Shown here piece after piece: positions 1-64,000 of a stretch of 64,000 nt of DNA (positions are counted from its first letter, which is position 1; each line of letters begins with the position of its first letter). The translations under genes were made by a program, and so were the position numbers. The notes beneath the pieces are model-generated. The model had not been told where the DNA came from. It ran no database searches and was given only the letters and a program-made list of their open reading frames with translations. The DNA is from Swaminathania salitolerans (GTDB taxonomy: Bacteria; Pseudomonadota; Alphaproteobacteria; Acetobacterales; Acetobacteraceae). The stretch covers positions 744,001-808,000 of the forward strand of contig NZ_BJVC01000001.1 in NCBI RefSeq assembly GCF_007988945.1, given 5' to 3'.

Positions 1-1201
1 CGAGCAGATCCATGGCGTGCTGGGCGAAGTATCCCGTCTTGACGCTCGCTCCGATGGTGACGCTACCCGAATCCGGCTCGCTCGCCCCGGCGACGAGTTT
101 GAGCAGGGTCGATTTTCCGGCGCCGTTCACGCCCAGGATGCAGCAGCGTTCCTGTCGTCTGATGAGCAGATCGAGATTGTCGTAGATGACGCGCGTGCCA
201 TAGGCCTTCCTCACCTGTCTGAGCACGGCGACCGAATCTCCCGAACGCGGCGCGGGGGCGAAATCGAAGGAAAGCGTCTGTCGGCGGCGCGGCGGCTCGA
301 CGCGATCGATCTTGTCGAGTTTCTTGACCCGGCTCTGCACCTGCGCCGCATGCGAGGCGCGCGCCTTGAACCGCTCGATGAAGGCGATTTCCTTTGCCAG
401 CATCGCCTGCTGGCGGTCGAACTGTGCCTGTTGCTGCTTTTCGTTGAGCGCTCTCTGCTGTTCGTAGAACTCGTAATCCCCGCTATATCCCGTCAGCGTC
501 CCACCATCGATTTCGAGAATCCTGTTCACGACGCGATTCATGAAGGCGCGGTCATGCGACGTCATGAGAAGCGCTCCCTCATAGGATTTCAGAAACTGCT
601 CGAGCCAGATCAGACTCTCGAGGTCGAGATGGTTGCTCGGCTCGTCGAGCAGCATGACATCGGGTTGCATGAGCAGGATGCGGGCGAGGGCGACGCGCAT
701 CTTCCACCCGCCCGACAGCAACCCGACATCGCCCGCCATCATCTCCTGCGAAAAGCCCAGACCGTGAAGAACCTCCCGGGCGCGGCTGTCCAGAGCATAG
801 CCGCCCAGCTCCTCGAAGCGGGCCTGGATATCGCCGAACCGCTCGAGAATCTCCTCCATCTGATCCAGCTTGTCCGGATCGCAGAGCGCTGCCTCCAGGG
901 TCGCCAGCTCGTTCGCGATCCGTGCGACCTCGCCCGCGCCGTCCATGACCTCCGCCACGACCGAGCGCCCGGCCATTTCGCCCACATCCTGGCTGAAGAA
1001 CCCGATGGTGATGCCCCGATCGTGGAAAACCTGGCCCTCATCCGGCTCTTCCTGCTTCGTGACGAGGCGGAACAGGGTCGTCTTGCCGGCGCCGTTGGGG
1101 CCGACGAGACCGGTTTTCTCGCCTTTCTGGAGCGCGGCGCTGGCCTCTATGAAGATGACGCGCTGACCGTTCTGCTTGCTGATCGAATCGAGACGGATCA
1201 T
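1..1201 (-). CDS. ABC-F family ATPase (partial, C-terminus outside window)
   Basis: Soluble twin-ATPase protein of the ABC-F type. Members of this family act on the ribosome rather than in membrane transport. Reading the minus strand from the ATG at 1201 gives about 400 residues before the window edge. The first Walker A, GPNGAGKTT, is at residues 34-42, the signature LSGGW near 162-166, Walker B DEPSNHLD near 187-193, and the H-switch near 216. A charged inter-domain linker follows at about 240-300, then a second Walker A, GVNGAGKST, at 357-365. No membrane segments are seen, which fits ABC-F. The second signature and Walker B lie outside the window. Which subfamily it belongs to (Uup, YbiT or EttA-like) cannot be decided from this part. 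Confidence 0.9.
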   Translation of the reverse strand, partial: MIRLDSISKQNGQRVIFIEASAALQKGEKTGLVGPNGAGKTTLFRLVTKQEEPDEGQVFHDRGITIGFFSQDVGEMAGRSVVAEVMDGAGEVARIANELATLEAALCDPDKLDQMEEILERFGDIQARFEELGGYALDSRAREVLHGLGFSQEMMAGDVGLLSGGWKMRVALARILLMQPDVMLLDEPSNHLDLESLIWLEQFLKSYEGALLMTSHDRAFMNRVVNRILEIDGGTLTGYSGDYEFYEQQRALNEKQQQAQFDRQQAMLAKEIAFIERFKARASHAAQVQSRVKKLDKIDRVEPPRRRQTLSFDFAPAPRSGDSVAVLRQVRKAYGTRVIYDNLDLLIRRQERCCILGVNGAGKSTLLKLVAGASEPDSGSVTIGASVKTGYFAQHAMDLL

Positions 1202-1395
1202 GGAACCTCTGTAAGACGGGGAAGGGGCGGTGATACGGTTTCGTGTCCCTTCGTGCAATTCCGCCCCCGTCGGAGCGGCTACCCATGGAGTGCGCCTGAC
1301 CCCGGAGGAAGGGCACCGGGGGGAGAAAGCCGTGTCGAGGCAGGGGCCTCCGGATATGGGCCGAGGAGACGTTTCATGTCATGATCGAAATGCCG

Positions 1396-1440
1396 CCCGG
1401 GAAAGCGTCACCCGGGAAAACGCCACTCGGGAAAACGAAG
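1396..1440. repeat. 15-bp tandem repeat, three copies
   Basis: Three adjacent 15-bp units share the core cgggaaa-gc-a and begin at 1396, 1411 and 1426. They lie just upstream of the start chosen for the zinc-ribbon gene. If that gene began further upstream they would encode a TREN-type repeat. Confidence 0.75.
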
Positions 1441-1469
1441 AACCGAGGGCGAAGCGCGGGAGATGGAGC

Positions 1470-2606
1470 ATGAGAAGAGGTAGCAGACTGCCCGAGCGGC
1501 TCTACGGCATCGCCATGTGGGCCGTATCGGCCGTTCTGGCGGTGTTTCTGATCGGTCTGGGCGGCCTCGTCATCGACGATCTCCCCCGGGGAACGCCTTC
1601 CATACCGCTGCACCCGGATTATCCGCCCGCTCTGGAGCTCCAAAGAGCGAGTCTTAAAAAGGACCGCGACAGGCGTGTCATGGAGCGCGAAGCCCAGGCC
1701 TTGCGTCTCGAAGCCGCGCGCAAGGCGATGGCGAGCGCGAAAGAGGGGTTTTCGACCTGGATCGAGACCCGCAAGGCCACCACCGATCCGACGCAGGATC
1801 GCGATGTGCTGGAACGGACCCGTCGTCTCGAGCAGCTTCAGGGCGTCGTGCGCGTCGAGGATCGTCGTCTGGACGAGATCGATGCCGCGATCGAGGCGAT
1901 CGCGCGGTCGCAACGCGCCGCGCTCGCCCAGCGCAAAGCGCTGGATGACGCCTATCGTCCCATCCGTGCCAGACTGGTCTTCCGGGCCGAGACGCAGGTG
2001 TTTCTGCTACGGCTCGCCTTTACCCTTCCCCTGCTTTTCGTTTCCGCCTTTCTTGTCCTCAGGCGTCGGAACAGCGCCTTCTGGCCTCTTTATCGCGGTT
2101 TCGTTCTGGCGGCCCTTTACGGTTTCTTCGTCGAACTCGTTCCGTATCTTCCAAGTTACGGCGGCTATATCCGGTACGGCGTGGGCGTGGTCATGACGGT
2201 CATGGTCTGTATCGTTCTCGTCAGGAACATGCGGGCCTATCTGGCCCGGAGGCGCGCGGCCGAATCCGAGTCGGAGGTCCTGCGCAGGCAGAGGGTCGAT
2301 CGGGACAATGCATATGCGCGGATCGATCGGAAGATCTGTCCGGATTGCGAGCGTCCGCTCCGTTTCTCCGAGGGGCAGGAGACCAATTTCTGCGTTCATT
2401 GCGGGCTGACGCTCTACCGGCATTGTCCGGTCTGCCAGACGCGCAATCTCGCCTTCAACCGCTTCTGTCTCTCCTGCGGGCATGAGGAACCGGGACGATG
2501 GGCTGGGGAACAACGGGCGGAAGAACACGACGTCTCTTCTGCGGCAACGACGCCCGCAAGCCCACATCGATATGGCAGAGACGATGAGAAGGAGCCCGTA
2601 TCGTGA
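1470..2606 (+). CDS. membrane protein with coiled coil and double zinc ribbon
   Basis: Unrecognised inner-membrane protein of 378 residues from the ATG at 1470. The frame is open back to 1230, but that extension covers a tandem repeat and looks non-coding. There is one hydrophobic segment at about 12-35, a long charged alpha-helical region at about 55-165 that is probably coiled coil, and two or three further membrane spans at about 178-252. The cytoplasmic-looking tail has four CxxC pairs (C290/C293, C308/C311, C319/C322, C333/C336), typical of two rubredoxin-like zinc ribbons. The stop overlaps the GTG of the next gene (GTGA), so the two are probably cotranslated. Its function is unknown. 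A role in membrane-associated sensing or assembly is only a guess. Confidence 0.8.
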   Translation: MRRGSRLPERLYGIAMWAVSAVLAVFLIGLGGLVIDDLPRGTPSIPLHPDYPPALELQRASLKKDRDRRVMEREAQALRLEAARKAMASAKEGFSTWIETRKATTDPTQDRDVLERTRRLEQLQGVVRVEDRRLDEIDAAIEAIARSQRAALAQRKALDDAYRPIRARLVFRAETQVFLLRLAFTLPLLFVSAFLVLRRRNSAFWPLYRGFVLAALYGFFVELVPYLPSYGGYIRYGVGVVMTVMVCIVLVRNMRAYLARRRAAESESEVLRRQRVDRDNAYARIDRKICPDCERPLRFSEGQETNFCVHCGLTLYRHCPVCQTRNLAFNRFCLSCGHEEPGRWAGEQRAEEHDVSSAATTPASPHRYGRDDEKEPVS

Positions 2607-3109
2607 TCCGCACTCCCAGCCCTCTCGCGCTGCATGTCGAAGAGATCACGATCGAAGCCTGTCTTCCCCTGCGCCGGGTCGTGTTGTGGCCGGATCTGAC
2701 GGAGGATGCGTGTCGCGTTCCCGAAGACCCCGTTGCCCTGCATCTTGGCGCCGTCACAGGCGCCGGACACGGGAAGAGACTCGTCGGGTGCCTCTCCCTT
2801 TGTCCGGTGGGCGCGAATGCCGTTCAGCTTCGCAAATTCGCGGTACTGTCCGAATTCCAGAAGCAGGGTATCGGCACGGCACTCATGGAGGCGGCGCTCC
2901 TGCGCACGGAGGCCTCCGGCGCGCGCAGCCTGTGTCTCGACGCGCGGATCGGTGCCATTCCGTTTTACAGGCGTTTCGGCCTGAACGGCAGCGGGGCGCC
3001 GTTCCTCAAGGGCAGCATGGAGCATCTGCGCATGGAAATCCCGCTCCCACGCGAAACGGGCCCGGGTCGCGGTTGTCGTCTTTCTCCCGCGTCCCTGGGA
3101 GAGGGGTGA
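2603..3109 (+). CDS. GNAT family N-acetyltransferase
   Basis: Probable acetyl-CoA dependent N-acetyltransferase of 168 residues, starting at a GTG that overlaps the previous stop. The GNAT core is clear: a strand LRKFAVL followed by the acetyl-CoA pyrophosphate loop QKQGIGTALM around residues 84-95, then an alpha helix and the conserved segment AIPFYRRFGL around 122-131. The substrate cannot be predicted. The last 15 or so residues are poorly conserved-looking and rich in Gly, Pro and Arg. Confidence 0.82.
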   Translation: MIRTPSPLALHVEEITIEACLPLRRVVLWPDLTEDACRVPEDPVALHLGAVTGAGHGKRLVGCLSLCPVGANAVQLRKFAVLSEFQKQGIGTALMEAALLRTEASGARSLCLDARIGAIPFYRRFGLNGSGAPFLKGSMEHLRMEIPLPRETGPGRGCRLSPASLGEG

Positions 3110-3185
3110 GAACCATCCGCAGGCGTCGGGCTGGCGGTCGGTTGCAATCCGTGAGAGAGCGGGGCGCGTTGCGAGGAGAAAATTC

Positions 3186-4751
3186 ATGCTGACCCGCGCT
3201 TTTGCCGATTCTGTTCCGAATGCGGACCGGAATGGCACAGGACCGGCATCCGAACCGGGATTTTGCACGGGAGATCTGAGGGAGGCGCTGCGTTTTGCCG
3301 CCATCCTCCTCCCGGCGCTCTTCGTTTACGGGTCCGTCATCACGACATTCACGATGTCGATCGACAACGAGTTTCCGGATACGTTCGATCAGGATATCGG
3401 CCTCGGTCGCTGGGCCATTTCGCTTCTGAAGCGCCTTCTTCTGGCCGATCCCTATGCCGCCTATATCACGCCGGTCGTCTTCGTCGTCTTCCTGTCCCTG
3501 GCGGTATACATCGTCGGTCGAACGCTGCGTCTCTCCGACAGCATGCTTGTCGTCTTCGGCTTTCTGTCCGTTTCCTTTCCTGCCCTGTTCTATCAGGTGG
3601 ATTTCAACGTGCAGAGCGATGCGGTCGGTATAGGGCTCGCCCTCGGCGCCGTATCGGCACCGCTTTTCCTGCAGGCTCTTCGTGCGGATCGCCCGATCGC
3701 TCGCCGCATTGCCCTGTTTTTTGCGGCTTGTGCGACTACGGCGATTTCGACGGCGACCTATCAATCGCTCTTCACCATGGGGCCCGGTATCGTCCTTCTC
3801 GTTCTGACGGAGAAGATCGCCCGCGGGGGAAAACCACCGGTCGCCCGGCTCGCCGGTCCCGGTATTCTCTGGCTCGCCACCTCCTTCGTTCTGTTTCGCC
3901 TCGTATCGCATGGCTTGCAGAGCGTTCTTTCCGTTTCGCCCAGCACCTATTTCGCAACGCAGATCGGCTGGACCCACGCATCGTTTCCCGCCTCCGTCTC
4001 CTCCGCCATCCGCAATGCAGTGACCTTGTGTCTCGGTGGAAATTACTACGGGAACGGGATCTATCTTCTCGCCACTCTGGCCTGCATCGCAGGGATCGTG
4101 GTCATGCTGCGCCATAGGCGTCCTGTGGGTGCCGTGTTGCTGGCTGCGATTCTCGTCCTGCCTTTCGCGCTCAACATCCTGCTGTCGTTCAGTTTTCCGC
4201 CCAGAACCTATGTGTTCCAGGGGTTTTCCTTCGCCTATCTGATCGTTTTCTTCCTCCGCTTCGGTCTGCCCGCGCGTTTCGTTCGTCCGGCAGCATTCGC
4301 GGCGACCTGCGGCGCGCTCTGGTTCGGAACCCATGTTCTGGCGTCCCTGGTGTTCGCCGACCAGATGAGCTGGCGGGCGGATATCGTCCTTGCCGAGCAG
4401 ATCGAACAGCGCCTGCATTCCGCGATTCCCGATTATCGGGACGGCGTCACGCCGGTCTATTTCCATGGCGGCATCCAGCGCGCCAATCGCTGGAAGCCGC
4501 GCGGCTCCGATATTTACGGAACGTCGTTCTTTCACTGGGATGGGGGAAATAATCTGCGTATCTCGAACTTCATGCGTGCGAACATGATCGGAGAGGTCCG
4601 GATGGCGCCCCTTTCCCGGGTCCGGGCCATCATGGGCCGGATCGGGCCGCAGCCGGTTTTCCCTGCGACCGGATCCGTTTTCATGCTGGGGGGTGTGGCC
4701 GTGGTCCGGCTCGGTATCGAACCCGGAACGTTGCAGACCCTTCCGGAGTGA
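3186..4751 (+). CDS. GtrII-like membrane glucosyltransferase
   Basis: Polytopic membrane protein of 521 residues resembling the GtrII glucosyltransferase-domain family. Relatives move glucose from a lipid carrier onto O-antigen or other surface glycans outside the inner membrane. The N-terminal part has a membrane span followed by an acidic loop (DNEFPDTFDQD, about 60-70), the expected position of the catalytic acidic residues. About ten further hydrophobic segments follow to residue 400. The last 120 residues form a soluble periplasmic-type domain. The start is supported by GAGGAGA seven bases before the ATG. There is no gtrA or gtrB flippase or carrier synthase next door, so the acceptor is unknown. 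Confidence 0.75.
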   Translation: MLTRAFADSVPNADRNGTGPASEPGFCTGDLREALRFAAILLPALFVYGSVITTFTMSIDNEFPDTFDQDIGLGRWAISLLKRLLLADPYAAYITPVVFVVFLSLAVYIVGRTLRLSDSMLVVFGFLSVSFPALFYQVDFNVQSDAVGIGLALGAVSAPLFLQALRADRPIARRIALFFAACATTAISTATYQSLFTMGPGIVLLVLTEKIARGGKPPVARLAGPGILWLATSFVLFRLVSHGLQSVLSVSPSTYFATQIGWTHASFPASVSSAIRNAVTLCLGGNYYGNGIYLLATLACIAGIVVMLRHRRPVGAVLLAAILVLPFALNILLSFSFPPRTYVFQGFSFAYLIVFFLRFGLPARFVRPAAFAATCGALWFGTHVLASLVFADQMSWRADIVLAEQIEQRLHSAIPDYRDGVTPVYFHGGIQRANRWKPRGSDIYGTSFFHWDGGNNLRISNFMRANMIGEVRMAPLSRVRAIMGRIGPQPVFPATGSVFMLGGVAVVRLGIEPGTLQTLPE

Positions 4752-4865
4752 GCGCGCCAGAGTCGGGCGCAGGAGGGCGAGACATACGTCTCGGCCTCCC
4801 GGTTCATGCGCTCGTTCCGGCGCGCCGCACGACATGACGGGGCATGGCATGCGGCCTGTCGGGCT

Positions 4866-6008
4866 TTATCGTGTGGCAGTCTCTCCGCCACAGGGCGGAA
4901 GTTTCATGCGGTAGATGGTCGTCGGTCCCTGAAGGGGACGGGAATTGGCGAAAACCAGTTCGTCGAGGCGGGAATCGGAGATGTAGAGCCAGTCATTGGC
5001 GATCGCGAAACCGTCCGCCCAGTCGAGCACCGAAGGATCGCGGTAGACGAGATCGGTCTTCGGTTGTTTGGCCCCCGGAGGGAAAGTCAGGGCGTAGAGG
5101 CCGTGATTCTCGATATCGCCGACCCATAGCCGGTTGCATCGGTCCATTTCGATTCCGCCGCTCATGACCGACTGCCCCAGATATTCGGCCCGCTTGCTCA
5201 GCGCGGCATCGTCGAGGCTGGCATCGCGCAGATCGGCCGCACGGATGCGCCAGTAATGATGATCGGTAAGCGGGCGATAATAGACCCATTCCCTGTCCGG
5301 CGAGAGAGCAATGCCGTCATCCTGCGTGACCGGTAACGTGCCGTCCTTCTTCCGGGCCAGTTCGCCATAGATGTGCAGATGCTGTTCGGGATCGGCGACG
5401 CCGGAGCGCGTATTCGCCAGAACGAGACGATAGGCGCCGGTGTTCAGGTCGAGCACGACGAGACCGCCGCGGCCCCATTCATTGGTGATATAGGCCGTGC
5501 GCGTTCTGGTATCGACCCTGACGTCATTGAGCGAGTCCCCGGGCGTGATGTCGTGTCCGAAGCGGTAGAGACGCAGGAGCTGCCCTGTCCTCGCGTCGAA
5601 CTCGACGAGTTTGGGCGGCAGCTTTTTCTGATCGACGGAGGGCAGGGACGAATCCAGAACCCAGAGATGATCCCGGTCATCGACCCACAGGGCCGGGACG
5701 GATACCCATTCTTCGCGGTCCTTCACGTCTTTGGAAAAACGGTTCCAGTCGGCGTCGGGGAAGGGGATGAGTGCGCCGGTCCGGTCGTCCAGCTGGACGA
5801 CGCTTGCGCTGTAGCGTTTCATGGTCGCCGGGGCTGAGGCAAAGACGGTGCCCGAATGGGAGACGCCGACACCGATCACGTTGAAATCGGCGGGGAAGCG
5901 TTTGACAACCTCGAGGCTGGGCTGGCCGGCCGCCAGGGACAGGCTCGAGGTGAAGGCCATGCCTGCGAGCAGGGCGACGACGTTTCGTGTGATGGAGGTC
6001 CTGCTCAT
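4866..6008 (-). CDS. exported MRJP/Yellow-type beta-propeller protein
   Basis: Secreted or periplasmic protein of 380 residues in the major royal jelly/Yellow fold family, whose bacterial members have no fixed function. The N-terminus is an Arg-containing start, a hydrophobic stretch (VALLAGMAFTSSLSLAAG, about 10-27) and a likely signal peptidase site. Family features include LWVLDSSLP near 106, AYITNEWGRGGLVVLDL near 160 and the DDGIALSPDREWVYYRPL block near 222. The start at 6008 is fixed by an ATGA overlap with the upstream lactonase gene, so the two propeller proteins are translationally coupled. The longer open frame to 6065 lies inside the lactonase gene. Confidence 0.82.
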   Translation of the reverse strand: MSRTSITRNVVALLAGMAFTSSLSLAAGQPSLEVVKRFPADFNVIGVGVSHSGTVFASAPATMKRYSASVVQLDDRTGALIPFPDADWNRFSKDVKDREEWVSVPALWVDDRDHLWVLDSSLPSVDQKKLPPKLVEFDARTGQLLRLYRFGHDITPGDSLNDVRVDTRTRTAYITNEWGRGGLVVLDLNTGAYRLVLANTRSGVADPEQHLHIYGELARKKDGTLPVTQDDGIALSPDREWVYYRPLTDHHYWRIRAADLRDASLDDAALSKRAEYLGQSVMSGGIEMDRCNRLWVGDIENHGLYALTFPPGAKQPKTDLVYRDPSVLDWADGFAIANDWLYISDSRLDELVFANSRPLQGPTTIYRMKLPPCGGETATR

Positions 6009-7246
6009 GCGAGTCCTGCTCCCTGGGTTGCGACATCGAGGGTGAAAATGGTGTTTTCCGCGCACATGAAGAGGCGGTCGCGCTGGGTCCCGCCAAAGGC
6101 GAGATTGGAGACACTGCGCGGCAGGCGCAGGCGGCCGATCATCTTTCCGGCCGGATTATAGACGAACACTCCGCACAGACCGAGCGGCCCGTTAGCCGCG
6201 ACCCAGAGATTGCCGAGCACATCCGCCTTGATCCCGTCGGGCATGAGCTTGTGCCCGCCGAGTGTCATGTCGGCGAAGACACGCCTGTTGCGCAACGCAC
6301 CGTTTCCGACGTCGAAGGCGTAGATGTTCCGGTAGCCGCCTCCATCGGGCGCCATGGCGCCTTTCTCGCTCGAGACGACGTAGAGCGTCTTGCGGTCGGG
6401 AGAAAAACACAGCCCGTTGGGCCCGGCGATATCCTTTCCGGAAAGGACAGCGGTGAGCTTGCGCGTTTCCGGGTCCAGATGGAACACATGGGTATCCTGT
6501 CCCTCGCGTCCGCCAATCTGCTCCGTTGCCTCGAGATCGAGATTCCAGGTCAGATTGTCTTTCGCCTTCTTCCCGTCGAGCGGCGCATCCGGATGCCCTT
6601 CCCAGAGGCGGTCGCCATAAGGCGGGTCGGTGAACCATATGCCGCCGGACGGATCCACGACGATGTCATTGGGAGAATTCAGCCTCTTGCCGCCGAAGCT
6701 CTCGGCCAGGACGGTGCAGCGACCGTCATGCTCCCACCGGATCACGCGCCTCAGGCCGTGCTCGCAGGTCAGAAGCCGTCCCTCGAGATCGTAGGTGTTC
6801 CCGTTCGAGTGATAGCTCTCCTTGCGAAAGACGGTCATGCAACGCTCCTCCGGCAGGTAGCGGTACTGCGTGCTGCCCATCACGTCGCTCACGATGAGGA
6901 ACCGGCCTTCGCTCGACCAGGCCGGCCCTTCGAGCCAGAGTGCCCGTCCCTGCCAGGCCTGCACCAGCGGTGCGTTACCGAGAATGACTGTGCCGAAAGA
7001 GGGATCGTAGAAGATGATATCGGGGTCGGGCGTAAATGCGACCGGTGCCTTCGGCCCCCAGACCCGGGGAGGAGACGTGATCACGGAAGGGGGCGAGACG
7101 GCGACGTTCTTCTCTGCGGCGGAAGCCGATGCGCTACGGGTGAGGGCCGCCGCGCCCAGGGTTGAAGCACCCAGGGTCGAGGCACCCAGAGCAAGAAGAT
7201 TGCGGCGGGAGAAACCGGGTTTCCGGGGAACCGGGGGAGGAGTCAT
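6005..7246 (-). CDS. Tat-exported SMP-30/gluconolactonase-like protein
   Basis: Predicted sugar-lactone hydrolase of the SMP-30/gluconolaconase/LRE beta-propeller family, 413 residues. The signal peptide has a twin-arginine motif FSRRNLLALG at about 12-21, followed by a repeated STLGA segment and an Ala-rich cleavage region, so export in folded form to the periplasm is likely. Family blocks seen include WLEGPAW (metal-ligand Glu), the SPNDIVVDPSGGIWFTDPPYG segment and GPNGLCFSPDRK (metal-ligand Asn), with the later MPDGIKAD supplying the Asp. In acetic acid bacteria a periplasmic gluconolactonase would hydrolyse lactones made by membrane dehydrogenases. That role is inferred. The stop overlaps the start of the MRJP-like gene. 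Confidence 0.85.
   Translation of the reverse strand: MTPPPVPRKPGFSRRNLLALGASTLGASTLGAAALTRSASASAAEKNVAVSPPSVITSPPRVWGPKAPVAFTPDPDIIFYDPSFGTVILGNAPLVQAWQGRALWLEGPAWSSEGRFLIVSDVMGSTQYRYLPEERCMTVFRKESYHSNGNTYDLEGRLLTCEHGLRRVIRWEHDGRCTVLAESFGGKRLNSPNDIVVDPSGGIWFTDPPYGDRLWEGHPDAPLDGKKAKDNLTWNLDLEATEQIGGREGQDTHVFHLDPETRKLTAVLSGKDIAGPNGLCFSPDRKTLYVVSSEKGAMAPDGGGYRNIYAFDVGNGALRNRRVFADMTLGGHKLMPDGIKADVLGNLWVAANGPLGLCGVFVYNPAGKMIGRLRLPRSVSNLAFGGTQRDRLFMCAENTIFTLDVATQGAGLA
7152..7196. repeat. 15-bp tandem repeat inside the Tat signal peptide
   Basis: Three consecutive 15-bp units starting at 7152, 7167 and 7182 share gc-cccag and encode the repeated ALGAS/TLGAS-like stretch of the lactonase signal peptide. 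Gain or loss of a unit would stay in frame. Confidence 0.8.
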
Positions 7247-7560
7247 CACACTTCTTGTTCCTTCTTTGCCCGACCGCGTCATCCGGATGGATATCCCGAC
7301 GGATGCGCTTCGTTTCTTCAGACGATGTCACATTTTTTATGAGACATGTAACAACAATACGGTTTCGTCACCGTCTCGCCAGAAAGAAAGTGGAATGGAC
7401 CGATCGGAAAACCGGATCGCATCGACTTCCTTCCCCCGGCCGGGTCGTCGGCCCGGACATGCGCTTGGCCGGATCTGCGGTCGAAACGTTCGGGCGATAT
7501 TCCGTCCCTCGATGAAGAGGTGCATAATTCCCGGCTGGGATCACGAAAGGGTGACTGTCT
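7247..7560. other. divergent intergenic region
   Basis: This 314-bp gap separates the minus-strand lactonase gene from the plus-strand DUF2938 gene and should hold both promoters. An AT-rich patch at about 7330-7370 (cattttttatgagacatg) is the likeliest promoter zone. I see no coding potential and no clear operator. Confidence 0.5.
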
Positions 7561-8070
7561 ATGGAAGCGAATATCCTGATCGCGGGTTTCGTTCTTTGTG
7601 TCGGAATTGTGTCTACGCTCGTCCTCGATCTGTGGGTGGTGCTTCTCGAACGTTATGCCGGACTGCCTCGTACGGACTGGAGACAGGTCGGGCGCTGGCT
7701 GCGCGGCCTGGCCTCGGGAAATCTCGTATTGCGGGAGGACGCTCCCGACCGTGAAGGAGCGGGGGATGCCGTGCTCGGCTGGTGCTTCCATTATGGCGTG
7801 GGTCTCGCCTATGCGGCGCTGCTTCCCGCAATCTGGGGGCGGGAGCTGATCGTCTATCCGCAGCCGCTGCCCTATATCCTTATCGGATTCGTTCTGAGCA
7901 CGTTCGCCGGGCTTGGCATCCTGACGCCCTGTATGGGGGGCGGTTTCATGGGGCGCTTCCTTCCGCGCAAAGCGCCCGTCTATGCCTATGTCCTCGTCGC
8001 GCATATCGTGTTCACCCTCGCCCAGTATGCGACGGCACTCGGATACGCGCTCTGGTTCCTCTCCGTCTGA
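7561..8070 (+). CDS. DUF2938 family membrane protein
   Basis: Small integral membrane protein of 169 residues of unknown function. It has four hydrophobic segments (about 5-27, 78-95, 101-120 and 140-165). Family-like features are an N-terminal helix ending in LLERY, the central GWCFHYGVGLAYA block and the GLGILTPCMGGGF loop. The ATG at 7561 has the purine stretch GAAAGGGTGA about eight bases upstream. It stands alone between divergent and convergent neighbours, so context says nothing about its job. Confidence 0.8.
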   Translation: MEANILIAGFVLCVGIVSTLVLDLWVVLLERYAGLPRTDWRQVGRWLRGLASGNLVLREDAPDREGAGDAVLGWCFHYGVGLAYAALLPAIWGRELIVYPQPLPYILIGFVLSTFAGLGILTPCMGGGFMGRFLPRKAPVYAYVLVAHIVFTLAQYATALGYALWFLSV

Positions 8071-8097
8071 TCCGGCTCCGCCCGGCGCGATAACGCC

Positions 8098-8115
8098 GAC
8101 CGGGATCGCCCGGTC
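8098..8115. terminator. short hairpin between convergent genes
   Basis: A perfect 7-bp stem gaccggg/cccggtc with a 4-base loop lies between the DUF2938 and glpK stop codons. There is no T-run, so a terminator role is tentative. Confidence 0.35.
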
Positions 8116-8276
8116 AGCACCACCGGCAAGAGAGATGGCCGGCGCGCTGTTTCCGACCGGAACCAGCCGAGCGGAAACATGCGATCGCAGGGGGCGGGCC
8201 GGAGACAGAGATCCCTCGGCAAGGACATCGCGGCGCAGGGCCTGCCCTGCGCCATCCCGAGGCAGACCGAGCGGTT

Positions 8277-9803
8277 CTAGGCTGCCTGGCTCTGTCTGGA
8301 GGCGTGCCGGGTCGTGCCCGGGGTCAGGGTTCGACGCACAGCATCGTTCCATCCTTCCAGCAGCTCGGCACGCAGAGCGGAATCGATTGCCGGGCGGAAA
8401 ACGCGCTCCTGCTGCCAGATTGTCGCGATTTCCTCCAGCGACGACCACACGCCGGTCGCGAGCCCCGCAAGGAAGGCCGCGCCCAGAGCGGTCGTTTCGA
8501 GATCGGCGGGACGCTGCACGTCGGTATCGAGGATATTGGCCAGAAACTGGGAGAACCAGTCATTGGCCGACATGCCTCCATCGATCCTGAGCGTGCGCGC
8601 CTGCATGGCGCCATCCTCGCGCATTGCGTGCGCGAGATCGAAGGTCTGATAGGCCACCGATTCGAGCGCTGCGCGGGCGATATGCGCCTGGGTCGAGCCC
8701 AGAGTCAGGCCGCAGATCAGACCGCGTGCATCCGGATCCCAGTGCGGCGCACCCAGCCCGACGAAACCGGGCACCATATAGACGCCATGACTGTCTTCCA
8801 CCCGGGTTGCCATGTCATCGGTCTGGGAGGCATGGGTGATGAGATGCAGCCCGTCACGCAGCCACTTGATGGCTGCACCGGCGACGAAGATCGAGCCCTC
8901 GAGGGCATAGGTGGTCTTGCCGCCGATCCGGTATCCGATGGTCGTCAGCAGGCGGTGATGCGACTCGACCGGCTTTTCTCCCGTATTGAGAAGCATGAAA
9001 CAGCCGGTGCCATAGGTGGCCTTTGCCATTCCGGGCCGGAAACAGGCCTGCCCGACCAGAGCCGCGTGCTGGTCGCCCGCCATGCCTCCGATGGGAAGAG
9101 CGACGCCGAAATGCTCCGCTGCGGTCATGCCCAGCGCACCGCTATTGTCGCAGATCGAGGGAAGAATGGCATCCGGCACGCCGAACAGGGCGAGAAGCTC
9201 GGGGTCCCATGTCTGGGTATGGATATTGAAGAGGCAGGTACGGCTGGCATTGGTGATGTCGGTTGCATGGACCTCGCCCCCCGTCAGGCGCCACAGGAGG
9301 AAACAGTCGATGGTGCCCATCGCGATTTCTCCGGCTTCGGCTCTGGCCCGCAATCCGGGAACGGTATCGAGCAGCCATGCGACCTTGCTCGCCGAGAAAT
9401 AGGGGTCCAGCAGTAATCCGGTCCGCTCGCGTACGAGCGATTCCGCGCCGTCGCGCCTGAGATCGGCGCAGAATTGCGCCGTGCGCCGATCCTGCCAGAC
9501 GATCGCCCGGTGAACGGGCTTGCCTGTTTCGCGCTCCCAGAGCACCACGGTTTCACGCTGGCTCGTGATTCCGAGCCCCGCGATCGTCTCGACCCCGCCC
9601 GCTTCGGCAATTGCCTCCCGGGCCGTCGTGAGGGCATCGCGCCAGATATCCTCCACATCGTGTTCGACCCAGCCCGGAGCAGGATAATGCTGGGGGAACT
9701 CCCTGCGCGCGAGAGACAATGTCTTCGCCTTGCGGTCGAAGACGATGGCGCGGGTCGAGGTCGTTCCCTGGTCGATGGCGAGGATGTTCGTTTTCTTGGT
9801 CAT
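8277..9803 (-). CDS. glpK: glycerol kinase
   Basis: ATP-dependent glycerol kinase, 508 residues, cytoplasmic, making sn-glycerol 3-phosphate. The FGGY-kinase N-terminus [17 protein letters not shown] is at about 6-22. The glycerol-binding block [13 protein letters not shown] is near 80-92. The C-terminal ATP-binding motif [17 protein letters not shown] lies near residues 405-421. The open frame runs upstream to 10049, but the family N-terminus and a CGGAG upstream of the ATG fix the start at 9803. It is the last gene of the minus-strand set glpR-glpD-glpF-glpK. Confidence 0.97.
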
Positions 9804-9870
9804 GATCTTGGCTCCGTTTCTTGGCCCCGGGCGAAGGCGGGGGAGGGAAGGGGTGAGGCGTCCGGAAAAA

Positions 9871-10806
9871 TCAGGGAATCGGGGCGATGGTCGGACCGCC
9901 CGTGCCGGTGAAACCGCCCCCGGCGGGAGGCTCCGCCCTGGGGGGAGCACCATGGGGAGCAACAGGGGGAGCAGCGGGGTGAGAGGGGGGCGCCCCGATC
10001 GCAGCCTGTGCGGTAGCAGCATATTTCGGCATGAAGGGTCGAAGCACATAATGATAGAGCCCGCCGCCGATCACACCACCGACGAGTGGGCCTGCAATGG
10101 GCACCCACCAGAAATTCTGCGGAGAGGGGAAAGCCGAGGCGCCCCATCCGGCGAGATAGGCGAAGCTGCGCGGGCCGAAATCACGGGCCGGGTTGATCGC
10201 CCAGGCGTCGAGAAAGCCGGAAGACGCGCCGATTGCGGCGACGAGAAGGCCGATGATGAGCGCGCCGGAATTCGCCTCGGGTGCCTGGGTATTGTACTGA
10301 CATGTGATGGCGAAGACGCCGAAGACGAGCACGCCGGTGAGAATGATCTGTACGCCGAAAGAATGGAGCGCGGTCACCGCAAGGCCCGGATGGGTGAAGA
10401 ACACGCCGGCTGCGCCGCCGTCACCGGCCCGGGTCAGGTGATGGGTCATGTTGTAATGATCGATCACCGGCGAGAAGTTCATATAGACGAGTGCCGCCCC
10501 GGCCATCGCCCCCGCCACCTGCGCCGCGCAATAGGGGAGGACCTTCTTCCATGGAAAGCCGCGATAGAGCGCCAGTGCGAGGGTGACGGCAGGATTGGCG
10601 TGCGTGCCGCTCACCGATCCCGTCGCATAGATCGCGATGGTGACACCGAGCCCCCAGACGATGGCAACGCCCCAATAGGCATTCTGATAGGGATTCGGGT
10701 CGTAGAGCACGATCATCGCGGCGACGCTGTCGCCGAAGAGAATGATGATCACGAGAGCGAAGAATTCGGCGACCAGCTCGCCGATGAAGCGCTTTCTGTC
10801 TGACAT
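9871..10806 (-). CDS. glpF: glycerol facilitator (aquaglyceroporin)
   Basis: MIP-family channel for glycerol uptake, 311 residues with six membrane segments. Both selectivity half-helices are intact: HANPAVT at about 69-75 and [10 protein letters not shown] at about 204-213. The Asp after the second NPAR marks the glycerol-facilitator branch rather than water channels. The C-terminus is unusual: about 45 residues rich in Pro, Ala and Gly (blocks such as [14 protein letters not shown]) encoded by a degenerate repeat near 9940-9985. It lies 67 bp before glpK and 79 bp after glpD. Confidence 0.95.
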
Positions 10807-10885
10807 GATCTTTCGTCCATCTGCCAGAGGGTGGAAGGGAGGAGAGGAGGGAAGGGGGAAAAAGAAGCGGAGCCGGGACGGGTGC

Positions 10886-12559
10886 CTAGGCCACCGCGCT
10901 TGTCGCGGTTTCGTTGGTTCGTTCCCGCCGGGACATGTAATCCTGCAGGCGCGTGACGTCGTCGGGCGTCAGGAACAGGCCGAGTTTGCTGCGGCGCCAG
11001 AGAATATCCTCAGGGGTGCGCGCCCATTCGCGATCCATCAGATAATCCACCTCTCTTTCGTGGAGATCGGCGCCGATGAGCGCACCGAGACCGGGAGCCT
11101 CACGGTCCGAACCGATGATCGAGAATGCGAGGGTTCCGTAATTCCGGACCAGTCGGGTCGCGGTGCTCCTGTCGAGCGTGGGCAGAATGCGGATCAGATC
11201 GGCAACGAGCGAACCGAAGGCGCTGCGATGGAAATCGCCGCCCGGGAGCGGGGCATCCGCGGTCCAGGAGGGTTTGCGCAGGACCCCGAGATGGGGAGCG
11301 AGCTTCTCGAGGGCATGTTCCGCGAGCTTGCGATAGGTCGTGATCTTGCCCCCGAAAACCGACAGAACCGGCGCGGCGGCATGATCGAGATCGAGCACAT
11401 AGTCCCGCGTGACAGCAGAGGCGCTGCCGGAGTGATCGTCATAGAGCGGACGTACTCCGGAATAGCTCCAGACGACATCGTCCGCAGTGATCGCCTTGCG
11501 AAAATAGCGGTTCACGCTGGTGCAGAGATAATCGATCTCCTCGGTCGTGATCGCGACGTGATCGGGATCCCGGTCGAAGGGAATATCGGTGGTGCCGATC
11601 AGGGTGAAGCGCCCCTCATAGGGAATGGCGAAGACGATACGCTTGTCCGGGTTCTGGAGGATATAGGCCTGGGGTGTATCGAAAAGCCTGGGCACGACGA
11701 TATGGCTGCCCTTGATCAGGCGCACCGCGTTGCGGGAGCGGATGTCGAGCCGGTCATGCAGGAGTTCCGCAACCCAGGGGCCGGCGGCGTTGACGATGGC
11801 CTTCGCCGTAACGGAGGTGCAGGCGCCGCTCGTTTCGTCCTCGATGATCGCATGCCATGAGTTTTCGTGCCGTGTCGCAGCCACGAAACGCGTTCTCGTG
11901 CGGATATCGGCCCCCAGACGCGCCGCATCCATGACATTGAGTGCAACGAGCCTGCTGTCCTGCACCCAGCCATCGGAATATTCGAAGCCACGGACATAAT
12001 CCGGTTTGAGGACCTGGCCCGCCTTTTCGTTTTGAAGCGCGATATTGCGCGTTTTGGGAAGGGTCATGTGACGACAGAGATTGTCATAGAGGAACAGACC
12101 CGCGCGCAGGAGCCAGGCCGGGCGCAGCATCGAGGAATGCGGAAGGATGAAGCGCATCGGCCAGATGATATGCGGTGCGATCCGCAGCAGGCGCTCGCGT
12201 TCGTTCAGTGCTTCGCGGACGAGGCGGAACTCGTAATATTCGAGATAACGCAATCCGCCATGGATGAGCTTCGTGCTCGCCGAGGAGGTATGGCTGGCGA
12301 GGTCGTCCTTCTCGACGAGCAGCACTTTCGCGCCGCGACCGGCGGCGTCGCGCGCGATACCGGCGCCGTTGATCCCCCCGCCGATGACGAGCAGATCGTA
12401 ATCCAGCGTCGCGTGCGGAGCGATGATCCGGCGGGGGCTCCCTGACGAGGCCCTGTCAGGCGGGGAAGTTCCGTCATGCCTGCCGGGGAGGCCGCCGGGG
12501 AGTTCGCCGGAGAGTCCGGGCGAAGACTGGGTCGGATCTTGAGAGGCGGCGTTTGGCAT
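10886..12559 (-). CDS. glpD: FAD-dependent glycerol-3-phosphate dehydrogenase
   Basis: Membrane-associated flavoenzyme that oxidises glycerol 3-phosphate to DHAP and feeds electrons to ubiquinone. From the ATG at 12559 it has 557 residues. The first 40 or so are a Gly/Pro/Ser-rich extension not usual in the family. The FAD dinucleotide-binding motif VIGGGINGAGIARDAAGRG follows at about 58-76, then the family block STKLIHGGLRYLEYYEFRLV. An upstream in-frame ATG at 12616 is possible but falls in the operator region. It has its own regulatory gap after glpR, so it may be the first gene of a glpDFK transcript. Confidence 0.95.
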   Translation of the reverse strand: MPNAASQDPTQSSPGLSGELPGGLPGRHDGTSPPDRASSGSPRRIIAPHATLDYDLLVIGGGINGAGIARDAAGRGAKVLLVEKDDLASHTSSASTKLIHGGLRYLEYYEFRLVREALNERERLLRIAPHIIWPMRFILPHSSMLRPAWLLRAGLFLYDNLCRHMTLPKTRNIALQNEKAGQVLKPDYVRGFEYSDGWVQDSRLVALNVMDAARLGADIRTRTRFVAATRHENSWHAIIEDETSGACTSVTAKAIVNAAGPWVAELLHDRLDIRSRNAVRLIKGSHIVVPRLFDTPQAYILQNPDKRIVFAIPYEGRFTLIGTTDIPFDRDPDHVAITTEEIDYLCTSVNRYFRKAITADDVVWSYSGVRPLYDDHSGSASAVTRDYVLDLDHAAAPVLSVFGGKITTYRKLAEHALEKLAPHLGVLRKPSWTADAPLPGGDFHRSAFGSLVADLIRILPTLDRSTATRLVRNYGTLAFSIIGSDREAPGLGALIGADLHEREVDYLMDREWARTPEDILWRRSKLGLFLTPDDVTRLQDYMSRRERTNETATSAVA

Positions 12560-12609
12560 CCGGGGTTTCTTTCGGCATCGACGAAGAGAAACCCTGAATA
12601 AAGGCAAAA

Positions 12610-12644
12610 CGAACAAAAACGAACATAAAACGTTAATGATAACG
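12610..12644. promoter_or_regulatory. candidate GlpR operator upstream of glpD
   Basis: The minus strand reads atgttcgtttttgttcg at 12626-12610, two directly repeated TGTTCG-like half-sites, similar to the TTCG-rich sites bound by DeoR/GlpR repressors. Immediately upstream is an inverted repeat cgtta-atga-taacg at 12631-12644. Position before glpD and downstream of glpR supports an operator. Binding is inferred. Confidence 0.55.
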
Positions 12645-12665
12645 TCTATGTGTTATATGTTGCGT

Positions 12666-13445
12666 CTAATCGCGGTCGGGGATGTGAAGAGTCACATTTG
12701 CCGCCTCGAGCCGCGCGCAGAATTCCGGCTGGGGCAACCGGTCCGTTACGAAATCATGGATGTTCGAGAGATCGCCCACGCGCCCCACGGGATGACGCGA
12801 AAACTTCGTGTGATCGGCCAGCAGCACGACCCGGCGGGCATGGCGCATGATCGCGCGTGCGCACTGGATCTCGTCCAGATCGAAATCGAGAAGGGTGCCG
12901 TCCTCCTCTATGCCGCTTATTCCGATCACACCGAATTCCGCCCGGAATCCCGAGAGGGATTCGGTCGCGCCTGCACCCACGATGCCGCCATCCTGCGGCC
13001 GCACCAGCCCCCCGGCGATCACGGTGCGGAAATCCCGTCTCCCGGCGAATGCTGCGGCGACGTGAAGGTTGTTCGTGATGACATGAAGGTCGCGATGACC
13101 CGTGAGCGCGCGCGCGAAAGCCTCCGTCGTGGTGCCGATATTGATGAAGAGGGACGCGCCGTCCGGAATGAGGCGGGCTGCAACGGCGCCGATGGCATCC
13201 TTCGCGCGGGAATGCAGGCCACGCCGCTCGGTATAGGCGATGTTCTCGACCGAAGATGAGGGACTGGCGCCTCCATGATAGCGGGCCAGCAATCCGGCAT
13301 CGGCGAGATGGGTGAGATCGCGCCTGATCGTCTGGACCGTCACCCCGAGGGTCTGGGCGAGATCCTCGTTGGACATGAAACCGTTTTCCTGAACGAGGGT
13401 CACGATCTGTCTGTGGCGCGGAGAGCTCGGTAACGTCTGGTTCAT
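12666..13445 (-). CDS. glpR: DeoR-family glycerol-3-phosphate regulon repressor
   Basis: Transcriptional repressor of 259 residues from the ATG at 13445. The N-terminal DeoR winged helix covers about 10-60 and ends in the family pattern [11 protein letters not shown]...[10 protein letters not shown]. The C-terminal effector domain has the [13 protein letters not shown] phosphate-binding loop and the ITNNLHVA and GIVGAGATE blocks seen in sugar-phosphate sensing members. Adjacency to glpD, glpF and glpK identifies the target as the glycerol regulon, with glycerol 3-phosphate the likely inducer. It is divergent from uvrB. Confidence 0.92.
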
Positions 13446-13524
13446 GAACCCCTGTCTGCGATGCGGCGTTGTAGGATGCAATCATGCTCTTGTGACCTCA
13501 CGACCGGAAGCCCATTTCTCCCCC

Positions 13525-15737
<2,213 letters not shown>

Positions 15738-15741
<4 letters not shown>

Positions 15742-16640
15742 TCGAATTGCGCAATGGCGAGGCCCAGCTCGGGCTGTTGCCCGCTCTGGGGGGAAGCGTG
15801 GCTTCCTGGCGCCTGCACGGTCGCGACATTCTGGCGCCGACGATCGACCCCAGCCTTGCCGCACAGAGAGGCGCCGCCATCGCGGCCTATCCGCTTGTGC
15901 CCTATTCGAACCGCATCGGGAATGCCCGGTTCTCGTTCGATGGCGAAACCTATTGCCTCAACCCGAATATCGGTGGGGAAAACAATGCCATCCACGGGAA
16001 TGGATGGGAGCGGGAATGGAGCGTGGCGCAGCACGACAGCGAACGCGCCATATTCACGCTCGACCATGATCCCGGGAAGGGAGACGACCCTGCGCAATGG
16101 CCTTTCGCCTATCGCGCCGTGATCTCCTACATCCTCGAACGCGATCGTCTCCGGGTCGAGATCCTGCTGGCCAATCGAGACACGCGCCCCCAGCCGGTCG
16201 GGCTCGGTTTCCATCCGTTTTTCGCCCGGACGGAAGAGATGACCCTCCGGTTTTCCGCGCGTGGCGTATGGGAAAATGACGCCAGTCATCTCCCGAAGGG
16301 CCTGACCCCCTGCACGGATGACTGGGATTTCAGCGCGGGACGCCCAGTCAGGGCGCTCTCAGTCGATAACTGCTTTGCAGGATGGACCGACGAGGCCGTT
16401 CTGGCCGCGCCCGATGCAGGGTATCGCGTGCGGATCTCCGCCGATCCCGTCTTCTCCCATCTCGTCGTTTTTACCGCGCCGGAGAAACCCTTCGTGGCCG
16501 TCGAGGCGGTCACGAACATGAACGATGCGATCAATCATCCCGAGATTCTGGAGCGCGGCCTTCATTTGCTCGCGCCGGGAGAACGGCTCTCGGGCGTCGT
16601 CTGTTACGATGTGATCGAGCCCCGTGGACAGACGCGATGA
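15738..16640 (+). CDS. aldose 1-epimerase family protein
   Basis: Predicted sugar mutarotase or epimerase of 300 residues, cytoplasmic. GalM-family landmarks are [12 protein letters not shown] at about 55-66, [10 protein letters not shown] around 83-92 with the first active-site His, and [10 protein letters not shown] near 156-165 with the second His. The acidic residue expected late in the chain may be in the [13 protein letters not shown] block. It overlaps the uvrB stop by ATGA, so it is cotranslated with uvrB. The substrate is not known. Confidence 0.85.
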
Positions 16641-16658
16641 GGCGGGCGGATCCGGCGG

Positions 16659-17165
16659 ATGAGTCCCGTGGGTGAACAGGGCAAACCGGCGCTCTCCCTC
16701 TATCTCTCTCCCCGGGGCGCCGCACGGATGCGAGACGAGCTGAACGCATTGCTTCAGATCGAGCGACCCAGAATCGTCGAGATCGTCTCATGGGCGGCTG
16801 GCAATGGCGACCGGTCGGAGAATGGCGATTATATCTATGGCAAGCGGCGCCTGCGTGAGATCGACCGGCGTATCCGTTTCCTCACCAGAAGGCTGGACAA
16901 TGCGATCATCGTCGATCCGCGAGAGCAGAGCGTGAGAGACCGGGTGTTCTTCGGCGCGCGCGTCCGTTATCTCGACGAGGACGATACGCTGCATACCGTG
17001 ACGATATGCGGCTGTGACGAGGCCGATCTGTCGCGACAGGAGATCAGTCTCGTCTCTCCCGTTGCCCGCGCCCTGATGCGCGCAAGAGTGGGCGACGAAG
17101 TCAGTCTGCAAAGCCCGCGCGGCGCGGTAACGCTCGAGATCCGGTCGATCGATTATCCCGACTGA
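16659..17165 (+). CDS. greB: transcription elongation factor GreB
   Basis: Cleavage factor that rescues backtracked RNA polymerase, 168 residues. The N-terminal coiled-coil carries the acidic tip GDRSENGDYIYGKRRLREIDRR, whose YIYGKRRLRE form is typical of GreB rather than GreA. The C-terminal FKBP-like domain covers about 90-165. The gene lies 18 bp after the aldose epimerase gene on the same strand and is probably in the same transcript. Confidence 0.93.
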   Translation: MSPVGEQGKPALSLYLSPRGAARMRDELNALLQIERPRIVEIVSWAAGNGDRSENGDYIYGKRRLREIDRRIRFLTRRLDNAIIVDPREQSVRDRVFFGARVRYLDEDDTLHTVTICGCDEADLSRQEISLVSPVARALMRARVGDEVSLQSPRGAVTLEIRSIDYPD

Positions 17166-17402
17166 GACGGCCGTCTCCCACCCGCTGGCCGGGATGCCAG
17201 AGCCGGTATGGCGCGACGAAGGATAAAGCGTCGGCAAGGGCAGGGGGATGGCGACCTGCAACCCGCCGGAGTGATCGTTTCCCGGCCAATCGCTTCCCGG
17301 GCGACCGGCGATGGAAGATGTGACGATACGGGTCGTGTCGTCGTAACATGATGCCCGACAGGCTCCCGGATCCAACGGGACAGAACCAGAAAGGACCCGA
17401 GA

Positions 17403-18383
17403 ATGGCGCTTCGTATCGCTGTACAGATGGACCCGCTCGAAGACGTCAATATCGACGGGGATTCGACTTTCGCCCTGATGCTCGAGGCCCAGCGGCGCGG
17501 CCACGATCTGTTCGTCTATGACGTGCGGACCCTTTGTCTCGGTGAGGGCGGAGCGGAACGCACGGTCCAGCAGGGCCGTCTCTCGGCGCGCGCCCGTCCG
17601 GTCCGGGTCTCGCGGGAGAGAGGACGCCATGCGGTTTTCGGCGAAACGGCGCGACTCGATCTTGCGACCACCGACGCGATCCTGATGCGTCAGGATCCCC
17701 CGTTCGACATGGGCTATATCACCGCGACGCATATGCTCGAGCATGTGCATGGCACTGGCCCGGGAAAGACGCTCGTCGTGAACGATCCGAAAGCCGTGCG
17801 CGACGCTCCCGAGAAGCTTCTCGTCACCCATTATCCCGATCTCATGCCGCCGACCCTGGTCACCTGGGATCGCGAGGCCCTGTCGGAATTCCGGGATCGA
17901 TACGGGGATGTCATCCTCAAGCCCCTTTATGGCAATGGCGGTGCCGGTATTTTCCGTATCCGCGAGGGCGACGAGAATTTTGCCTCCCTGCTCGAGCTGC
18001 ATTTCAGCCGCTCGCATGAGCCTCTCATGATCCAGCGCTATGAGCCGCTGGTCCGGAAAGGCGACAAGCGGATCATCCTGGTCGATGGCAAACCCATAGG
18101 AGCGATCAATCGCGTGCCTGCATCGGGTGAGGCACGATCGAATATGCATGTCGGTGGACGGGCCGAGGCTGTCGCGCTCACGAAGCGCGACGAGGAGATC
18201 TGCGCACGCATAGGCTCACATCTGCGTGATAACGGCCTCATCTTCGTGGGGATCGACGTGATCGGCGACTGGCTGACGGAGATCAACGTGACGTCGCCGA
18301 CCGGTCTTCAGGAGCTGGACCGCTTCAACGACATGAACAGCGCCGGCCTCGTCTGGGATGCGATCGAGAGCAAGCTGGGCTGA
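17403..18383 (+). CDS. gshB: glutathione synthetase
   Basis: ATP-grasp ligase that joins glycine to gamma-glutamylcysteine, 326 residues, cytoplasmic. Family N-terminus IAVQMDPLEDVNIDGDSTFALMLEAQ, the QDPPFDMGYITATHMLE block near 98-112, VLKPLYGNGGAGIFRI near 178-192 and the C-terminal GIDVIGDWLTEINVTSPTG that binds ATP and Mg are all present. Split here, these blocks match GshB end to end. It is preceded by a 237-bp gap with no gene. Glutathione may serve the glutathione peroxidase further downstream. Confidence 0.96.
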   Translation: MALRIAVQMDPLEDVNIDGDSTFALMLEAQRRGHDLFVYDVRTLCLGEGGAERTVQQGRLSARARPVRVSRERGRHAVFGETARLDLATTDAILMRQDPPFDMGYITATHMLEHVHGTGPGKTLVVNDPKAVRDAPEKLLVTHYPDLMPPTLVTWDREALSEFRDRYGDVILKPLYGNGGAGIFRIREGDENFASLLELHFSRSHEPLMIQRYEPLVRKGDKRIILVDGKPIGAINRVPASGEARSNMHVGGRAEAVALTKRDEEICARIGSHLRDNGLIFVGIDVIGDWLTEINVTSPTGLQELDRFNDMNSAGLVWDAIESKLG

Positions 18384-18430
18384 ACCGGAAAAGCATCCGG
18401 ACAGGGAAGTACAGGGAGCGACTTCGCCCG

Positions 18431-18637
18431 TCACTCTTCCTTGTCCGGTGGCGTGGAATCGTAGCGGAAGGGGAGGGAAACTTCCGGCATTGCCTTGCCC
18501 TCGGGCGGGCGCGGCGGCGGCGAACGATCGAACCTGTTGAGATACCAGTCCTTGATCTCGCCCTTGTACCTGACGAGGAAGATCGACGCCCACAGCATCA
18601 CGGACAACAGGAGAAGGCAGATATTGAGAGTGGACAT
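18431..18637 (-). CDS. small single-span membrane protein
   Basis: Unrecognised 68-residue protein with one hydrophobic helix (ICLLLLSVMLWASIFLV, about 5-21), a basic segment RYKGEIKDWYLNRFDRS and a Pro/Asp/Glu-rich tail. The start at 18637 is preferred because GAGAAGG lies about seven bases upstream. A second ATG is at 18643. It is convergent with gshB and shows no useful neighbours. Confidence 0.6.
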   Translation of the reverse strand: MSTLNICLLLLSVMLWASIFLVRYKGEIKDWYLNRFDRSPPPRPPEGKAMPEVSLPFRYDSTPPDKEE

Positions 18638-18903
18638 CGACATACCTTCTCTGTTGGCAACGCATCCGACGAAGGACAGAAAGCAGGCGGTCTCGCGCGC
18701 CATCGATCCTCGCAGCAGGACGATGAATTGCAAACCTCCTCTCGCCAGTCCAGAGGAGATCGGCTAAGACCCTTGTCGAAAGGCGATGCTCGTTTCACGA
18801 GCCAGCGTCATGTAAAAGCCCATCGCGCCTGGCTCGGCGTGCCGCGAGCGGCAAGTCTCAGGACAGGACCCTTGATTTTGTACGACCAGACAAACGAAGC
18901 CTG

Positions 18904-19602
18904 ATGACACGACCGGACCCCCTGACCGACCCTGCTCCTTCGATGGATGACGCTCATCCGCGGCCCCGCTCCGCGCTCGATGCCGATGCCGTGCGCGCTG
19001 CGTACAGGCGCTGGGCGCGGGTCTACGATTCCGTGTTCGGGGGCATCTCGGCATTCGGGCGTCGCCGGGCTGTCGCCGCGGTCAATGCCCTGCCGGGGCA
19101 GCGCGTGCTCGAGGTCGGTGTGGGGACGGGGCTGGCCCTGCCCCATTATACGAAGGACAAGCACATCACGGGTATCGACCTTTCCGAGGCGATGCTGGAA
19201 CGTGCGCGGCAGCGTGTCATTCACCAGCAGCTCGGTAATGTCGACGATCTGCTCGAGATGGATGCGGAAGCCACCAGCTTCGACTCGGGATCCTTCGACA
19301 TCGCCGTGGCGATGTTCGTGGCCTCCGTCGTGCCGAGCCCGCGTCGTCTTCTGGGTGAGCTCAAGCGTGTGGTCAAACCCGGCGGACATATCCTGTTCGT
19401 CAACCATTTCCTGGCGACGGGCGGTGTCAGGCTCGCGGTGGAGCGGGGCATGGCACGCGCATCGCGCTCTCTTGGCTGGCATCCGGATTTCGCCATGGAA
19501 TCCCTCCTGCCGCCGGAAGATCTCAGCCGGGCCACCATAACGCCCGTACCGCCGGCCGGATTGTTCACACTCGTGACATTGCCGCTCGACGGGGATAAAT
19601 AG
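18904..19602 (+). CDS. pmtA: phosphatidylethanolamine N-methyltransferase-like SAM methyltransferase
   Basis: Class I SAM-dependent methyltransferase of 232 residues, best matching the short soluble PmtA enzymes that methylate phosphatidylethanolamine towards phosphatidylcholine. Motif I LEVGVGTGLALPHY is at about 66-79, the acidic motif II GIDLSEAML near 88-96, and the FVNHF segment near 161-165. The YRRWARVYDSVFGGI N-terminus is typical of this branch, though UbiE-like quinone methyltransferases are similar. Phosphatidylcholine synthesis is common in acetic acid bacteria. Confidence 0.78.
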   Translation: MTRPDPLTDPAPSMDDAHPRPRSALDADAVRAAYRRWARVYDSVFGGISAFGRRRAVAAVNALPGQRVLEVGVGTGLALPHYTKDKHITGIDLSEAMLERARQRVIHQQLGNVDDLLEMDAEATSFDSGSFDIAVAMFVASVVPSPRRLLGELKRVVKPGGHILFVNHFLATGGVRLAVERGMARASRSLGWHPDFAMESLLPPEDLSRATITPVPPAGLFTLVTLPLDGDK

Positions 19603-19671
19603 AAACGAGACGGCCCTGGTTGCCTGACACATACGTGCCCGACAGTTCACACCAGACTCGGCCTTGAACAG

Positions 19672-20916
19672 ATGGTCCCTCTCTCCCGTGACGGAAAGAG
19701 CGGACAATATGGGGAACTGGTCTTGCTGAAGGTACTGAAATCCGGATCCGCAGAAACGACGCGTTTCCGGGCGGACGGTGCGGCGTTTCTCGCACTTGCT
19801 CTTCTCTGCGGCTTTCTCGGTGGCGGCCTCGGTGCGCTCGCTCTGGGAAAGCAGATGAGCCCGGCCGTAAGCCACGGTCTTCTTCTCGATCTTTTCGTGC
19901 TTGTTCCCGCTTTCATCGGCGGGATGGGGCGGCTCGTCCTGCCCCGTGAGCTTGCTGCAACGCCCGGCGCGCTCGTCGCCCTCGATCGTCTTGCTTTCGC
20001 GCTTCTGGCTGGAGGTGCGCTCTGTGCCGCCGGAGGCATCGCGGCGCCGGGCCTGTTTGCGATGTCCCTCCTGTTCTGGACGTTCGGAATCTGTGCGCTT
20101 GCCACCTCCACGGTGGTCGATTGCTTGGAGTGTCGCAAAGGTCGGTTCAGGGATCTTTCTCCGTTTGCATGGTCTCAGCTTCTCGCGTCTCTGGGCATCA
20201 TCGTCATCGCGCCCGTGATGCTGGCCGGTGTGGCACATGATCTGATGGGTGGCATGACCGGAACGTCAGCGGTCCAGTCCTGGCTCGTCCGGGTCCAGAC
20301 ACCGCTTCTTGCGCTGGTCATCACGCTCGCACTGGGCGCGATCGCAACGCTCATCCCCGGTCATTCCCTGTCCAGTCGCCTGATCGTGCCTTCCGCGATG
20401 GCCATTCCCTCGGTTCTCGTGCCCGTTATCTGGGCGCATGGTACGATCGTACCCGGGACGTCCGACATCTTGTTGCGCGCGCTCGGGGTTGCCCTTCCGT
20501 CCATCGCTCTGATCGGCCTGGTCTGCCTCGGGTTGTGGCGCCGGAATATCGATCTCGATATCGGGTTTTCATGGAGTTTCCCTGCGCTGCTTCTTCTTGC
20601 GGCGGGCTGGGCGCTTTCCCTCTTCCCCGATCGTCCTGAACTGTTTCACTCCGCCATGCTTTTCGGCGCCATTTTCGCACTGTTCGGCTGTTATTACAGC
20701 TGGCAGGAGGACGCTCTGCACGCACCGGCCCCCGCATGGCTCGCCCGCATCCATCTCGTATCGATGGGGGTTGCCGTATTTGCGATGATGCCGATGTTTC
20801 CGGTTCTCTCCCTTCTCGGAAATGCTGGTATGATCGTCTCCATGTTCTGCGTCGGCCTGTTGATCGTGCGTTTCCTGTCCGCAGCCTCTTCACCGGCCCG
20901 GGCCGGACTCCGATGA
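19672..20916 (+). CDS. degenerate cytochrome c oxidase subunit I-like membrane protein
   Basis: Polytopic membrane protein of 414 residues that looks like a shortened relative of heme-copper oxidase subunit I. The clearest match is SHGLLLDLFVLVPAFIGGMGRLVLP at about 67-91, which follows the COX1 second-helix pattern. Later matches are VIWAHGTIV near 252-260 and LFHSAMLFGAIFALFGCYYSW near 324-344. H68 and H326 sit where the low-spin heme ligands would be. The CuB pair HH is reduced to H256-G257, the HPEVY histidine is absent (VQTPLL), and the high-spin heme His is Leu324. Oxygen reduction therefore looks impossible. It overlaps ctaB by ATGA, so a role in heme handling is plausible. Function unknown. 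Confidence 0.7.
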   Translation: MVPLSRDGKSGQYGELVLLKVLKSGSAETTRFRADGAAFLALALLCGFLGGGLGALALGKQMSPAVSHGLLLDLFVLVPAFIGGMGRLVLPRELAATPGALVALDRLAFALLAGGALCAAGGIAAPGLFAMSLLFWTFGICALATSTVVDCLECRKGRFRDLSPFAWSQLLASLGIIVIAPVMLAGVAHDLMGGMTGTSAVQSWLVRVQTPLLALVITLALGAIATLIPGHSLSSRLIVPSAMAIPSVLVPVIWAHGTIVPGTSDILLRALGVALPSIALIGLVCLGLWRRNIDLDIGFSWSFPALLLLAAGWALSLFPDRPELFHSAMLFGAIFALFGCYYSWQEDALHAPAPAWLARIHLVSMGVAVFAMMPMFPVLSLLGNAGMIVSMFCVGLLIVRFLSAASSPARAGLR

Positions 20917-21878
20917 GCGGGGCCCAGAAGGTGATCGGGGAGATGATCGGGGAGACGGTCGGGGCCGCACCCCGGTTCGATGCGGAGCAGGGTGCGACGC
21001 TCAGGGACTGGCTCGCCCTGCTCAAGCCAAGAGTGATCTCCCTCGTCGTGTTCACAGGGGTGGCGGGCATGGCGGTCGCGCCGCAATGGCCCTCCGTGCC
21101 GCTCGGGCTCATCGATATGCTCTGCATCTGCGTCGGTGCCGGAGCGGCGGGGGCCATCAACATGTGGTACGATCGCGATATCGACGCCATCATGAAGCGG
21201 ACTTCGGTTCGGCCCATTCCCGATTCCCGCATGGAAGCAGATGGCGCGCTGATCTATGGCGTGGTGCTTTCGGTGGTCTCGGTCGCCTTGCTCTGGCTTG
21301 CCAGCAACGCGCTCGCTGCGGGGATTCTGGCCTTTTCGATCGTGTTCTACGCCGTCATCTATACGATGTGGCTCAAGCGCAGCACGCCGCAGAATATCGT
21401 GATCGGAGGGGCAGCCGGTGCTTTCCCGCCCATGATCGGCTGGGCCGCCGCAACCGGGTCGATGGGTGTGCTGCCGGTGGTGATGTTCGCGATCGTCTTC
21501 CTCTGGACGCCGCCCCATTTCTGGTCTCTCTCCCTTTATGCCTGCAAGGACTACACCAAGGCGGGTATTCCCATGCTCCCTGTGGTCAAAGGGGCGCGGC
21601 ATACACGCTGGAATATCGTCGCCTATACGGTCGTGCTCATGGCGGTCTCGCTTATTCCGTCCTTCCTGCACCTCTGTGGCGCCATCTATACGGTTGGCGC
21701 GACCGTGCTCGGGCTCGGCTTTCTGTGGTTCGCGCTGCGCGTACTCATGGACCGTCAGGATGAGAGTGGCGTAAGCCTGACCGGCGACAAGCCTGCGCGT
21801 CAGGCGTTCCGCTATTCCCTTGCCTATCTGTTTTTCCTGTTCTCCGCGCTTCTCGTCGACAGGGTTCTCTTCCCATGA
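20913..21878 (+). CDS. ctaB: protoheme IX farnesyltransferase (heme O synthase)
   Basis: Integral membrane UbiA-family prenyltransferase that adds farnesyl to heme B to make heme O, needed for bo3 oxidases. It has 321 residues. The catalytic aspartate-rich motif NMWYDRDIDAIMKRTSVRP lies at about 86-104, the LKPRVISLVVFTG start of helix 1 near 31, and the second conserved loop FLWTPPHFWSLSLYACKDY near 196-214. The start at 20913 overlaps the previous stop, and its own stop overlaps the next ATG, so the three genes form one coupled unit. Confidence 0.96.
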   Translation: MSGAQKVIGEMIGETVGAAPRFDAEQGATLRDWLALLKPRVISLVVFTGVAGMAVAPQWPSVPLGLIDMLCICVGAGAAGAINMWYDRDIDAIMKRTSVRPIPDSRMEADGALIYGVVLSVVSVALLWLASNALAAGILAFSIVFYAVIYTMWLKRSTPQNIVIGGAAGAFPPMIGWAAATGSMGVLPVVMFAIVFLWTPPHFWSLSLYACKDYTKAGIPMLPVVKGARHTRWNIVAYTVVLMAVSLIPSFLHLCGAIYTVGATVLGLGFLWFALRVLMDRQDESGVSLTGDKPARQAFRYSLAYLFFLFSALLVDRVLFP

Positions 21879-22009
21879 CGGATCTTCCCTCCCGTGATAG
21901 CCGCGCCGGGCAGGCCGTGAGTCGTCGCAACGGGCGGATCATGGGTCTGATCGGCGGCCTGACAATCGTGATGGTGGCACTTTTCGTGCTGACCTATCTC
22001 CGTCTCTAG
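21875..22009 (+). CDS. 44-residue single-span protein, CoxF-like
   Basis: Tiny protein of 44 residues beginning at an ATGA overlap with ctaB. About 20 polar, Arg-rich residues are followed by one hydrophobic helix (IMGLIGGLTIVMVALFVL) and a short basic end. Size, topology and position after ctaB match the small CoxF protein found between ctaB and ctaG in alphaproteobacterial oxidase operons. That assignment rests on context. No ctaG or subunit III gene follows. Confidence 0.55.
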   Translation: MTDLPSRDSRAGQAVSRRNGRIMGLIGGLTIVMVALFVLTYLRL

Positions 22010-22051
22010 AGCCTCTTCGACCCTGGGACGATATCACAGCCGGAAGGAAAG

Positions 22052-22075
22052 GACGCAGGCATCGCTTCCTGCGTC
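22052..22075 (+). terminator. hairpin downstream of the ctaB unit
   Basis: An 8-bp perfect stem gacgcagg/cctgcgtc with an 8-base loop lies 42 bp after the last stop. No T-run follows, so it could equally be an mRNA-stabilising stem. Confidence 0.4.
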
Positions 22076-22237
22076 TGGAACGCCCTGTACCCGTCATGTC
22101 AGGAGGCCTCTCTCAGGCATGAAACCGGTGGGCCTTGCCGCATACGAAGGACGATGTTCTGGAAAGACACCGCCTCCGGGATTCGGGCGGGGCAGGAGGC
22201 GGCGGTAAAACCTCCCGAGGGGCAGGACATGAGGATG

Positions 22238-22267
22238 AAAGGCGCTTCCCTCGTGGGAGCGCCTTTT
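22238..22267. terminator. bidirectional terminator between convergent units
   Basis: Stem aaaggcgc/gcgccttt with inner tccc/ggga pairing and a short loop, followed by tttt on the plus side and ttt on the minus side. It sits between the ctaB unit and the Tim44-domain gene that end facing each other. Confidence 0.6.
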
Positions 22268-22282
22268 GTCCATCCTGGCGGT

Positions 22283-23236
22283 TCAGCCGGTCTGCTGGAT
22301 AGCGGAGAGGATCCAGTTGCCCCGACCGTCGGCCCTGACGAAGGTCCACAATTCGGTGACTGTCTGTCGTTCCGTCTTGCTGCCGTCGATGACGTTCCCG
22401 AAGGAATCCGTCGTTACGTCGATCAGGGAATACTGCATCGCAACGGTGGCATAGGTCATGTTGCCCTCATGCCATGCCTCGGCGAGATCCCCCTGGAGGA
22501 AGCGCACATCGGAAACGATATTGCGGGCCCCACGACTGGCGTAGTCGGAGAGCTGCTCGCTGAAATAGGAAACCATCTCCGGCGTGGCCATCGTCGAAAG
22601 TGCGCGCATGTTCTGCGCACTCCACGCTGCCTGGATATCCAGAAGAAGGCGCTGGAAATCCTGATAATCGCTGTTGCTGATGGTGACCTGAGGCGCACCC
22701 GCGCCGTTGGGGAAGCCCCCCTGGAACGGCGCACCTCCTGCCGGATTGCTGCCCGGGAAGCTGCCTCCGCCGAACGCGTTCGGCGCGGCGTTATTGCGAC
22801 GGTTCCCCAGCCAGCGCAGAAGCATGACGATCAGAAAGCCGAAAATCGCGACCTGGAAGAGGAAGCCGAGAAAGGATAGCCCCCCGCCGATCCCGCCAAA
22901 AAATCCGTGGCCGGACAGCATGCCGAACAGCCCCGCCCCGAGCAATCCGCCCGCGAAACCCGTGAGGAACGGGCGACGCTGGGCGAAGCCGAGCGGACGA
23001 TTGGCCGGGCGGGAAAAGGGAGCGTTCATGCCCGGCGTCTGCGTACGCGGTGCATAGCTCCGCTCCATGGGGCGGGCGGCAAAGGGCGAGGTACGCGTCA
23101 TGGGGGGCGCCGAATAGGTGCGACTTCCACGGCTGCCCATCGAGCGTCCGCCGCCCGGGCGCGCATCGGCTGGCGGCGTCAGAAGCGGGGCGAGTGCGGC
23201 CAGTAGAACGAAGGCCTTCAAAACGGGGCGGGTCAT
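22283..23236 (-). CDS. Tim44-like domain membrane protein
   Basis: Exported or membrane-anchored protein of 317 residues. It has an N-terminal signal-like helix (VLKAFVLLAALAPLLTP), a low-complexity region rich in Arg, Pro and Ser to about 100, a Gly-rich hydrophobic stretch and a clear span near 150-172. The C-terminal Tim44-like domain (about 200-317) includes DFQRLLLDIQAAWSAQNM and ends with ELWTFVRADGRGNWILSAIQQ. Relatives are widespread and uncharacterised. Mitochondrial Tim44 tethers import motors, but no such role is shown here. The frame stays open into pmbA on the same strand, but that longer version is an artefact. Starts 12 bp after pmbA. Confidence 0.82.
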   Translation of the reverse strand: MTRPVLKAFVLLAALAPLLTPPADARPGGGRSMGSRGSRTYSAPPMTRTSPFAARPMERSYAPRTQTPGMNAPFSRPANRPLGFAQRRPFLTGFAGGLLGAGLFGMLSGHGFFGGIGGGLSFLGFLFQVAIFGFLIVMLLRWLGNRRNNAAPNAFGGGSFPGSNPAGGAPFQGGFPNGAGAPQVTISNSDYQDFQRLLLDIQAAWSAQNMRALSTMATPEMVSYFSEQLSDYASRGARNIVSDVRFLQGDLAEAWHEGNMTYATVAMQYSLIDVTTDSFGNVIDGSKTERQTVTELWTFVRADGRGNWILSAIQQTG

Positions 23237-23247
23237 GTAAACTCCTG

Positions 23248-24588
23248 TCAGCTCCCGGCGACGCTCATCGCGTCGATCCTGATCGTCGGGGCGTCGATAC
23301 CGTAGCGGAACTCGAGATCGTCGGCGGCCTGCATGGATCGGAACATGGTGATGAGATTGCCGGCAATCGTGAATTCGGCAACCGGCTCGGCCAGTTGCCC
23401 GTTCCGGATCATGAAGCCCGAGGCGCCCCGGCTGTAATCGCCGGTCAGTTCGTTGATCGACGATCCCATCAACTCGGTGACATAGATGCCTTCGCCGATA
23501 TCCCCGATGAGCGTCTCGACCGGCGTCTCGCCACCGCTCAGATAGAAATTGGTGACCGAAGGTGCAGGCGGGCTGCCGATCGCACGCGCGGCGCGACCAT
23601 TCGTGACAAGGCAGAACTGCTTTGCGGAGCGGCTGTCGAGCAGCCATTCCTGAAGAATCCCGCCTTCGACGCAGGCGAGCACGTCCGGTCTGATCCCTTC
23701 GGCGTCGAAGGGGCGCGAGCGCAAACCGCGCGGGCGTGTGGGATCGTCGATGACGCTCAATGCCCCGGGGAGGATCGCCTTGCCGAGATATCCCGCAAGA
23801 AACGACGTACAGCGCGCGATCAGGGCGCCGTTGATCGCGTTGGCGAGATGGCCGAGCAGGCTTCCCGAGACGCGCCTGTCGAAAACGACCGGCATGTCGC
23901 CGGTCCGGGGCTTGACGGGGTTCATGCGTCGCAAGGCGCGTTCGGCGGCGTCCCGGCCCAGCTGTTCGGGCGAGTCCAGAGCGCACAGGAAGCGGGCGCT
24001 GTGCCCGGCATAATCGCGCTGCATCCTGTCGCCGTGCCCGGCGAGAACGCTGACCCCGGTGCTGTGGCTCGTCTGGCTGTAATGGCCCTGAAAACCACCG
24101 CTTTCAGCGAGTGCTACCGTCACATGGGCGTAGCCTGCGGAGGCACCGTTGCTGTTCGTGATCCCCTCATGACCGAGAGCGGCCTCCTCTGCGATACGTG
24201 CCCGGGCGAGAAGGGCATCGAGCGCAGGCGCCGGGGTCGGGTCGAGAATGTCGAGCGCCGCCAGATCCAGCGAGCCCTGCAGGGCCGGATCGGGCACGCA
24301 GGCATGGCGATCTTCCGGTACGACCCGCGCCATCGCGACGGCCTGTTCCGCCAGACCTGCGAAGCGCTCCGGATCGAGATCCGTGGCAGAGACGCTCGCG
24401 CTGCGCTTGCCGAGGAAGCAGCGCAGACCGATATGCACCGTCTCCGAATGATCCAGCCCTTCGGGGACGCCATTGCGACACAGTGCAGAGAGCGAGCGCG
24501 AGGCGACGAACATCACATCGGCGCGGTCGGCACCGGCATGCCGGGCGGCGTCGAGGAGATCCTGCACCCTGTCCATTGGAGCTGTCAT
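23248..24588 (-). CDS. pmbA: TldE/PmbA metalloprotease regulator subunit
   Basis: Protein of 446 residues of the TldD/TldE family. TldE partners the TldD zinc protease, which cleaves unfolded peptides, antitoxins and modified peptide precursors. Recognisable parts are the N-terminal RADVMFVASRSLSALCRNG, the central GHLANAINGALIARCTSF and the C-terminal block from ITELMG-like YVTELMGSSINELTGDYSRGASGFMIRNG. As expected for TldE, no HExxxH zinc site is seen. tldD is not in the window. The start overlaps the stop of the M16 peptidase gene (ATGA). Confidence 0.9.
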   Translation of the reverse strand: MTAPMDRVQDLLDAARHAGADRADVMFVASRSLSALCRNGVPEGLDHSETVHIGLRCFLGKRSASVSATDLDPERFAGLAEQAVAMARVVPEDRHACVPDPALQGSLDLAALDILDPTPAPALDALLARARIAEEAALGHEGITNSNGASAGYAHVTVALAESGGFQGHYSQTSHSTGVSVLAGHGDRMQRDYAGHSARFLCALDSPEQLGRDAAERALRRMNPVKPRTGDMPVVFDRRVSGSLLGHLANAINGALIARCTSFLAGYLGKAILPGALSVIDDPTRPRGLRSRPFDAEGIRPDVLACVEGGILQEWLLDSRSAKQFCLVTNGRAARAIGSPPAPSVTNFYLSGGETPVETLIGDIGEGIYVTELMGSSINELTGDYSRGASGFMIRNGQLAEPVAEFTIAGNLITMFRSMQAADDLEFRYGIDAPTIRIDAMSVAGS

Positions 24589-25850
24589 GCGGCAAGCCTT
24601 TGCGCGATTGCCTCGAGGGAAGGGACCTTGGCGACCGGGCCTATGGTCGCAAGGGTCGGCGTCGCGCGGAAGATGGTCCGCGCGGCATCGATCATGGCCG
24701 CCTCATCCACAGCGTCGATTTTCGAGACCGTTTCTGCCGTGTCGATAACGCGGCCGAAAAGCTGCATCTGGCGAGCGATCTGTTCGCAGCGGCTGCCCGT
24801 GCTTTCCAGGGACATCAGGAGGGAGGATTTCACCTGTGCGCGTGCGCGCGCGATTTCCTCCGCGCTGATCCCGTCCTCGATGCGCCGCAATTCGTCCAGA
24901 AGCACCGGCACCAGCTCGGCCGCCTCCGACTCTCCCGTGCCCGCATAGATTCCGAACAGTCCCGAATCCAGGAAAGGAAGCGCGAAGGCATAGACGGAAT
25001 AGACCAGACCGCGCTTTTCGCGGATTTCCTGGAACAGGCGCGAGGACATACCGCCCCCGAGAACGGTCGAGAGAAGCATGACGGCGTGATAGGCCGGGTC
25101 GCCGTAACCGACCGAAGGAAAGCCGAGAACGAGATGCGCCTGATCGAGCGCCCGCGTCTCACGATGATCCCCTCCCGCATAACGGCCCGGACTGCGAGCA
25201 GGAGGACGATGGTCGGGCAGATCGCGGAAATGCGTCTGGACCATCTCGAGCACAGCCTCGTGCTCGAGATTGCCCGCTGCTGCAATGACCATGTTATGCG
25301 TCGTGTAATGCGTGTGCATGTAGCGCATCATGGTCTCGCGCTTCATTCCCGCGACGAGCGCCTCCGTTCCGAGGGTGGGGCGTCCCATGGACTGGTCGGG
25401 GAAGGCCGTCTCCTGGAAATGGTCGAATATGATGTCGTCCGGAGTGTCGTTGGCCTGACCGATCTCCTGGAGGATCACACCGCGCTCCCGCTCGACTTCC
25501 TGTTCGAGAAAGGTGCTGTGCGTGAGGATGTCGCCGATGATGTCGATGCCCAGAGGGAGGTCCTCCTTGAGCAGCTTGACATAATAGGCGGTCTGTTCGC
25601 GCGCGGTGTAGGCGTTGATATGCCCGCCGACATTCTCGATCTCCTCGGCGATCCGGGCCGCCGAGCGGCGGGCGGTTCCCTTGAAGGCCATGTGTTCGAG
25701 AAAATGCGAGACTCCGTTCTCCTCGGCGCTTTCATTCCGGGTGCCCGTCGCGACATAGGCGCCGAAGGAGACGGTCTCGACGCGCTCCATACGCTCCGTG
25801 ACGACGGTGAGTCCATTGGGCAGGGTGGTGACGGTGATCGGATCGTTCAT
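24585..25850 (-). CDS. M16 family zinc peptidase (processing-peptidase type)
   Basis: Zinc metallopeptidase of 421 residues related to mitochondrial processing peptidase beta. The inverted zinc motif HFLEH is at 49-53, with the distal Glu expected in the EVERERGVILQEI helix around 120-130. The Gly-rich loop and C-terminal R/Y substrate motif (FQEIREKRGLVYSVYAF) are near 265-281. Bacterial versions degrade or process peptides in the cytoplasm. The start at 25850 is chosen from the family N-terminus TTLPNGLTVVTE. It is cotranslated with pmbA, another peptide-processing protein, which suggests shared duties. Confidence 0.9.
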   Translation of the reverse strand: MNDPITVTTLPNGLTVVTERMERVETVSFGAYVATGTRNESAEENGVSHFLEHMAFKGTARRSAARIAEEIENVGGHINAYTAREQTAYYVKLLKEDLPLGIDIIGDILTHSTFLEQEVERERGVILQEIGQANDTPDDIIFDHFQETAFPDQSMGRPTLGTEALVAGMKRETMMRYMHTHYTTHNMVIAAAGNLEHEAVLEMVQTHFRDLPDHRPPARSPGRYAGGDHRETRALDQAHLVLGFPSVGYGDPAYHAVMLLSTVLGGGMSSRLFQEIREKRGLVYSVYAFALPFLDSGLFGIYAGTGESEAAELVPVLLDELRRIEDGISAEEIARARAQVKSSLLMSLESTGSRCEQIARQMQLFGRVIDTAETVSKIDAVDEAAMIDAARTIFRATPTLATIGPVAKVPSLEAIAQRLAA

Positions 25851-26174
25851 CGAGCGCGGGTGGTCCTGACTGGAAAGAGGGTGTGGCAGGGCTGAGATGG
25901 CGTCGGCAAAAGGAAAATTCCACCCCCTCCCGGTGTGAAGGCGCGGGCATAGTCCGGGATGCGCACCCGACGATGTCCCGGCCCGGTGCGAGATCCGGTG
26001 CCAGATCCGGAGCAAGATCCGGTGGAAGACGACCCCGGGCAGGAAGGCCTCCGTAGAGGAAAATCCCGCGGGAGAACCGAAAGGGACATTCCCTGCGAAA
26101 GCCGCCTCCCGGGGGTGGGGCAGCGTCTCGCAAAGCGGCCTTGTGCAAGGCGGCTTCCTGCGGGTGCTACGCGT
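25851..26174. other. intergenic region with tandem repeat
   Basis: This 324-bp gap lies between the thrC stop and the M16 peptidase start on the minus strand. It contains a 12-bp tandem repeat and GC-rich sequence with accidental open frames. I see no gene or clear terminator in it. Confidence 0.5.
25992..26027. repeat. 12-bp tandem repeat, three copies
   Basis: Units start at 25992, 26004 and 26016 and share gatccgg-g--a. They lie between thrC and the M16 peptidase gene, outside any supported coding region. Confidence 0.75.
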
Positions 26175-27569
26175 TCAGGCGAGGCCGACATGGCGCCGCA
26201 CGGCGTCCTCGACGAGGGTGAGAGCGTTCGGCAGGATGTCGTAGCGCTCCTCGCGATCGAACAGACCGGCGAGATGCGGTGGCAGGGTCGGGTCGATCCC
26301 GGTCGCCTTGCAGACGGCTTCGGGAAACTTGGCGGGATGCGCGGTGGCGGCAACGACCATCGGAATGCCCGGCTCCTGCGCCTTGCGTCCCGCTGCGATA
26401 CCGATCGCCGTATGAGGGTCGGCGAGATATCCAGACCTCTCGAACAGGGTCTTCATCTCGGCGAGTGTCGCATCGTCGTCGAGCATGAGCGCATCGAACC
26501 GCGCCGTCGCGCGCCTCCAAACGGCGTCATCCACGCGCATCCGGCCATTCTGGCGGAAGGCGAGCATCGTGTCCCGGCAGGCTTGCGGGTCGCGATCCAG
26601 CAGCTCGAAAAGCAGACGCTCGAAATTGGAGGAGACCTGGATGTCCATGGAGGGAGAGAGGCTGGGTGCCACGGCTCTCATGCTCATGTCGTTCTCCGTC
26701 AGGAAGCGCGTGAGAATATCGTTCCGGTTGGAGCCGATGGCCAGGCGACGTACCGGCAGTCCCATCTCTCCGGCAGCCCATGCCGCGAGAACATTGCCGA
26801 AATTGCCTGTCGGTACGGCAAACGAGACCTCGCGGTCGGGGGCGCCGAGCATGAGGGCTGCGCGCACGTAATAGGGAATCTGTGCCGCGATGCGCGCCCA
26901 GTTGATGGAATTGACGGCCGAGAGATTGACTGCCTTGCGAAACCCCGTATCGGCGAACATCGCCTTGACGAGATCCTGACAGTCGTCGAACGTTCCCTCG
27001 ACAGCAATATTGAGGATATTCGCATCCTGCACGGTCGTCATCTGACGGCGTTGCACCTCCGAAGTGCGACCCATCGGGTGCAGAATCGCAACGGAGAGAT
27101 GGGGACTGCCGCGAAAGGCCTCGATCGCCGCCGATCCTGTATCGCCGGACGTCGCCCCGACGATCGTGACGCGCTGGTTACGCTCGGTCAGCACATGCTC
27201 GAACAGCTGGCCGAGGAGCTGCATCGCCATATCCTTGAAGGCGAGCGTCGGGCCGTGAAACAGCTCCATCGAAAACAGACCGTTCTCGATCTCGGTCAGC
27301 GGCGCGATCGCGGCGTGGGAGAACCCGGCATAGGCGCGCGCGCAGAGTGTCTGCAGGGTCGGAAGATCGATGCACCCCGCAGTGAAGACGGACAGGATCC
27401 GTGCAGCAAGGTCGGGATAGGAGAGCGTGCGCATCTCGCGCCACTGCTCTGCAGAAAAACGCGGCCACGTTTCAGGCATGTACAGCCCGCCATCATCCGC
27501 CAGTCCGGCCAGGAGAATGTCGGAGAAGGAGCGCGGGCTGGTATCGCCGCGGGTCGAACGGTACTGCAT
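26175..27569 (-). CDS. thrC: threonine synthase
   Basis: PLP enzyme converting O-phosphohomoserine to threonine, 464 residues from the ATG at 27569. The start is set by the family opening MQYRSTRG and a GAAGG about seven bases upstream. The PLP lysine is K112 in HGPTLAFKDMAMQ. The phosphate loop GATSGDTGSAAIEA and the GRTSEVQRRQMTTVQD block follow, and NFGNVLAAWAAGEMG lies near 270. It is the family-2 (bacterial/yeast) form, which reads through to about 460 residues. It follows the MRJP-like gene by under 50 bp. Confidence 0.95.
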   Translation of the reverse strand: MQYRSTRGDTSPRSFSDILLAGLADDGGLYMPETWPRFSAEQWREMRTLSYPDLAARILSVFTAGCIDLPTLQTLCARAYAGFSHAAIAPLTEIENGLFSMELFHGPTLAFKDMAMQLLGQLFEHVLTERNQRVTIVGATSGDTGSAAIEAFRGSPHLSVAILHPMGRTSEVQRRQMTTVQDANILNIAVEGTFDDCQDLVKAMFADTGFRKAVNLSAVNSINWARIAAQIPYYVRAALMLGAPDREVSFAVPTGNFGNVLAAWAAGEMGLPVRRLAIGSNRNDILTRFLTENDMSMRAVAPSLSPSMDIQVSSNFERLLFELLDRDPQACRDTMLAFRQNGRMRVDDAVWRRATARFDALMLDDDATLAEMKTLFERSGYLADPHTAIGIAAGRKAQEPGIPMVVAATAHPAKFPEAVCKATGIDPTLPPHLAGLFDREERYDILPNALTLVEDAVRRHVGLA

Positions 27570-27615
27570 GAAGGCCTTCATCGCTGGAGGGTGCAAGAAA
27601 GAGTGTACGGCCCGC

Positions 27616-28674
27616 TCAGGGCAGGGCGGGAAGCCGGAGCTGCAAGAGGGCATTGCCGACCGGGATACAGATCTGTCCGTCATTCGTCACGGCCGGAATG
27701 CCCGCCTGAACCAGGCCGGGCGACGAGAAGAGAATACGCGGATGACGCCCGGGGTCGAAGGAGAGGAGGCGCCCGTTTGCGATGTCGGTGAAATACAGGG
27801 TGGAATCGGGACCGATGGCGAGGCCGCCGACGGTCGGCGTTCCCCGCCAGGCCGTGACCCCTTCCATCAGCTCCACGGCGGTCACGGAGGGGTCTGTCAG
27901 CAGCGCGGTCGAAAGACGATAGAGCGGGCCGGTGGGGGTCATTTCGTACAGCCAGGCGCCGTCCTTTCCGAGTGCCAGGAAAGAAAGATCGCGCGTTTCG
28001 GGCCGGCCCTGCCGGTCGATCACGGGGCTGTTGTTGCGTATTAGCGGCGCATGGCCCCGCGCGCTCGGATAACCGGCGAAGAAACGCCTCGCGGTTCCCT
28101 TGACGAGATCGAGCGCGACGAGGGCGGCGCCGCCTTCATCGGCCAGATAGGCATGATCGCCATGGATCGCGAGATCGGTGAACCGGCTCGCAGGCGTGAA
28201 GGCCTCCGGGGGCAGGGCATGATCAGCGCGAGAGACGAAGGTCACGGGGTCGAACAGCATCATATGGGGGGGGCGGTCGCCGGTTCCGGCGAAGAGGATC
28301 CACAGCCCGTCGCCCTCGCCGGATGCCATGGCGATCGCAGGGGCACGAAGCCGGTCCGCCGCGCCGGGCGCCGAAAGGAGAACAGGGGTTGCCTGTCCTG
28401 TTCCTGTATCGATCTTCACGAGATCGGGGCGCTCTCCTGCGGCGGAACTGTCGCGCAGGACCAGAACGGCACCGGTCTTCATCGATACGGCCCTGTTCCA
28501 GTCCGTTCCGGGGAGCGGGATCGACCGGATGGGTTGCGCCTGGTTCGTATCCGCGACCCAGGGTCGCTCATGCGAGGCCCAGGCCTGCGGGAGCGATGCA
28601 GGAAGATGCGTGGCGACAAGCGCGAGGGCCAGAAACCGCCATCCCCGGCGGCGAATGGATGAGAAAAGGACCAT
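27616..28674 (-). CDS. exported MRJP-like beta-propeller protein
   Basis: Second protein of the royal jelly/Yellow propeller type in the window, 352 residues. A signal peptide with RRRGWRFLALALVATHLPA and a likely site after AWA opens it. Propeller blocks include LWILFAGTGDR, AYLADEGGAALVALDL near 175, and LSFLALGKDGAWLYEMTPTG near 228. It is clearly diverged from the copy at 4866-6008. An ATG at 28692 is an alternative start. It lies just ahead of thrC on the same strand, with no obvious metabolic link. Confidence 0.72.
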   Translation of the reverse strand: MVLFSSIRRRGWRFLALALVATHLPASLPQAWASHERPWVADTNQAQPIRSIPLPGTDWNRAVSMKTGAVLVLRDSSAAGERPDLVKIDTGTGQATPVLLSAPGAADRLRAPAIAMASGEGDGLWILFAGTGDRPPHMMLFDPVTFVSRADHALPPEAFTPASRFTDLAIHGDHAYLADEGGAALVALDLVKGTARRFFAGYPSARGHAPLIRNNSPVIDRQGRPETRDLSFLALGKDGAWLYEMTPTGPLYRLSTALLTDPSVTAVELMEGVTAWRGTPTVGGLAIGPDSTLYFTDIANGRLLSFDPGRHPRILFSSPGLVQAGIPAVTNDGQICIPVGNALLQLRLPALP

Positions 28675-28832
28675 GGCTCCTTGTAAGCCCATTCGGTCCC
28701 CGCGCAAGCTCGGCCTGCCATGACGGAAGCGATTCTGCCCGCCCCCGGCTCCCCCCCCGGCTTCTTCTCCCCCGGCTTCCTCCCCGGTGACCCGACGTTG
28801 AGATCCGGCGCAAGACGCTTCATGGTCGTTTC

Positions 28833-30614
28833 ATGACAGCACATGATTCCCGCGTCGATACGGCCATGGCATTTCTCGCAGGAGGCGCGCCCGAAAGGGC
28901 GGAAGCGCTGTTCAGGGAGATTCTCTCGGCTGAGCCCGCTCATCCCGGCGCCTGGCACGGTCTCGCCTGCGTCGCGCGTGACCGGAGCAAGCCCCATATC
29001 GCCATTGCCTGCGCCGGACGGGCTCTGCAGGCGCCGCCCGACGACCGGAGCCGCGCTGTCTTCACGCTCACTCTGGCCGCAGCGCTCGACGAGGCAGGCC
29101 ATCGGCGCGAGGCGCTCTCGGCATGCAGGGTCGCGCTCCTGCTCGAGCCGCGTGACCCGCGCGGTCATATGCTCGAGGGCGAACTGCTTCATGCCTCAGG
29201 TGAGAGGCTCGAGGCCCGTCGGGCTTTCGACCGGGCCATCGCACTCGCCTCCGACCCCGCGCCGCTTTTGACGCGGATCGCCGGATTTCTGATGCGTCAC
29301 GCCGCTTATGCCGATGCGGCAGAGGCCTGGGATCAGCTCGCTCTGCTTCATCCCGGAGATCCGCTCGTTCTCGCGAACCGGGGGGCCGCCCTGTTCGAGG
29401 CCGGACAGATGGAGGCTGCGCGCACGAGCCTCGAGCAGGCGATGGCTTCAGGGGGCGACACGGCGGAAACGACGAGCAATCTCGCCCTCGTCGAAATGGC
29501 GCTCGGCCATTTCGAGGCAGCGCAGCGCCATTTCGACGAGGCGTGCCGCAAGGCTCCGGACGACGTCGCGATGCGGATCAATCGCGCGAGTTTCCACGCT
29601 GAAACCGGTGAGGAAATGCGGGCGCGCGAGACGTTGGCGCCGCTCGCCGCGCTGGACGGTCCGGACGGGAGAAAGGCGGCGTTCAATCTCGCCACGCTCG
29701 ACCTGTCCCAGGGGAGATACGAAGACGGCTGGCGAGGTTTCGAAAGCCGTCTCGCTCTGGGGCCGAATGCTGTTTCGGCCTCGGCGCGATGGACGGGAGA
29801 GAAAACGGAGAAGCGGGTGAGAATCACCGCGGAGCAGGGGCTGGGCGACATGATCCAGTTTCTGAGATTCCTGCCCGAGGCAGCATCCCGGGCGCCTCTG
29901 CTTCTCGATCTGCCACCGACCGTTCTGACGCTCATCCCGCTCATGCCCGGGTTGCGTGACGCCCGGGCGAGCGGCAGGGTCAGGCTTGCAGGCGAGATGA
30001 TCGGGGAGGATGGGATCGCAGGCGCAGGCGCAGGCGCAGGTATAGGCGGCGACGGAAGCTCCGGCCCGAGTTGTTCATTGCTCAGTCTTCCGCACCTTCT
30101 GGGCATGAGGTCCATCACGGCCGAGGCTTTTCTGGAGAGACCCGCGCGCCCGGTACGAGGCAGGGTCGGGCTGTTCTGGGCCGGAAGTCCCGCCTATCGT
30201 TTCGACGCCCGTCGCAGCGTCCCGCGGGATCTGCTCGCCCCCGTTCTAGCGCTCTCGCAGGATCTTCCGGATGTGGAATTCCTGTGCCTGCAGCACGGTG
30301 CGCGCGCGCAGGAGCAGCAGGGAATGATCGTGCCTCCCATGGAAGACCTGGCTGCGACGGCGGAAGCGCTGGCGCGCTGTTCCATCGTCGTGGGGGTCGA
30401 TACGGCGCTCGCTCATCTCGCCGGCGCGCTCGGTGTCGAGTTCTGGCTTCTGGATCGTTACGGTGGAGACTGGCGCTGGAAGGGGCCGGACTGGTATCCG
30501 GCAGTGAGGATCTTCCGCTGTGCCAGGGCAGGTCCCGCCCCGGAGGTCTGGCCTTGCGTCATCGCGCGTCTTGCCGGAGCGCTTCGTGACAGGCTGGCCG
30601 GACCGGGATCCTGA
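28833..30614 (+). CDS. TPR protein with glycosyltransferase-9-like C-terminus
   Basis: Protein of 593 residues. The first 320 or so form TPR-type helical repeats (for example RAEALFREILSAEPAHPGAW near 22-41). The C-terminal part resembles the nucleotide-sugar domain of heptosyltransferase-like GT9 proteins, with VGLFWAGSPAYRFDARRSVP near 448-467 and the VVGVDTALAHLAGALG block near 516-531. A Gly/Ala low-complexity insert encoded by a gcaggc repeat splits the two halves near 397-407. Such fusions are usually near glycan or motility genes. Here there is no such context, so the acceptor is unknown. Convergent with glnD, with no gap. Confidence 0.75.
   Translation: MTAHDSRVDTAMAFLAGGAPERAEALFREILSAEPAHPGAWHGLACVARDRSKPHIAIACAGRALQAPPDDRSRAVFTLTLAAALDEAGHRREALSACRVALLLEPRDPRGHMLEGELLHASGERLEARRAFDRAIALASDPAPLLTRIAGFLMRHAAYADAAEAWDQLALLHPGDPLVLANRGAALFEAGQMEAARTSLEQAMASGGDTAETTSNLALVEMALGHFEAAQRHFDEACRKAPDDVAMRINRASFHAETGEEMRARETLAPLAALDGPDGRKAAFNLATLDLSQGRYEDGWRGFESRLALGPNAVSASARWTGEKTEKRVRITAEQGLGDMIQFLRFLPEAASRAPLLLDLPPTVLTLIPLMPGLRDARASGRVRLAGEMIGEDGIAGAGAGAGIGGDGSSGPSCSLLSLPHLLGMRSITAEAFLERPARPVRGRVGLFWAGSPAYRFDARRSVPRDLLAPVLALSQDLPDVEFLCLQHGARAQEQQGMIVPPMEDLAATAEALARCSIVVGVDTALAHLAGALGVEFWLLDRYGGDWRWKGPDWYPAVRIFRCARAGPAPEVWPCVIARLAGALRDRLAGPGS
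30018..30041 (+). repeat. 6-bp repeat in the TPR-GT9 gene
   Basis: Four gcaggc/t units encode the AGAGAGAG stretch of the inter-domain insert. Confidence 0.7.
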
Positions 30615-33422
30615 TCAGGCTGCCACGTGTTCGGTCGGGCGCGAGCTGTCATCGTCGCGCAGGGTCGCAAGCAAGGCGCTGCGTATCTCGGCCATGCGCG
30701 TCTCCGAGGTCACCTTGGTACCGACCAGATCCCGCACATAGAACACATCGACGGCGCGCATTCCGTAGGTCGTGATATGGGCGGAGGAGATCTGGAGCGA
30801 CTGCTCGCTTATGGTCCGGGTAACGTCGTAGAGAAGACCGGGCCGGTCCCTGCCATTGATCTCGATGATGGTGTGACGCTCCGAAGCCCTGTTGTCGATG
30901 ACCACGCGCGAGGGCACATGGATGGCCCTCATCCTGCGGGCAGCGCGCTGGTTGGCGAGGCGGTCCAGCTCGGCACCGATCGGAAGACGGCTCGAGAGGG
31001 CCTGCTCGATCAGGCCGTTGAGACGAGAGAGCTGGAGCGGTGTCTCGAAGGCCCGTCCATGAGCGTCCTGCACCCAGAACGTATCGAGAGCCATGCCGTC
31101 GCTCAGGGTGTGGATACGTGCATCGACGATCGATGCACCGGCCACGGCCAGCCCCCCCGCGATCTGTGAGAAGAGACCGGAGTGATCGGCGCTCAGGATC
31201 GTGATTTCGGTCACGTCGCGCTGGGGAATCGGCGTCGTCTCGATGGTCAGAGGTGCCTCGTGGGTTTCGGAGTCGAGCACGAGTCTGGCATGTCGCAGAT
31301 GCGTATCCGCATCGAAACCGAGCCAGTATCCGGCATAGCCCAGCGTGAGGAAATGCTCTGCCTGCGCGCTTGCGAGTCCCTGTTGCAGGAGGCCGTCGCG
31401 CACGAGCTCTTTTGCATGGCTCACCCGCTCGTCGCGCTCGGTCGCGGCCAGACCGCCCTCCAGCACCTCTGCAACGCGGGTATAAAGCTCACGGAGCAAG
31501 GTTGCCTTCCAGGCATTCCAGACATTCGGGCTTACCGCCCGCATATCGGCAATGGTCAGGATCAGCAGAAGCCGCAGCCGCTCCGGAGACTGGATGATGT
31601 CGGCAAGATCGAGAATCGTACGCGGATCGTCGATATCGCGTCGGAATGCGGTCTGGCTGAGCAGAAGATGATGGAGAATGAGCCAGGAGACCGTCTCGGT
31701 TTCCTCGGCGTCGAGACCGAGCTGCGGGCATACATGCTGGGCTACCTCGGCCCCGAGCACCGAGTGATCTCCGCCACGTCCCTTGGCGACGTCGTGCAGC
31801 AGGGTCGCGACATACATCGCCCGACGCGACTGCATGTCGCGCGTCAGATCGTACACCAGCGGAATCTCGTCGGCCATCGCACCGGCCTCGATCCGGCCGA
31901 GCATGCGCACGGCCTCGATATTGTGCTCGTCCACCGTATAGATGTGATAGGTATCGAACTGCATCTGACCGACGATGCGGGACCAGTCGGGAAGGAGCGC
32001 GCCGAGAAATCCGGTATCGTTGAGAATGGTCAGCCAGTCCGCGCCGCTCGGCCGGCTGTCCTGCCTGTTCATACGGGTCGGCTGCATGAGCAGCTCGAGA
32101 AAGACCTGCATGGTCAGCGGGTCGTCTCGCAGCGAGGCGACACGGCGCTCGTTGCGTATCAGTTGCTGGATCGCGGTCGGATGCAGCGTGAGGCCGTCAC
32201 GACAGGCCGCCCGGAGCATGAGCACCATCAGGCGCGGATCGTTATCGAAACATGCCCGTTCCGCCGGGGCGATCTCGCCGTTGATCAGCCGGAAATGTCG
32301 CGCTTCCTGCGTATCGCAGCCTTGCCCTTCATAGGGTGCCTCGCGCGCGGGGCCCTGAAGCCGCTGCATGATGCCGGGCTCTAGAATGCGGCCGAGACGC
32401 ATCACTTCGCGCGTCGTCAGGAAATAATGGCGCATGAAGCGCTCGACGCCCTGTTGGCGCCCATGGCCGGCATAGCCCATGCGACCGCCGATCACGGGCT
32501 GGACGTCGAAAGCCAGCCGCTCATCGGCCCGGCCCGCGATGTAATGAAGATGCAGCCGGATGGTCCAGAGGAAGTTCCAGGCGCGTCGTGCCCTGTTGCC
32601 TTCCTGCTCGGTCAGCAATCCGAGCGTTGCAAAAACGGGATCGTTGCCGCGCGTGCGGATCGCCGGATTGAGCTCATCGCGATCCTGGACGATCCGTGTC
32701 ATCCAGTTGAGCGTCTGGAGATCGCGCAGCCCTCCGCGTCCCTCCTTGATATTGGGCTCGACCATATAGGGATTGTCGCCGAAGCGGCGGTGGCGCTGCT
32801 CGCGCTCATCGATCTTGTCGTGAATGAAGGAGAGCGCGTTTTCCGCGCCCGCACTGAAATGGGCGCCGAAACGGGCGAAGAGCGGTTCCGATCCCGCGAT
32901 GCGTCTGGCATCGAGCAGGGTGGTGCGGATCGTGATATCTTCGCGCGCCGCTTCGATACATCCTGCGATCGAGCGCGTGGCATGCCCCACCCGGACCCCC
33001 AGATCCCACAGGAAATAGAGCATGTATTCGACCTGGGCGGTCGTATCGGGCGTCAGGGGCTCGTCGGTCAGGAAAAGAAGATCGATATCGCTGTACGGAG
33101 CCAGAAGACCACCCCCGTATCCACCCGTCGCACAGACGCAGAGACCGGATTCCGCAGCCCCCGTCGTCGCGCGCGCAAGGGCGAAAAGGCTCGAGATTGC
33201 TCCGTCCATGAGGCGCGCCAGCGTCGCTGCCGCGGCGATTCCCTTCAGTTGCCGCCCTTCGAAAAGGCGCCGTATCTCGCCATGATGACGGCCGATATGA
33301 CGACGGAAGATGCTCACGGCATCCTCGCGGGCAACAGTGCCATCCGGTAGCCGGACCCTGTCGAGTGCCGCCGACAGGACTGCGTGCATGTCGCTTTCTT
33401 GGAGGGAGATCGGTTCGCGCAT
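30615..33422 (-). CDS. glnD: PII uridylyltransferase / uridylyl-removing enzyme
   Basis: Nitrogen sensor that modifies the PII protein according to glutamine, 935 residues from the ATG at 33422. The nucleotidyltransferase motif GGYGGGLLAPYSDIDLLFL lies near 92-110. The HD hydrolase domain has LLHDVAKGRGGDHSVLG near 490-506. Two ACT domains close the chain, with VTEITILSADHSGLFSQIAGG near 740 and HTIIEINGRDRPGLLYDVTR near 855. An ATG at 33470, two bases past the mutS stop, is an alternative start that would couple it to mutS. Confidence 0.95.
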   Translation of the reverse strand: MREPISLQESDMHAVLSAALDRVRLPDGTVAREDAVSIFRRHIGRHHGEIRRLFEGRQLKGIAAAATLARLMDGAISSLFALARATTGAAESGLCVCATGGYGGGLLAPYSDIDLLFLTDEPLTPDTTAQVEYMLYFLWDLGVRVGHATRSIAGCIEAAREDITIRTTLLDARRIAGSEPLFARFGAHFSAGAENALSFIHDKIDEREQRHRRFGDNPYMVEPNIKEGRGGLRDLQTLNWMTRIVQDRDELNPAIRTRGNDPVFATLGLLTEQEGNRARRAWNFLWTIRLHLHYIAGRADERLAFDVQPVIGGRMGYAGHGRQQGVERFMRHYFLTTREVMRLGRILEPGIMQRLQGPAREAPYEGQGCDTQEARHFRLINGEIAPAERACFDNDPRLMVLMLRAACRDGLTLHPTAIQQLIRNERRVASLRDDPLTMQVFLELLMQPTRMNRQDSRPSGADWLTILNDTGFLGALLPDWSRIVGQMQFDTYHIYTVDEHNIEAVRMLGRIEAGAMADEIPLVYDLTRDMQSRRAMYVATLLHDVAKGRGGDHSVLGAEVAQHVCPQLGLDAEETETVSWLILHHLLLSQTAFRRDIDDPRTILDLADIIQSPERLRLLLILTIADMRAVSPNVWNAWKATLLRELYTRVAEVLEGGLAATERDERVSHAKELVRDGLLQQGLASAQAEHFLTLGYAGYWLGFDADTHLRHARLVLDSETHEAPLTIETTPIPQRDVTEITILSADHSGLFSQIAGGLAVAGASIVDARIHTLSDGMALDTFWVQDAHGRAFETPLQLSRLNGLIEQALSSRLPIGAELDRLANQRAARRMRAIHVPSRVVIDNRASERHTIIEINGRDRPGLLYDVTRTISEQSLQISSAHITTYGMRAVDVFYVRDLVGTKVTSETRMAEIRSALLATLRDDDSSRPTEHVAA

Positions 33423-33472
33423 CAAGATCCGTCTGTCAGGGGGGCGTGGCTGAAAACCCGGAGTTACCATTC

Positions 33473-36133
33473 TCAGGTCAAATCGTTCTTTGTTTCAAGC
33501 GCAAGTTTGCGCAGGGCATACAGCGTCTCCAGCGCAGCCTTCGGCGAGAGCGTGTCCGGATCCAGCGCCTCGAGCGCCTCGCGCAGCGCATCGCGGCACA
33601 TCTCCTGCGGTGCGCCCGCTGCCGCGTCTGCCGTCTCGAACAGGGGCAGGGCAGGGATAGCATGGCTCTGGTCGCGCTCGAGCGCTGCCAGCAGGCGCGT
33701 CGCACGCCGGACCACCGGCAGGGGCACGCCGGCAAGCTGGGCGACATGAACGCCCCAGCTTCGTCGTGCGGAGCCTTTGCGTACCTCGTGCTGGAACACC
33801 ACCTGACCCTGCCATTCCCTGACCGCCATGGTGTAGGGCGTCAGGCGCGGCATGGAATCCGACAGGCTGCACAATTCATGGAAATGGGTCGCGAAGATCG
33901 TTCGCGACCCGAGCTGGGAATGCAGGGCCTCGAGCGTGGCCCAGGCGATGGCCAGACCGTCGAGTGTCGAGGTGCCGCGCCCGATCTCGTCGACGACCAC
34001 GAGCGAACGCGGTCCGGCCTGACGCAATATCGCGGCCGTTTCGGTCATTTCCACCATGAAGGTAGAGCGTCCGCGCGCCAGATCGTCCGCCGCACCGACA
34101 CGGGAGAACAGCCGGTCCACGATTCCGATCCGTGCCCGGGCGGCGGGGACCGGCAGCCCGGCCTGCGCCAGGATCACGGCAAGAGCCGTCTGGCGCAGGA
34201 AGGTGGATTTTCCGGCCATGTTCGGGCCCGTGAGCAGCATCACGCGGCTCTCGGGCTGGAGGGCGCAGTCATTGGGAATGAAGCGGGCCGATTTGCCGAG
34301 TGCCGCCTCCACCACGGGATGGCGACAGGCTTCGAGCACGAAATCCTGTTCCCCGGTCATTTCCGGGCTGCACCACGAGCCGTCCCTGGCGAGGCGGGCC
34401 GCGCTCGTCAGGACGTCGGTCATGGCAAAGAGCGCGGCGAGCTCGGGCAGGGCCGGATGCGCCACGCACTCGGCCACGAGTGCGGCAAAGAGGCGCCGCT
34501 CGAGAAGGGCAGCCCGCTCGGCTGCCTCGGCAATGGCGCGGTCGAGTCCGAGCAGCTCGTCCGTCGTGAATCGGACGAGGCTCGCGGTTCCCTGCCGGAA
34601 CGTGAGCTCGGGCCGCTCGCGCAGCTTTGCGCCATGCAGGGCGGAAGTCTCGATGATATAGCCGAGCTGGGCGTGATGGCGGATCTTCAGCGTGGCAATG
34701 TTGTAGTGATCGGCATAACGCTGCTGCAATGCGGCAAGGGTGCGCTTGCTGTCGTCGCGCAGGCTCCGGCAATGATCGAGATCGGGATCGTAGCCGGTGG
34801 CGATGGCACCCCCGTCCTCGATCCGGGCGGGCAGGGAATCCGCCAGGGCCTTCTCGAGCGTGCCGAGCAGGGTATCGGCCCGACCGTAAAGGCCTGAAAA
34901 AAGCGTACGGATCAGCGCGGGCGTCTCGGCCGAGCAGAGCGGCTCGAGGATTTCCACGAGCAGATCGGCATTTTGCAGACCGTCCCTGATCGCAGCGAGA
35001 TCGCGCGGCAACCCGCGTCCTGCCGAAAGCCGCCCCAGAGCCCGGGCGAGATCCGGGCAGTGCTTAAGCAGCGGAACGAGCCGGTCGATCAGCCCGGGCT
35101 GGCTCCCGATCCAGCGCCAGCCATCCTGACGGTCCCGGATGAGAGCCACATCGGTGGAGGGGGCCGCGATCCACTGGGACAGCAGGCGCTGCCCCGCCGC
35201 CGAGGATGTGCGATCGACCGAGGCGAGCAGGGTATGGGTGGTCGTGCCGTCGCGGGCGAGCACCAGATCGAGGCTCGCGCGCGTGGCGGGATCCAGTCCG
35301 AGCGTACCGGCTTCGCCACGCCGCAGGGGGCGTGCGATGCGCGGCATGGCGCCCGCCTGACTGCGGCGCACATAATCCAGCACCATCGCACCGGCACGGA
35401 TTTCCTCATCGTCGAAATCGCCGAGCACCGAGACCTGCGCGACCTCGAAGGCCTGGGCCATGCGCTGTTTCGCGACGTCCTGACGCGGCACCGCGACATT
35501 GGGTGCGACCCGCGCCGCGAAGGGGCCGGGAACGATCGCCGGACTGGCGAGGATCTCGGAAGGATCGAGCTGTGCGAGGATTTCCTCGACATGGTCGGGG
35601 CCGACGCAGGCGGTCTCGAAGGAGCCCGTCGAGATGTCGATCCAGGCGACACCGATACAGGCCTCGCCCTTACCCGGTTTCTTCGGCGAAGAGAGCGCGA
35701 GAAGAAGGTTCTGCCGCCCGGCTTCGAGCAACTCGTCTTCGGTAAGCGTTCCCGGCGTCACCAGACGGACGATCGCGCGTGCGAGCGGTCCTTTCTGGGG
35801 GGGCTCTCCCGGCTTTCTGGGCAGTTCCGTCTGCTCGGCAACGGCTACGCGAAACCCCCTGCGGATGAGCCGGGCGAGATAGGCCGGTGCTGCCGCAACC
35901 GGAACGCCGCACATCGGAATCGGCAGGTCGTTGTGTTTGCCGCGGGTAGTGAGGCTGATATCGAGGGCCATGGATGCGGTTTCCGCATCGGCAAAAAACA
36001 GCTCGTAGAAATCGCCCATGCGGAAGAAGAGCAGGGCATCGGGCTCCTGGGCCTTGAGCGCGAACCACTGCGCCATGGCCGGGGTGGCGCCCTCAGCCGA
36101 CGGGATCAGGCCCGTGATCGCCGGTGTGGTCAT
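33473..36133 (-). CDS. mutS: DNA mismatch repair protein MutS
   Basis: Mismatch recognition ATPase, 886 residues. The N-terminal mismatch-reading wedge MGDFYELFFADA lies near 39-50 (Phe and Glu of the F-x-E motif), the connector and lever domains follow, and the Walker A GPNMAGKST is near 635, with the DEIGRGTSTLDGLAIAW block and THFHEL in the C-terminal ATPase. mutL is not in the window. glnD follows immediately on the same strand, a pairing known in alphaproteobacteria. Confidence 0.97.
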   Translation of the reverse strand: MTTPAITGLIPSAEGATPAMAQWFALKAQEPDALLFFRMGDFYELFFADAETASMALDISLTTRGKHNDLPIPMCGVPVAAAPAYLARLIRRGFRVAVAEQTELPRKPGEPPQKGPLARAIVRLVTPGTLTEDELLEAGRQNLLLALSSPKKPGKGEACIGVAWIDISTGSFETACVGPDHVEEILAQLDPSEILASPAIVPGPFAARVAPNVAVPRQDVAKQRMAQAFEVAQVSVLGDFDDEEIRAGAMVLDYVRRSQAGAMPRIARPLRRGEAGTLGLDPATRASLDLVLARDGTTTHTLLASVDRTSSAAGQRLLSQWIAAPSTDVALIRDRQDGWRWIGSQPGLIDRLVPLLKHCPDLARALGRLSAGRGLPRDLAAIRDGLQNADLLVEILEPLCSAETPALIRTLFSGLYGRADTLLGTLEKALADSLPARIEDGGAIATGYDPDLDHCRSLRDDSKRTLAALQQRYADHYNIATLKIRHHAQLGYIIETSALHGAKLRERPELTFRQGTASLVRFTTDELLGLDRAIAEAAERAALLERRLFAALVAECVAHPALPELAALFAMTDVLTSAARLARDGSWCSPEMTGEQDFVLEACRHPVVEAALGKSARFIPNDCALQPESRVMLLTGPNMAGKSTFLRQTALAVILAQAGLPVPAARARIGIVDRLFSRVGAADDLARGRSTFMVEMTETAAILRQAGPRSLVVVDEIGRGTSTLDGLAIAWATLEALHSQLGSRTIFATHFHELCSLSDSMPRLTPYTMAVREWQGQVVFQHEVRKGSARRSWGVHVAQLAGVPLPVVRRATRLLAALERDQSHAIPALPLFETADAAAGAPQEMCRDALREALEALDPDTLSPKAALETLYALRKLALETKNDLT

Positions 36134-36155
36134 CGATGAGAAATCCGCAGCATGA

Positions 36156-37921
<1,766 letters not shown>

Positions 37922-38234
37922 TCAGTTATCCAGTTTTCGGGCATCCCGTTTCCGGGGCGGGGCCAGTTTCCAGCAGGGGCCAGTTTCCATCCGGCCAGTT
38001 TCCATCCGGTCAGTTTCCATCCTGTTCCGGGTCGCGTCGGAAGCCAGCCGCCAAGGGCGCTGTTTAGCCACAAGATGCGCCCGGACGCCACCCGTGCGCT
38101 TTCCTTGTCGGAGGAGCTTTGCTTGTCGGGCGTCTCTTTCTTCGGGCGCGCTCCTGTGGTCCCCGCCCGGAGGGAGGGGGCAAAGGCGTTCCCCGCGCGA
38201 TCCGATCCGGAAAAAAAACCGGCGCGTGCGAAGC
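37922..38234. other. intergenic region between gpx and murJ
   Basis: This 313-bp stretch holds a 15-bp tandem repeat at its left end and otherwise shows no supported gene. The frames open here are continuations of shadows of the peroxidase gene. Confidence 0.5.
37963..38025. repeat. 15-bp tandem repeat, three good copies plus one partial
   Basis: Units cagtttccatccggc/t start at 37981, 37996 and 38011, with a diverged copy at 37963. They lie just upstream of murJ. Confidence 0.8.
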
Positions 38235-38723
38235 TCAGCGATCCATCAGGGCGCGCTGGATGACTTTCTTCATACGCGGTGAGTCGGGCGAGGTGAGCGG
38301 GGTGAACCAGTCGACGAGCTTTCCCTCGCGCGAGACGACATATTTGTAGAAATTCCAGCGCGGACGCGAAAGCATGCCGCCCTCGCGTGCGAGCCAGCGG
38401 AAGAGCGGCGTGGCGGCGGGACCCTTTACGACCGATTTCGCTGCCATGGGGAAACTGACGCCATAATTGCGCGAGCAGCTCTGTTCGATCTCCGAGGCCG
38501 TTCCGGGTTCCTGCTGCCCGAAATCGTTGCTCGGCACCCCCAGAACGACGAGGCCGTCCTTGGCGTACCGGCTCCACAGATGTTGCAGACCCTCATATTG
38601 CGGCGTGAACCCGCATTTGGATGCGGTGTTGGCGATCAGGACGACTTTTCCCCTGAATTCGGAAAGCGGAATCGTGCCCGTACCGAGGGCGGGAATCTCG
38701 AGATCGTAGAAACCGGTGGTCAT
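38235..38723 (-). CDS. glutathione peroxidase (cysteine type)
   Basis: Thiol peroxidase of 162 residues that reduces hydrogen or lipid peroxides. The catalytic Cys37 is in NTASKCGFT, in place of selenocysteine, Gln71 in NDFGQQEPG and Trp123-Asn124 in RWNFYKY complete the usual tetrad. Many bacterial members use thioredoxin rather than glutathione, so the donor is uncertain. It stands alone, divergent from the nucleoside transporter gene. Confidence 0.93.
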   Translation of the reverse strand: MTTGFYDLEIPALGTGTIPLSEFRGKVVLIANTASKCGFTPQYEGLQHLWSRYAKDGLVVLGVPSNDFGQQEPGTASEIEQSCSRNYGVSFPMAAKSVVKGPAATPLFRWLAREGGMLSRPRWNFYKYVVSREGKLVDWFTPLTSPDSPRMKKVIQRALMDR

Positions 38724-38859
38724 GATACCTCGTCAGGGATATGAGCTGCGGGCGTGCGGCTGCGCCTGTGACATCGCATGTCCGACACTATGTGGCTTTG
38801 CGCTGGACACCGCGCAAGCATCTTGACAGAGTATGCCTCCTTGTTGCCTCGGAGAAACA

Positions 38860-40119
38860 ATGTCCATATCGCTGCGCGGCGTGGCCGGAATCGCGGTGCT
38901 GATCGCGCTCGGTGTTCTCTTTTCCTCGAACCGCAAGGCCATCGACAAGCGACAGATCGCAACGGCTCTGGCGCTTCAATGCGGCATTGGTGCTCTCGCC
39001 CTCTTCGTTCCCTGGGGGCGTCGTGTTTTCGGAGCGCTGGCCGATGGGGTGGGCGCTGTTCTCTCCTATGGCTCGGTCGGCACGCATTTCCTGTTCGGCG
39101 GGCTCGCAGGGCCTAGAATGCAGGCGCTTTTCGGACAGGACGGCTTCGTGTTCGCCTTCCAGGTCCTTCCTGCGATCGTCTATGTCTCGGCTCTGATCGC
39201 GCTGCTCTATCATCTCGGCGTCATGCAATTCGTGGCCCGCCTCGTCGGGCTGGGCGTCCGCCGCCTTCTCGGCACCACCGCGATCGAGTCCTTCTCCTCC
39301 GTCATGACGGTCTTTCTCGGGCAGAGCGAGATGCCGGTCGTCCTGCGGCCCTATGTCGGACAGCTGCGACGCGCCGAGCTCTTCACGATCATGAGTTCCG
39401 GGACGGCGTCCGTATCGGGTTCGGTTCTCGCGGGCTATGCAGGGCTCGGGGTTCCGATGCCCTATCTGCTCGCCGCGTCGTTCATGGCGATCCCCGGGGG
39501 GCTCCTTTTTGCCAAGCTTCTCTGGCCGACGCCGGAAATGGCAGGGGTGCGCGAGAAAATGCCCGATGCCGTGGTCGAAAGCGCCGGGATTTTCGATGCC
39601 CTCGCCGAAGGGGCAATGAGCGGCGCGCGTGTCGCCTTTGCTGTCGGCGCGGTTCTGGTGGCGTTCGTCGGCCTGACCGCGCTCCTCGATGGCTGCCTCC
39701 ATGGTATCGAGCACCGTTTCGGGCTCGCGGGAGGAAGCGGTCACGCCCCCGGCCTTTCGGAGGTTTTCGGCTTCGTCATGGCGCCGATCGCCTGGCTGAT
39801 CGGCATTCCCTGGAGCGAGTGCAGCGCGGTCGGCGCTCTGCTTGGTCAGAAGATCGCCTTCAACGAATTCGTCGCCTATGCGAGCCTTTCTCCGATGATC
39901 CACGCCCATGCGCTTTCGGGCCATAGTCTTGCGATTGTCTCGGTCGCCCTGTGCGGTTTTTCCAATTTTTCCAGCATCGGTATTCTCATCGGCGGCTTCG
40001 GGAGCGTGTCGCCCGGGCGCCGGGCGGAGATTGCGACGATCGCACCGCGCTGCGTCATCGCGGGAACGCTGTCCAATCTGACCAGCGCCGCGATCACGGG
40101 ACTGTTTGTTTCGGGATGA
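38860..40119 (+). CDS. concentrative nucleoside transporter (CNT/NupC family)
   Basis: Inner-membrane nucleoside:cation symporter of 419 residues. It has three N-terminal helices, then the core with the family signature ESFSSVMTVFLGQSEMPVVLRPY near 138-160 and AGYAGLGVPMPYLLAASFMAIPGGLLFAK near 190-218. The second half has IPWSECSAVGALLGQKIAFNEFVAY and ALCGFSNFSSIGILIGG. The start at 38860 is set by GGAGAA five bases upstream. An upstream in-frame codon at 38833 adds a non-conserved extension. Confidence 0.92.
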   Translation: MSISLRGVAGIAVLIALGVLFSSNRKAIDKRQIATALALQCGIGALALFVPWGRRVFGALADGVGAVLSYGSVGTHFLFGGLAGPRMQALFGQDGFVFAFQVLPAIVYVSALIALLYHLGVMQFVARLVGLGVRRLLGTTAIESFSSVMTVFLGQSEMPVVLRPYVGQLRRAELFTIMSSGTASVSGSVLAGYAGLGVPMPYLLAASFMAIPGGLLFAKLLWPTPEMAGVREKMPDAVVESAGIFDALAEGAMSGARVAFAVGAVLVAFVGLTALLDGCLHGIEHRFGLAGGSGHAPGLSEVFGFVMAPIAWLIGIPWSECSAVGALLGQKIAFNEFVAYASLSPMIHAHALSGHSLAIVSVALCGFSNFSSIGILIGGFGSVSPGRRAEIATIAPRCVIAGTLSNLTSAAITGLFVSG

Positions 40120-40146
40120 TGCGGCGCGTAGCGAGATCTGACCGGC

Positions 40147-41190
40147 ATGGAACAGGATGATCCCTTACGCGAGCCTGTCGCGTCGAAGGAGGATGCCGGA
40201 GCCCGAACCGGCACCCGAACCGGCGCCCGAACCGGCACCCGGGCACGGGAGATCGAGAAACACGTTCTGGCATCCGGGGCGGCCGGGCTCGGTCGGCTCA
40301 CCCGGGCGCTCTACCCGCACCCCGATGACAGGCCGCTCATGGGGCGGCCCGCGCCGGGGCGTCGCATTCACCCGCGCCTCTATCTCTGCGAATTCTGGGC
40401 GACGGCCCTTCTGCTCGTCTGCGGTGTCTGCAGCAATGTCGCGATCGGATCGCCGCTCAGCCCCGTCGCCCGGGCACTCGCTTCTTGTCCGTGGCTTCTG
40501 ACCGCCCTTCAGGGACTGCTTTTCGGTCTGAGCGCAACGATCGCCGCATTCTCGCCCTTCGGGCGGGTCAGCGGCGCCCATCTCAGCCCCTCCATCAGCA
40601 TCGCCTTCTGTCTCGGGCGACGGCTGGCCCCGACCGATGCGGCATTCTATGTTTTCTCCCAGATCTCGGGTGCCGTACTGGGTACGGGACTGGTGGCGCT
40701 GAGCGGCGTCTTGTGGCCGGAATGGGGACGATGGTGCCGCGCCGGGCATTTCGCGGCGACGATCCCGTCTCCCTCCGTCGCGCCTGTCTGGGCCGCGCTG
40801 GGCGAGAGCTCGACGACTGCGATCCTGATTGCACTCATCCTGACCTTCGGCGCTCATCCGGGGCTGAGGCGTTTTGCAGCCTGGGTATCCGGACCGCTCT
40901 TTTTCCTGCTCAACCCCTTCGAGGCCTGGCTCTCGGGCGACAGCACGAATCTCGCAAGGAGTTTCGGCCCCGCGCTTTTCTCGGAAAGCTGGAGTCATTT
41001 CTGGGTTTATGTTGCAGGGCCACTGTTCGGGGTCTGCGTGGTTCTCGCGACGTTGCGCGCCGAGATGTTCGGGCGGATCCGTCTTCACGAGGCGAGACTC
41101 GCCTATTTCGGCCATGACGGGCGGGCGCCCTATTTCGTCCCTTATGTCCTGCGACGTCTCTTCCGGCGTCCGCCCGCTGCGCGGGGTTGA
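40147..41190 (+). CDS. atypical MIP-family (aquaporin-like) channel protein
   Basis: Six-helix membrane protein of 347 residues in the aquaporin superfamily. Both pore half-helices depart from NPA. The first is GAHLSPSIS at about 143-151, with Ser-Pro-Ser. The second is STNLARSFGPAL at about 266-277, with Asn-Leu-Ala but the following ARSFGPAL kept. An N-terminal cytoplasmic extension of about 75 residues contains ARTGTRTG repeats from a 12-bp repeat, and the C-terminal tail is basic. It is distinct from the canonical GlpF at 9871-10806. What it transports, if anything, is unknown. Confidence 0.75.
   Translation: MEQDDPLREPVASKEDAGARTGTRTGARTGTRAREIEKHVLASGAAGLGRLTRALYPHPDDRPLMGRPAPGRRIHPRLYLCEFWATALLLVCGVCSNVAIGSPLSPVARALASCPWLLTALQGLLFGLSATIAAFSPFGRVSGAHLSPSISIAFCLGRRLAPTDAAFYVFSQISGAVLGTGLVALSGVLWPEWGRWCRAGHFAATIPSPSVAPVWAALGESSTTAILIALILTFGAHPGLRRFAAWVSGPLFFLLNPFEAWLSGDSTNLARSFGPALFSESWSHFWVYVAGPLFGVCVVLATLRAEMFGRIRLHEARLAYFGHDGRAPYFVPYVLRRLFRRPPAARG
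40201..40248 (+). repeat. 12-bp tandem repeat in the MIP-like gene
   Basis: Units starting at 40201, 40213, 40225 and 40237 share -cccgaaccggc and encode alternating ARTG/TRTG blocks in the N-terminal extension. The fourth is diverged. Confidence 0.85.
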
Positions 41191-41229
41191 GCCGGAAGAA
41201 GAAGGAAAAGCGGATCGCGCGACGAGACG

Positions 41230-41937
41230 TCAGGCGCGCCGGATGATCATCGCCTGGGTGGTCGGCAGTTCGATCACCCGCTCCGGCTTGTCCGCAAGAT
41301 AGGCCGAAAAGGCCGAAGCGACCCCTTCGATGATCGAATAGTCATGCGTGACGATAATTCCGCCCGGCACCATGCGCGGGTAGAAATAGGAGAGACCTGC
41401 GAGGGTCGCCTCATGCAGATCGACATCGAGATGGACGAAGCTGTAGCGACGTTCCTCGAGGCCAGCCGCGGAATCCGGGAAGAAACCGGGATGATAGCTG
41501 ACCTGTCCATATCCCGCGAGCTTGCGCCTGACCGTATCGAGTGTGCCGCAGAACTCTCCCTTTTCGAAAATCGCGCGTTCCCTCTCGCCCGGAGGGGGGA
41601 GGCCTTCGAACGTGTCGAACAGATGGAGTGTGCGACTGCCCTTCACCATGCAGAGCAGTTCGGCCGAGGCGCCCTGATACACACCGAATTCGGCGAAATC
41701 GCCCTCCATCCCGGCCTGGGCATGAGCGAGTTCGTGAAGCAGGAACGCCTCGTCGCTGCTCAGAAGGGAGTCGGTGCCCGAGGCGGCCTTGCGCAGCCGG
41801 CGAAGCGTCACCGGATGCTTGTGTCCGGAAAGGAGCATCGCCTGAATACGGTTATGCACGCCGAAGCTCAGGAACCTGACGAGGCGGTTCCGGCTGACGA
41901 GTCGTCGCATGGCTTCGTTACGCATCCACATGATCAT
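41230..41937 (-). CDS. TylF/MycF-type SAM-dependent methyltransferase
   Basis: Predicted class I methyltransferase of 235 residues, similar to macrocin O-methyltransferases. Key blocks are GDFAEFGVYQGASAELL (SAM loop) near 79-95, LHLFDTFEGLPPPGE near 104-118 and FVHLDVDLHEATLAGL near 166-181, where the Asp residues bind the metal. The short PGGIIVTHDY strand follows. TylF-type enzymes modify sugars on antibiotics or surface glycans. The target here is unknown. It is the last gene of the hemC-hemD-rlmJ-gpsA unit, 12 bp after gpsA. Confidence 0.8.
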   Translation of the reverse strand: MIMWMRNEAMRRLVSRNRLVRFLSFGVHNRIQAMLLSGHKHPVTLRRLRKAASGTDSLLSSDEAFLLHELAHAQAGMEGDFAEFGVYQGASAELLCMVKGSRTLHLFDTFEGLPPPGERERAIFEKGEFCGTLDTVRRKLAGYGQVSYHPGFFPDSAAGLEERRYSFVHLDVDLHEATLAGLSYFYPRMVPGGIIVTHDYSIIEGVASAFSAYLADKPERVIELPTTQAMIIRRA

Positions 41938-41949
41938 GTCTCACTGACG

Positions 41950-42930
41950 TCATTCGGTGGTTGTCGGGCGATGCAGGATCTGGCGATGCGCCTCGTCCAG
42001 ATCGAGGGATCCCGCAAGAAAGGCGGCGACCGTTTCGGTAATCGGCATCGAGATCGCGAGGCGTCGGGCAGATTCTGCGAGAGCGGGAGCCGTCGCGACC
42101 CCTTCTGCAACGGTGTTGCGCGCCGCGAGGATATCGGCGAGTTTCGCCCCGCCGCCCAGCGCGTATCCGAGGCTGTAATTGCGCGATCCGACGCCCGTGC
42201 AGGTCAGGATCAGATCGCCGACGCCACTCAGCCCGGCGATGGTCGCTGCCCGGCCCCCAAGGGCGTCCGAAAGACGACCGATCTCGACGATGGCCCTCGT
42301 GATGAGCGCCGCCCGGGCGTTTTCGCCATATCCGGCGCCCATGGCGATTCCGGCGCCGATCGCGATCACGTTCTTTGCAGCGCCCGCGATCTGGACACCG
42401 GTCGGATCGTCGCTCGCATAGAGGCGAAAGGAGGGAGAGGAGAGAAGGCCCACGTGACTCCGGGCCTGATCGAGGGAGGTCGCCGCTATGGTCGCTGCGG
42501 CTGGCGCGCCCTGAGCCACCTCGATGGCAAAATTCGGCCCCGACAGGACGGCGAGGGGACGGTCGGGATGGAACTCGCCCAGAATATCGAGCGGAAGTTT
42601 TCCGGTGTCGCGCTCGAGCCCCTTGCAGCAGGCCACGAGTGGTGAAGTCCCGCGCAGTTTCGGCGCCATTTCGCGCAGGGTCTGCATCGGAACCGCGACC
42701 AGGGTGAGGTCGGCCTGCACAGGCAGGGAGGAGGTGACAGAAACGCCCTCCGGCAAGACGACCCCGGGCAGCCGCGGGAGGATCCGGTTTCCCTCCGGCA
42801 CGGGGCTGCGCGACCAGAGCGTCACGCGCGCGCCCGAGCGCGAGGCCGCGCAGGCCAGAGCGATGCCCCAGGCGCCCGCGCCGATGACGGCGATATGAGG
42901 GACGGCGATACGGGGTTTGTCTTGCATCAT
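41950..42930 (-). CDS. gpsA: glycerol-3-phosphate dehydrogenase [NAD(P)+]
   Basis: Reduces DHAP to sn-glycerol 3-phosphate for phospholipid synthesis, the reverse direction to glpD. It has 326 residues. The Rossmann motif IAVIGAGAWGIALA is near 13-26, the catalytic block VLSGPNFAIEVAQG near 137-150 and AAKNVIAIGAGIAMG near 190-204, with the Lys in the AAKN motif. The start at 42930 overlaps the rlmJ stop by ATGA. A longer open frame upstream lies within rlmJ and is not used. Confidence 0.96.
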   Translation of the reverse strand: MMQDKPRIAVPHIAVIGAGAWGIALACAASRSGARVTLWSRSPVPEGNRILPRLPGVVLPEGVSVTSSLPVQADLTLVAVPMQTLREMAPKLRGTSPLVACCKGLERDTGKLPLDILGEFHPDRPLAVLSGPNFAIEVAQGAPAAATIAATSLDQARSHVGLLSSPSFRLYASDDPTGVQIAGAAKNVIAIGAGIAMGAGYGENARAALITRAIVEIGRLSDALGGRAATIAGLSGVGDLILTCTGVGSRNYSLGYALGGGAKLADILAARNTVAEGVATAPALAESARRLAISMPITETVAAFLAGSLDLDEAHRQILHRPTTTE

Positions 42931-43760
42931 TCTTCCACGATACGGGTAACGGCCCAGTCCGCGCCTGCATCCGCAGGCAGGAGAGGGAGGAGCGCAGCGA
43001 GAAAACCCGACGCTTCCTCTTCGAAACGCCAGGGTGGTCCCGCCACGATCAGGCCGCAACCGTTCAGTCGCGCCGGATCGGTCGGCGGTCGCAGGGTCAG
43101 GCTGCAATCGACGATGTCCCGCAGCCCGGAGCTTCGCAGGGCATCGTGAAAGGCGCGCACCGGCGCACGATGCTTGACCGGATACCATGCCGCGACGATT
43201 CCCATCGGGAAGATCGTCCGCGAGGCGACGATGGCTCTGGCGAGCGCTTCGAACTCGTCTCCTCGTTCGAAAGGCGGGTCGATCAGCACGAGGCCGCGTT
43301 TGAGGTCGCGTGGCGGCAGGAACGCCTTCAGCGCGGCATAACCGTCCCGATGATGCACGGAAACCTGTCTCTGCCCGTCGAAGCTGCGACGGAGCGTCGC
43401 TGCGTCTTCAGGATGGAGTTCGCAGCAGATCAGCCTGTCCTGGGGACGCTGCAGCGACGCCACGATCGCGGGCGATCCGGGATAGCGCGCGGGCGCTCCG
43501 TATTCCCGCACGATCGTCGCGTAATCCGCGAGGGGGCCGGGCGTCTCCTCAATGGCGAGAAGCCGGCCGATTCCGTCTTTCCATTCGCCGGTCTTCAGTG
43601 CCTCGCTGCTTCCGAGATCATAGGTTCCGCAGCCGGAATGCGTATCGAGCACGCAGAATCCTGCCGGTTTGCGTTGCAGGTGACGTAGGATGGCCAGAAG
43701 GAGGCCGTGCTTCATCATGTCTGCAAAATTGCCTGCATGGTAGGCGTGGCGATAATTCAC
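42927..43760 (-). CDS. rlmJ: 23S rRNA (adenine(2030)-N6)-methyltransferase RlmJ
   Basis: SAM methyltransferase of 277 residues that modifies A2030 in 23S rRNA. The N-terminus NYRHAYHAGNFADMMKH is diagnostic, motif I LDTHSGCGTYDLGS follows near 39-52, and the catalytic motif IV is LIDPPFERGDEFEAL near 158-172. The start is a GTG at 43760 overlapping the hemD stop (GTGA), and the stop overlaps gpsA. It is therefore translated as part of the hem-gps unit. Confidence 0.93.
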   Translation of the reverse strand: MNYRHAYHAGNFADMMKHGLLLAILRHLQRKPAGFCVLDTHSGCGTYDLGSSEALKTGEWKDGIGRLLAIEETPGPLADYATIVREYGAPARYPGSPAIVASLQRPQDRLICCELHPEDAATLRRSFDGQRQVSVHHRDGYAALKAFLPPRDLKRGLVLIDPPFERGDEFEALARAIVASRTIFPMGIVAAWYPVKHRAPVRAFHDALRSSGLRDIVDCSLTLRPPTDPARLNGCGLIVAGPPWRFEEEASGFLAALLPLLPADAGADWAVTRIVEE

Positions 43761-44503
43761 GCGTCCGAGCCCTTTTCTGTCGCATGGAGTGGCCCGTGGG
43801 CAGGAGAGTCCAGCAGGGAGAGCAGGGAGTCCTGATCGGGATGTTCGGCGGTGCGGACCGCAGCGAAAGGCGCCTCGGCGAGAACGTCCGCGATCTGCGT
43901 CGAGAGGGCGAGGGCGGTGATCGTGCGCAGGATCGTGCGCCTCTCGCCTACTGCACGCAGAAAGGCCTGTGCGGTCGCGGCGGAGTAGAACAGGGCCGCG
44001 CCGATCTCTCCTGCGGAGAGGCGAGCGCACACCGACGAGGAGAGATGGCCGACCGGCTGCGTCATATAGACCACGCGGCGCGAGACGGACCAGCCGGCAT
44101 TCCGGAGGTCCCGGGCGAGATCCTGCCCGAGATGACGGCCTGTCGCGAGAAGCAGGGTCGGGTCTCCACAGGGTTCCCCGAGATGCGGGACGAGGGAGAG
44201 CGCCGTGCCTCCGGCATGATCCACCGAGGTGAAACCGCAGGCCCGTGCGCGCTCCGCCGTTTTTCTGCCGACGGCGGTCAGGGCGATGTCGTGCGGGAGG
44301 GTGGCGGCCAGACTGTTCAGGCTCTGCCCGCTGGTGACGACGACGCGGCCGAACCGTGTGGCCCCCTTCAGCGGAAGGGGGATGACATGCAGCATCGGGG
44401 CCGCACAGGGCGACCAGCCCCTCCGGGCGAGCTCGGTCATCGTGTCACTGAGGCCGGGCTCCGGTCGCGTGACCAGAACACCGGCGCGGGCGCCCTCAGC
44501 CAT
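43757..44503 (-). CDS. hemD: uroporphyrinogen-III synthase
   Basis: Cyclises hydroxymethylbilane to uroporphyrinogen III, 248 residues, cytoplasmic. HemD is poorly conserved. Here LVTRPEPGLSDTMTELARRGW opens it, VVVTSGQSLNSLAATLP follows near 70-86, and the late FYSAATAQAFLRAV helix near 178-191 matches the family's Tyr-Ser region. Position directly after hemC with an 8-bp overlap supports the call. Confidence 0.88.
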   Translation of the reverse strand: MAEGARAGVLVTRPEPGLSDTMTELARRGWSPCAAPMLHVIPLPLKGATRFGRVVVTSGQSLNSLAATLPHDIALTAVGRKTAERARACGFTSVDHAGGTALSLVPHLGEPCGDPTLLLATGRHLGQDLARDLRNAGWSVSRRVVYMTQPVGHLSSSVCARLSAGEIGAALFYSAATAQAFLRAVGERRTILRTITALALSTQIADVLAEAPFAAVRTAEHPDQDSLLSLLDSPAHGPLHATEKGSDA

Positions 44504-45614
44504 GATCCTCGAAGATATCGGCAGGCGAATCCGCCCTGAGGGACAGGCCGAGTTCCCGACCGAGACGCAGCGCCTCGGTCGGCTCGCCGCAGATCTCGCG
44601 GCGGAGATGGAAAGAGCCGTCCTCGCGTGCCACGAGCCCGGTCAGAACGAGCTCGCGATCGGCGAAATGGCCGCGACCCGAGGGGTTCGCCCTGGCTCTC
44701 AGCCGGGCATATCCGCCGATCGGGGTCCGGCAGGAACCATCGAGCACCTCGAGCAATGCGCGCTCGGCCGTTGCGACCGCGCGTGCCTCGGGATCCTCGA
44801 TGGCCGAGAGCAGGTCGAGCAGTTCCCTGTCTTCCGCACGCACGGTGACGCCGACGATCCCCTGTCCCGCTGCCGGAGTCATCAGCCCTGGGTCGAGAAT
44901 GAGGTCGGCGCGATCCTCCATGCCCAGACGCCGCAGCCCGGCAAGCGCCAGCAGGGTTGCATCGCAGGCGCCTCCCGCCAGCTTGTCGAGCCGTGTCTGG
45001 ACATTGCCGCGCAGCAGACAGAACCGGAGATCGGGGCGACGATGAAGGAGCTGGGCCTGGCGTCGTACCGACGAGCAGCCGACCCGCGCGCCATAGGGCA
45101 GGGCATCCAGCGGCGAAAGCCCCTGAGCCACGAGCGCCTTTGCGGTTTCCCGCAATGCCGGACTGACGATCAGCACGTCGCGCGCATCCTCGCGTTTGAG
45201 CGTGCAGGCAAGCGTGAGCCCCGGAGGCAGCGTTGTCTCGAGATCCTTGAGGCTGTGCACCGCAAAATCGATCTGCCGGGCGAGGAGGGATTCGTGGATT
45301 TCCTTCGCGAACAGACCCTTGCCGCCGATCTCGGCCAGACGACGGGACTGGACCTGATCGCCGGTGGTATTGATGGGATGCTCCTGGAAGGCCCCCATAT
45401 CGCGCAGCAGCGGGCAGAACCGTGTGAGCCGGGTCAGGAAGGCGCGCGTCTGCACGAGGGCGAGGGGCGAACCCCGGGTTCCGACACGCAGGGGCAGGGC
45501 ATGGCCTGTGGCGGGAGGATGGGGGGAGGCCTGACGGCGCATCGCCTCGGCGGCGACCTGCTGCAATTGCAGGCTCTGTGTCAGGAGTGCATCCGGCAAG
45601 ATCGTCTGTTTCAT
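44496..45614 (-). CDS. hemC: hydroxymethylbilane synthase (porphobilinogen deaminase)
   Basis: Polymerises four porphobilinogen units into hydroxymethylbilane, 372 residues. RVGTRGSPLALVQTRAF opens the conserved core at about 43-59. The preceding 40 residues are an extension, so a later start is possible. GKGLFAKEIHESLLARQIDFAVHSLKD follows near 97, and LDGSCRTPIGGYARL near 290 holds the dipyrromethane-binding Cys. It is divergent from tsaD across an 80-bp gap that must carry both promoters. Confidence 0.95.
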   Translation of the reverse strand: MKQTILPDALLTQSLQLQQVAAEAMRRQASPHPPATGHALPLRVGTRGSPLALVQTRAFLTRLTRFCPLLRDMGAFQEHPINTTGDQVQSRRLAEIGGKGLFAKEIHESLLARQIDFAVHSLKDLETTLPPGLTLACTLKREDARDVLIVSPALRETAKALVAQGLSPLDALPYGARVGCSSVRRQAQLLHRRPDLRFCLLRGNVQTRLDKLAGGACDATLLALAGLRRLGMEDRADLILDPGLMTPAAGQGIVGVTVRAEDRELLDLLSAIEDPEARAVATAERALLEVLDGSCRTPIGGYARLRARANPSGRGHFADRELVLTGLVAREDGSFHLRREICGEPTEALRLGRELGLSLRADSPADIFEDHG

Positions 45615-45693
45615 GGCTGATCTTGCTACTCCACCGCGTGAGCCGTGAAAAGAGACCGCTCGCCTTCATCGGCGCATCGCGATATCAGGAGAC

Positions 45694-46797
45694 ATGGCAC
45701 CCTCATCGCTTTCCGCCCCCGTTCTTGCGATCGAATCCTCCTGTGACGACACGGCCTGTGCCATTCTCTCCCCGCAAGGGGAGATCCTCGCCGAGCGGGT
45801 CCATACGCAGGCAGATCACGCAGCGCTCGGCGGCGTCGTTCCGGAAATAGCCGCGCGCGCCCATCTCTCGGTCCTGCCCGGTCTGGTGCGGGAAACGCTG
45901 GAGGAATCCGGTCTGGACATTGCAGGGATAGGTGCCTTCGCCGCGAGTACGGGGCCGGGTCTGATCGGCGGTCTGATCGTGGGCAGCACATTCGCCAAGG
46001 GGCTTGCAATTGCCCGGAAACGACCGTTCATCGCCGTCAACCATATCGAGGCCCATGCGCTCTCGCCGCGTCTGCCCGGGCATGGAGGGGATGGAATTAA
46101 ATTTCCGTATCTTTTGCTTCTCATGTCGGGCGGGCATTGCCAGTGCGTTGCGGTGCGGGGCGTCGGCGATCACGAGAAACTCGGCGGTACGATCGACGAT
46201 GCGGCGGGGGAGGCGTTCGACAAGGTCGCGAAGCTGCTCGGACTGGGCTGGCCGGGCGGCCCGGCGCTCGAGAGGCTCGCCAGAGAAGGCGATGCGCAGG
46301 CCGTTTCCCTGCCTCGCCCCCTGCTTGGGCGACCGGGATGCGATTTCTCGTTTTCCGGCCTCAAGACGGCCGTGGCACGGCAGATCGCCCCCTGGGGTGC
46401 CGAGGCCCTGCCGCGAAAGGTCGCCGCCGATCTGGCGGCGAGCTTCCAGCGTTGCATTGCCGATGTGGTGGCCGATCGTGCCCGTCATGCCCTGGAGCAG
46501 CTGCCTGCCGCGCGTGCTCTCGTCGTCGCCGGAGGCGTCGCGGCGAACGGCAATGTCCGTGAGACGCTCGAGGCGGTCGCCCGGGACCATGCGGTGCCTT
46601 TCTTCGCACCGCCTCTGCGTTTATGCACCGATAATGCGGTTATGGTAGGCTGGGCCGCACTCGAGACGATACGCGCCTACGATGCCGCAGGCATCCCGCT
46701 CGAGGATGGAATAGAGATTGCCCCCCGACCGCGCTGGCCGCTTGCCGAAACGGGGGAGCGCCTCAGGGCAACGCGCGGAGCGGGGGCAACGGATTGA
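45694..46797 (+). CDS. tsaD: tRNA N6-threonylcarbamoyladenosine synthase subunit TsaD
   Basis: Catalytic subunit for the universal t6A modification at position 37 of ANN-decoding tRNAs, 367 residues. The ASKHA ATP motif AIESSCDDTACAI is near 11-23, and NHIEAHALS near 114-122 carries the metal-binding His pair. LLLMSGGHC and GGTIDDAAGEAFDK follow near 139 and 167. The C-terminal CTDNAVMVGWAA block near 310 closes the active site. Upstream AGGAG is only two bases from the ATG, so spacing is tight. Confidence 0.97.
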   Translation: MAPSSLSAPVLAIESSCDDTACAILSPQGEILAERVHTQADHAALGGVVPEIAARAHLSVLPGLVRETLEESGLDIAGIGAFAASTGPGLIGGLIVGSTFAKGLAIARKRPFIAVNHIEAHALSPRLPGHGGDGIKFPYLLLLMSGGHCQCVAVRGVGDHEKLGGTIDDAAGEAFDKVAKLLGLGWPGGPALERLAREGDAQAVSLPRPLLGRPGCDFSFSGLKTAVARQIAPWGAEALPRKVAADLAASFQRCIADVVADRARHALEQLPAARALVVAGGVAANGNVRETLEAVARDHAVPFFAPPLRLCTDNAVMVGWAALETIRAYDAAGIPLEDGIEIAPRPRWPLAETGERLRATRGAGATD

Positions 46798-46945
46798 CCG
46801 GGGACGGGACGGGTTCCCCGGGCTGAACATGGATGCCGGGCCGGACACGGATCAGGATGCGGGCATGGAGCGCGGTCCGTCTGTCGGGTCCGGCCTCGTA
46901 TCGGTTGCGGGGCGCGCCATCCGAGCGGTCACCCGACCGGGTACC

Positions 46946-46969
46946 GAACCGGCCAATGAACCGGCCAAC
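46946..46969. repeat. 12-bp tandem repeat, two copies
   Basis: Two units gaaccggccaat/c in the gap between tsaD and the small membrane protein gene, a further example of the short repeats in this window. Confidence 0.6.
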
Positions 46970-47004
46970 GGGCCGAAGAGAGATTTGACGTAGGAGACGA
47001 CAGG

Positions 47005-47220
47005 ATGACGCAGGAAGACAATTCCTGGTTCGACGCCGACAAGACCACGGCGCGGCTCGAGCGTGAGGCCGGAATCGGAGAAGCCGATACTGCGGTGCCG
47101 CAGAAGCAACATACGATGAGGGAGGTGGTCGTCTCGCTCGTCCTGCCTTGCATCCTGATCGGAGTCGTTCTGATCGCCCTGCTCTGGGGGGTGATCTTCT
47201 GGTTTCGCCTGCTGGGCTGA
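47005..47220 (+). CDS. small single-span membrane protein
   Basis: Unrecognised 71-residue protein. A charged N-terminal half of about 40 residues (DADKTTARLEREAG) is followed by one long hydrophobic helix (VVVSLVLPCILIGVVLIALLWGVIFWF, shown in part, about 42-68). The ATG has AGGAGACGACAGG upstream, which supports translation. It sits between tsaD and tRNA-Ser. Confidence 0.6.
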   Translation: MTQEDNSWFDADKTTARLEREAGIGEADTAVPQKQHTMREVVVSLVLPCILIGVVLIALLWGVIFWFRLLG

Positions 47221-47331
47221 CAGAGCCCGCAGGGAGGAGGGGGCAACCTCTTGCGTCCCCGCACGAAACAGGGCAAAGAAACGCCGCTCCCGAGAAGGGG
47301 CGCCCTGTGCGGATCATCATCCGGACAGAAG

Positions 47332-47421
<90 letters not shown>

Positions 47422-47439
47422 TTTCAGTCCCAAAGTGGG

Positions 47440-48430
47440 CACGCCGATTCCCGACGATCTCCCGCTAGAGACCGAAGTAAGGGCGCGCAGCAATTCGTCC
47501 TTCGATCCCATGATGCGAACATGGCCTTCTCCGACTTCAACGCGCTGGGCAAAAGCGCGCAGATGATCCCGCCGGTAGCCGCCACCCTCCAGCCAGAGCC
47601 GCCGCCGTGCGGTCGTGGCGAACTTTCGTAAAACAGCCGGCGTCACCGCCATGCTGCCGGAGCTTTCGAGCATGGCCTGTGCTCGCTCGGAATCGACTTG
47701 CGCCTGGTCGCGTAGCGCCCGGAGGGCGACGACGTGCTCCTTCAACGCCGGGTCGTTCAGATCGGCCACGCCCGCTTCGATGGCTTCGTAGAGGCGTTTC
47801 AGGCGAAGCTCGGTCTCGGCCGCGCGCCGGCTCAACTCGGCGATATGCTCCCTGCGCCGATCCGCCCGCTCCTCGCGTCGATCAAGGATCGAGGCCAGGA
47901 TCTCCTCCAACCGCTCGGGCTGGAGCAGCCGGTCTCGCCCTGCCGGGCCTTGATCGAGCAAGTGTAATAGCGATAGCGCCCGCCCATGCCGGTGCGGAGT
48001 GTCATGCCTCCCCCGCACTTCTCGCAGAAGCAGATGCCTGTCAGCAGGGTCGGCCCGCTGACGCGACGCGGCGGCGTGACCTTGGAGTTGCGGACCCGCA
48101 AATGCTCCTGCACGGCATCAAATGTCTCCTGATCGATCAGGCGCGGCACCGGGACAAAGACGATTTCGCTGACCGGCTTCAGCACCTTGGACTTGGAGCG
48201 CTTGTTGAACTCATGCTCGCCGACATAGGTGCGCCGGGCCAGAATGCGGTGAAGCTGACCGATGCCTCAACGTCCACCGTCGCGGGTGAAGATGCGGTTG
48301 CGGTTGAGATGATTAACGATGGCCTTGACGCCCATCGGCCCTGAGCCGTCTTCGCCCTGCCGGCGCTGGTCGGGGATCGACACGTCAGGCTCGGTCTGAC
48401 GCGCGGTGGATAGCTGTGATCGCGGTGATC
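47440..48430 (-). pseudogene. serine recombinase remnant (large resolvase family)
   Basis: Broken large serine recombinase. Reading the minus strand, an N-terminal scrap (STARQTEPDVSIPDQRRQ) joins directly to GPMGVKAIVNHLNRNRIFTRDGG near 48362, so most of the catalytic domain is deleted. A TGA at 48267-48269 stands where Trp is expected (GRW-GIGQLHRIL). The recombinase and zinc-ribbon domains continue (CFCEKCGGGMTLRTG) until a frameshift near 47930, after which the coiled-coil tail LQPERLEEILASILDRR resumes. The 3' end reaches the tRNA-Ser. It cannot make active recombinase. Confidence 0.85.
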
Positions 48431-48509
48431 AACATGGGTCGCCGGACATCCGATATAGCCGCCGTCAAGGGGGCTGCGCTTTCGCGAGCAAGCAAGTATC
48501 TTGTTTCCT

Positions 48510-49109
48510 ATGTTCAGACCCACGGTTGGAAAAAACGAACTCGTATCGCTCATCGAGGAGATGTCTGAACTCGATGTGGCAAGATTTTTCTACTTTCAGG
48601 AAATGGCGGCTACCTATCTGTCCGTTGGCAAATTCGAAAGCATGCTGATCTCAGCGATGCATATGTGCGATCGCGTCAAGGTTCGAAGAGCCCTCGGGCT
48701 GGACGAAGATGCGTGGGCACTGTCAGTCGCTAAAAAGTCTCAGCTTGAAGGATCGACCCTCGGCTCCCTGATCAAGATACTCGAACGCCATAACGTCGAT
48801 CCGGCGGACATAGCGCATGTGCGGTGGATCAAGGATAAGCGGGACTACTTTGTTCATCGACTTTTTTACGACCACGCTTGGCTTGGTGAGATGGACGCAG
48901 AGAGCTGCCAATTCATGAGGCGCCGCCTTCTCGCGATCCAGCTATGGTTGGAACGGGGAGAACGTAAAATCTGGCGCATTTTCGAACGCGTCGGATTTAT
49001 CGAGCTGGATCACCTCGAAGATGGGGGATTGCTCGTCATGAATGGCGGGGTCTACGACCTGATCCAGGCGGATATCACTAAGCTCGGATCTGAAGGAGCT
49101 GACGCTTGA
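48510..49109 (+). CDS. HEPN-like protein A of the island cassette
   Basis: Unrecognised 199-residue protein, mostly alpha-helical. The segment WIKDKRDYFVHRLFYD contains R111-x4-H116, the R-x4-6-H motif of HEPN ribonucleases, near the end of a helical bundle as in that superfamily. No membrane or signal segments are seen. The ATG at 48510 is chosen, although an in-frame TTG lies three codons earlier and no strong ribosome site is visible. Base composition is visibly more AT-rich than the flanking genes. Its stop overlaps the next start, so genes A and B are cotranslated. Function inferred only from motif and context. A non-enzymatic HEPN partner protein is possible. Confidence 0.65.
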   Translation: MFRPTVGKNELVSLIEEMSELDVARFFYFQEMAATYLSVGKFESMLISAMHMCDRVKVRRALGLDEDAWALSVAKKSQLEGSTLGSLIKILERHNVDPADIAHVRWIKDKRDYFVHRLFYDHAWLGEMDAESCQFMRRRLLAIQLWLERGERKIWRIFERVGFIELDHLEDGGLLVMNGGVYDLIQADITKLGSEGADA

Positions 49110-49789
49110 ATCCGGATCTGAAAGTTATACCGGATCGCATTCTCAACCTCGCGATCGGCGCGCTCAGCCAAGCTAACACACACGCTGTCTATTCCGATCC
49201 TGGCCGAGAATATTGGGATCATATGTGCATTCTCAATGCGGCTCACGCAGGTGAGCTCTTTTTAAAGGCAATTATTGCGCGAGAGCATCCACTCCTAATT
49301 TTCAAAGATCTCTTCAGCTTGGACGACAACAAAGGCAAGCTTCTTGATATAGAAACTCTGATCAGACGGGGTCGGACGCTCGATTTTGAGCGGTTGCCCC
49401 AGGTACTTTGGGCGACGACAGGCAGACGAATTCCCAACCGAAAGTGCTACGAGTGGGTGAGGTTAGCGCGCAATTCCATCCAGCACTTTTGCGCGCCGGA
49501 GAAGGACGATCTTCGGGCCTTATCACTCGAGTTCATTTACACCATTATCGATCCACTCATTATGGAGGTGTTTGGTTTATTCGCGATCGAATACCATGAA
49601 GATCCAAGCGTCGGGTACGACTATGTCGTCAGCTCGCTGCTCGGCAGAGAACTCAAGTTTAGCATTCCTGACGATTTTACGATCACCGAAATCAGTATGC
49701 CCGAGGTACTCGGAGGCGCGAGTGCCAAATATAAAAACTGGATCAAGAAGCAGATGACGAAGATTGGAAGGCTTGACCTCCTATCGTGA
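49106..49789 (+). CDS. HEPN-like protein B of the island cassette
   Basis: Unrecognised 227-residue protein starting at a TTG at 49106, supported by AAGGAG seven bases upstream and by overlap with gene A (TTGA). It contains R122-N123-S-I-Q-H127 in the helix WVRLARNSIQHFCAP, the canonical R-N-x3-H form of HEPN RNase active sites. The N-terminal half (NAAHAGELFLKAIIA, about 44-58) resembles the substrate-free first helices of HEPN bundles. The C-terminal 70 residues are of unknown type. Codon use is AT-rich (TTA, ATA and AAA codons are frequent), unlike neighbouring housekeeping genes. Confidence 0.7.
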   Translation: MNPDLKVIPDRILNLAIGALSQANTHAVYSDPGREYWDHMCILNAAHAGELFLKAIIAREHPLLIFKDLFSLDDNKGKLLDIETLIRRGRTLDFERLPQVLWATTGRRIPNRKCYEWVRLARNSIQHFCAPEKDDLRALSLEFIYTIIDPLIMEVFGLFAIEYHEDPSVGYDYVVSSLLGRELKFSIPDDFTITEISMPEVLGGASAKYKNWIKKQMTKIGRLDLLS

Positions 49790-49831
49790 CTTTGCGGAAT
49801 GTGATCCAATCTTGGAAGGGGGAGATTGGGC

Positions 49832-51055
49832 ATGACGCAAAGGCCGAAACGCAATGCGGCCAACAAACTGGAACGTTGGGAAATCGCGCTCATTAAGCGC
49901 ATGATCTCAGCAGGTATTTTGAACGATCAGGACATCCTTGCCTATTTCACGCGGCCAACTCGTAGCATCAACCATGCGCGGATTGCCGAAATTCGGAATC
50001 AGGCAAAACACCGCAACGTAGCGGCTGCCAGCCAAGCAGAGCTTGGGGCATTTTTGCAAGCGTGGCCACAGATAGATCCGGTCACTGGAGCTCACCTGCG
50101 CGGCGACGAGTTGCTTGTTAAAGCGCGCGAAGCGATGCTCCAGGCGGTGCAGGGCTTCAATAATCCTCGTGCCTATTTCAAAAGCGAAATGTTCATCGTC
50201 ATCGCGGTAATTGCTTACACTTACCTTCTTCACTGGCACTACCGTCGAAGCGGCGTCGACATCCGCTACAAGCGAGCGGTCGACGGTGTGGAGACCGTCT
50301 TGAAGACGCGGCACGGAGCAGACAAACATTGGGAGCTGGAGGCGTGCATCGACTACGCCGAATGTCCTCTCGATGCTCCAACGATTGCGAACCTCAGGTT
50401 TTTGATCGCTATTCGGCATGAGATTGAGCACCAGCTAACCAACCAGATTGATGATACGATCTCAGCGAAGCTGCAGGCCTGCTGCTTGAATTTCAACCGG
50501 GCTATAAAGGAGATTGCGGGCGCGCAGCACGGCCTGGACCGAGATCTATCCCTTGCCTTACAGTTCAGCGGTATCAGCAGAGATCATCGTAACATCCTGC
50601 TCTCCGAGACGGATATGCCGGCTCACATCCAAGCAGCTCATACTGAATATGAGGATGGGTTGACCGACGAGATGGTGGCGGATCCGCGCTATTCTTATCG
50701 CGTCGCCTACATCGAGCAGGCGGTGAACTCGCGAGGGAAGGCGGATCAAGTTGTTGAGTTTCTACGTCCGGGTACTGAGAAGGGTGACCATGTTCGACTG
50801 GCGTTGAGAGAAGTCGAAAAACCGAAGCTTAAGCCGGGCCAGATCGTCTCTCTGATGAGAGAGGAGGGCTATCCTCGCTTCAATTTGCATCATCATACCC
50901 AGCTTTGGCAGACAACGGACGCTAAGGCTCCAGGCAAAGCATTTGGGACGACTCTGGCTGATGGCGCTTGGTATTGGTACCCAGCGTGGGTTGACCAAGT
51001 GCGAGCGCATGTGCAGGCAAATGGAGATCGATATGGGCCAGGGCCAGCCGGGTGA
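49832..51055 (+). CDS. DUF3644 (HEPN-like) protein C of the island cassette
   Basis: Protein of 407 residues with three parts. The N-terminal 12-55 region is a helix-turn-helix-like segment (NDQDILAYFTRPTRSINHARI) that is typical of DUF3644 proteins. The DUF3644 core covers about 95-235 with FNNPRAYFKSEMFIVIAVIAYTYLLH and LRFLIAIRHEIEHQL, the latter split here as R195-x4-H200, again an R-x4-H motif. The C-terminal part near 310-390 (LKPGQIVSLMREEGYPRFNLH, WYWYPAWVDQV) is a conserved tail of unknown function. ATG 49832 has AAGGGGGAG seven bases upstream. It starts 42 bp after gene B, so all three genes probably share a transcript. Confidence 0.8.
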   Translation: MTQRPKRNAANKLERWEIALIKRMISAGILNDQDILAYFTRPTRSINHARIAEIRNQAKHRNVAAASQAELGAFLQAWPQIDPVTGAHLRGDELLVKAREAMLQAVQGFNNPRAYFKSEMFIVIAVIAYTYLLHWHYRRSGVDIRYKRAVDGVETVLKTRHGADKHWELEACIDYAECPLDAPTIANLRFLIAIRHEIEHQLTNQIDDTISAKLQACCLNFNRAIKEIAGAQHGLDRDLSLALQFSGISRDHRNILLSETDMPAHIQAAHTEYEDGLTDEMVADPRYSYRVAYIEQAVNSRGKADQVVEFLRPGTEKGDHVRLALREVEKPKLKPGQIVSLMREEGYPRFNLHHHTQLWQTTDAKAPGKAFGTTLADGAWYWYPAWVDQVRAHVQANGDRYGPGPAG

Positions 51056-51408
51056 AGAAATCGAGCGCCTTCGCGATGCGCATGATCATTGTACTGCGAT
51101 ACCGTGCCAAACCTCCGAAATGGCCGCCGTTAGCCGCATAGTGCGGAGTATCTGTATAATAATCAGAGGTTTATGATGATGTCGTAGTAATCATTTTCAT
51201 CGGGCGCTGCCCGCCATGATTTCGAAAAAACGAGTGCTAATAAAAAACGAGTGCTCATTCCGTGCATTCGCTGGCCCGGCCCGCAGTAGCGCAGGGCAGA
51301 ACCGCATCTTCGCGCGTCCTGACTTCCGGTCGGTGGCTGTCCGGCTGGCAATGCGTTGCAAGGAGGCCGCAAGCGGGCGCAGGTAGCGCCAGAGCGAGGC
51401 ACGCGCGA
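51056..51408. other. right flank of the island, no gene seen
   Basis: About 350 bp between gene C and the secB terminator. It contains a 17-bp tandem repeat and AT-rich stretches at 51150-51260, then returns to GC-rich sequence. No copy of the tRNA-Ser 3' end was found by eye, so the right boundary of the island is undefined. Confidence 0.5.
51225..51258. repeat. 17-bp tandem duplication
   Basis: aaaaaacgagtgct appears at 51225-51238 and again at 51242-51255 with period 17, in the AT-rich right flank of the island. Confidence 0.85.
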
Positions 51409-51439
51409 GCAAGACGCGCCTCTGTGAGGCGCGTCTTGC
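51409..51439 (-). terminator. secB terminator hairpin
   Basis: Perfect 13-bp stem gcaagacgcgcct/aggcgcgtcttgc with a 5-base loop, just downstream of the secB stop on the minus strand. The flanking T-run is weak. Confidence 0.75.
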
Positions 51440-51446
51440 TGTAGAA

Positions 51447-51965
51447 TCAGGCGTTGCCTGCGGTCTCGGGGAATTGCTGAGCCCGCTTGGCCTGCCACAG
51501 AGCCACGAAATCGATGGGCTGGAGAACGATGGGGGGGAAGCCGCCATCGCGCGTCACGTCGCTGATGATGCTGCGCACATAGGGGAAGATGAGACGCGGG
51601 ACCTCGACGAGCAGGATCGGCTCGACCAGTTCTGCGGGCGCGTCCCCGAGGGTCACGATCGCCGCATAGGTCAGCTCGGCGATGAAGACCGTGCGTCCGG
51701 CCGGACCGCCCTCGGTTTCGGGCGCTTCGGTCGCCTCGGCGCGGATCGCGAGTGCGACCTCGAAAACGGGCTGCTCCTCTTCGAGACGATTGGCCTGAAC
51801 GTCGATATTGACGGAAATCTGCGGCGCCGAGCGCAGCGTCGCGAAGATCGACGCACCTGCGGGAACCTCGAAGGAGAGATCCTTCGTGTATTGCAGATTG
51901 ACCGACAGCGGCAGGGCGGGCGGGTTGCCTGAGTCGTTGGCCGGGTTCTGGGCGGTTTCGGACAT
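51447..51965 (-). CDS. secB: protein-export chaperone SecB
   Basis: Cytoplasmic tetrameric chaperone that keeps precursors unfolded and delivers them to SecA, 172 residues. VNLQYTKDLSFEVP near 22-35 is the substrate-groove strand, and RLIFPYVRSIISDVTRDGGFPPIVLQPIDF near 121-150, given here in part, is the family signature. The short N- and C-terminal tails are typical. Divergent from timA. Confidence 0.96.
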   Translation of the reverse strand: MSETAQNPANDSGNPPALPLSVNLQYTKDLSFEVPAGASIFATLRSAPQISVNIDVQANRLEEEQPVFEVALAIRAEATEAPETEGGPAGRTVFIAELTYAAIVTLGDAPAELVEPILLVEVPRLIFPYVRSIISDVTRDGGFPPIVLQPIDFVALWQAKRAQQFPETAGNA

Positions 51966-52189
51966 GATTCCTCACAATCAGGATCGTGGTGACGCAGCCA
52001 GGGTCGGCTGCGTCCTGTCCCGACCTGCGGTAGCATGATCGTTGCCATGCGCCAACAGTGCGAATTCCGCCGCACGGTGCCGTCGGAATCCGGTGCGATC
52101 GCGGGTGCGAAAGGTTGTGCGGCGGGGCGCGCCGCTCTACCTAATATGGATAGAAATACCCGACGTGACCGAGAGAAGCTGAAACCGAG

Positions 52190-52873
52190 ATGTCTGCCCT
52201 GTCCGATATTCCCTACGACATCGTCGTCTTTGCCGTTCTGACGGTTGCCCTCGTCTGGCGTCTGCGTGCCGTTCTGGGGCGACGCGTCAATGTCGAGGGA
52301 ACGGCGCCTGCGACGCGCCCTCTGGGTGTGCCCAATGCGCGCCCCGAGGACAAGCCGGCGCCCCCTGAGGAACCCCGGGCCAAATGCGAGATCCCGCAGC
52401 CCGGGACCCGGGTGGGGCAGATCCTCGGGCAGATGAAATCCGTTCAGCCGGGTTTCGAGGCCGAGGCCTTTCTCCAGAACGTCCAGACCGCCTTTCGCGA
52501 TGTGGTCACGGCGTTCGCCAGCGGAGATCGCGCCCGGTTGCGTCAGTTGCTCACGCCTGCTGCCTTCGACGCCTTCGACGCGGCCATCACGGCGCGGGAG
52601 GCCGCCCGGCAGCAGCAGAGAACCGAGATCGTCGGCGTGAACAGCCTTTCCATCATGGATGCCGCGATCGAGCCGGTATCGGGCGGCCAGAAAGGGCGTA
52701 TCGACGTGCAGATCGTCTCGCGTCAGATCAGTCTTCTGAATGACGAGGGCGGGCAACCTCTGATCGGTACCGAGGCCGTGACCGAATTTCACGATCTGTG
52801 GCAGCTCGAATGCGTCTCCGGTCCCGCGCTTGCGCCGCCGAGCTGGCATCTGGCCGCAGCCCGGGCTGCCTGA
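52190..52873 (+). CDS. Tim44/TimA family protein
   Basis: Membrane-anchored protein of 227 residues. An N-terminal helix (YDIVVFAVLTVALVWRLRAVLG, split here, about 9-30) anchors it, a Pro-rich linker follows, and the Tim44-like domain spans about 80-225 (FLQNVQTAFRDVVTAFASGDRARL, and the final HDLWQLEC). Alphaproteobacterial TimA has been linked with inner-membrane function. secB-timA-mltA is a conserved neighbourhood. It is the second Tim44-domain protein in the window. Confidence 0.88.
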   Translation: MSALSDIPYDIVVFAVLTVALVWRLRAVLGRRVNVEGTAPATRPLGVPNARPEDKPAPPEEPRAKCEIPQPGTRVGQILGQMKSVQPGFEAEAFLQNVQTAFRDVVTAFASGDRARLRQLLTPAAFDAFDAAITAREAARQQQRTEIVGVNSLSIMDAAIEPVSGGQKGRIDVQIVSRQISLLNDEGGQPLIGTEAVTEFHDLWQLECVSGPALAPPSWHLAAARAA

Positions 52874-53125
52874 CGAGCTTGAAGACGCGGGCGTTTTCTT
52901 TCCCGACGATCCGTTTGCGAACGACATGAGAAAACGACATCGGTGAGAACCATGTCCGCGAAACAGGGAGCCATGAAGCGACAGGCCCTGCGGCAGTGGG
53001 GCCTGTCCCGGATGCGTCGCTCTCTGGCCTTTCCCCGGGCGCTCGCCCTCATGGGGGATATCCGGGCGCATGCTTCGCTGTCGCGCTCATTCCAGTATTC
53101 CACCTGCCTGACATTCCGGAAGATG

Positions 53126-54280
53126 ATGAAGACAGTCTATCGCCCTTCACTCGCCCTCTGCCTTGCCCTGCTGACTTCCTGCGCTGCGCCCCGGACGCCG
53201 GACGATGTTCGTCTCGAGCCGGTTGCCTATGCGACCCTCCCGAATTGGTCTTCGGAGACGGTCTCCGCCGTCATGCCCCAGTTGCGGGCGGAGTGTCAGA
53301 AACTCAGCCGCCTGCCGCCGGAAACGGTTCTGGGTGGCAAGGCCGGGCAGATCCCCAACGGGAGCCGGGCGGGAGACTGGTCAGGCGCCTGTCAGGCAAT
53401 CAGGTCGGTGGGGGGAGGCGAGGCGGCCGCACGCGCCTATATCGAACAGTGGTTCGCGCCCTATCTGGTGTCCGATACGGCGCTGTTCACCGGATATTAC
53501 GAGCCTCAGGTCGTGGCGTCGCCGACGCGTGAAGGCGCGTTCAGGATTCCGCTCTACGGTCAGCCTTCCGATCTCGTCAGGACAAAGGATACGGCCGGAA
53601 ACTGGGTTACCGGGCGCTGGAAGAACGGTGCATTCGTGCCCTATTACAGCCGTGCGGAGATCGACGGAGGCGCTCTGGACGGCAAGGGATTGGAGCTTGC
53701 CTGGCTCAGATCGCCGGAAGACCTGTTCTTTCTGCAGGTGCAGGGCTCCGGTCGCCTCGTCATGACCAATGGCTCCGTGCGCCGGGTCGGATTTGCCGCC
53801 AAGAACGGGCATCCCTATGTGCCGATCGGGCGCGTGCTGGTTCAGCGGGGTGAAATGGCCGCAAGGGATGTTTCCCTCTCTTCCCTGCGTGGCTGGCTTT
53901 CTGCCCATCCCGGTGAAGCCCGCAGCGTGATGGAGGAAAATCCGGATTATGTTTTCTTCCGCCGGATCGATACGATCCCGCTCGATCGCGGCGCCCCGGG
54001 TGCGATGGGAGTCCCTCTCACCCCCGGTCGATCCGTGGCCGTCGATCGCGATTTCCTGCCCCTTGGCGCCCCGGTGTGGATCGATACGCAAATCCCGGTA
54101 CGGGCAGGCGGCGAGGGACGCTGGTCCCATCTCACGCTCGCGCAGGATGTGGGGAGCGGGATTCACGATGCAGCCCGTGCCGATCTCTTCACGGGGTGGG
54201 GGGATGAGGCGGAATTCGTTGCGGGCGGGTTGCGGCATCGCGGGAGGATGGTCGTGCTCCTCCCGCATCCGCCCGCCTGA
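53126..54280 (+). CDS. mltA: membrane-bound lytic murein transglycosylase A
   Basis: Outer-membrane lipoprotein that cleaves peptidoglycan strands, 384 residues. The lipobox LLTSC ends at Cys19 of a short signal (SLALCLALLTSC). The MltA domain has ALFTGYYEPQV near 116-126, LAWLRSPEDLFFLQVQGSGRL near 190-210, and the 3D domain with DTIPLDRGAP and TLAQDVGSGIHDAARADLFTG, whose Asp residues are catalytic. An upstream in-frame GTG at 52943 gives a long non-conserved extension, so the start after GGAAG is preferred. The stop overlaps the next ATG by one base. Confidence 0.92.
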   Translation: MKTVYRPSLALCLALLTSCAAPRTPDDVRLEPVAYATLPNWSSETVSAVMPQLRAECQKLSRLPPETVLGGKAGQIPNGSRAGDWSGACQAIRSVGGGEAAARAYIEQWFAPYLVSDTALFTGYYEPQVVASPTREGAFRIPLYGQPSDLVRTKDTAGNWVTGRWKNGAFVPYYSRAEIDGGALDGKGLELAWLRSPEDLFFLQVQGSGRLVMTNGSVRRVGFAAKNGHPYVPIGRVLVQRGEMAARDVSLSSLRGWLSAHPGEARSVMEENPDYVFFRRIDTIPLDRGAPGAMGVPLTPGRSVAVDRDFLPLGAPVWIDTQIPVRAGGEGRWSHLTLAQDVGSGIHDAARADLFTGWGDEAEFVAGGLRHRGRMVVLLPHPPA

Positions 54281-55158
54281 TGGCACAGGAGAAGGTCCGG
54301 GCACGTCGGGAGGCACTCGGTCGCCATGCCCTGATCCGGGGCGATGCGATGAATGTGGTGCGGCGCATGGCAGATCGTTCGGTCGATGTGGTCGTGACCT
54401 CGCCGCCCTATAATATCGGCCTTGCCTATCGCAGCTATGAGGACCGGCTGGCAGAGCGGGACTATATCGACTGGATGTCCGTCATATGTGCCCAGATCGC
54501 GCGGGTCCTCAAAGCCGACGGATCGTTCTTCCTGAACATCGCCGGGTCCTCTTCGCAACCCTGGCTGCCATTCGAGCTGATCACCCGGCTGCGCGAGCGT
54601 TTCGTGCTGCAGAATCATATCGTGTGGATCAAGTCCATCGCGATCGAGGAGACGACATACGGCCATTTCAAGCCGGTGAATTCCTCACGTTTCGTCAATC
54701 ATAACCATGAACATGTGTTTCATCTCACGCATAAGGGGGATGTCCGGGTCCAGAGGCTCGCAGCCGGGGTCCCCTTCACCGACAAGACGAACATCACGCG
54801 CAGGCGGCACGCCATCGATCGTCGCTGCCGTGGCAACACCTGGTTCATTCCTTACGAGACGATCAGGCATCGCAAGGAAAAATATCTCCATCCCGCTCCT
54901 TTTCCCGTGGCGCTTCCGACGGCCTGCCTGACGCTTCACGGTTATGACGAGAATACCGTTCTGCTCGATCCTTTCATGGGAACAGGGACGAGCCTTGTGG
55001 CTGCCGAGCAGCTGGGCGTTCGGGGTATCGGGATCGACATCGATACACGCTATGTCTGCGTGGCCCGCCGGCGTCTGCGCGCGGCTCTGGCAAATCCCGG
55101 ATCGGATCCCGGGCCCGCAATGGACATCGATGACGATCGGGCGGACGATCCCCCTTGA
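54280..55158 (+). CDS. orphan site-specific DNA methyltransferase (N4/N6 class)
   Basis: SAM-dependent DNA amino-methyltransferase of 292 residues. The catalytic motif IV TSPPYNIG is at about 40-47 and the SAM motif I DPFMGTGTSLVAAE at about 230-243, the order of the beta class. Such TSPPY enzymes methylate cytosine N4 or adenine N6. No restriction nuclease or specificity gene is adjacent, so it may be a lone regulatory methylase or a lost R-M system. It starts on the last base of the mltA stop. Confidence 0.88.
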   Translation: MAQEKVRARREALGRHALIRGDAMNVVRRMADRSVDVVVTSPPYNIGLAYRSYEDRLAERDYIDWMSVICAQIARVLKADGSFFLNIAGSSSQPWLPFELITRLRERFVLQNHIVWIKSIAIEETTYGHFKPVNSSRFVNHNHEHVFHLTHKGDVRVQRLAAGVPFTDKTNITRRRHAIDRRCRGNTWFIPYETIRHRKEKYLHPAPFPVALPTACLTLHGYDENTVLLDPFMGTGTSLVAAEQLGVRGIGIDIDTRYVCVARRRLRAALANPGSDPGPAMDIDDDRADDPP

Positions 55159-55205
55159 GACAGGGATGAAGTGCCCGGAAAGCAGAGATTCCGGAAAACG
55201 ATGTT

Positions 55206-55234
55206 TTGACATGTAACACTGCACACGACATTGT
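55206..55234 (+). promoter_or_regulatory. possible promoter of the peroxidase gene
   Basis: TTGACA at 55206-55211 and CATTGT at 55229-55234, spaced 17 bp, upstream of the peroxidase start at 55271. The -35 is perfect, the -10 matches only half the consensus. Confidence 0.35.
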
Positions 55235-55270
55235 GCGCGCAGTTACGATCGAAAAACGGGAGCGAAGTCT

Positions 55271-56746
55271 TTGTCGGGTGAGGGCAAGAGAAAGAAACTG
55301 TTGAAGAGGGCTGTCATAGGAGTCGTCGCGCTGGGGGCGGTCGCCTATGGCGGGACGATCGCCTATCTGACCCATTTCGATCATGAGGGAGCACCGCGTC
55401 TCCCGGCCAACAGCCCGACCTGGCATGACCCCAAGGCGCTTGCCGCCTTCAACGCCTTCCGCGAGACGCGCTGCGACTACTGCCACTCGCGCGGCACCGA
55501 TCTCCCGTTCTATTTCAAGGTGCCGCTCGCAAACCGGATCATGAAACAGGATCTGGTGCAGGGGCAGCGGCATTTCCGCTTCGAACCGATCCTCGCCGCC
55601 TTCAGGGACGGCAAGCCCCCCTCGGTCGAGCAGCTTTCGCGTATCGAGGAAGTGATCCAGCAGAACCGCATGCCTCCGGCCGCCTATCTGTTGATGCATC
55701 CTCATGCCTATATGACCGAAAAAGAGCGGAGCGATATCCTCGCCTGGATTGCCGATCAGCGTCGGCGCTATTACGCGACGCCCGGTGTCGCACCGCAATT
55801 TGCAGGAGAGGTCATCCAGCCGATTCCGGAATCGCTCCCGGTGGACTGGGCCAAGGCCGAGCTGGGTCGTCAGCTGTTTTTCGATCGCCGCCTCTCCGGC
55901 GATGGCAAGCTCAACTGCGCGAGCTGTCACGGTCTGGACACGGCGGGCGTCGACAATCTGGTGACTGCGACAGGGATCAACGGCCAGAAGGGGCCGATCA
56001 ACGTCCCGACCGTCTATAACGCCGTGTTCAACATTGCCCAGTTCTGGAACGGACGTGCCGTCGATCTGGCAGCACAGGCTGCAGGACCGGTGACGAATCC
56101 CGTCGAAATGGGGTCCCATGACTGGGAGACGGTCGCGCGGACCATTGCCGCCGTGCCGGAATACGACAAGGCCTTCGCGACGCTTTACGGCCCGGATTCG
56201 GTCAGTGTGAAGACCGTGACGAATGCGATCGCCGAATACGAAAAAACCCTGATCACACCGGACAGCCCCTTCGATCTGTATCTCAAGGGAGACAAGAACG
56301 CGATCACACCGCAGGAAAAGCGGGGCTATGAGCGTTTCAAGGCGATTGGCTGTTCCGGATGTCACAGCGGCGTCGCAGTCGGCGGCGATGCCTATGAAGT
56401 CATGGGGCTTGAAGGGCCCTATTTCGACAACCGCAAGAGCGCGCTGACCGCTGTCGATTCGGGACGCGAGGATTTCACCCACGCGCTGGACGACCATCAG
56501 AGATTCAAGGTGCCCAACCTGCGCAATGTCGCATTGACCGGGCCCTATTTTCATGATGGAAGCGCCGCAACCCTGGCGCGGGCCGTGCGCGAAATGGCGC
56601 GTTACCAGACTCCGGATCGGGATATCTCGAAACAGGATGTTGACGATATCGTCGCCTTCCTGAAAACCCTGACCGGCAAGTTCCAGGGCGTGCCGTTGCA
56701 GCAGGTCGTGGCAGAGCCGCCTCTCAGAGCTCAGGATACGCCCTGA
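55271..56746 (+). CDS. triheme cytochrome c peroxidase-like protein
   Basis: Membrane-anchored periplasmic heme protein of 491 residues that probably reduces hydrogen peroxide. It starts at TTG 55271 and has one N-terminal helix near 13-33. Three CxxCH sites are present: C68-H72 in an extra N-terminal heme domain, C216-H220 and C361-H365 in the standard diheme peroxidase body. The body shows AELGRQLFFDRRLS near 196-209, a MauG/CcpA hallmark, and FKVPNLRNVALTGPYFHDGS near 413-432. The extra heme may take electrons from the membrane quinol pool. It stands between a DNA methylase and smr. Confidence 0.9.
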   Translation: MSGEGKRKKLLKRAVIGVVALGAVAYGGTIAYLTHFDHEGAPRLPANSPTWHDPKALAAFNAFRETRCDYCHSRGTDLPFYFKVPLANRIMKQDLVQGQRHFRFEPILAAFRDGKPPSVEQLSRIEEVIQQNRMPPAAYLLMHPHAYMTEKERSDILAWIADQRRRYYATPGVAPQFAGEVIQPIPESLPVDWAKAELGRQLFFDRRLSGDGKLNCASCHGLDTAGVDNLVTATGINGQKGPINVPTVYNAVFNIAQFWNGRAVDLAAQAAGPVTNPVEMGSHDWETVARTIAAVPEYDKAFATLYGPDSVSVKTVTNAIAEYEKTLITPDSPFDLYLKGDKNAITPQEKRGYERFKAIGCSGCHSGVAVGGDAYEVMGLEGPYFDNRKSALTAVDSGREDFTHALDDHQRFKVPNLRNVALTGPYFHDGSAATLARAVREMARYQTPDRDISKQDVDDIVAFLKTLTGKFQGVPLQQVVAEPPLRAQDTP

Positions 56747-56895
56747 GGCCGGTAAGCCCCGGAGTCTTGCATGTTCCGGTTCTGGCAAGTCCCGGGTTCG
56801 GCCTCGGCAAGGAAAGGCCGCGCCTCCGGGATATGGTTCGGGCATGAGGGCCGGCACTGCCCCCCGGGCGCGCCGGGCGAGTTCGAGGAGAAGAC

Positions 56896-57474
56896 GTGGC
56901 CCGACGAAGTCTGAGCTCCGAAGAGGAGCAGCTATGGAGCAGTTTTGCCCGGAGCATCCGACCGCTCCGGGCAAAACGCGTTCAGGCCCCGGCGGCGAGC
57001 GGCAGTCTCCGCGCCGCGATTCCCGACATGTCCTCATCCGGGATCGCGCAGGGCGCATCGGCCCTGAGGGTTGAGATCAGGGCCATATCTGCCTTGTCGG
57101 GGCAGGCGGCGAAGCCGGGGAAGACCTACGAACGCCTGCGGATGGATTCACAACAGCCCGGACTCGATTCAACCTCCTGGAAGGCGCTCGCCTCGGGCAG
57201 GATGAAGCCCCAGAGACGACTCGATCTGCATGGGCATTTCGCACAGGATGCCTTTTCCCGGCTTCATCACTTTCTTCATGCCGCCTCTTCTTCCGGAATG
57301 CGCTGCGTCGAGGTCATCACGGGGCTCGGAAGCGGGCAGGAGGGGGGCGTCATCCGTCAGGAGCTGCCTCACTGGCTCGAGCGTGGCGATCTGCGTCCGC
57401 TGATTCTCGCCGTGGTTCATACGCACAAGCGCAACAAGGGCGCCGTCCGAATCCTGCTGCGCGCCCGCCGCTAG
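56896..57474 (+). CDS. Smr/MutS2-domain nuclease-like protein
   Basis: Protein of 192 residues from GTG 56896. The C-terminal Smr domain has the diagnostic LDLHGHFAQDAFSRLHHFL (about 109-127), the GLGSGQEGGVIRQELPHWL segment near 144-162 and a HTHKRNKGAVRILLRAR end. Smr domains can nick branched DNA or cleave RNA. The first 90 residues are of unknown type and rich in Ser, Arg and Ala. secB-timA-mltA-smr is the usual order, so the two preceding genes look inserted. Confidence 0.88.
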   Translation: MARRSLSSEEEQLWSSFARSIRPLRAKRVQAPAASGSLRAAIPDMSSSGIAQGASALRVEIRAISALSGQAAKPGKTYERLRMDSQQPGLDSTSWKALASGRMKPQRRLDLHGHFAQDAFSRLHHFLHAASSSGMRCVEVITGLGSGQEGGVIRQELPHWLERGDLRPLILAVVHTHKRNKGAVRILLRARR

Positions 57475-57547
57475 GCCCAGCGGGCGGAGGTCCTGTTCGT
57501 CGATAATGCCGGAAGGAGGCCGGGCGGTGCTTTGCGCGCGCCCGGTC

Positions 57548-58684
57548 TCAGGTCGGGCGTGTTTCCTGGCCGAGACGCCACCGGGGCTGGTTGTTGTTGA
57601 TCCAGCGCCTGAGCGCCAGAATGGCCGTCAGCTCCGGGACGAGATCGCTCATGACCGGTGCAGCGCTGGCGCCTGCGGCGACGGTGAGCCTCTGTGTCTC
57701 GTTCCAGTGAAGCAGATCCGGCTCCGCCACGGCGATCTGCGCTGCATGTCGCCAGCGCGCGACGGCCAGAGGCGGGGTCAGCATGGGAAGAGCGAGCATG
57801 AGCGCCGAAGCCGCGGAATCCGCAACGGCATGCCAGGCCTTGTAGAGCGGGCCGGCTGGGGCAAGTCCCCGGGCGAGGCGATAGGTCGTATCGAAATCCG
57901 GCACATCCGCGACGTTGGGCCCCGCCTGGAAGATGGGGCGGATTCCCGCCGGGGCGGTCGCGATGTCCTGCGCCAGATTGTCTCCCGGCCCGGGCGTGAG
58001 CTGCACGGCATCCACGCTGCCTTCGTGAAGCGCCTGGATGGCCGCCTCCTTGGTGGCGAAGCCGGGCACGGGTACCGGATGAAGCCCCAGCAGTGAAAGC
58101 CCGAGAAGACTCGGCAGCTCCACGCCGGTCGGATGGGACATGGCGATCCGGACCGGTCGGTCGTGCAGCAGGCCGCTCAGACGGGTCCGAAGGCTGCGAT
58201 GCAGCTCCGCCCGGGCCAGCGTCACGATGGGCCTGCGGGCGACGATCAGGGCGATCCAGCGGGAATAATCGAAGTGAACGCGCGCATCGCCCGCAAGAGA
58301 GGCGATCAGCGCAGCGCCGGGCACGAGTGCGGTCGTGCCGCCATCGGCTTCCGGGCTGACCGTGTCGAAGAGATTGGCCGCCGTCACGCCGTCCCGTCCG
58401 AGATCGTAGCGCGTGCTGATGGGGCCTGTCGTGGAGAGCCCCTTCGCCAGAGCTTCGGCAAGGATCGGGGCGACCTGGCCCGGGAGCGAATCGGGTCCGC
58501 CGCCCACGATCATGCGCGGGGAATCGATGAGGGAGGTGGTCGCATCCGGGCGCGCACCCGCATCCCAGGCGAAGGCGGGAAAAGCGGTCGCAGCACTGCC
58601 GCCGAGCAACGCTGTCAGAAGGGTCCTTCGGCGCAGGGTGCCGGTCGGGCTGGGGGAACTGAACGTCTTTATCGTCTTGCGCAC
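57548..58684 (-). CDS. exported substrate-binding protein, Bug/TctC-like
   Basis: Probable periplasmic binding protein of 378 residues. The N-terminus LRRRTLLTALLGG (about 17-29) with TAFPAFAWD-type cleavage looks like a Tat or Sec signal. The body resembles the tricarboxylate-type (Bug) binding proteins, for example SPRMIVGGGPDSLPGQVAPILAEAL near 54-78 and IQALHEGSVDAVQL near 212-225. No transporter membrane genes are adjacent, so the ligand is unknown. Confidence 0.65.
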   Translation of the reverse strand: MRKTIKTFSSPSPTGTLRRRTLLTALLGGSAATAFPAFAWDAGARPDATTSLIDSPRMIVGGGPDSLPGQVAPILAEALAKGLSTTGPISTRYDLGRDGVTAANLFDTVSPEADGGTTALVPGAALIASLAGDARVHFDYSRWIALIVARRPIVTLARAELHRSLRTRLSGLLHDRPVRIAMSHPTGVELPSLLGLSLLGLHPVPVPGFATKEAAIQALHEGSVDAVQLTPGPGDNLAQDIATAPAGIRPIFQAGPNVADVPDFDTTYRLARGLAPAGPLYKAWHAVADSAASALMLALPMLTPPLAVARWRHAAQIAVAEPDLLHWNETQRLTVAAGASAAPVMSDLVPELTAILALRRWINNNQPRWRLGQETRPT

Positions 58685-58886
58685 TGATCTTCCTTTGTCG
58701 CCCGCGCTCGCGCCTGTTCCTCGTTCCGGGCCAGATCAGCTCTAGGCCAGAGGAATGCGGCCAAATCGTGTCGCATGTTGCGACCTGGCGGGTTCAGGCA
58801 TCGGGGCGGGGGCAAGAACCCCGCCTCGTGCATCTCGCTGTCATGTTCCGTTCCGCCTTGCGCCTCGAACCGGAGGGGCGAGGGCG

Positions 58887-59828
58887 TCAGGGCCATTTCA
58901 CCTCGGGCGGCATGCTCATGAGGATGGCTTCCGTGTTCCCGCCGGTCTTGAGGCCGAACACCGTTCCCCGGTCATGGATCAGATTGAATTCGACATAGCG
59001 TCCGCGACGGATCAGCTGTGCCTCCCGGTCTGCCTCGGTCCAGGGCTGCATCATTCTCGACCGCACGGCGCGCGGATAGGCTTCGAGAAAGGCGAGGCCG
59101 ACATCCCTTGTGAAGGCGAAATCGGCCAGCGCATCCCCGGTCTTGAGATGGTCGTAGAAAATCCCGCCCAGACCGCGCGGCTCCTGACGATGATGCAGAT
59201 AGAAATACTCGTCGCACCAGGTCTTGAACCGCTCGTAATAGGAGCTGTCATGCAGGTCGCAGGCCGAACGGAACCGCGCATGGAACGCATCCGCGTCCTC
59301 CCTGGCCTCGCGGCTTTCGGGGAACATCGGGGTGATGTCGCCGCCGCCGCCGAACCAGCCATTGCTGGTGATGATCATGCGCGTGTTGAAATGCGCGGCG
59401 CTCACATGCGGGTTGCAGGGATGTGCGACGAGGGAAATGCCCGTTGCGAAGAAGCGGGGATCGTCCTGCGCGCCGGGAATGCATTTGCGGAATTCGGGAG
59501 AGAACGCGCCCCAGACGGTCGAGACGTTCACGCCGACCTTCTCGAAAACGCGACCGCGCATCACGGACATGACCCCACTGCCATGGAGGGTGCTTTCGGG
59601 TTCATCGTCCCTGTTCCACGCCGTGCGCTCGAAACGCCCGGGGGCGGTCCTGTCCCTGAGCACGGGGGAGCCGGAGGCTGCCGCCTCGTCCTCGATGGCT
59701 TCGTAGCTCGCGCAGATACGGTCGCGCAGCTCCTCAAACCAGCTGCGCACGTCGTTCTTGAGCGTGTCATGGGCGATATCCTCGCGTATGAGGGTACCGA
59801 ATGCGCGTGGATCGAGGGTCTCGCTCAT
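58887..59828 (-). CDS. hemF: oxygen-dependent coproporphyrinogen III oxidase
   Basis: Aerobic oxidative decarboxylase of heme synthesis, 313 residues, cytoplasmic. [17 protein letters not shown] near 131-147 holds the conserved His, and [22 protein letters not shown] near 203-224 and the C-terminal [16 protein letters not shown] near 276-291 are diagnostic. Needing O2 suits an obligate aerobe. Divergent from the MTA phosphorylase gene across 170 bp. Confidence 0.96.
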
Positions 59829-60000
59829 GGCCAGCTCCGAACTCTGTTCTGACCGTCATGCCGGTCGTTTCACGATCTTTCCTAGCAAAAGCGGCGCTGC
59901 AAGGCCATGAGGCGCGGTATGAAAACACGGACAGGTTGCGCCGTGTCGCGATCTGGTGTTCCTGAGCGCCTGATCCGGATTTGAGTGAGGAACGAAGCCT

Positions 60001-60894
60001 GTGGCGGATAACGTGACGATTGAACCGGTCATCGGCCTGATCGGCGGATCGGGGCTGTATGACATCGACGGTCTCGAGGACAAGGAATGGCGCCGTGTCG
60101 AGACGCCCTGGGGCGAGCCATCGGATGCGCTGCTTTTCGGCAGGCTGGACGGCGTGCGATGCGTCTTCCTGCCGCGCCATGGGCGTGGACATCCGATCCC
60201 CCCGTCCGAGCTGAATTTCCGCGCGAATATCGACGCGCTCAAGCGTTCGGGCGTGACCGATATCGTCTCGCTTTCCGCGGTCGGCTCCCTGAGAGAGGAT
60301 CTGCCCCCGGGCCGTTTCGTTCTGGTGGATCAGTTCATCGACCGCTCCTTCGCGCGGCAGAAGAGCTTTTTCGGTCGGGGATGTGTGGCCCATGTCGGCA
60401 TGGCCGAACCGGTTTCCGCCCGTATGGGTGACGTGATTGCGGCGCAGGCCGCGCATATCGGCGTGGAGATGACGCGCGGCGGGACCTATCTGGTGATGGA
60501 AGGGCCCCAGTTCTCCACCCGGGCCGAAAGCGAGCTCTACCGGCAATGGGGCTGCTCGGTGATCGGTATGACGAACATGCCCGAGGCCAAGCTCGCTCGC
60601 GAGGCAGAGCTTTGCTACGCAAGCATCGCGATGGTGACCGATTACGATTGCTGGCACGACGACCACGATTCCGTCACGGTCGATGCCGTGGTCAAGATCA
60701 TGACCGAGAACGCGGCCAAGGCGAAATCCTTGGTCAAGGCGATCATCCCCGAGCTTGGAAAACCTCGTGGATTGTGCCCTTCGGGCGCCGAGCGCGCGCT
60801 CGACAACGCGATCATCACGGCGCCCTCCGCCCGTGACCCCGAAATGCTCGCGAAGCTCGACGCCGTGGCGGGACGGATCCTGCGCATGGCCTGA
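60001..60894 (+). CDS. mtnP: S-methyl-5'-thioadenosine phosphorylase
   Basis: Phosphorolyses methylthioadenosine, salvaging adenine and methylthioribose phosphate, 297 residues. The GTG start at 60001 has GAGG ten bases upstream. LIGGSGLYDIDGL near 12-24 binds phosphate, FLPRHGRGHPIPPSELNFRANI near 57-78 and MEGPQFSTRAESELY near 166-180 are the family core. Related purine nucleoside phosphorylases lack this combination. Confidence 0.93.
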   Translation: MADNVTIEPVIGLIGGSGLYDIDGLEDKEWRRVETPWGEPSDALLFGRLDGVRCVFLPRHGRGHPIPPSELNFRANIDALKRSGVTDIVSLSAVGSLREDLPPGRFVLVDQFIDRSFARQKSFFGRGCVAHVGMAEPVSARMGDVIAAQAAHIGVEMTRGGTYLVMEGPQFSTRAESELYRQWGCSVIGMTNMPEAKLAREAELCYASIAMVTDYDCWHDDHDSVTVDAVVKIMTENAAKAKSLVKAIIPELGKPRGLCPSGAERALDNAIITAPSARDPEMLAKLDAVAGRILRMA

Positions 60895-60902
60895 GGATCC
60901 CG

Positions 60903-60937
60903 GGGCGGTCCCTCTTCCCGTGAGGAGAGGGCCGCCC
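60903..60937 (+). terminator. hairpin after the MTA phosphorylase gene
   Basis: gggcgg-t-ccctct pairs with agaggg-ccgccc around a 10-base loop. It lies between the convergent phosphorylase and DUF2934 genes. No T-run. Confidence 0.5.
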
Positions 60938-60941
60938 TGAT

Positions 60942-60990
60942 CAGGCTGTTCGTTTCAGGCTGCCCCGTTCAGGCTGCCCTGATCAGGCTG
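60942..60990. repeat. 14-bp tandem repeat in intergenic DNA
   Basis: caggctg-led units start at 60942, 60956, 60970 and 60984 with period 14. This unit length is not a multiple of three, in keeping with its non-coding position. Confidence 0.75.
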
Positions 60991-61019
60991 AAGTGACAGG
61001 AGCGTGCCGTCTCCTTCGG

Positions 61020-61376
61020 TCAGGAACGCTCGTTCTCGCGCTCGGGGAAATGATCCCTGTCGCCCTGATCGGTCTCCCTTTCGGGGAATTCCCCGAGATT
61101 TTTCTGGATCTCGGCATTCTCGACCGGCATTTCGGCAAATTGCGGATCCGGCAGGGTGCTGACCGGGATTTCGCCGGCATGGGGATTTTCTTCCATGCCG
61201 ACCAGTTCGGCAGCGTTTTCGCGATAGGCCTCTGCGCCGCAATCCGGACGGCCATCCGCCTCCCACAAGGCCCGTGCCTTCTCGCGAATGCGTGCATCGC
61301 GCTCGGGGCTGTCGGCGAGCGGGTTCTGTGAGTCGGAGGGGGCGGCGCTGCCTGCGGCAGGAGCGGTTTTGTTCAT
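61020..61376 (-). CDS. DUF2934 domain protein
   Basis: Hydrophilic 118-residue protein of unknown function. The DUF2934 core is RIREKARALWEADGRPD near 29-45 followed by AEAYRENAAEL. The tail is acidic. The N-terminus is Ala/Ser-rich. It lies 21 bp downstream of the dienelactone hydrolase gene on the same strand, so the two probably form one transcript. Confidence 0.75.
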   Translation of the reverse strand: MNKTAPAAGSAAPSDSQNPLADSPERDARIREKARALWEADGRPDCGAEAYRENAAELVGMEENPHAGEIPVSTLPDPQFAEMPVENAEIQKNLGEFPERETDQGDRDHFPERENERS

Positions 61377-61397
61377 TGGGTCGTCTTTCGGAAATGT

Positions 61398-62072
61398 TCA
61401 GAGATGACGGTCGAAGAACGCCATGGTGCGCGCATGGGCGAGATCGCGTGCGGGCTTGTTGAAGCTCGGACGATCCTCGCAACCGAAGCCATGCCCGGCA
61501 TCGTCATAGACAAAGATCTCGACCTCTGGCCGGTTTTCCCTGATCGTCGCGATATCCGTATGCGGAATATGCGCGTCCTCGCCGCCGAAATGGAGCTGCG
61601 TCGGGCAATGCGGCTTTTCGTGACTGACCGAGGCGATGCCGCCGCCGTACCAGGCGACGGCCGCGGCGAAGTCGCGCGTGCGCGTTGCCGCCTCCCAGGC
61701 GACGAGTCCGCCCCAGCAGAACCCGAGCACGCCGACCCTGGTATGTCCGTGCCGGTTGAGGGCATGGGCCGATGCCGTGACATCGGCAAGGAGATCGTCG
61801 GGTGCGATACGATCCTTGAGGGCGAGGCCCTTTTTCATTCCTGCGTCGTCATAGGGGAGAACGGTATCGCGTTCCGCCCGGTCGAACAGGGCAGGCGCAA
61901 TGACGTGATAGCCGTGATGCTCGGCAAGTTCGTCGCAGACCGCGCGGATGTGATCGGTCAGGCCGAAGATTTCCTGGATCACGACGAGGGCGCGCTTGGC
62001 ATCGGGTGTGCCCGCCTCGTAAGCAGAGAAATGATGGGTGTCCGAAGCGGTCAGGGAAATCATGTGTCCCAC
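61398..62072 (-). CDS. dienelactone hydrolase family protein
   Basis: Alpha/beta hydrolase of 224 residues. The nucleophile is Cys in LGFCWGG near 116-122, the acid Asp in FGGEDAHIP near 159-167 and the His in DDAGHGFGC near 193-201, which completes the DLH triad. The GTG start at 62072 has GGAGG nine bases upstream. The ATG nine bases later is less well placed. The substrate is unknown, as many relatives act outside the aromatic pathways. Confidence 0.9.
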   Translation of the reverse strand: MGHMISLTASDTHHFSAYEAGTPDAKRALVVIQEIFGLTDHIRAVCDELAEHHGYHVIAPALFDRAERDTVLPYDDAGMKKGLALKDRIAPDDLLADVTASAHALNRHGHTRVGVLGFCWGGLVAWEAATRTRDFAAAVAWYGGGIASVSHEKPHCPTQLHFGGEDAHIPHTDIATIRENRPEVEIFVYDDAGHGFGCEDRPSFNKPARDLAHARTMAFFDRHL

Positions 62073-62123
62073 GTAAAGGAACCTCCGTCCGATAGGGTCT
62101 GTTCAGGGAGATCAACGGTCACG

Positions 62124-62339
62124 ATGAGCGAGATCGTCAATCTGCGTCGCTTCAGGAAACGTCTGGAGCGGGTGAAGGATGCCCGCCGCGCCGATGAAAA
62201 CCGGCGCAGATACGGGCAGAGGGCTTGCGAGCGGGAAAAGACGCGTTCGGAGCAGGAGCGGCAGATCAGGGTTGTGGACGGGGCGCGTCTGGACGACGAA
62301 TCGCGCCCCGAAGATGAGGAAAGCCCGCCCGGGACATGA
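62124..62339 (+). CDS. DUF4169 family small basic protein
   Basis: Charged 71-residue protein with no hydrophobic segment. The EIVNLRRFRKRLER opening and the later NRRRYGQ are the family pattern. The Arg/Glu-rich sequence probably forms a long helix. It is divergent from the dienelactone hydrolase gene and 299 bp before groES. Confidence 0.75.
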   Translation: MSEIVNLRRFRKRLERVKDARRADENRRRYGQRACEREKTRSEQERQIRVVDGARLDDESRPEDEESPPGT

Positions 62340-62496
62340 GCTCGAGCGCGGTCGCGGGCCCCGGCGACTCGTTGCGGAGCGCAGGCGGGCGCGGCGGGAT
62401 AACGTAACGGGCCGCAAGGCCGGGCTGGACCCGCTGTCCGGAGCTCAGGAAATGTCCGGAGTGCAGGAAAAACGGGAGAGCGGTTCCGGGCGAGAC

Positions 62497-62525
62497 TTGA
62501 CGGAATGCCCGCGTCTTCCTACTTC
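62497..62525 (+). promoter_or_regulatory. groES promoter
   Basis: TTGACG at 62497-62502 and TACTTC at 62520-62525, spaced by 17 bp. The CIRCE operator begins two bases after the -10 and covers the expected start site. Confidence 0.6.
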
Positions 62526-62526
62526 T

Positions 62527-62553
62527 TTGGCACTCTCCTTGTGGGAGTGCTAA
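62527..62553 (+). promoter_or_regulatory. CIRCE element (HrcA operator)
   Basis: TTGGCACTC at 62527-62535, nine bases, then GAGTGCTAA at 62545-62553. This matches the CIRCE consensus with one change in the left arm. HrcA is expected to repress groESL here and release it on heat stress. Confidence 0.95.
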
Positions 62554-62638
62554 CGCGCTGCGGCTTAGCGGGCGCGCAAACCGGCGGCGTCGCTTTCAGA
62601 AGAGGGCGCAGCCTTAAAAGAATGTGGAGCGATCCATT

Positions 62639-62929
62639 ATGACAAATTTTCGGCCTTTGCATGACCGTGTCGTCGTTCGTCGCCTGACGGGCGAAGAGAA
62701 GACGGCCGGTGGAATCATCATTCCCGACACCGCCAAGGAAAAGCCCATGGAAGGCGAAATCGTCTCCGTCGGCCCGGGCGCGCGGAATGAGCAGGGTCAG
62801 GTCGTGGCACTGGACGTCAAGGCTGGCGACCGCGTGCTTTTCGGAAAATGGTCCGGCACCGAGGTGAAGATCGACGGCGAAGAGCTGCTGATCATGAAGG
62901 AAAGCGACATCATGGGTGTGATCGGCTGA
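62639..62929 (+). CDS. groS: co-chaperonin GroES
   Basis: Heptameric lid of the GroEL chaperonin, 96 residues. [10 protein letters not shown] near 6-15, the mobile-loop region [18 protein letters not shown] near 18-35 and the [23 protein letters not shown] end are diagnostic. The start after GGAG at 62639 is favoured over an in-frame ATG at 62624. Confidence 0.98.
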
Positions 62930-62958
62930 ATTCCAGCCTCCCCGTATTCGCACACTGA

Positions 62959-64000
<1,042 letters not shown>

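Follow-up and report, generated by a model that had tools for sequence, protein, structure and literature searches.

An apparently mobile three-gene block of Swaminathania salitolerans with two predicted HEPN proteins and a HEPN-like partner

Introduction

HEPN RNases are a major effector class of abortive infection and have mostly been discussed as single proteins, as fusions or as toxin-antitoxin pairs. A HEPN site is usually shared by two subunits of the same kind. Three consecutive genes of S. salitolerans, here called A, B and C, each encode a protein with an R-x4-H motif, and they raise the question of whether these are cooperating parts of one system or separate genes that travel together. 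We analyzed the three genes within a 64,000-nucleotide stretch of contig NZ_BJVC01000001.1 (hereafter the window) and compared them with their relatives in bacterial genomes, plasmids and viral contigs.

Results

Gene A was located at 48510-49109 (199 aa, ATG start), gene B at 49106-49789 (227 aa, TTG start) and gene C at 49832-51055 (407 aa from the ATG at 49832), all on the + strand. These ORFs bear out the initial annotation, which had described a packed same-strand cassette: there is a 4-bp overlap between A and B and a 42-bp gap from the stop codon of B to the ATG of C. The TTG start of B is preceded by AAGGAG and the ATG of C by GGGGGAG, with an in-frame TTG further upstream at 49826; residues of C are counted from the ATG. 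The cassette was also AT-richer than its flanks, as had been claimed, with a GC content of 52.5% in A, 49.6% in B and 54.7% in C versus 66.4% and 63.2% in the two flanks and 63.4% in the whole window.

All three proteins carry the R-x4-H motif that had been noted in them (R111-DYFV-H116 in A, R122-NSIQ-H127 in B and R195-HEIE-H200 in C). When the proteins were shuffled, the plain Rx4H pattern arose in 39% of copies for A, 33% for B and 79% for C (product 0.10), and the stricter R[N/D/H]x3H pattern in 4.7%, 5.7% and 19.4%, in the same order (product 5e-4). Since the plain pattern was too common by chance, its presence in all three proteins was rejected as evidence and conservation was used instead. 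All 18 distinct B sequences (the window included) retained the motif together with an E-x3-K upstream of it, and a phage-borne relative also had the R and H. C kept its motif in 27 of 28 sequences, the exception being a fragment that does not contain that region, and A kept RDxxxH in 4/4 sequences, three of them near-identical. At the level of sequence, it is this conservation among relatives, and not the co-occurrence of Rx4H, that is the decisive support for the HEPN observation.

We obtained an AlphaFold model of B with a pLDDT of 85.6 from an alignment of seven sequences. Foldseek gave no match to this model at E<=0.001. A second look with VIA-align gave Z-scores of 11.3 to 7.4 over 114-126 residues in rows 1-20, a range to be read with the caveat that helical bundles can reach a Z of about 13 by chance. 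Six of the top chains (7bxo, 5yep, 1ufb, 2q00, 3mfn and 9oik) are either ones that we take to be HEPN or ones of uncertain assignment. Eight of the 20 rows had titles that name HEPN toxins or MntA-HepT complexes, two chains (1ylm and 1wwp) are named as HEPN in the 2013 HEPN survey (Anantharaman 2013, PMC3710099), and four were ANT-4 nucleotidyltransferases, whose helical domain is related to HEPN according to the same survey. The CRISPR RNases Csm6 (Z 6.6) and Csx1 (Z 5.5) appeared in lower rows. In the model, R122 lies near the end of the helix spanning residues 112-126 with H127 just after it, and E50-x3-K54 lies within the second helix (37-60). According to PMC3710099, helix 3 of HEPN proteins ends in the active-site motif, an Rx4-6H in which the R is followed by N, D or H, and helix 2 carries a conserved acidic residue, typically in Ex3[KR]; B thus has both an Rx4H at a helix end and an Ex3K on the second helix. 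We counted B as having a HEPN fold on two grounds, the dominance of a single superfamily in the top rows and the agreement of the motif positions. The predicted structure fits the four-helix HEPN fold, and its R and H occupy the positions seen in HEPN RNases.

The PADLOC profile PDC-S64 was matched by 13/13 B sequences scanned (best E=1.8e-9). B of the window matched it at E=1.7e-8 over only positions 34-143 of 339, and would at best be a short or divergent PDC-S64 member. Six of the same 13 sequences also matched PADLOC's DUF3644 model weakly (best E=7.8e-4). Relative to the Ancylobacter copies described below, the pN/pS of B was 0.22.

C matched the Pfam family PF12358 (DUF3644) at 170.6 bits against a cut-off of 27.6, over positions 1-182 of the 183-position profile, and PADLOC PDC-S19 at E=7.8e-117. 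DUF3644 is listed among the HEPN families in PMC3710099. The Pfam match above the cut-off and this listing together identify C, as judged from its sequence, as a DUF3644 HEPN protein. Like the DUF3644/EC042_2821 family (PDC-S19), C matches both profiles and keeps the R(H/N/D)xx(I/V)EH-type motif; unlike it, C is here the third gene of a three-gene block. PMC3710099 also describes fusions of EC042_2821 proteins to wHTH, REase and zinc-ribbon domains, and no Pfam match to these domains was found in C. The N-terminal region of C is common to SLFN_AlbA_2 proteins, in which it stands in front of Schlafen/AlbA_2 domains. The DNA-binding role that the initial annotation had offered as one option for C was not borne out by these comparisons. 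The pN/pS of C relative to Ancylobacter was 0.10-0.14.

Profile-profile comparison of A with B, A with C and B with C detected no significant similarity. The best B-C (E=0.11) and A-B (E=0.67) stretches superposed the motifs at values below significance, and a profile-level link among the three was set aside. Sequence searches of solved structures with the A, B and C alignments returned nothing at E<=10. Among viral contigs, B had one match and C four, and A had none in two scans; an annotated phage collection yielded one match to B and none to A.

We surveyed the occurrence of the three genes in two genome samples at the level of class and order. Among 385 genomes of the window's class, its own included, A was matched in 2 at E<=0.001 (its own genome and a broken, doubtful match), B in 3 and C in 15 (several of them partial). 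The second sample, 397 genomes from the order to which a Rhizobium genome belongs, gave one partial match to A, beside phage-like genes, and five to B, the centre genome included. A scan of genome contigs with B as the query gave 5 loci. We inspected six of the eight plasmid records with B, the other two having the same figures as inspected ones, and 11 of the 27 with C, of which 20 were listed; a second B place in a Paracoccus plasmid was left outside the counts. Collapsing repeats and the window and Ancylobacter copies left 18 flanked B loci, which include pairs up to 85% identical (L041/L047 and L006/L037) and are not all fully independent. The C loci, 26 at 120 bits or more, include several that are truncated or have no N-terminal region, and some with flanks of about 1.5 kb or shorter.

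C immediately adjoined B in 3 of the 18 B loci, and the order and orientation were different in all three. The first arrangement is the A-B-C of the window and Ancylobacter; in the second (G298) C precedes B with 1 bp between them; and in the third (G515) B and C are head to head, about 170 bp apart. Homologues of all three genes thus do occur together elsewhere, in two Ancylobacter genomes, which count as one origin with the window because the copies are 97% identical, and B and C also occur together in the unrelated genomes G298 and G515. The initial annotation would have been contradicted by homologues that never met, and in this respect it held. The G515 pair adjoins a tRNA-Ser (tga), the same kind of tRNA as lies near the window block, and both the G298 and the G515 pair stand alone between ordinary-looking genes, as judged by eye and with no empty-site comparison. 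Random placement cannot account for the three B-C adjacencies. Even on our own rough and generous assumption that 1 in 10 C-bearing genomes puts C beside B, their probability is ~1e-5 to 5e-5, and it rises to 7e-4 to 2e-3 when the window is excluded; the incomplete independence of the B loci applies here too.

A single complex that needs all three proteins was not borne out, since B occurred without C in 15 of the 18 B loci and C without a nearby B in 23 of the 26 C loci. Neither C nor its N-terminal region lay alongside B in 14 of the 18, and A was absent from the other 17. With B nearby in only three of its loci, C evidently does not need B, and no recurrent partner was seen by eye at the 23 loci without it. 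The neighbours of B were varied. A HATPase_c-type ATPase gene lies 9 bp upstream of B in L004, where the match is weak and below the cut-off, and 137 bp upstream in L040; in L041 the gene of an AlbA_2 protein lies 350 bp downstream; a ParB-like protein, recognised by eye with no Pfam match, is encoded 8 bp upstream in G539; and a gene with MUG113/T5orf172 matches overlaps B in L031. A frameshifted B follows a gene whose protein joins the N-terminal region of C to an AlbA_2 domain (L005). In the phage record L074 an HNH endonuclease gene overlaps B and a DNA methyltransferase gene lies on its other side. In several loci B had no obvious same-strand partner. Restriction-modification settings are mentioned for several HEPN families in PMC3710099, and the phage-borne B relative resembles these in adjoining endonuclease and methyltransferase genes, whereas genes for a nuclease or a methylase are absent from the cassette of the window.

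This distribution brings in the strongest rival to a cooperating cassette, namely that B and C are complete one-gene HEPN defence systems that travel together and gather on mobile blocks and in hotspots, with A as a third passenger and co-transcription incidental. We consider this quite possible, if on the doubtful side. The loci at which B and C do without each other, the B loci without an obvious same-strand partner and the fact that B and C vary in their order and orientation are all in its favour, as is the filing of both by PADLOC under PDC-S names, which we take to denote single-gene candidates. The three B-C adjacencies, two of them lone pairs, nevertheless exceed what loose clustering in islands would give, and the spacing, with A and B overlapping by 4 bp in the cassette and B and C 1 bp apart in G298, also speaks against it.

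A had no Pfam match up to E=10, and neither PADLOC nor NCBIfam gave one up to E=1. Its best family-level match was phrog_12893 at E=0.066, and membership of a named family was rejected across these collections. Since its structure model, built from an alignment of three near-identical sequences, failed with a pLDDT of 39, A is HEPN-like by its RDYFVH motif only. E43 is invariant in 4/4 A sequences, yet has no K or R at +4. The claim of three HEPN proteins accordingly stands for B, whose model fits the fold, and for C as a DUF3644 protein, and is reduced to the motif for A; the structural check that had been suggested with it likewise gave HEPN-like VIA-align rows with no Foldseek match for B and no usable model for A.

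The only clear relative of A, at 36% identity, is found on the Rhizobium plasmid pRLG202. There it overlaps by 4 bp an upstream gene whose protein carries RNARFH and weakly matches HEPN_Cthe2314 (PF18730) at E=0.0011, below the curated cut-off. The match to Cthe_2314-like HEPN was limited to this partner and was undetected in the window cassette, where B occupies that place. No A was annotated or found beside the Azospirillum relative of the partner gene. In a distant A relative that has phage-like genes as neighbours, RDFLAH lines up with the motif. Two matches were rejected as clear relatives, one at 26% identity with five internal stops (G238) and one partial and adjoining phage-like genes (G781). 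In each of its two known settings, A is thus accompanied by a HEPN-like gene, the partner differing between them. The pN/pS of A relative to Ancylobacter was 0.68-0.93 from 17 differences, and a value near 1 from so few cannot separate relaxed from diversifying selection. A is very rare and is best read as a fast-changing extra of the cassette.

The position of A bears on whether the cassette is a toxin-antitoxin system, with B (or C) as the HEPN RNase toxin and A as an antitoxin or catalytically weak HEPN partner that the overlap keeps available. That A precedes B with a 4-bp overlap and that A-type proteins accompany HEPN-like proteins in both settings would suit such a system, and the toxins of HEPN-MNT toxin-antitoxin systems (8xeh and 6m6w) were among the best structural matches of B. 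We nonetheless regard it as distinctly unlikely. A keeps the full RDxxxH in 4/4 sequences, a motif that an inhibitor would not need, and it is missing from every other B locus. Unlike in HEPN-MNT systems, the block yielded no adjacent nucleotidyltransferase antitoxin gene: it has no substantial same-strand ORFs besides A, B and C, and none of these had a match to a nucleotidyltransferase family.

We delimited the block by comparison with two Ancylobacter records of 16.7 kb each (L002 and L003). The whole of 48410-51217 (+ strand), containing A, B and C, was 97.0% and 96.9% identical to them over about 2.84 kb, and outside it the window had no further blastn match to either at E<=1e-5. The right terminus of the block (51112-51217, + strand) ends in ...TTTCATCGGGCGCTGCCCGCCA, after which the DNA differs in the window, L002, L003 and the Sinorhizobium plasmid L058; a 73% match to the terminus was present in Shinella. 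Because the DNA beyond it changes, this stretch behaves as the terminus of a mobile element, and an RNA fold at the right end (z=-2.06) was rejected as a feature on the same ground. No transposase or integrase was recognised for the block 48410-51217. These sequence comparisons support the view that the A-B-C block moves as a unit and is horizontally mobile. Its nearest landmark is a tRNA-Ser (tga) at 47332-47421 (+ strand), about 1 kb upstream, and a broken serine-recombinase remnant lies between the two. The remnant could suggest that the genes are degenerate, functionless cargo of an old integrative element at the tRNA-Ser with no role in defence, a very improbable reading given that none of the three ORFs is broken in the window or in two other genomes and that most of the differences of B and C from Ancylobacter are silent.

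Discussion

Our preferred reading, which we hold tentatively and at close to an even chance of being right, is that A, B and C form a mobile, probably antiviral HEPN RNase cassette of cooperating parts. It rests on the predicted fold of B, the family of C, the conservation of the motifs, the mobility of the block and the linkage of B and C; from these we infer both the cooperation of the three proteins and the function of the cassette.

In such a cassette, C could be sensor and effector in one, its N- and C-terminal regions reading an infection cue and its HEPN domain cutting RNA, and it might also act alone. B would be an exchangeable, portable RNase effector, with C as its companion in this cassette and ATPase, AlbA_2, HNH or ParB-like proteins in that place elsewhere. 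During infection, tRNA or mRNA may be cleaved by B and C, which would stop phage growth, possibly at the cell's cost. A, translationally coupled to B and the fastest-changing of the three, would be a HEPN-like protein that modulates B or holds it in check. The expected outcome, cleavage of RNA and abortive infection, has been proposed for other HEPN systems (PMC3710099).

A more far-reaching and unlikely form of this proposal is a heteromeric RNase of three HEPN proteins, with composite sites between A and B and between B and C. C would then sense, A would set the trigger or the target, and B would plug into other partners in both bacteria and phage.

The combination had been described as an unfamiliar one, which applies in part. 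A two-HEPN operon has already been described, since PMC3710099 reports the HEPN protein Bxe_C0808 in an operon with AbiU2. The window cassette resembles it in placing two different HEPN proteins in one operon and differs in that no Pfam HEPN_AbiU2 match was found for A or B. In the open-licence literature, none of the titles and abstracts listed described DUF3644 in a pair with another HEPN gene, and the names PDC-S19 and PDC-S64, which denote candidate defence families in PADLOC, did not occur. The families of B and C are already known as candidates, and the pairing of DUF3644 with a second HEPN protein is the apparently new part.

A recurrent pairing of two HEPN proteins, joined here by a third, would show that HEPN proteins can be combined like interchangeable parts. 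The varied neighbours of B point to a portable effector that can be linked to one sensor or nuclease or another, and the loci at which B and C are paired form a small set that would allow the existence of HEPN heteromers to be examined.

Related loci and flanking DNA

We found that the N-terminal ~70-80 residues of C, the DUF3644 HEPN protein of the cassette, recur ahead of SLFN_AlbA_2 domains in three loci (L005 6441-7949, L026 1489-3015 and L028 1492-3030). In L029 (175-1731), the same region precedes a weakly matched metallo-beta-lactamase-like domain. The N-terminal region of C is thus reused as a shared module, for which we found no name.

The clear relative of A is encoded in a two-gene operon of Rhizobium plasmid pRLG202 (L007 5141-6573), where its gene overlaps by 4 bp that of a weakly HEPN_Cthe2314-like partner; both proteins carry R-x4-H. 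Distant likeness to A was also seen in a protein with RDFLAH (L054 1300-1887; profile E=5.4e-7 at a fixed search size of 1000), which lies close to phage-like genes, portal-like by eye.

A relative of B that carries RNSIQH is borne by phage PV036456.1 (L074 3256-5792). Its gene overlaps that of an HNH endonuclease with a weakly matched Mrr_N-like N-terminus, and a DNA methyltransferase gene lies on the opposite side: a restriction-like setting for B. Related ParB-like proteins, identified by eye (L067 3671-5161, L031 4625-5962 and L065 1317-1973), lie close to B in two genomes and also to the Azospirillum relative of A's partner; a Pfam scan of those of L067 and L031 returned no ParB match.

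A ~100-bp conserved terminus with repeats resembling CCGATAGCCGCCG was common to four loci: the window (51112-51217), the Ancylobacter loci L002 and L003 (near 10125 in both) and Sinorhizobium plasmid locus L058 (near 8080). It stops at an identical point in all four, and the DNA beyond is unrelated. A motif similar to these repeats occurs upstream of A, near 48447. Transposase-like ORFs, judged by eye, lie near the terminus in L058 (5451-7502). In the window, a broken serine recombinase remnant (47317-48400, minus strand; zinc-ribbon match E=1.2e-10) is flanked by tRNA-Ser (tga) on one side and the cassette on the other.

Three genes precede the cassette in L002 (2602-7307), encoding a weakly matched HATPase_c-like protein and proteins of 423 and 385 aa. 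The 385-aa product had no confident Pfam family and looked nuclease-like when read by eye. These genes are possibly another uncharacterised defence operon.
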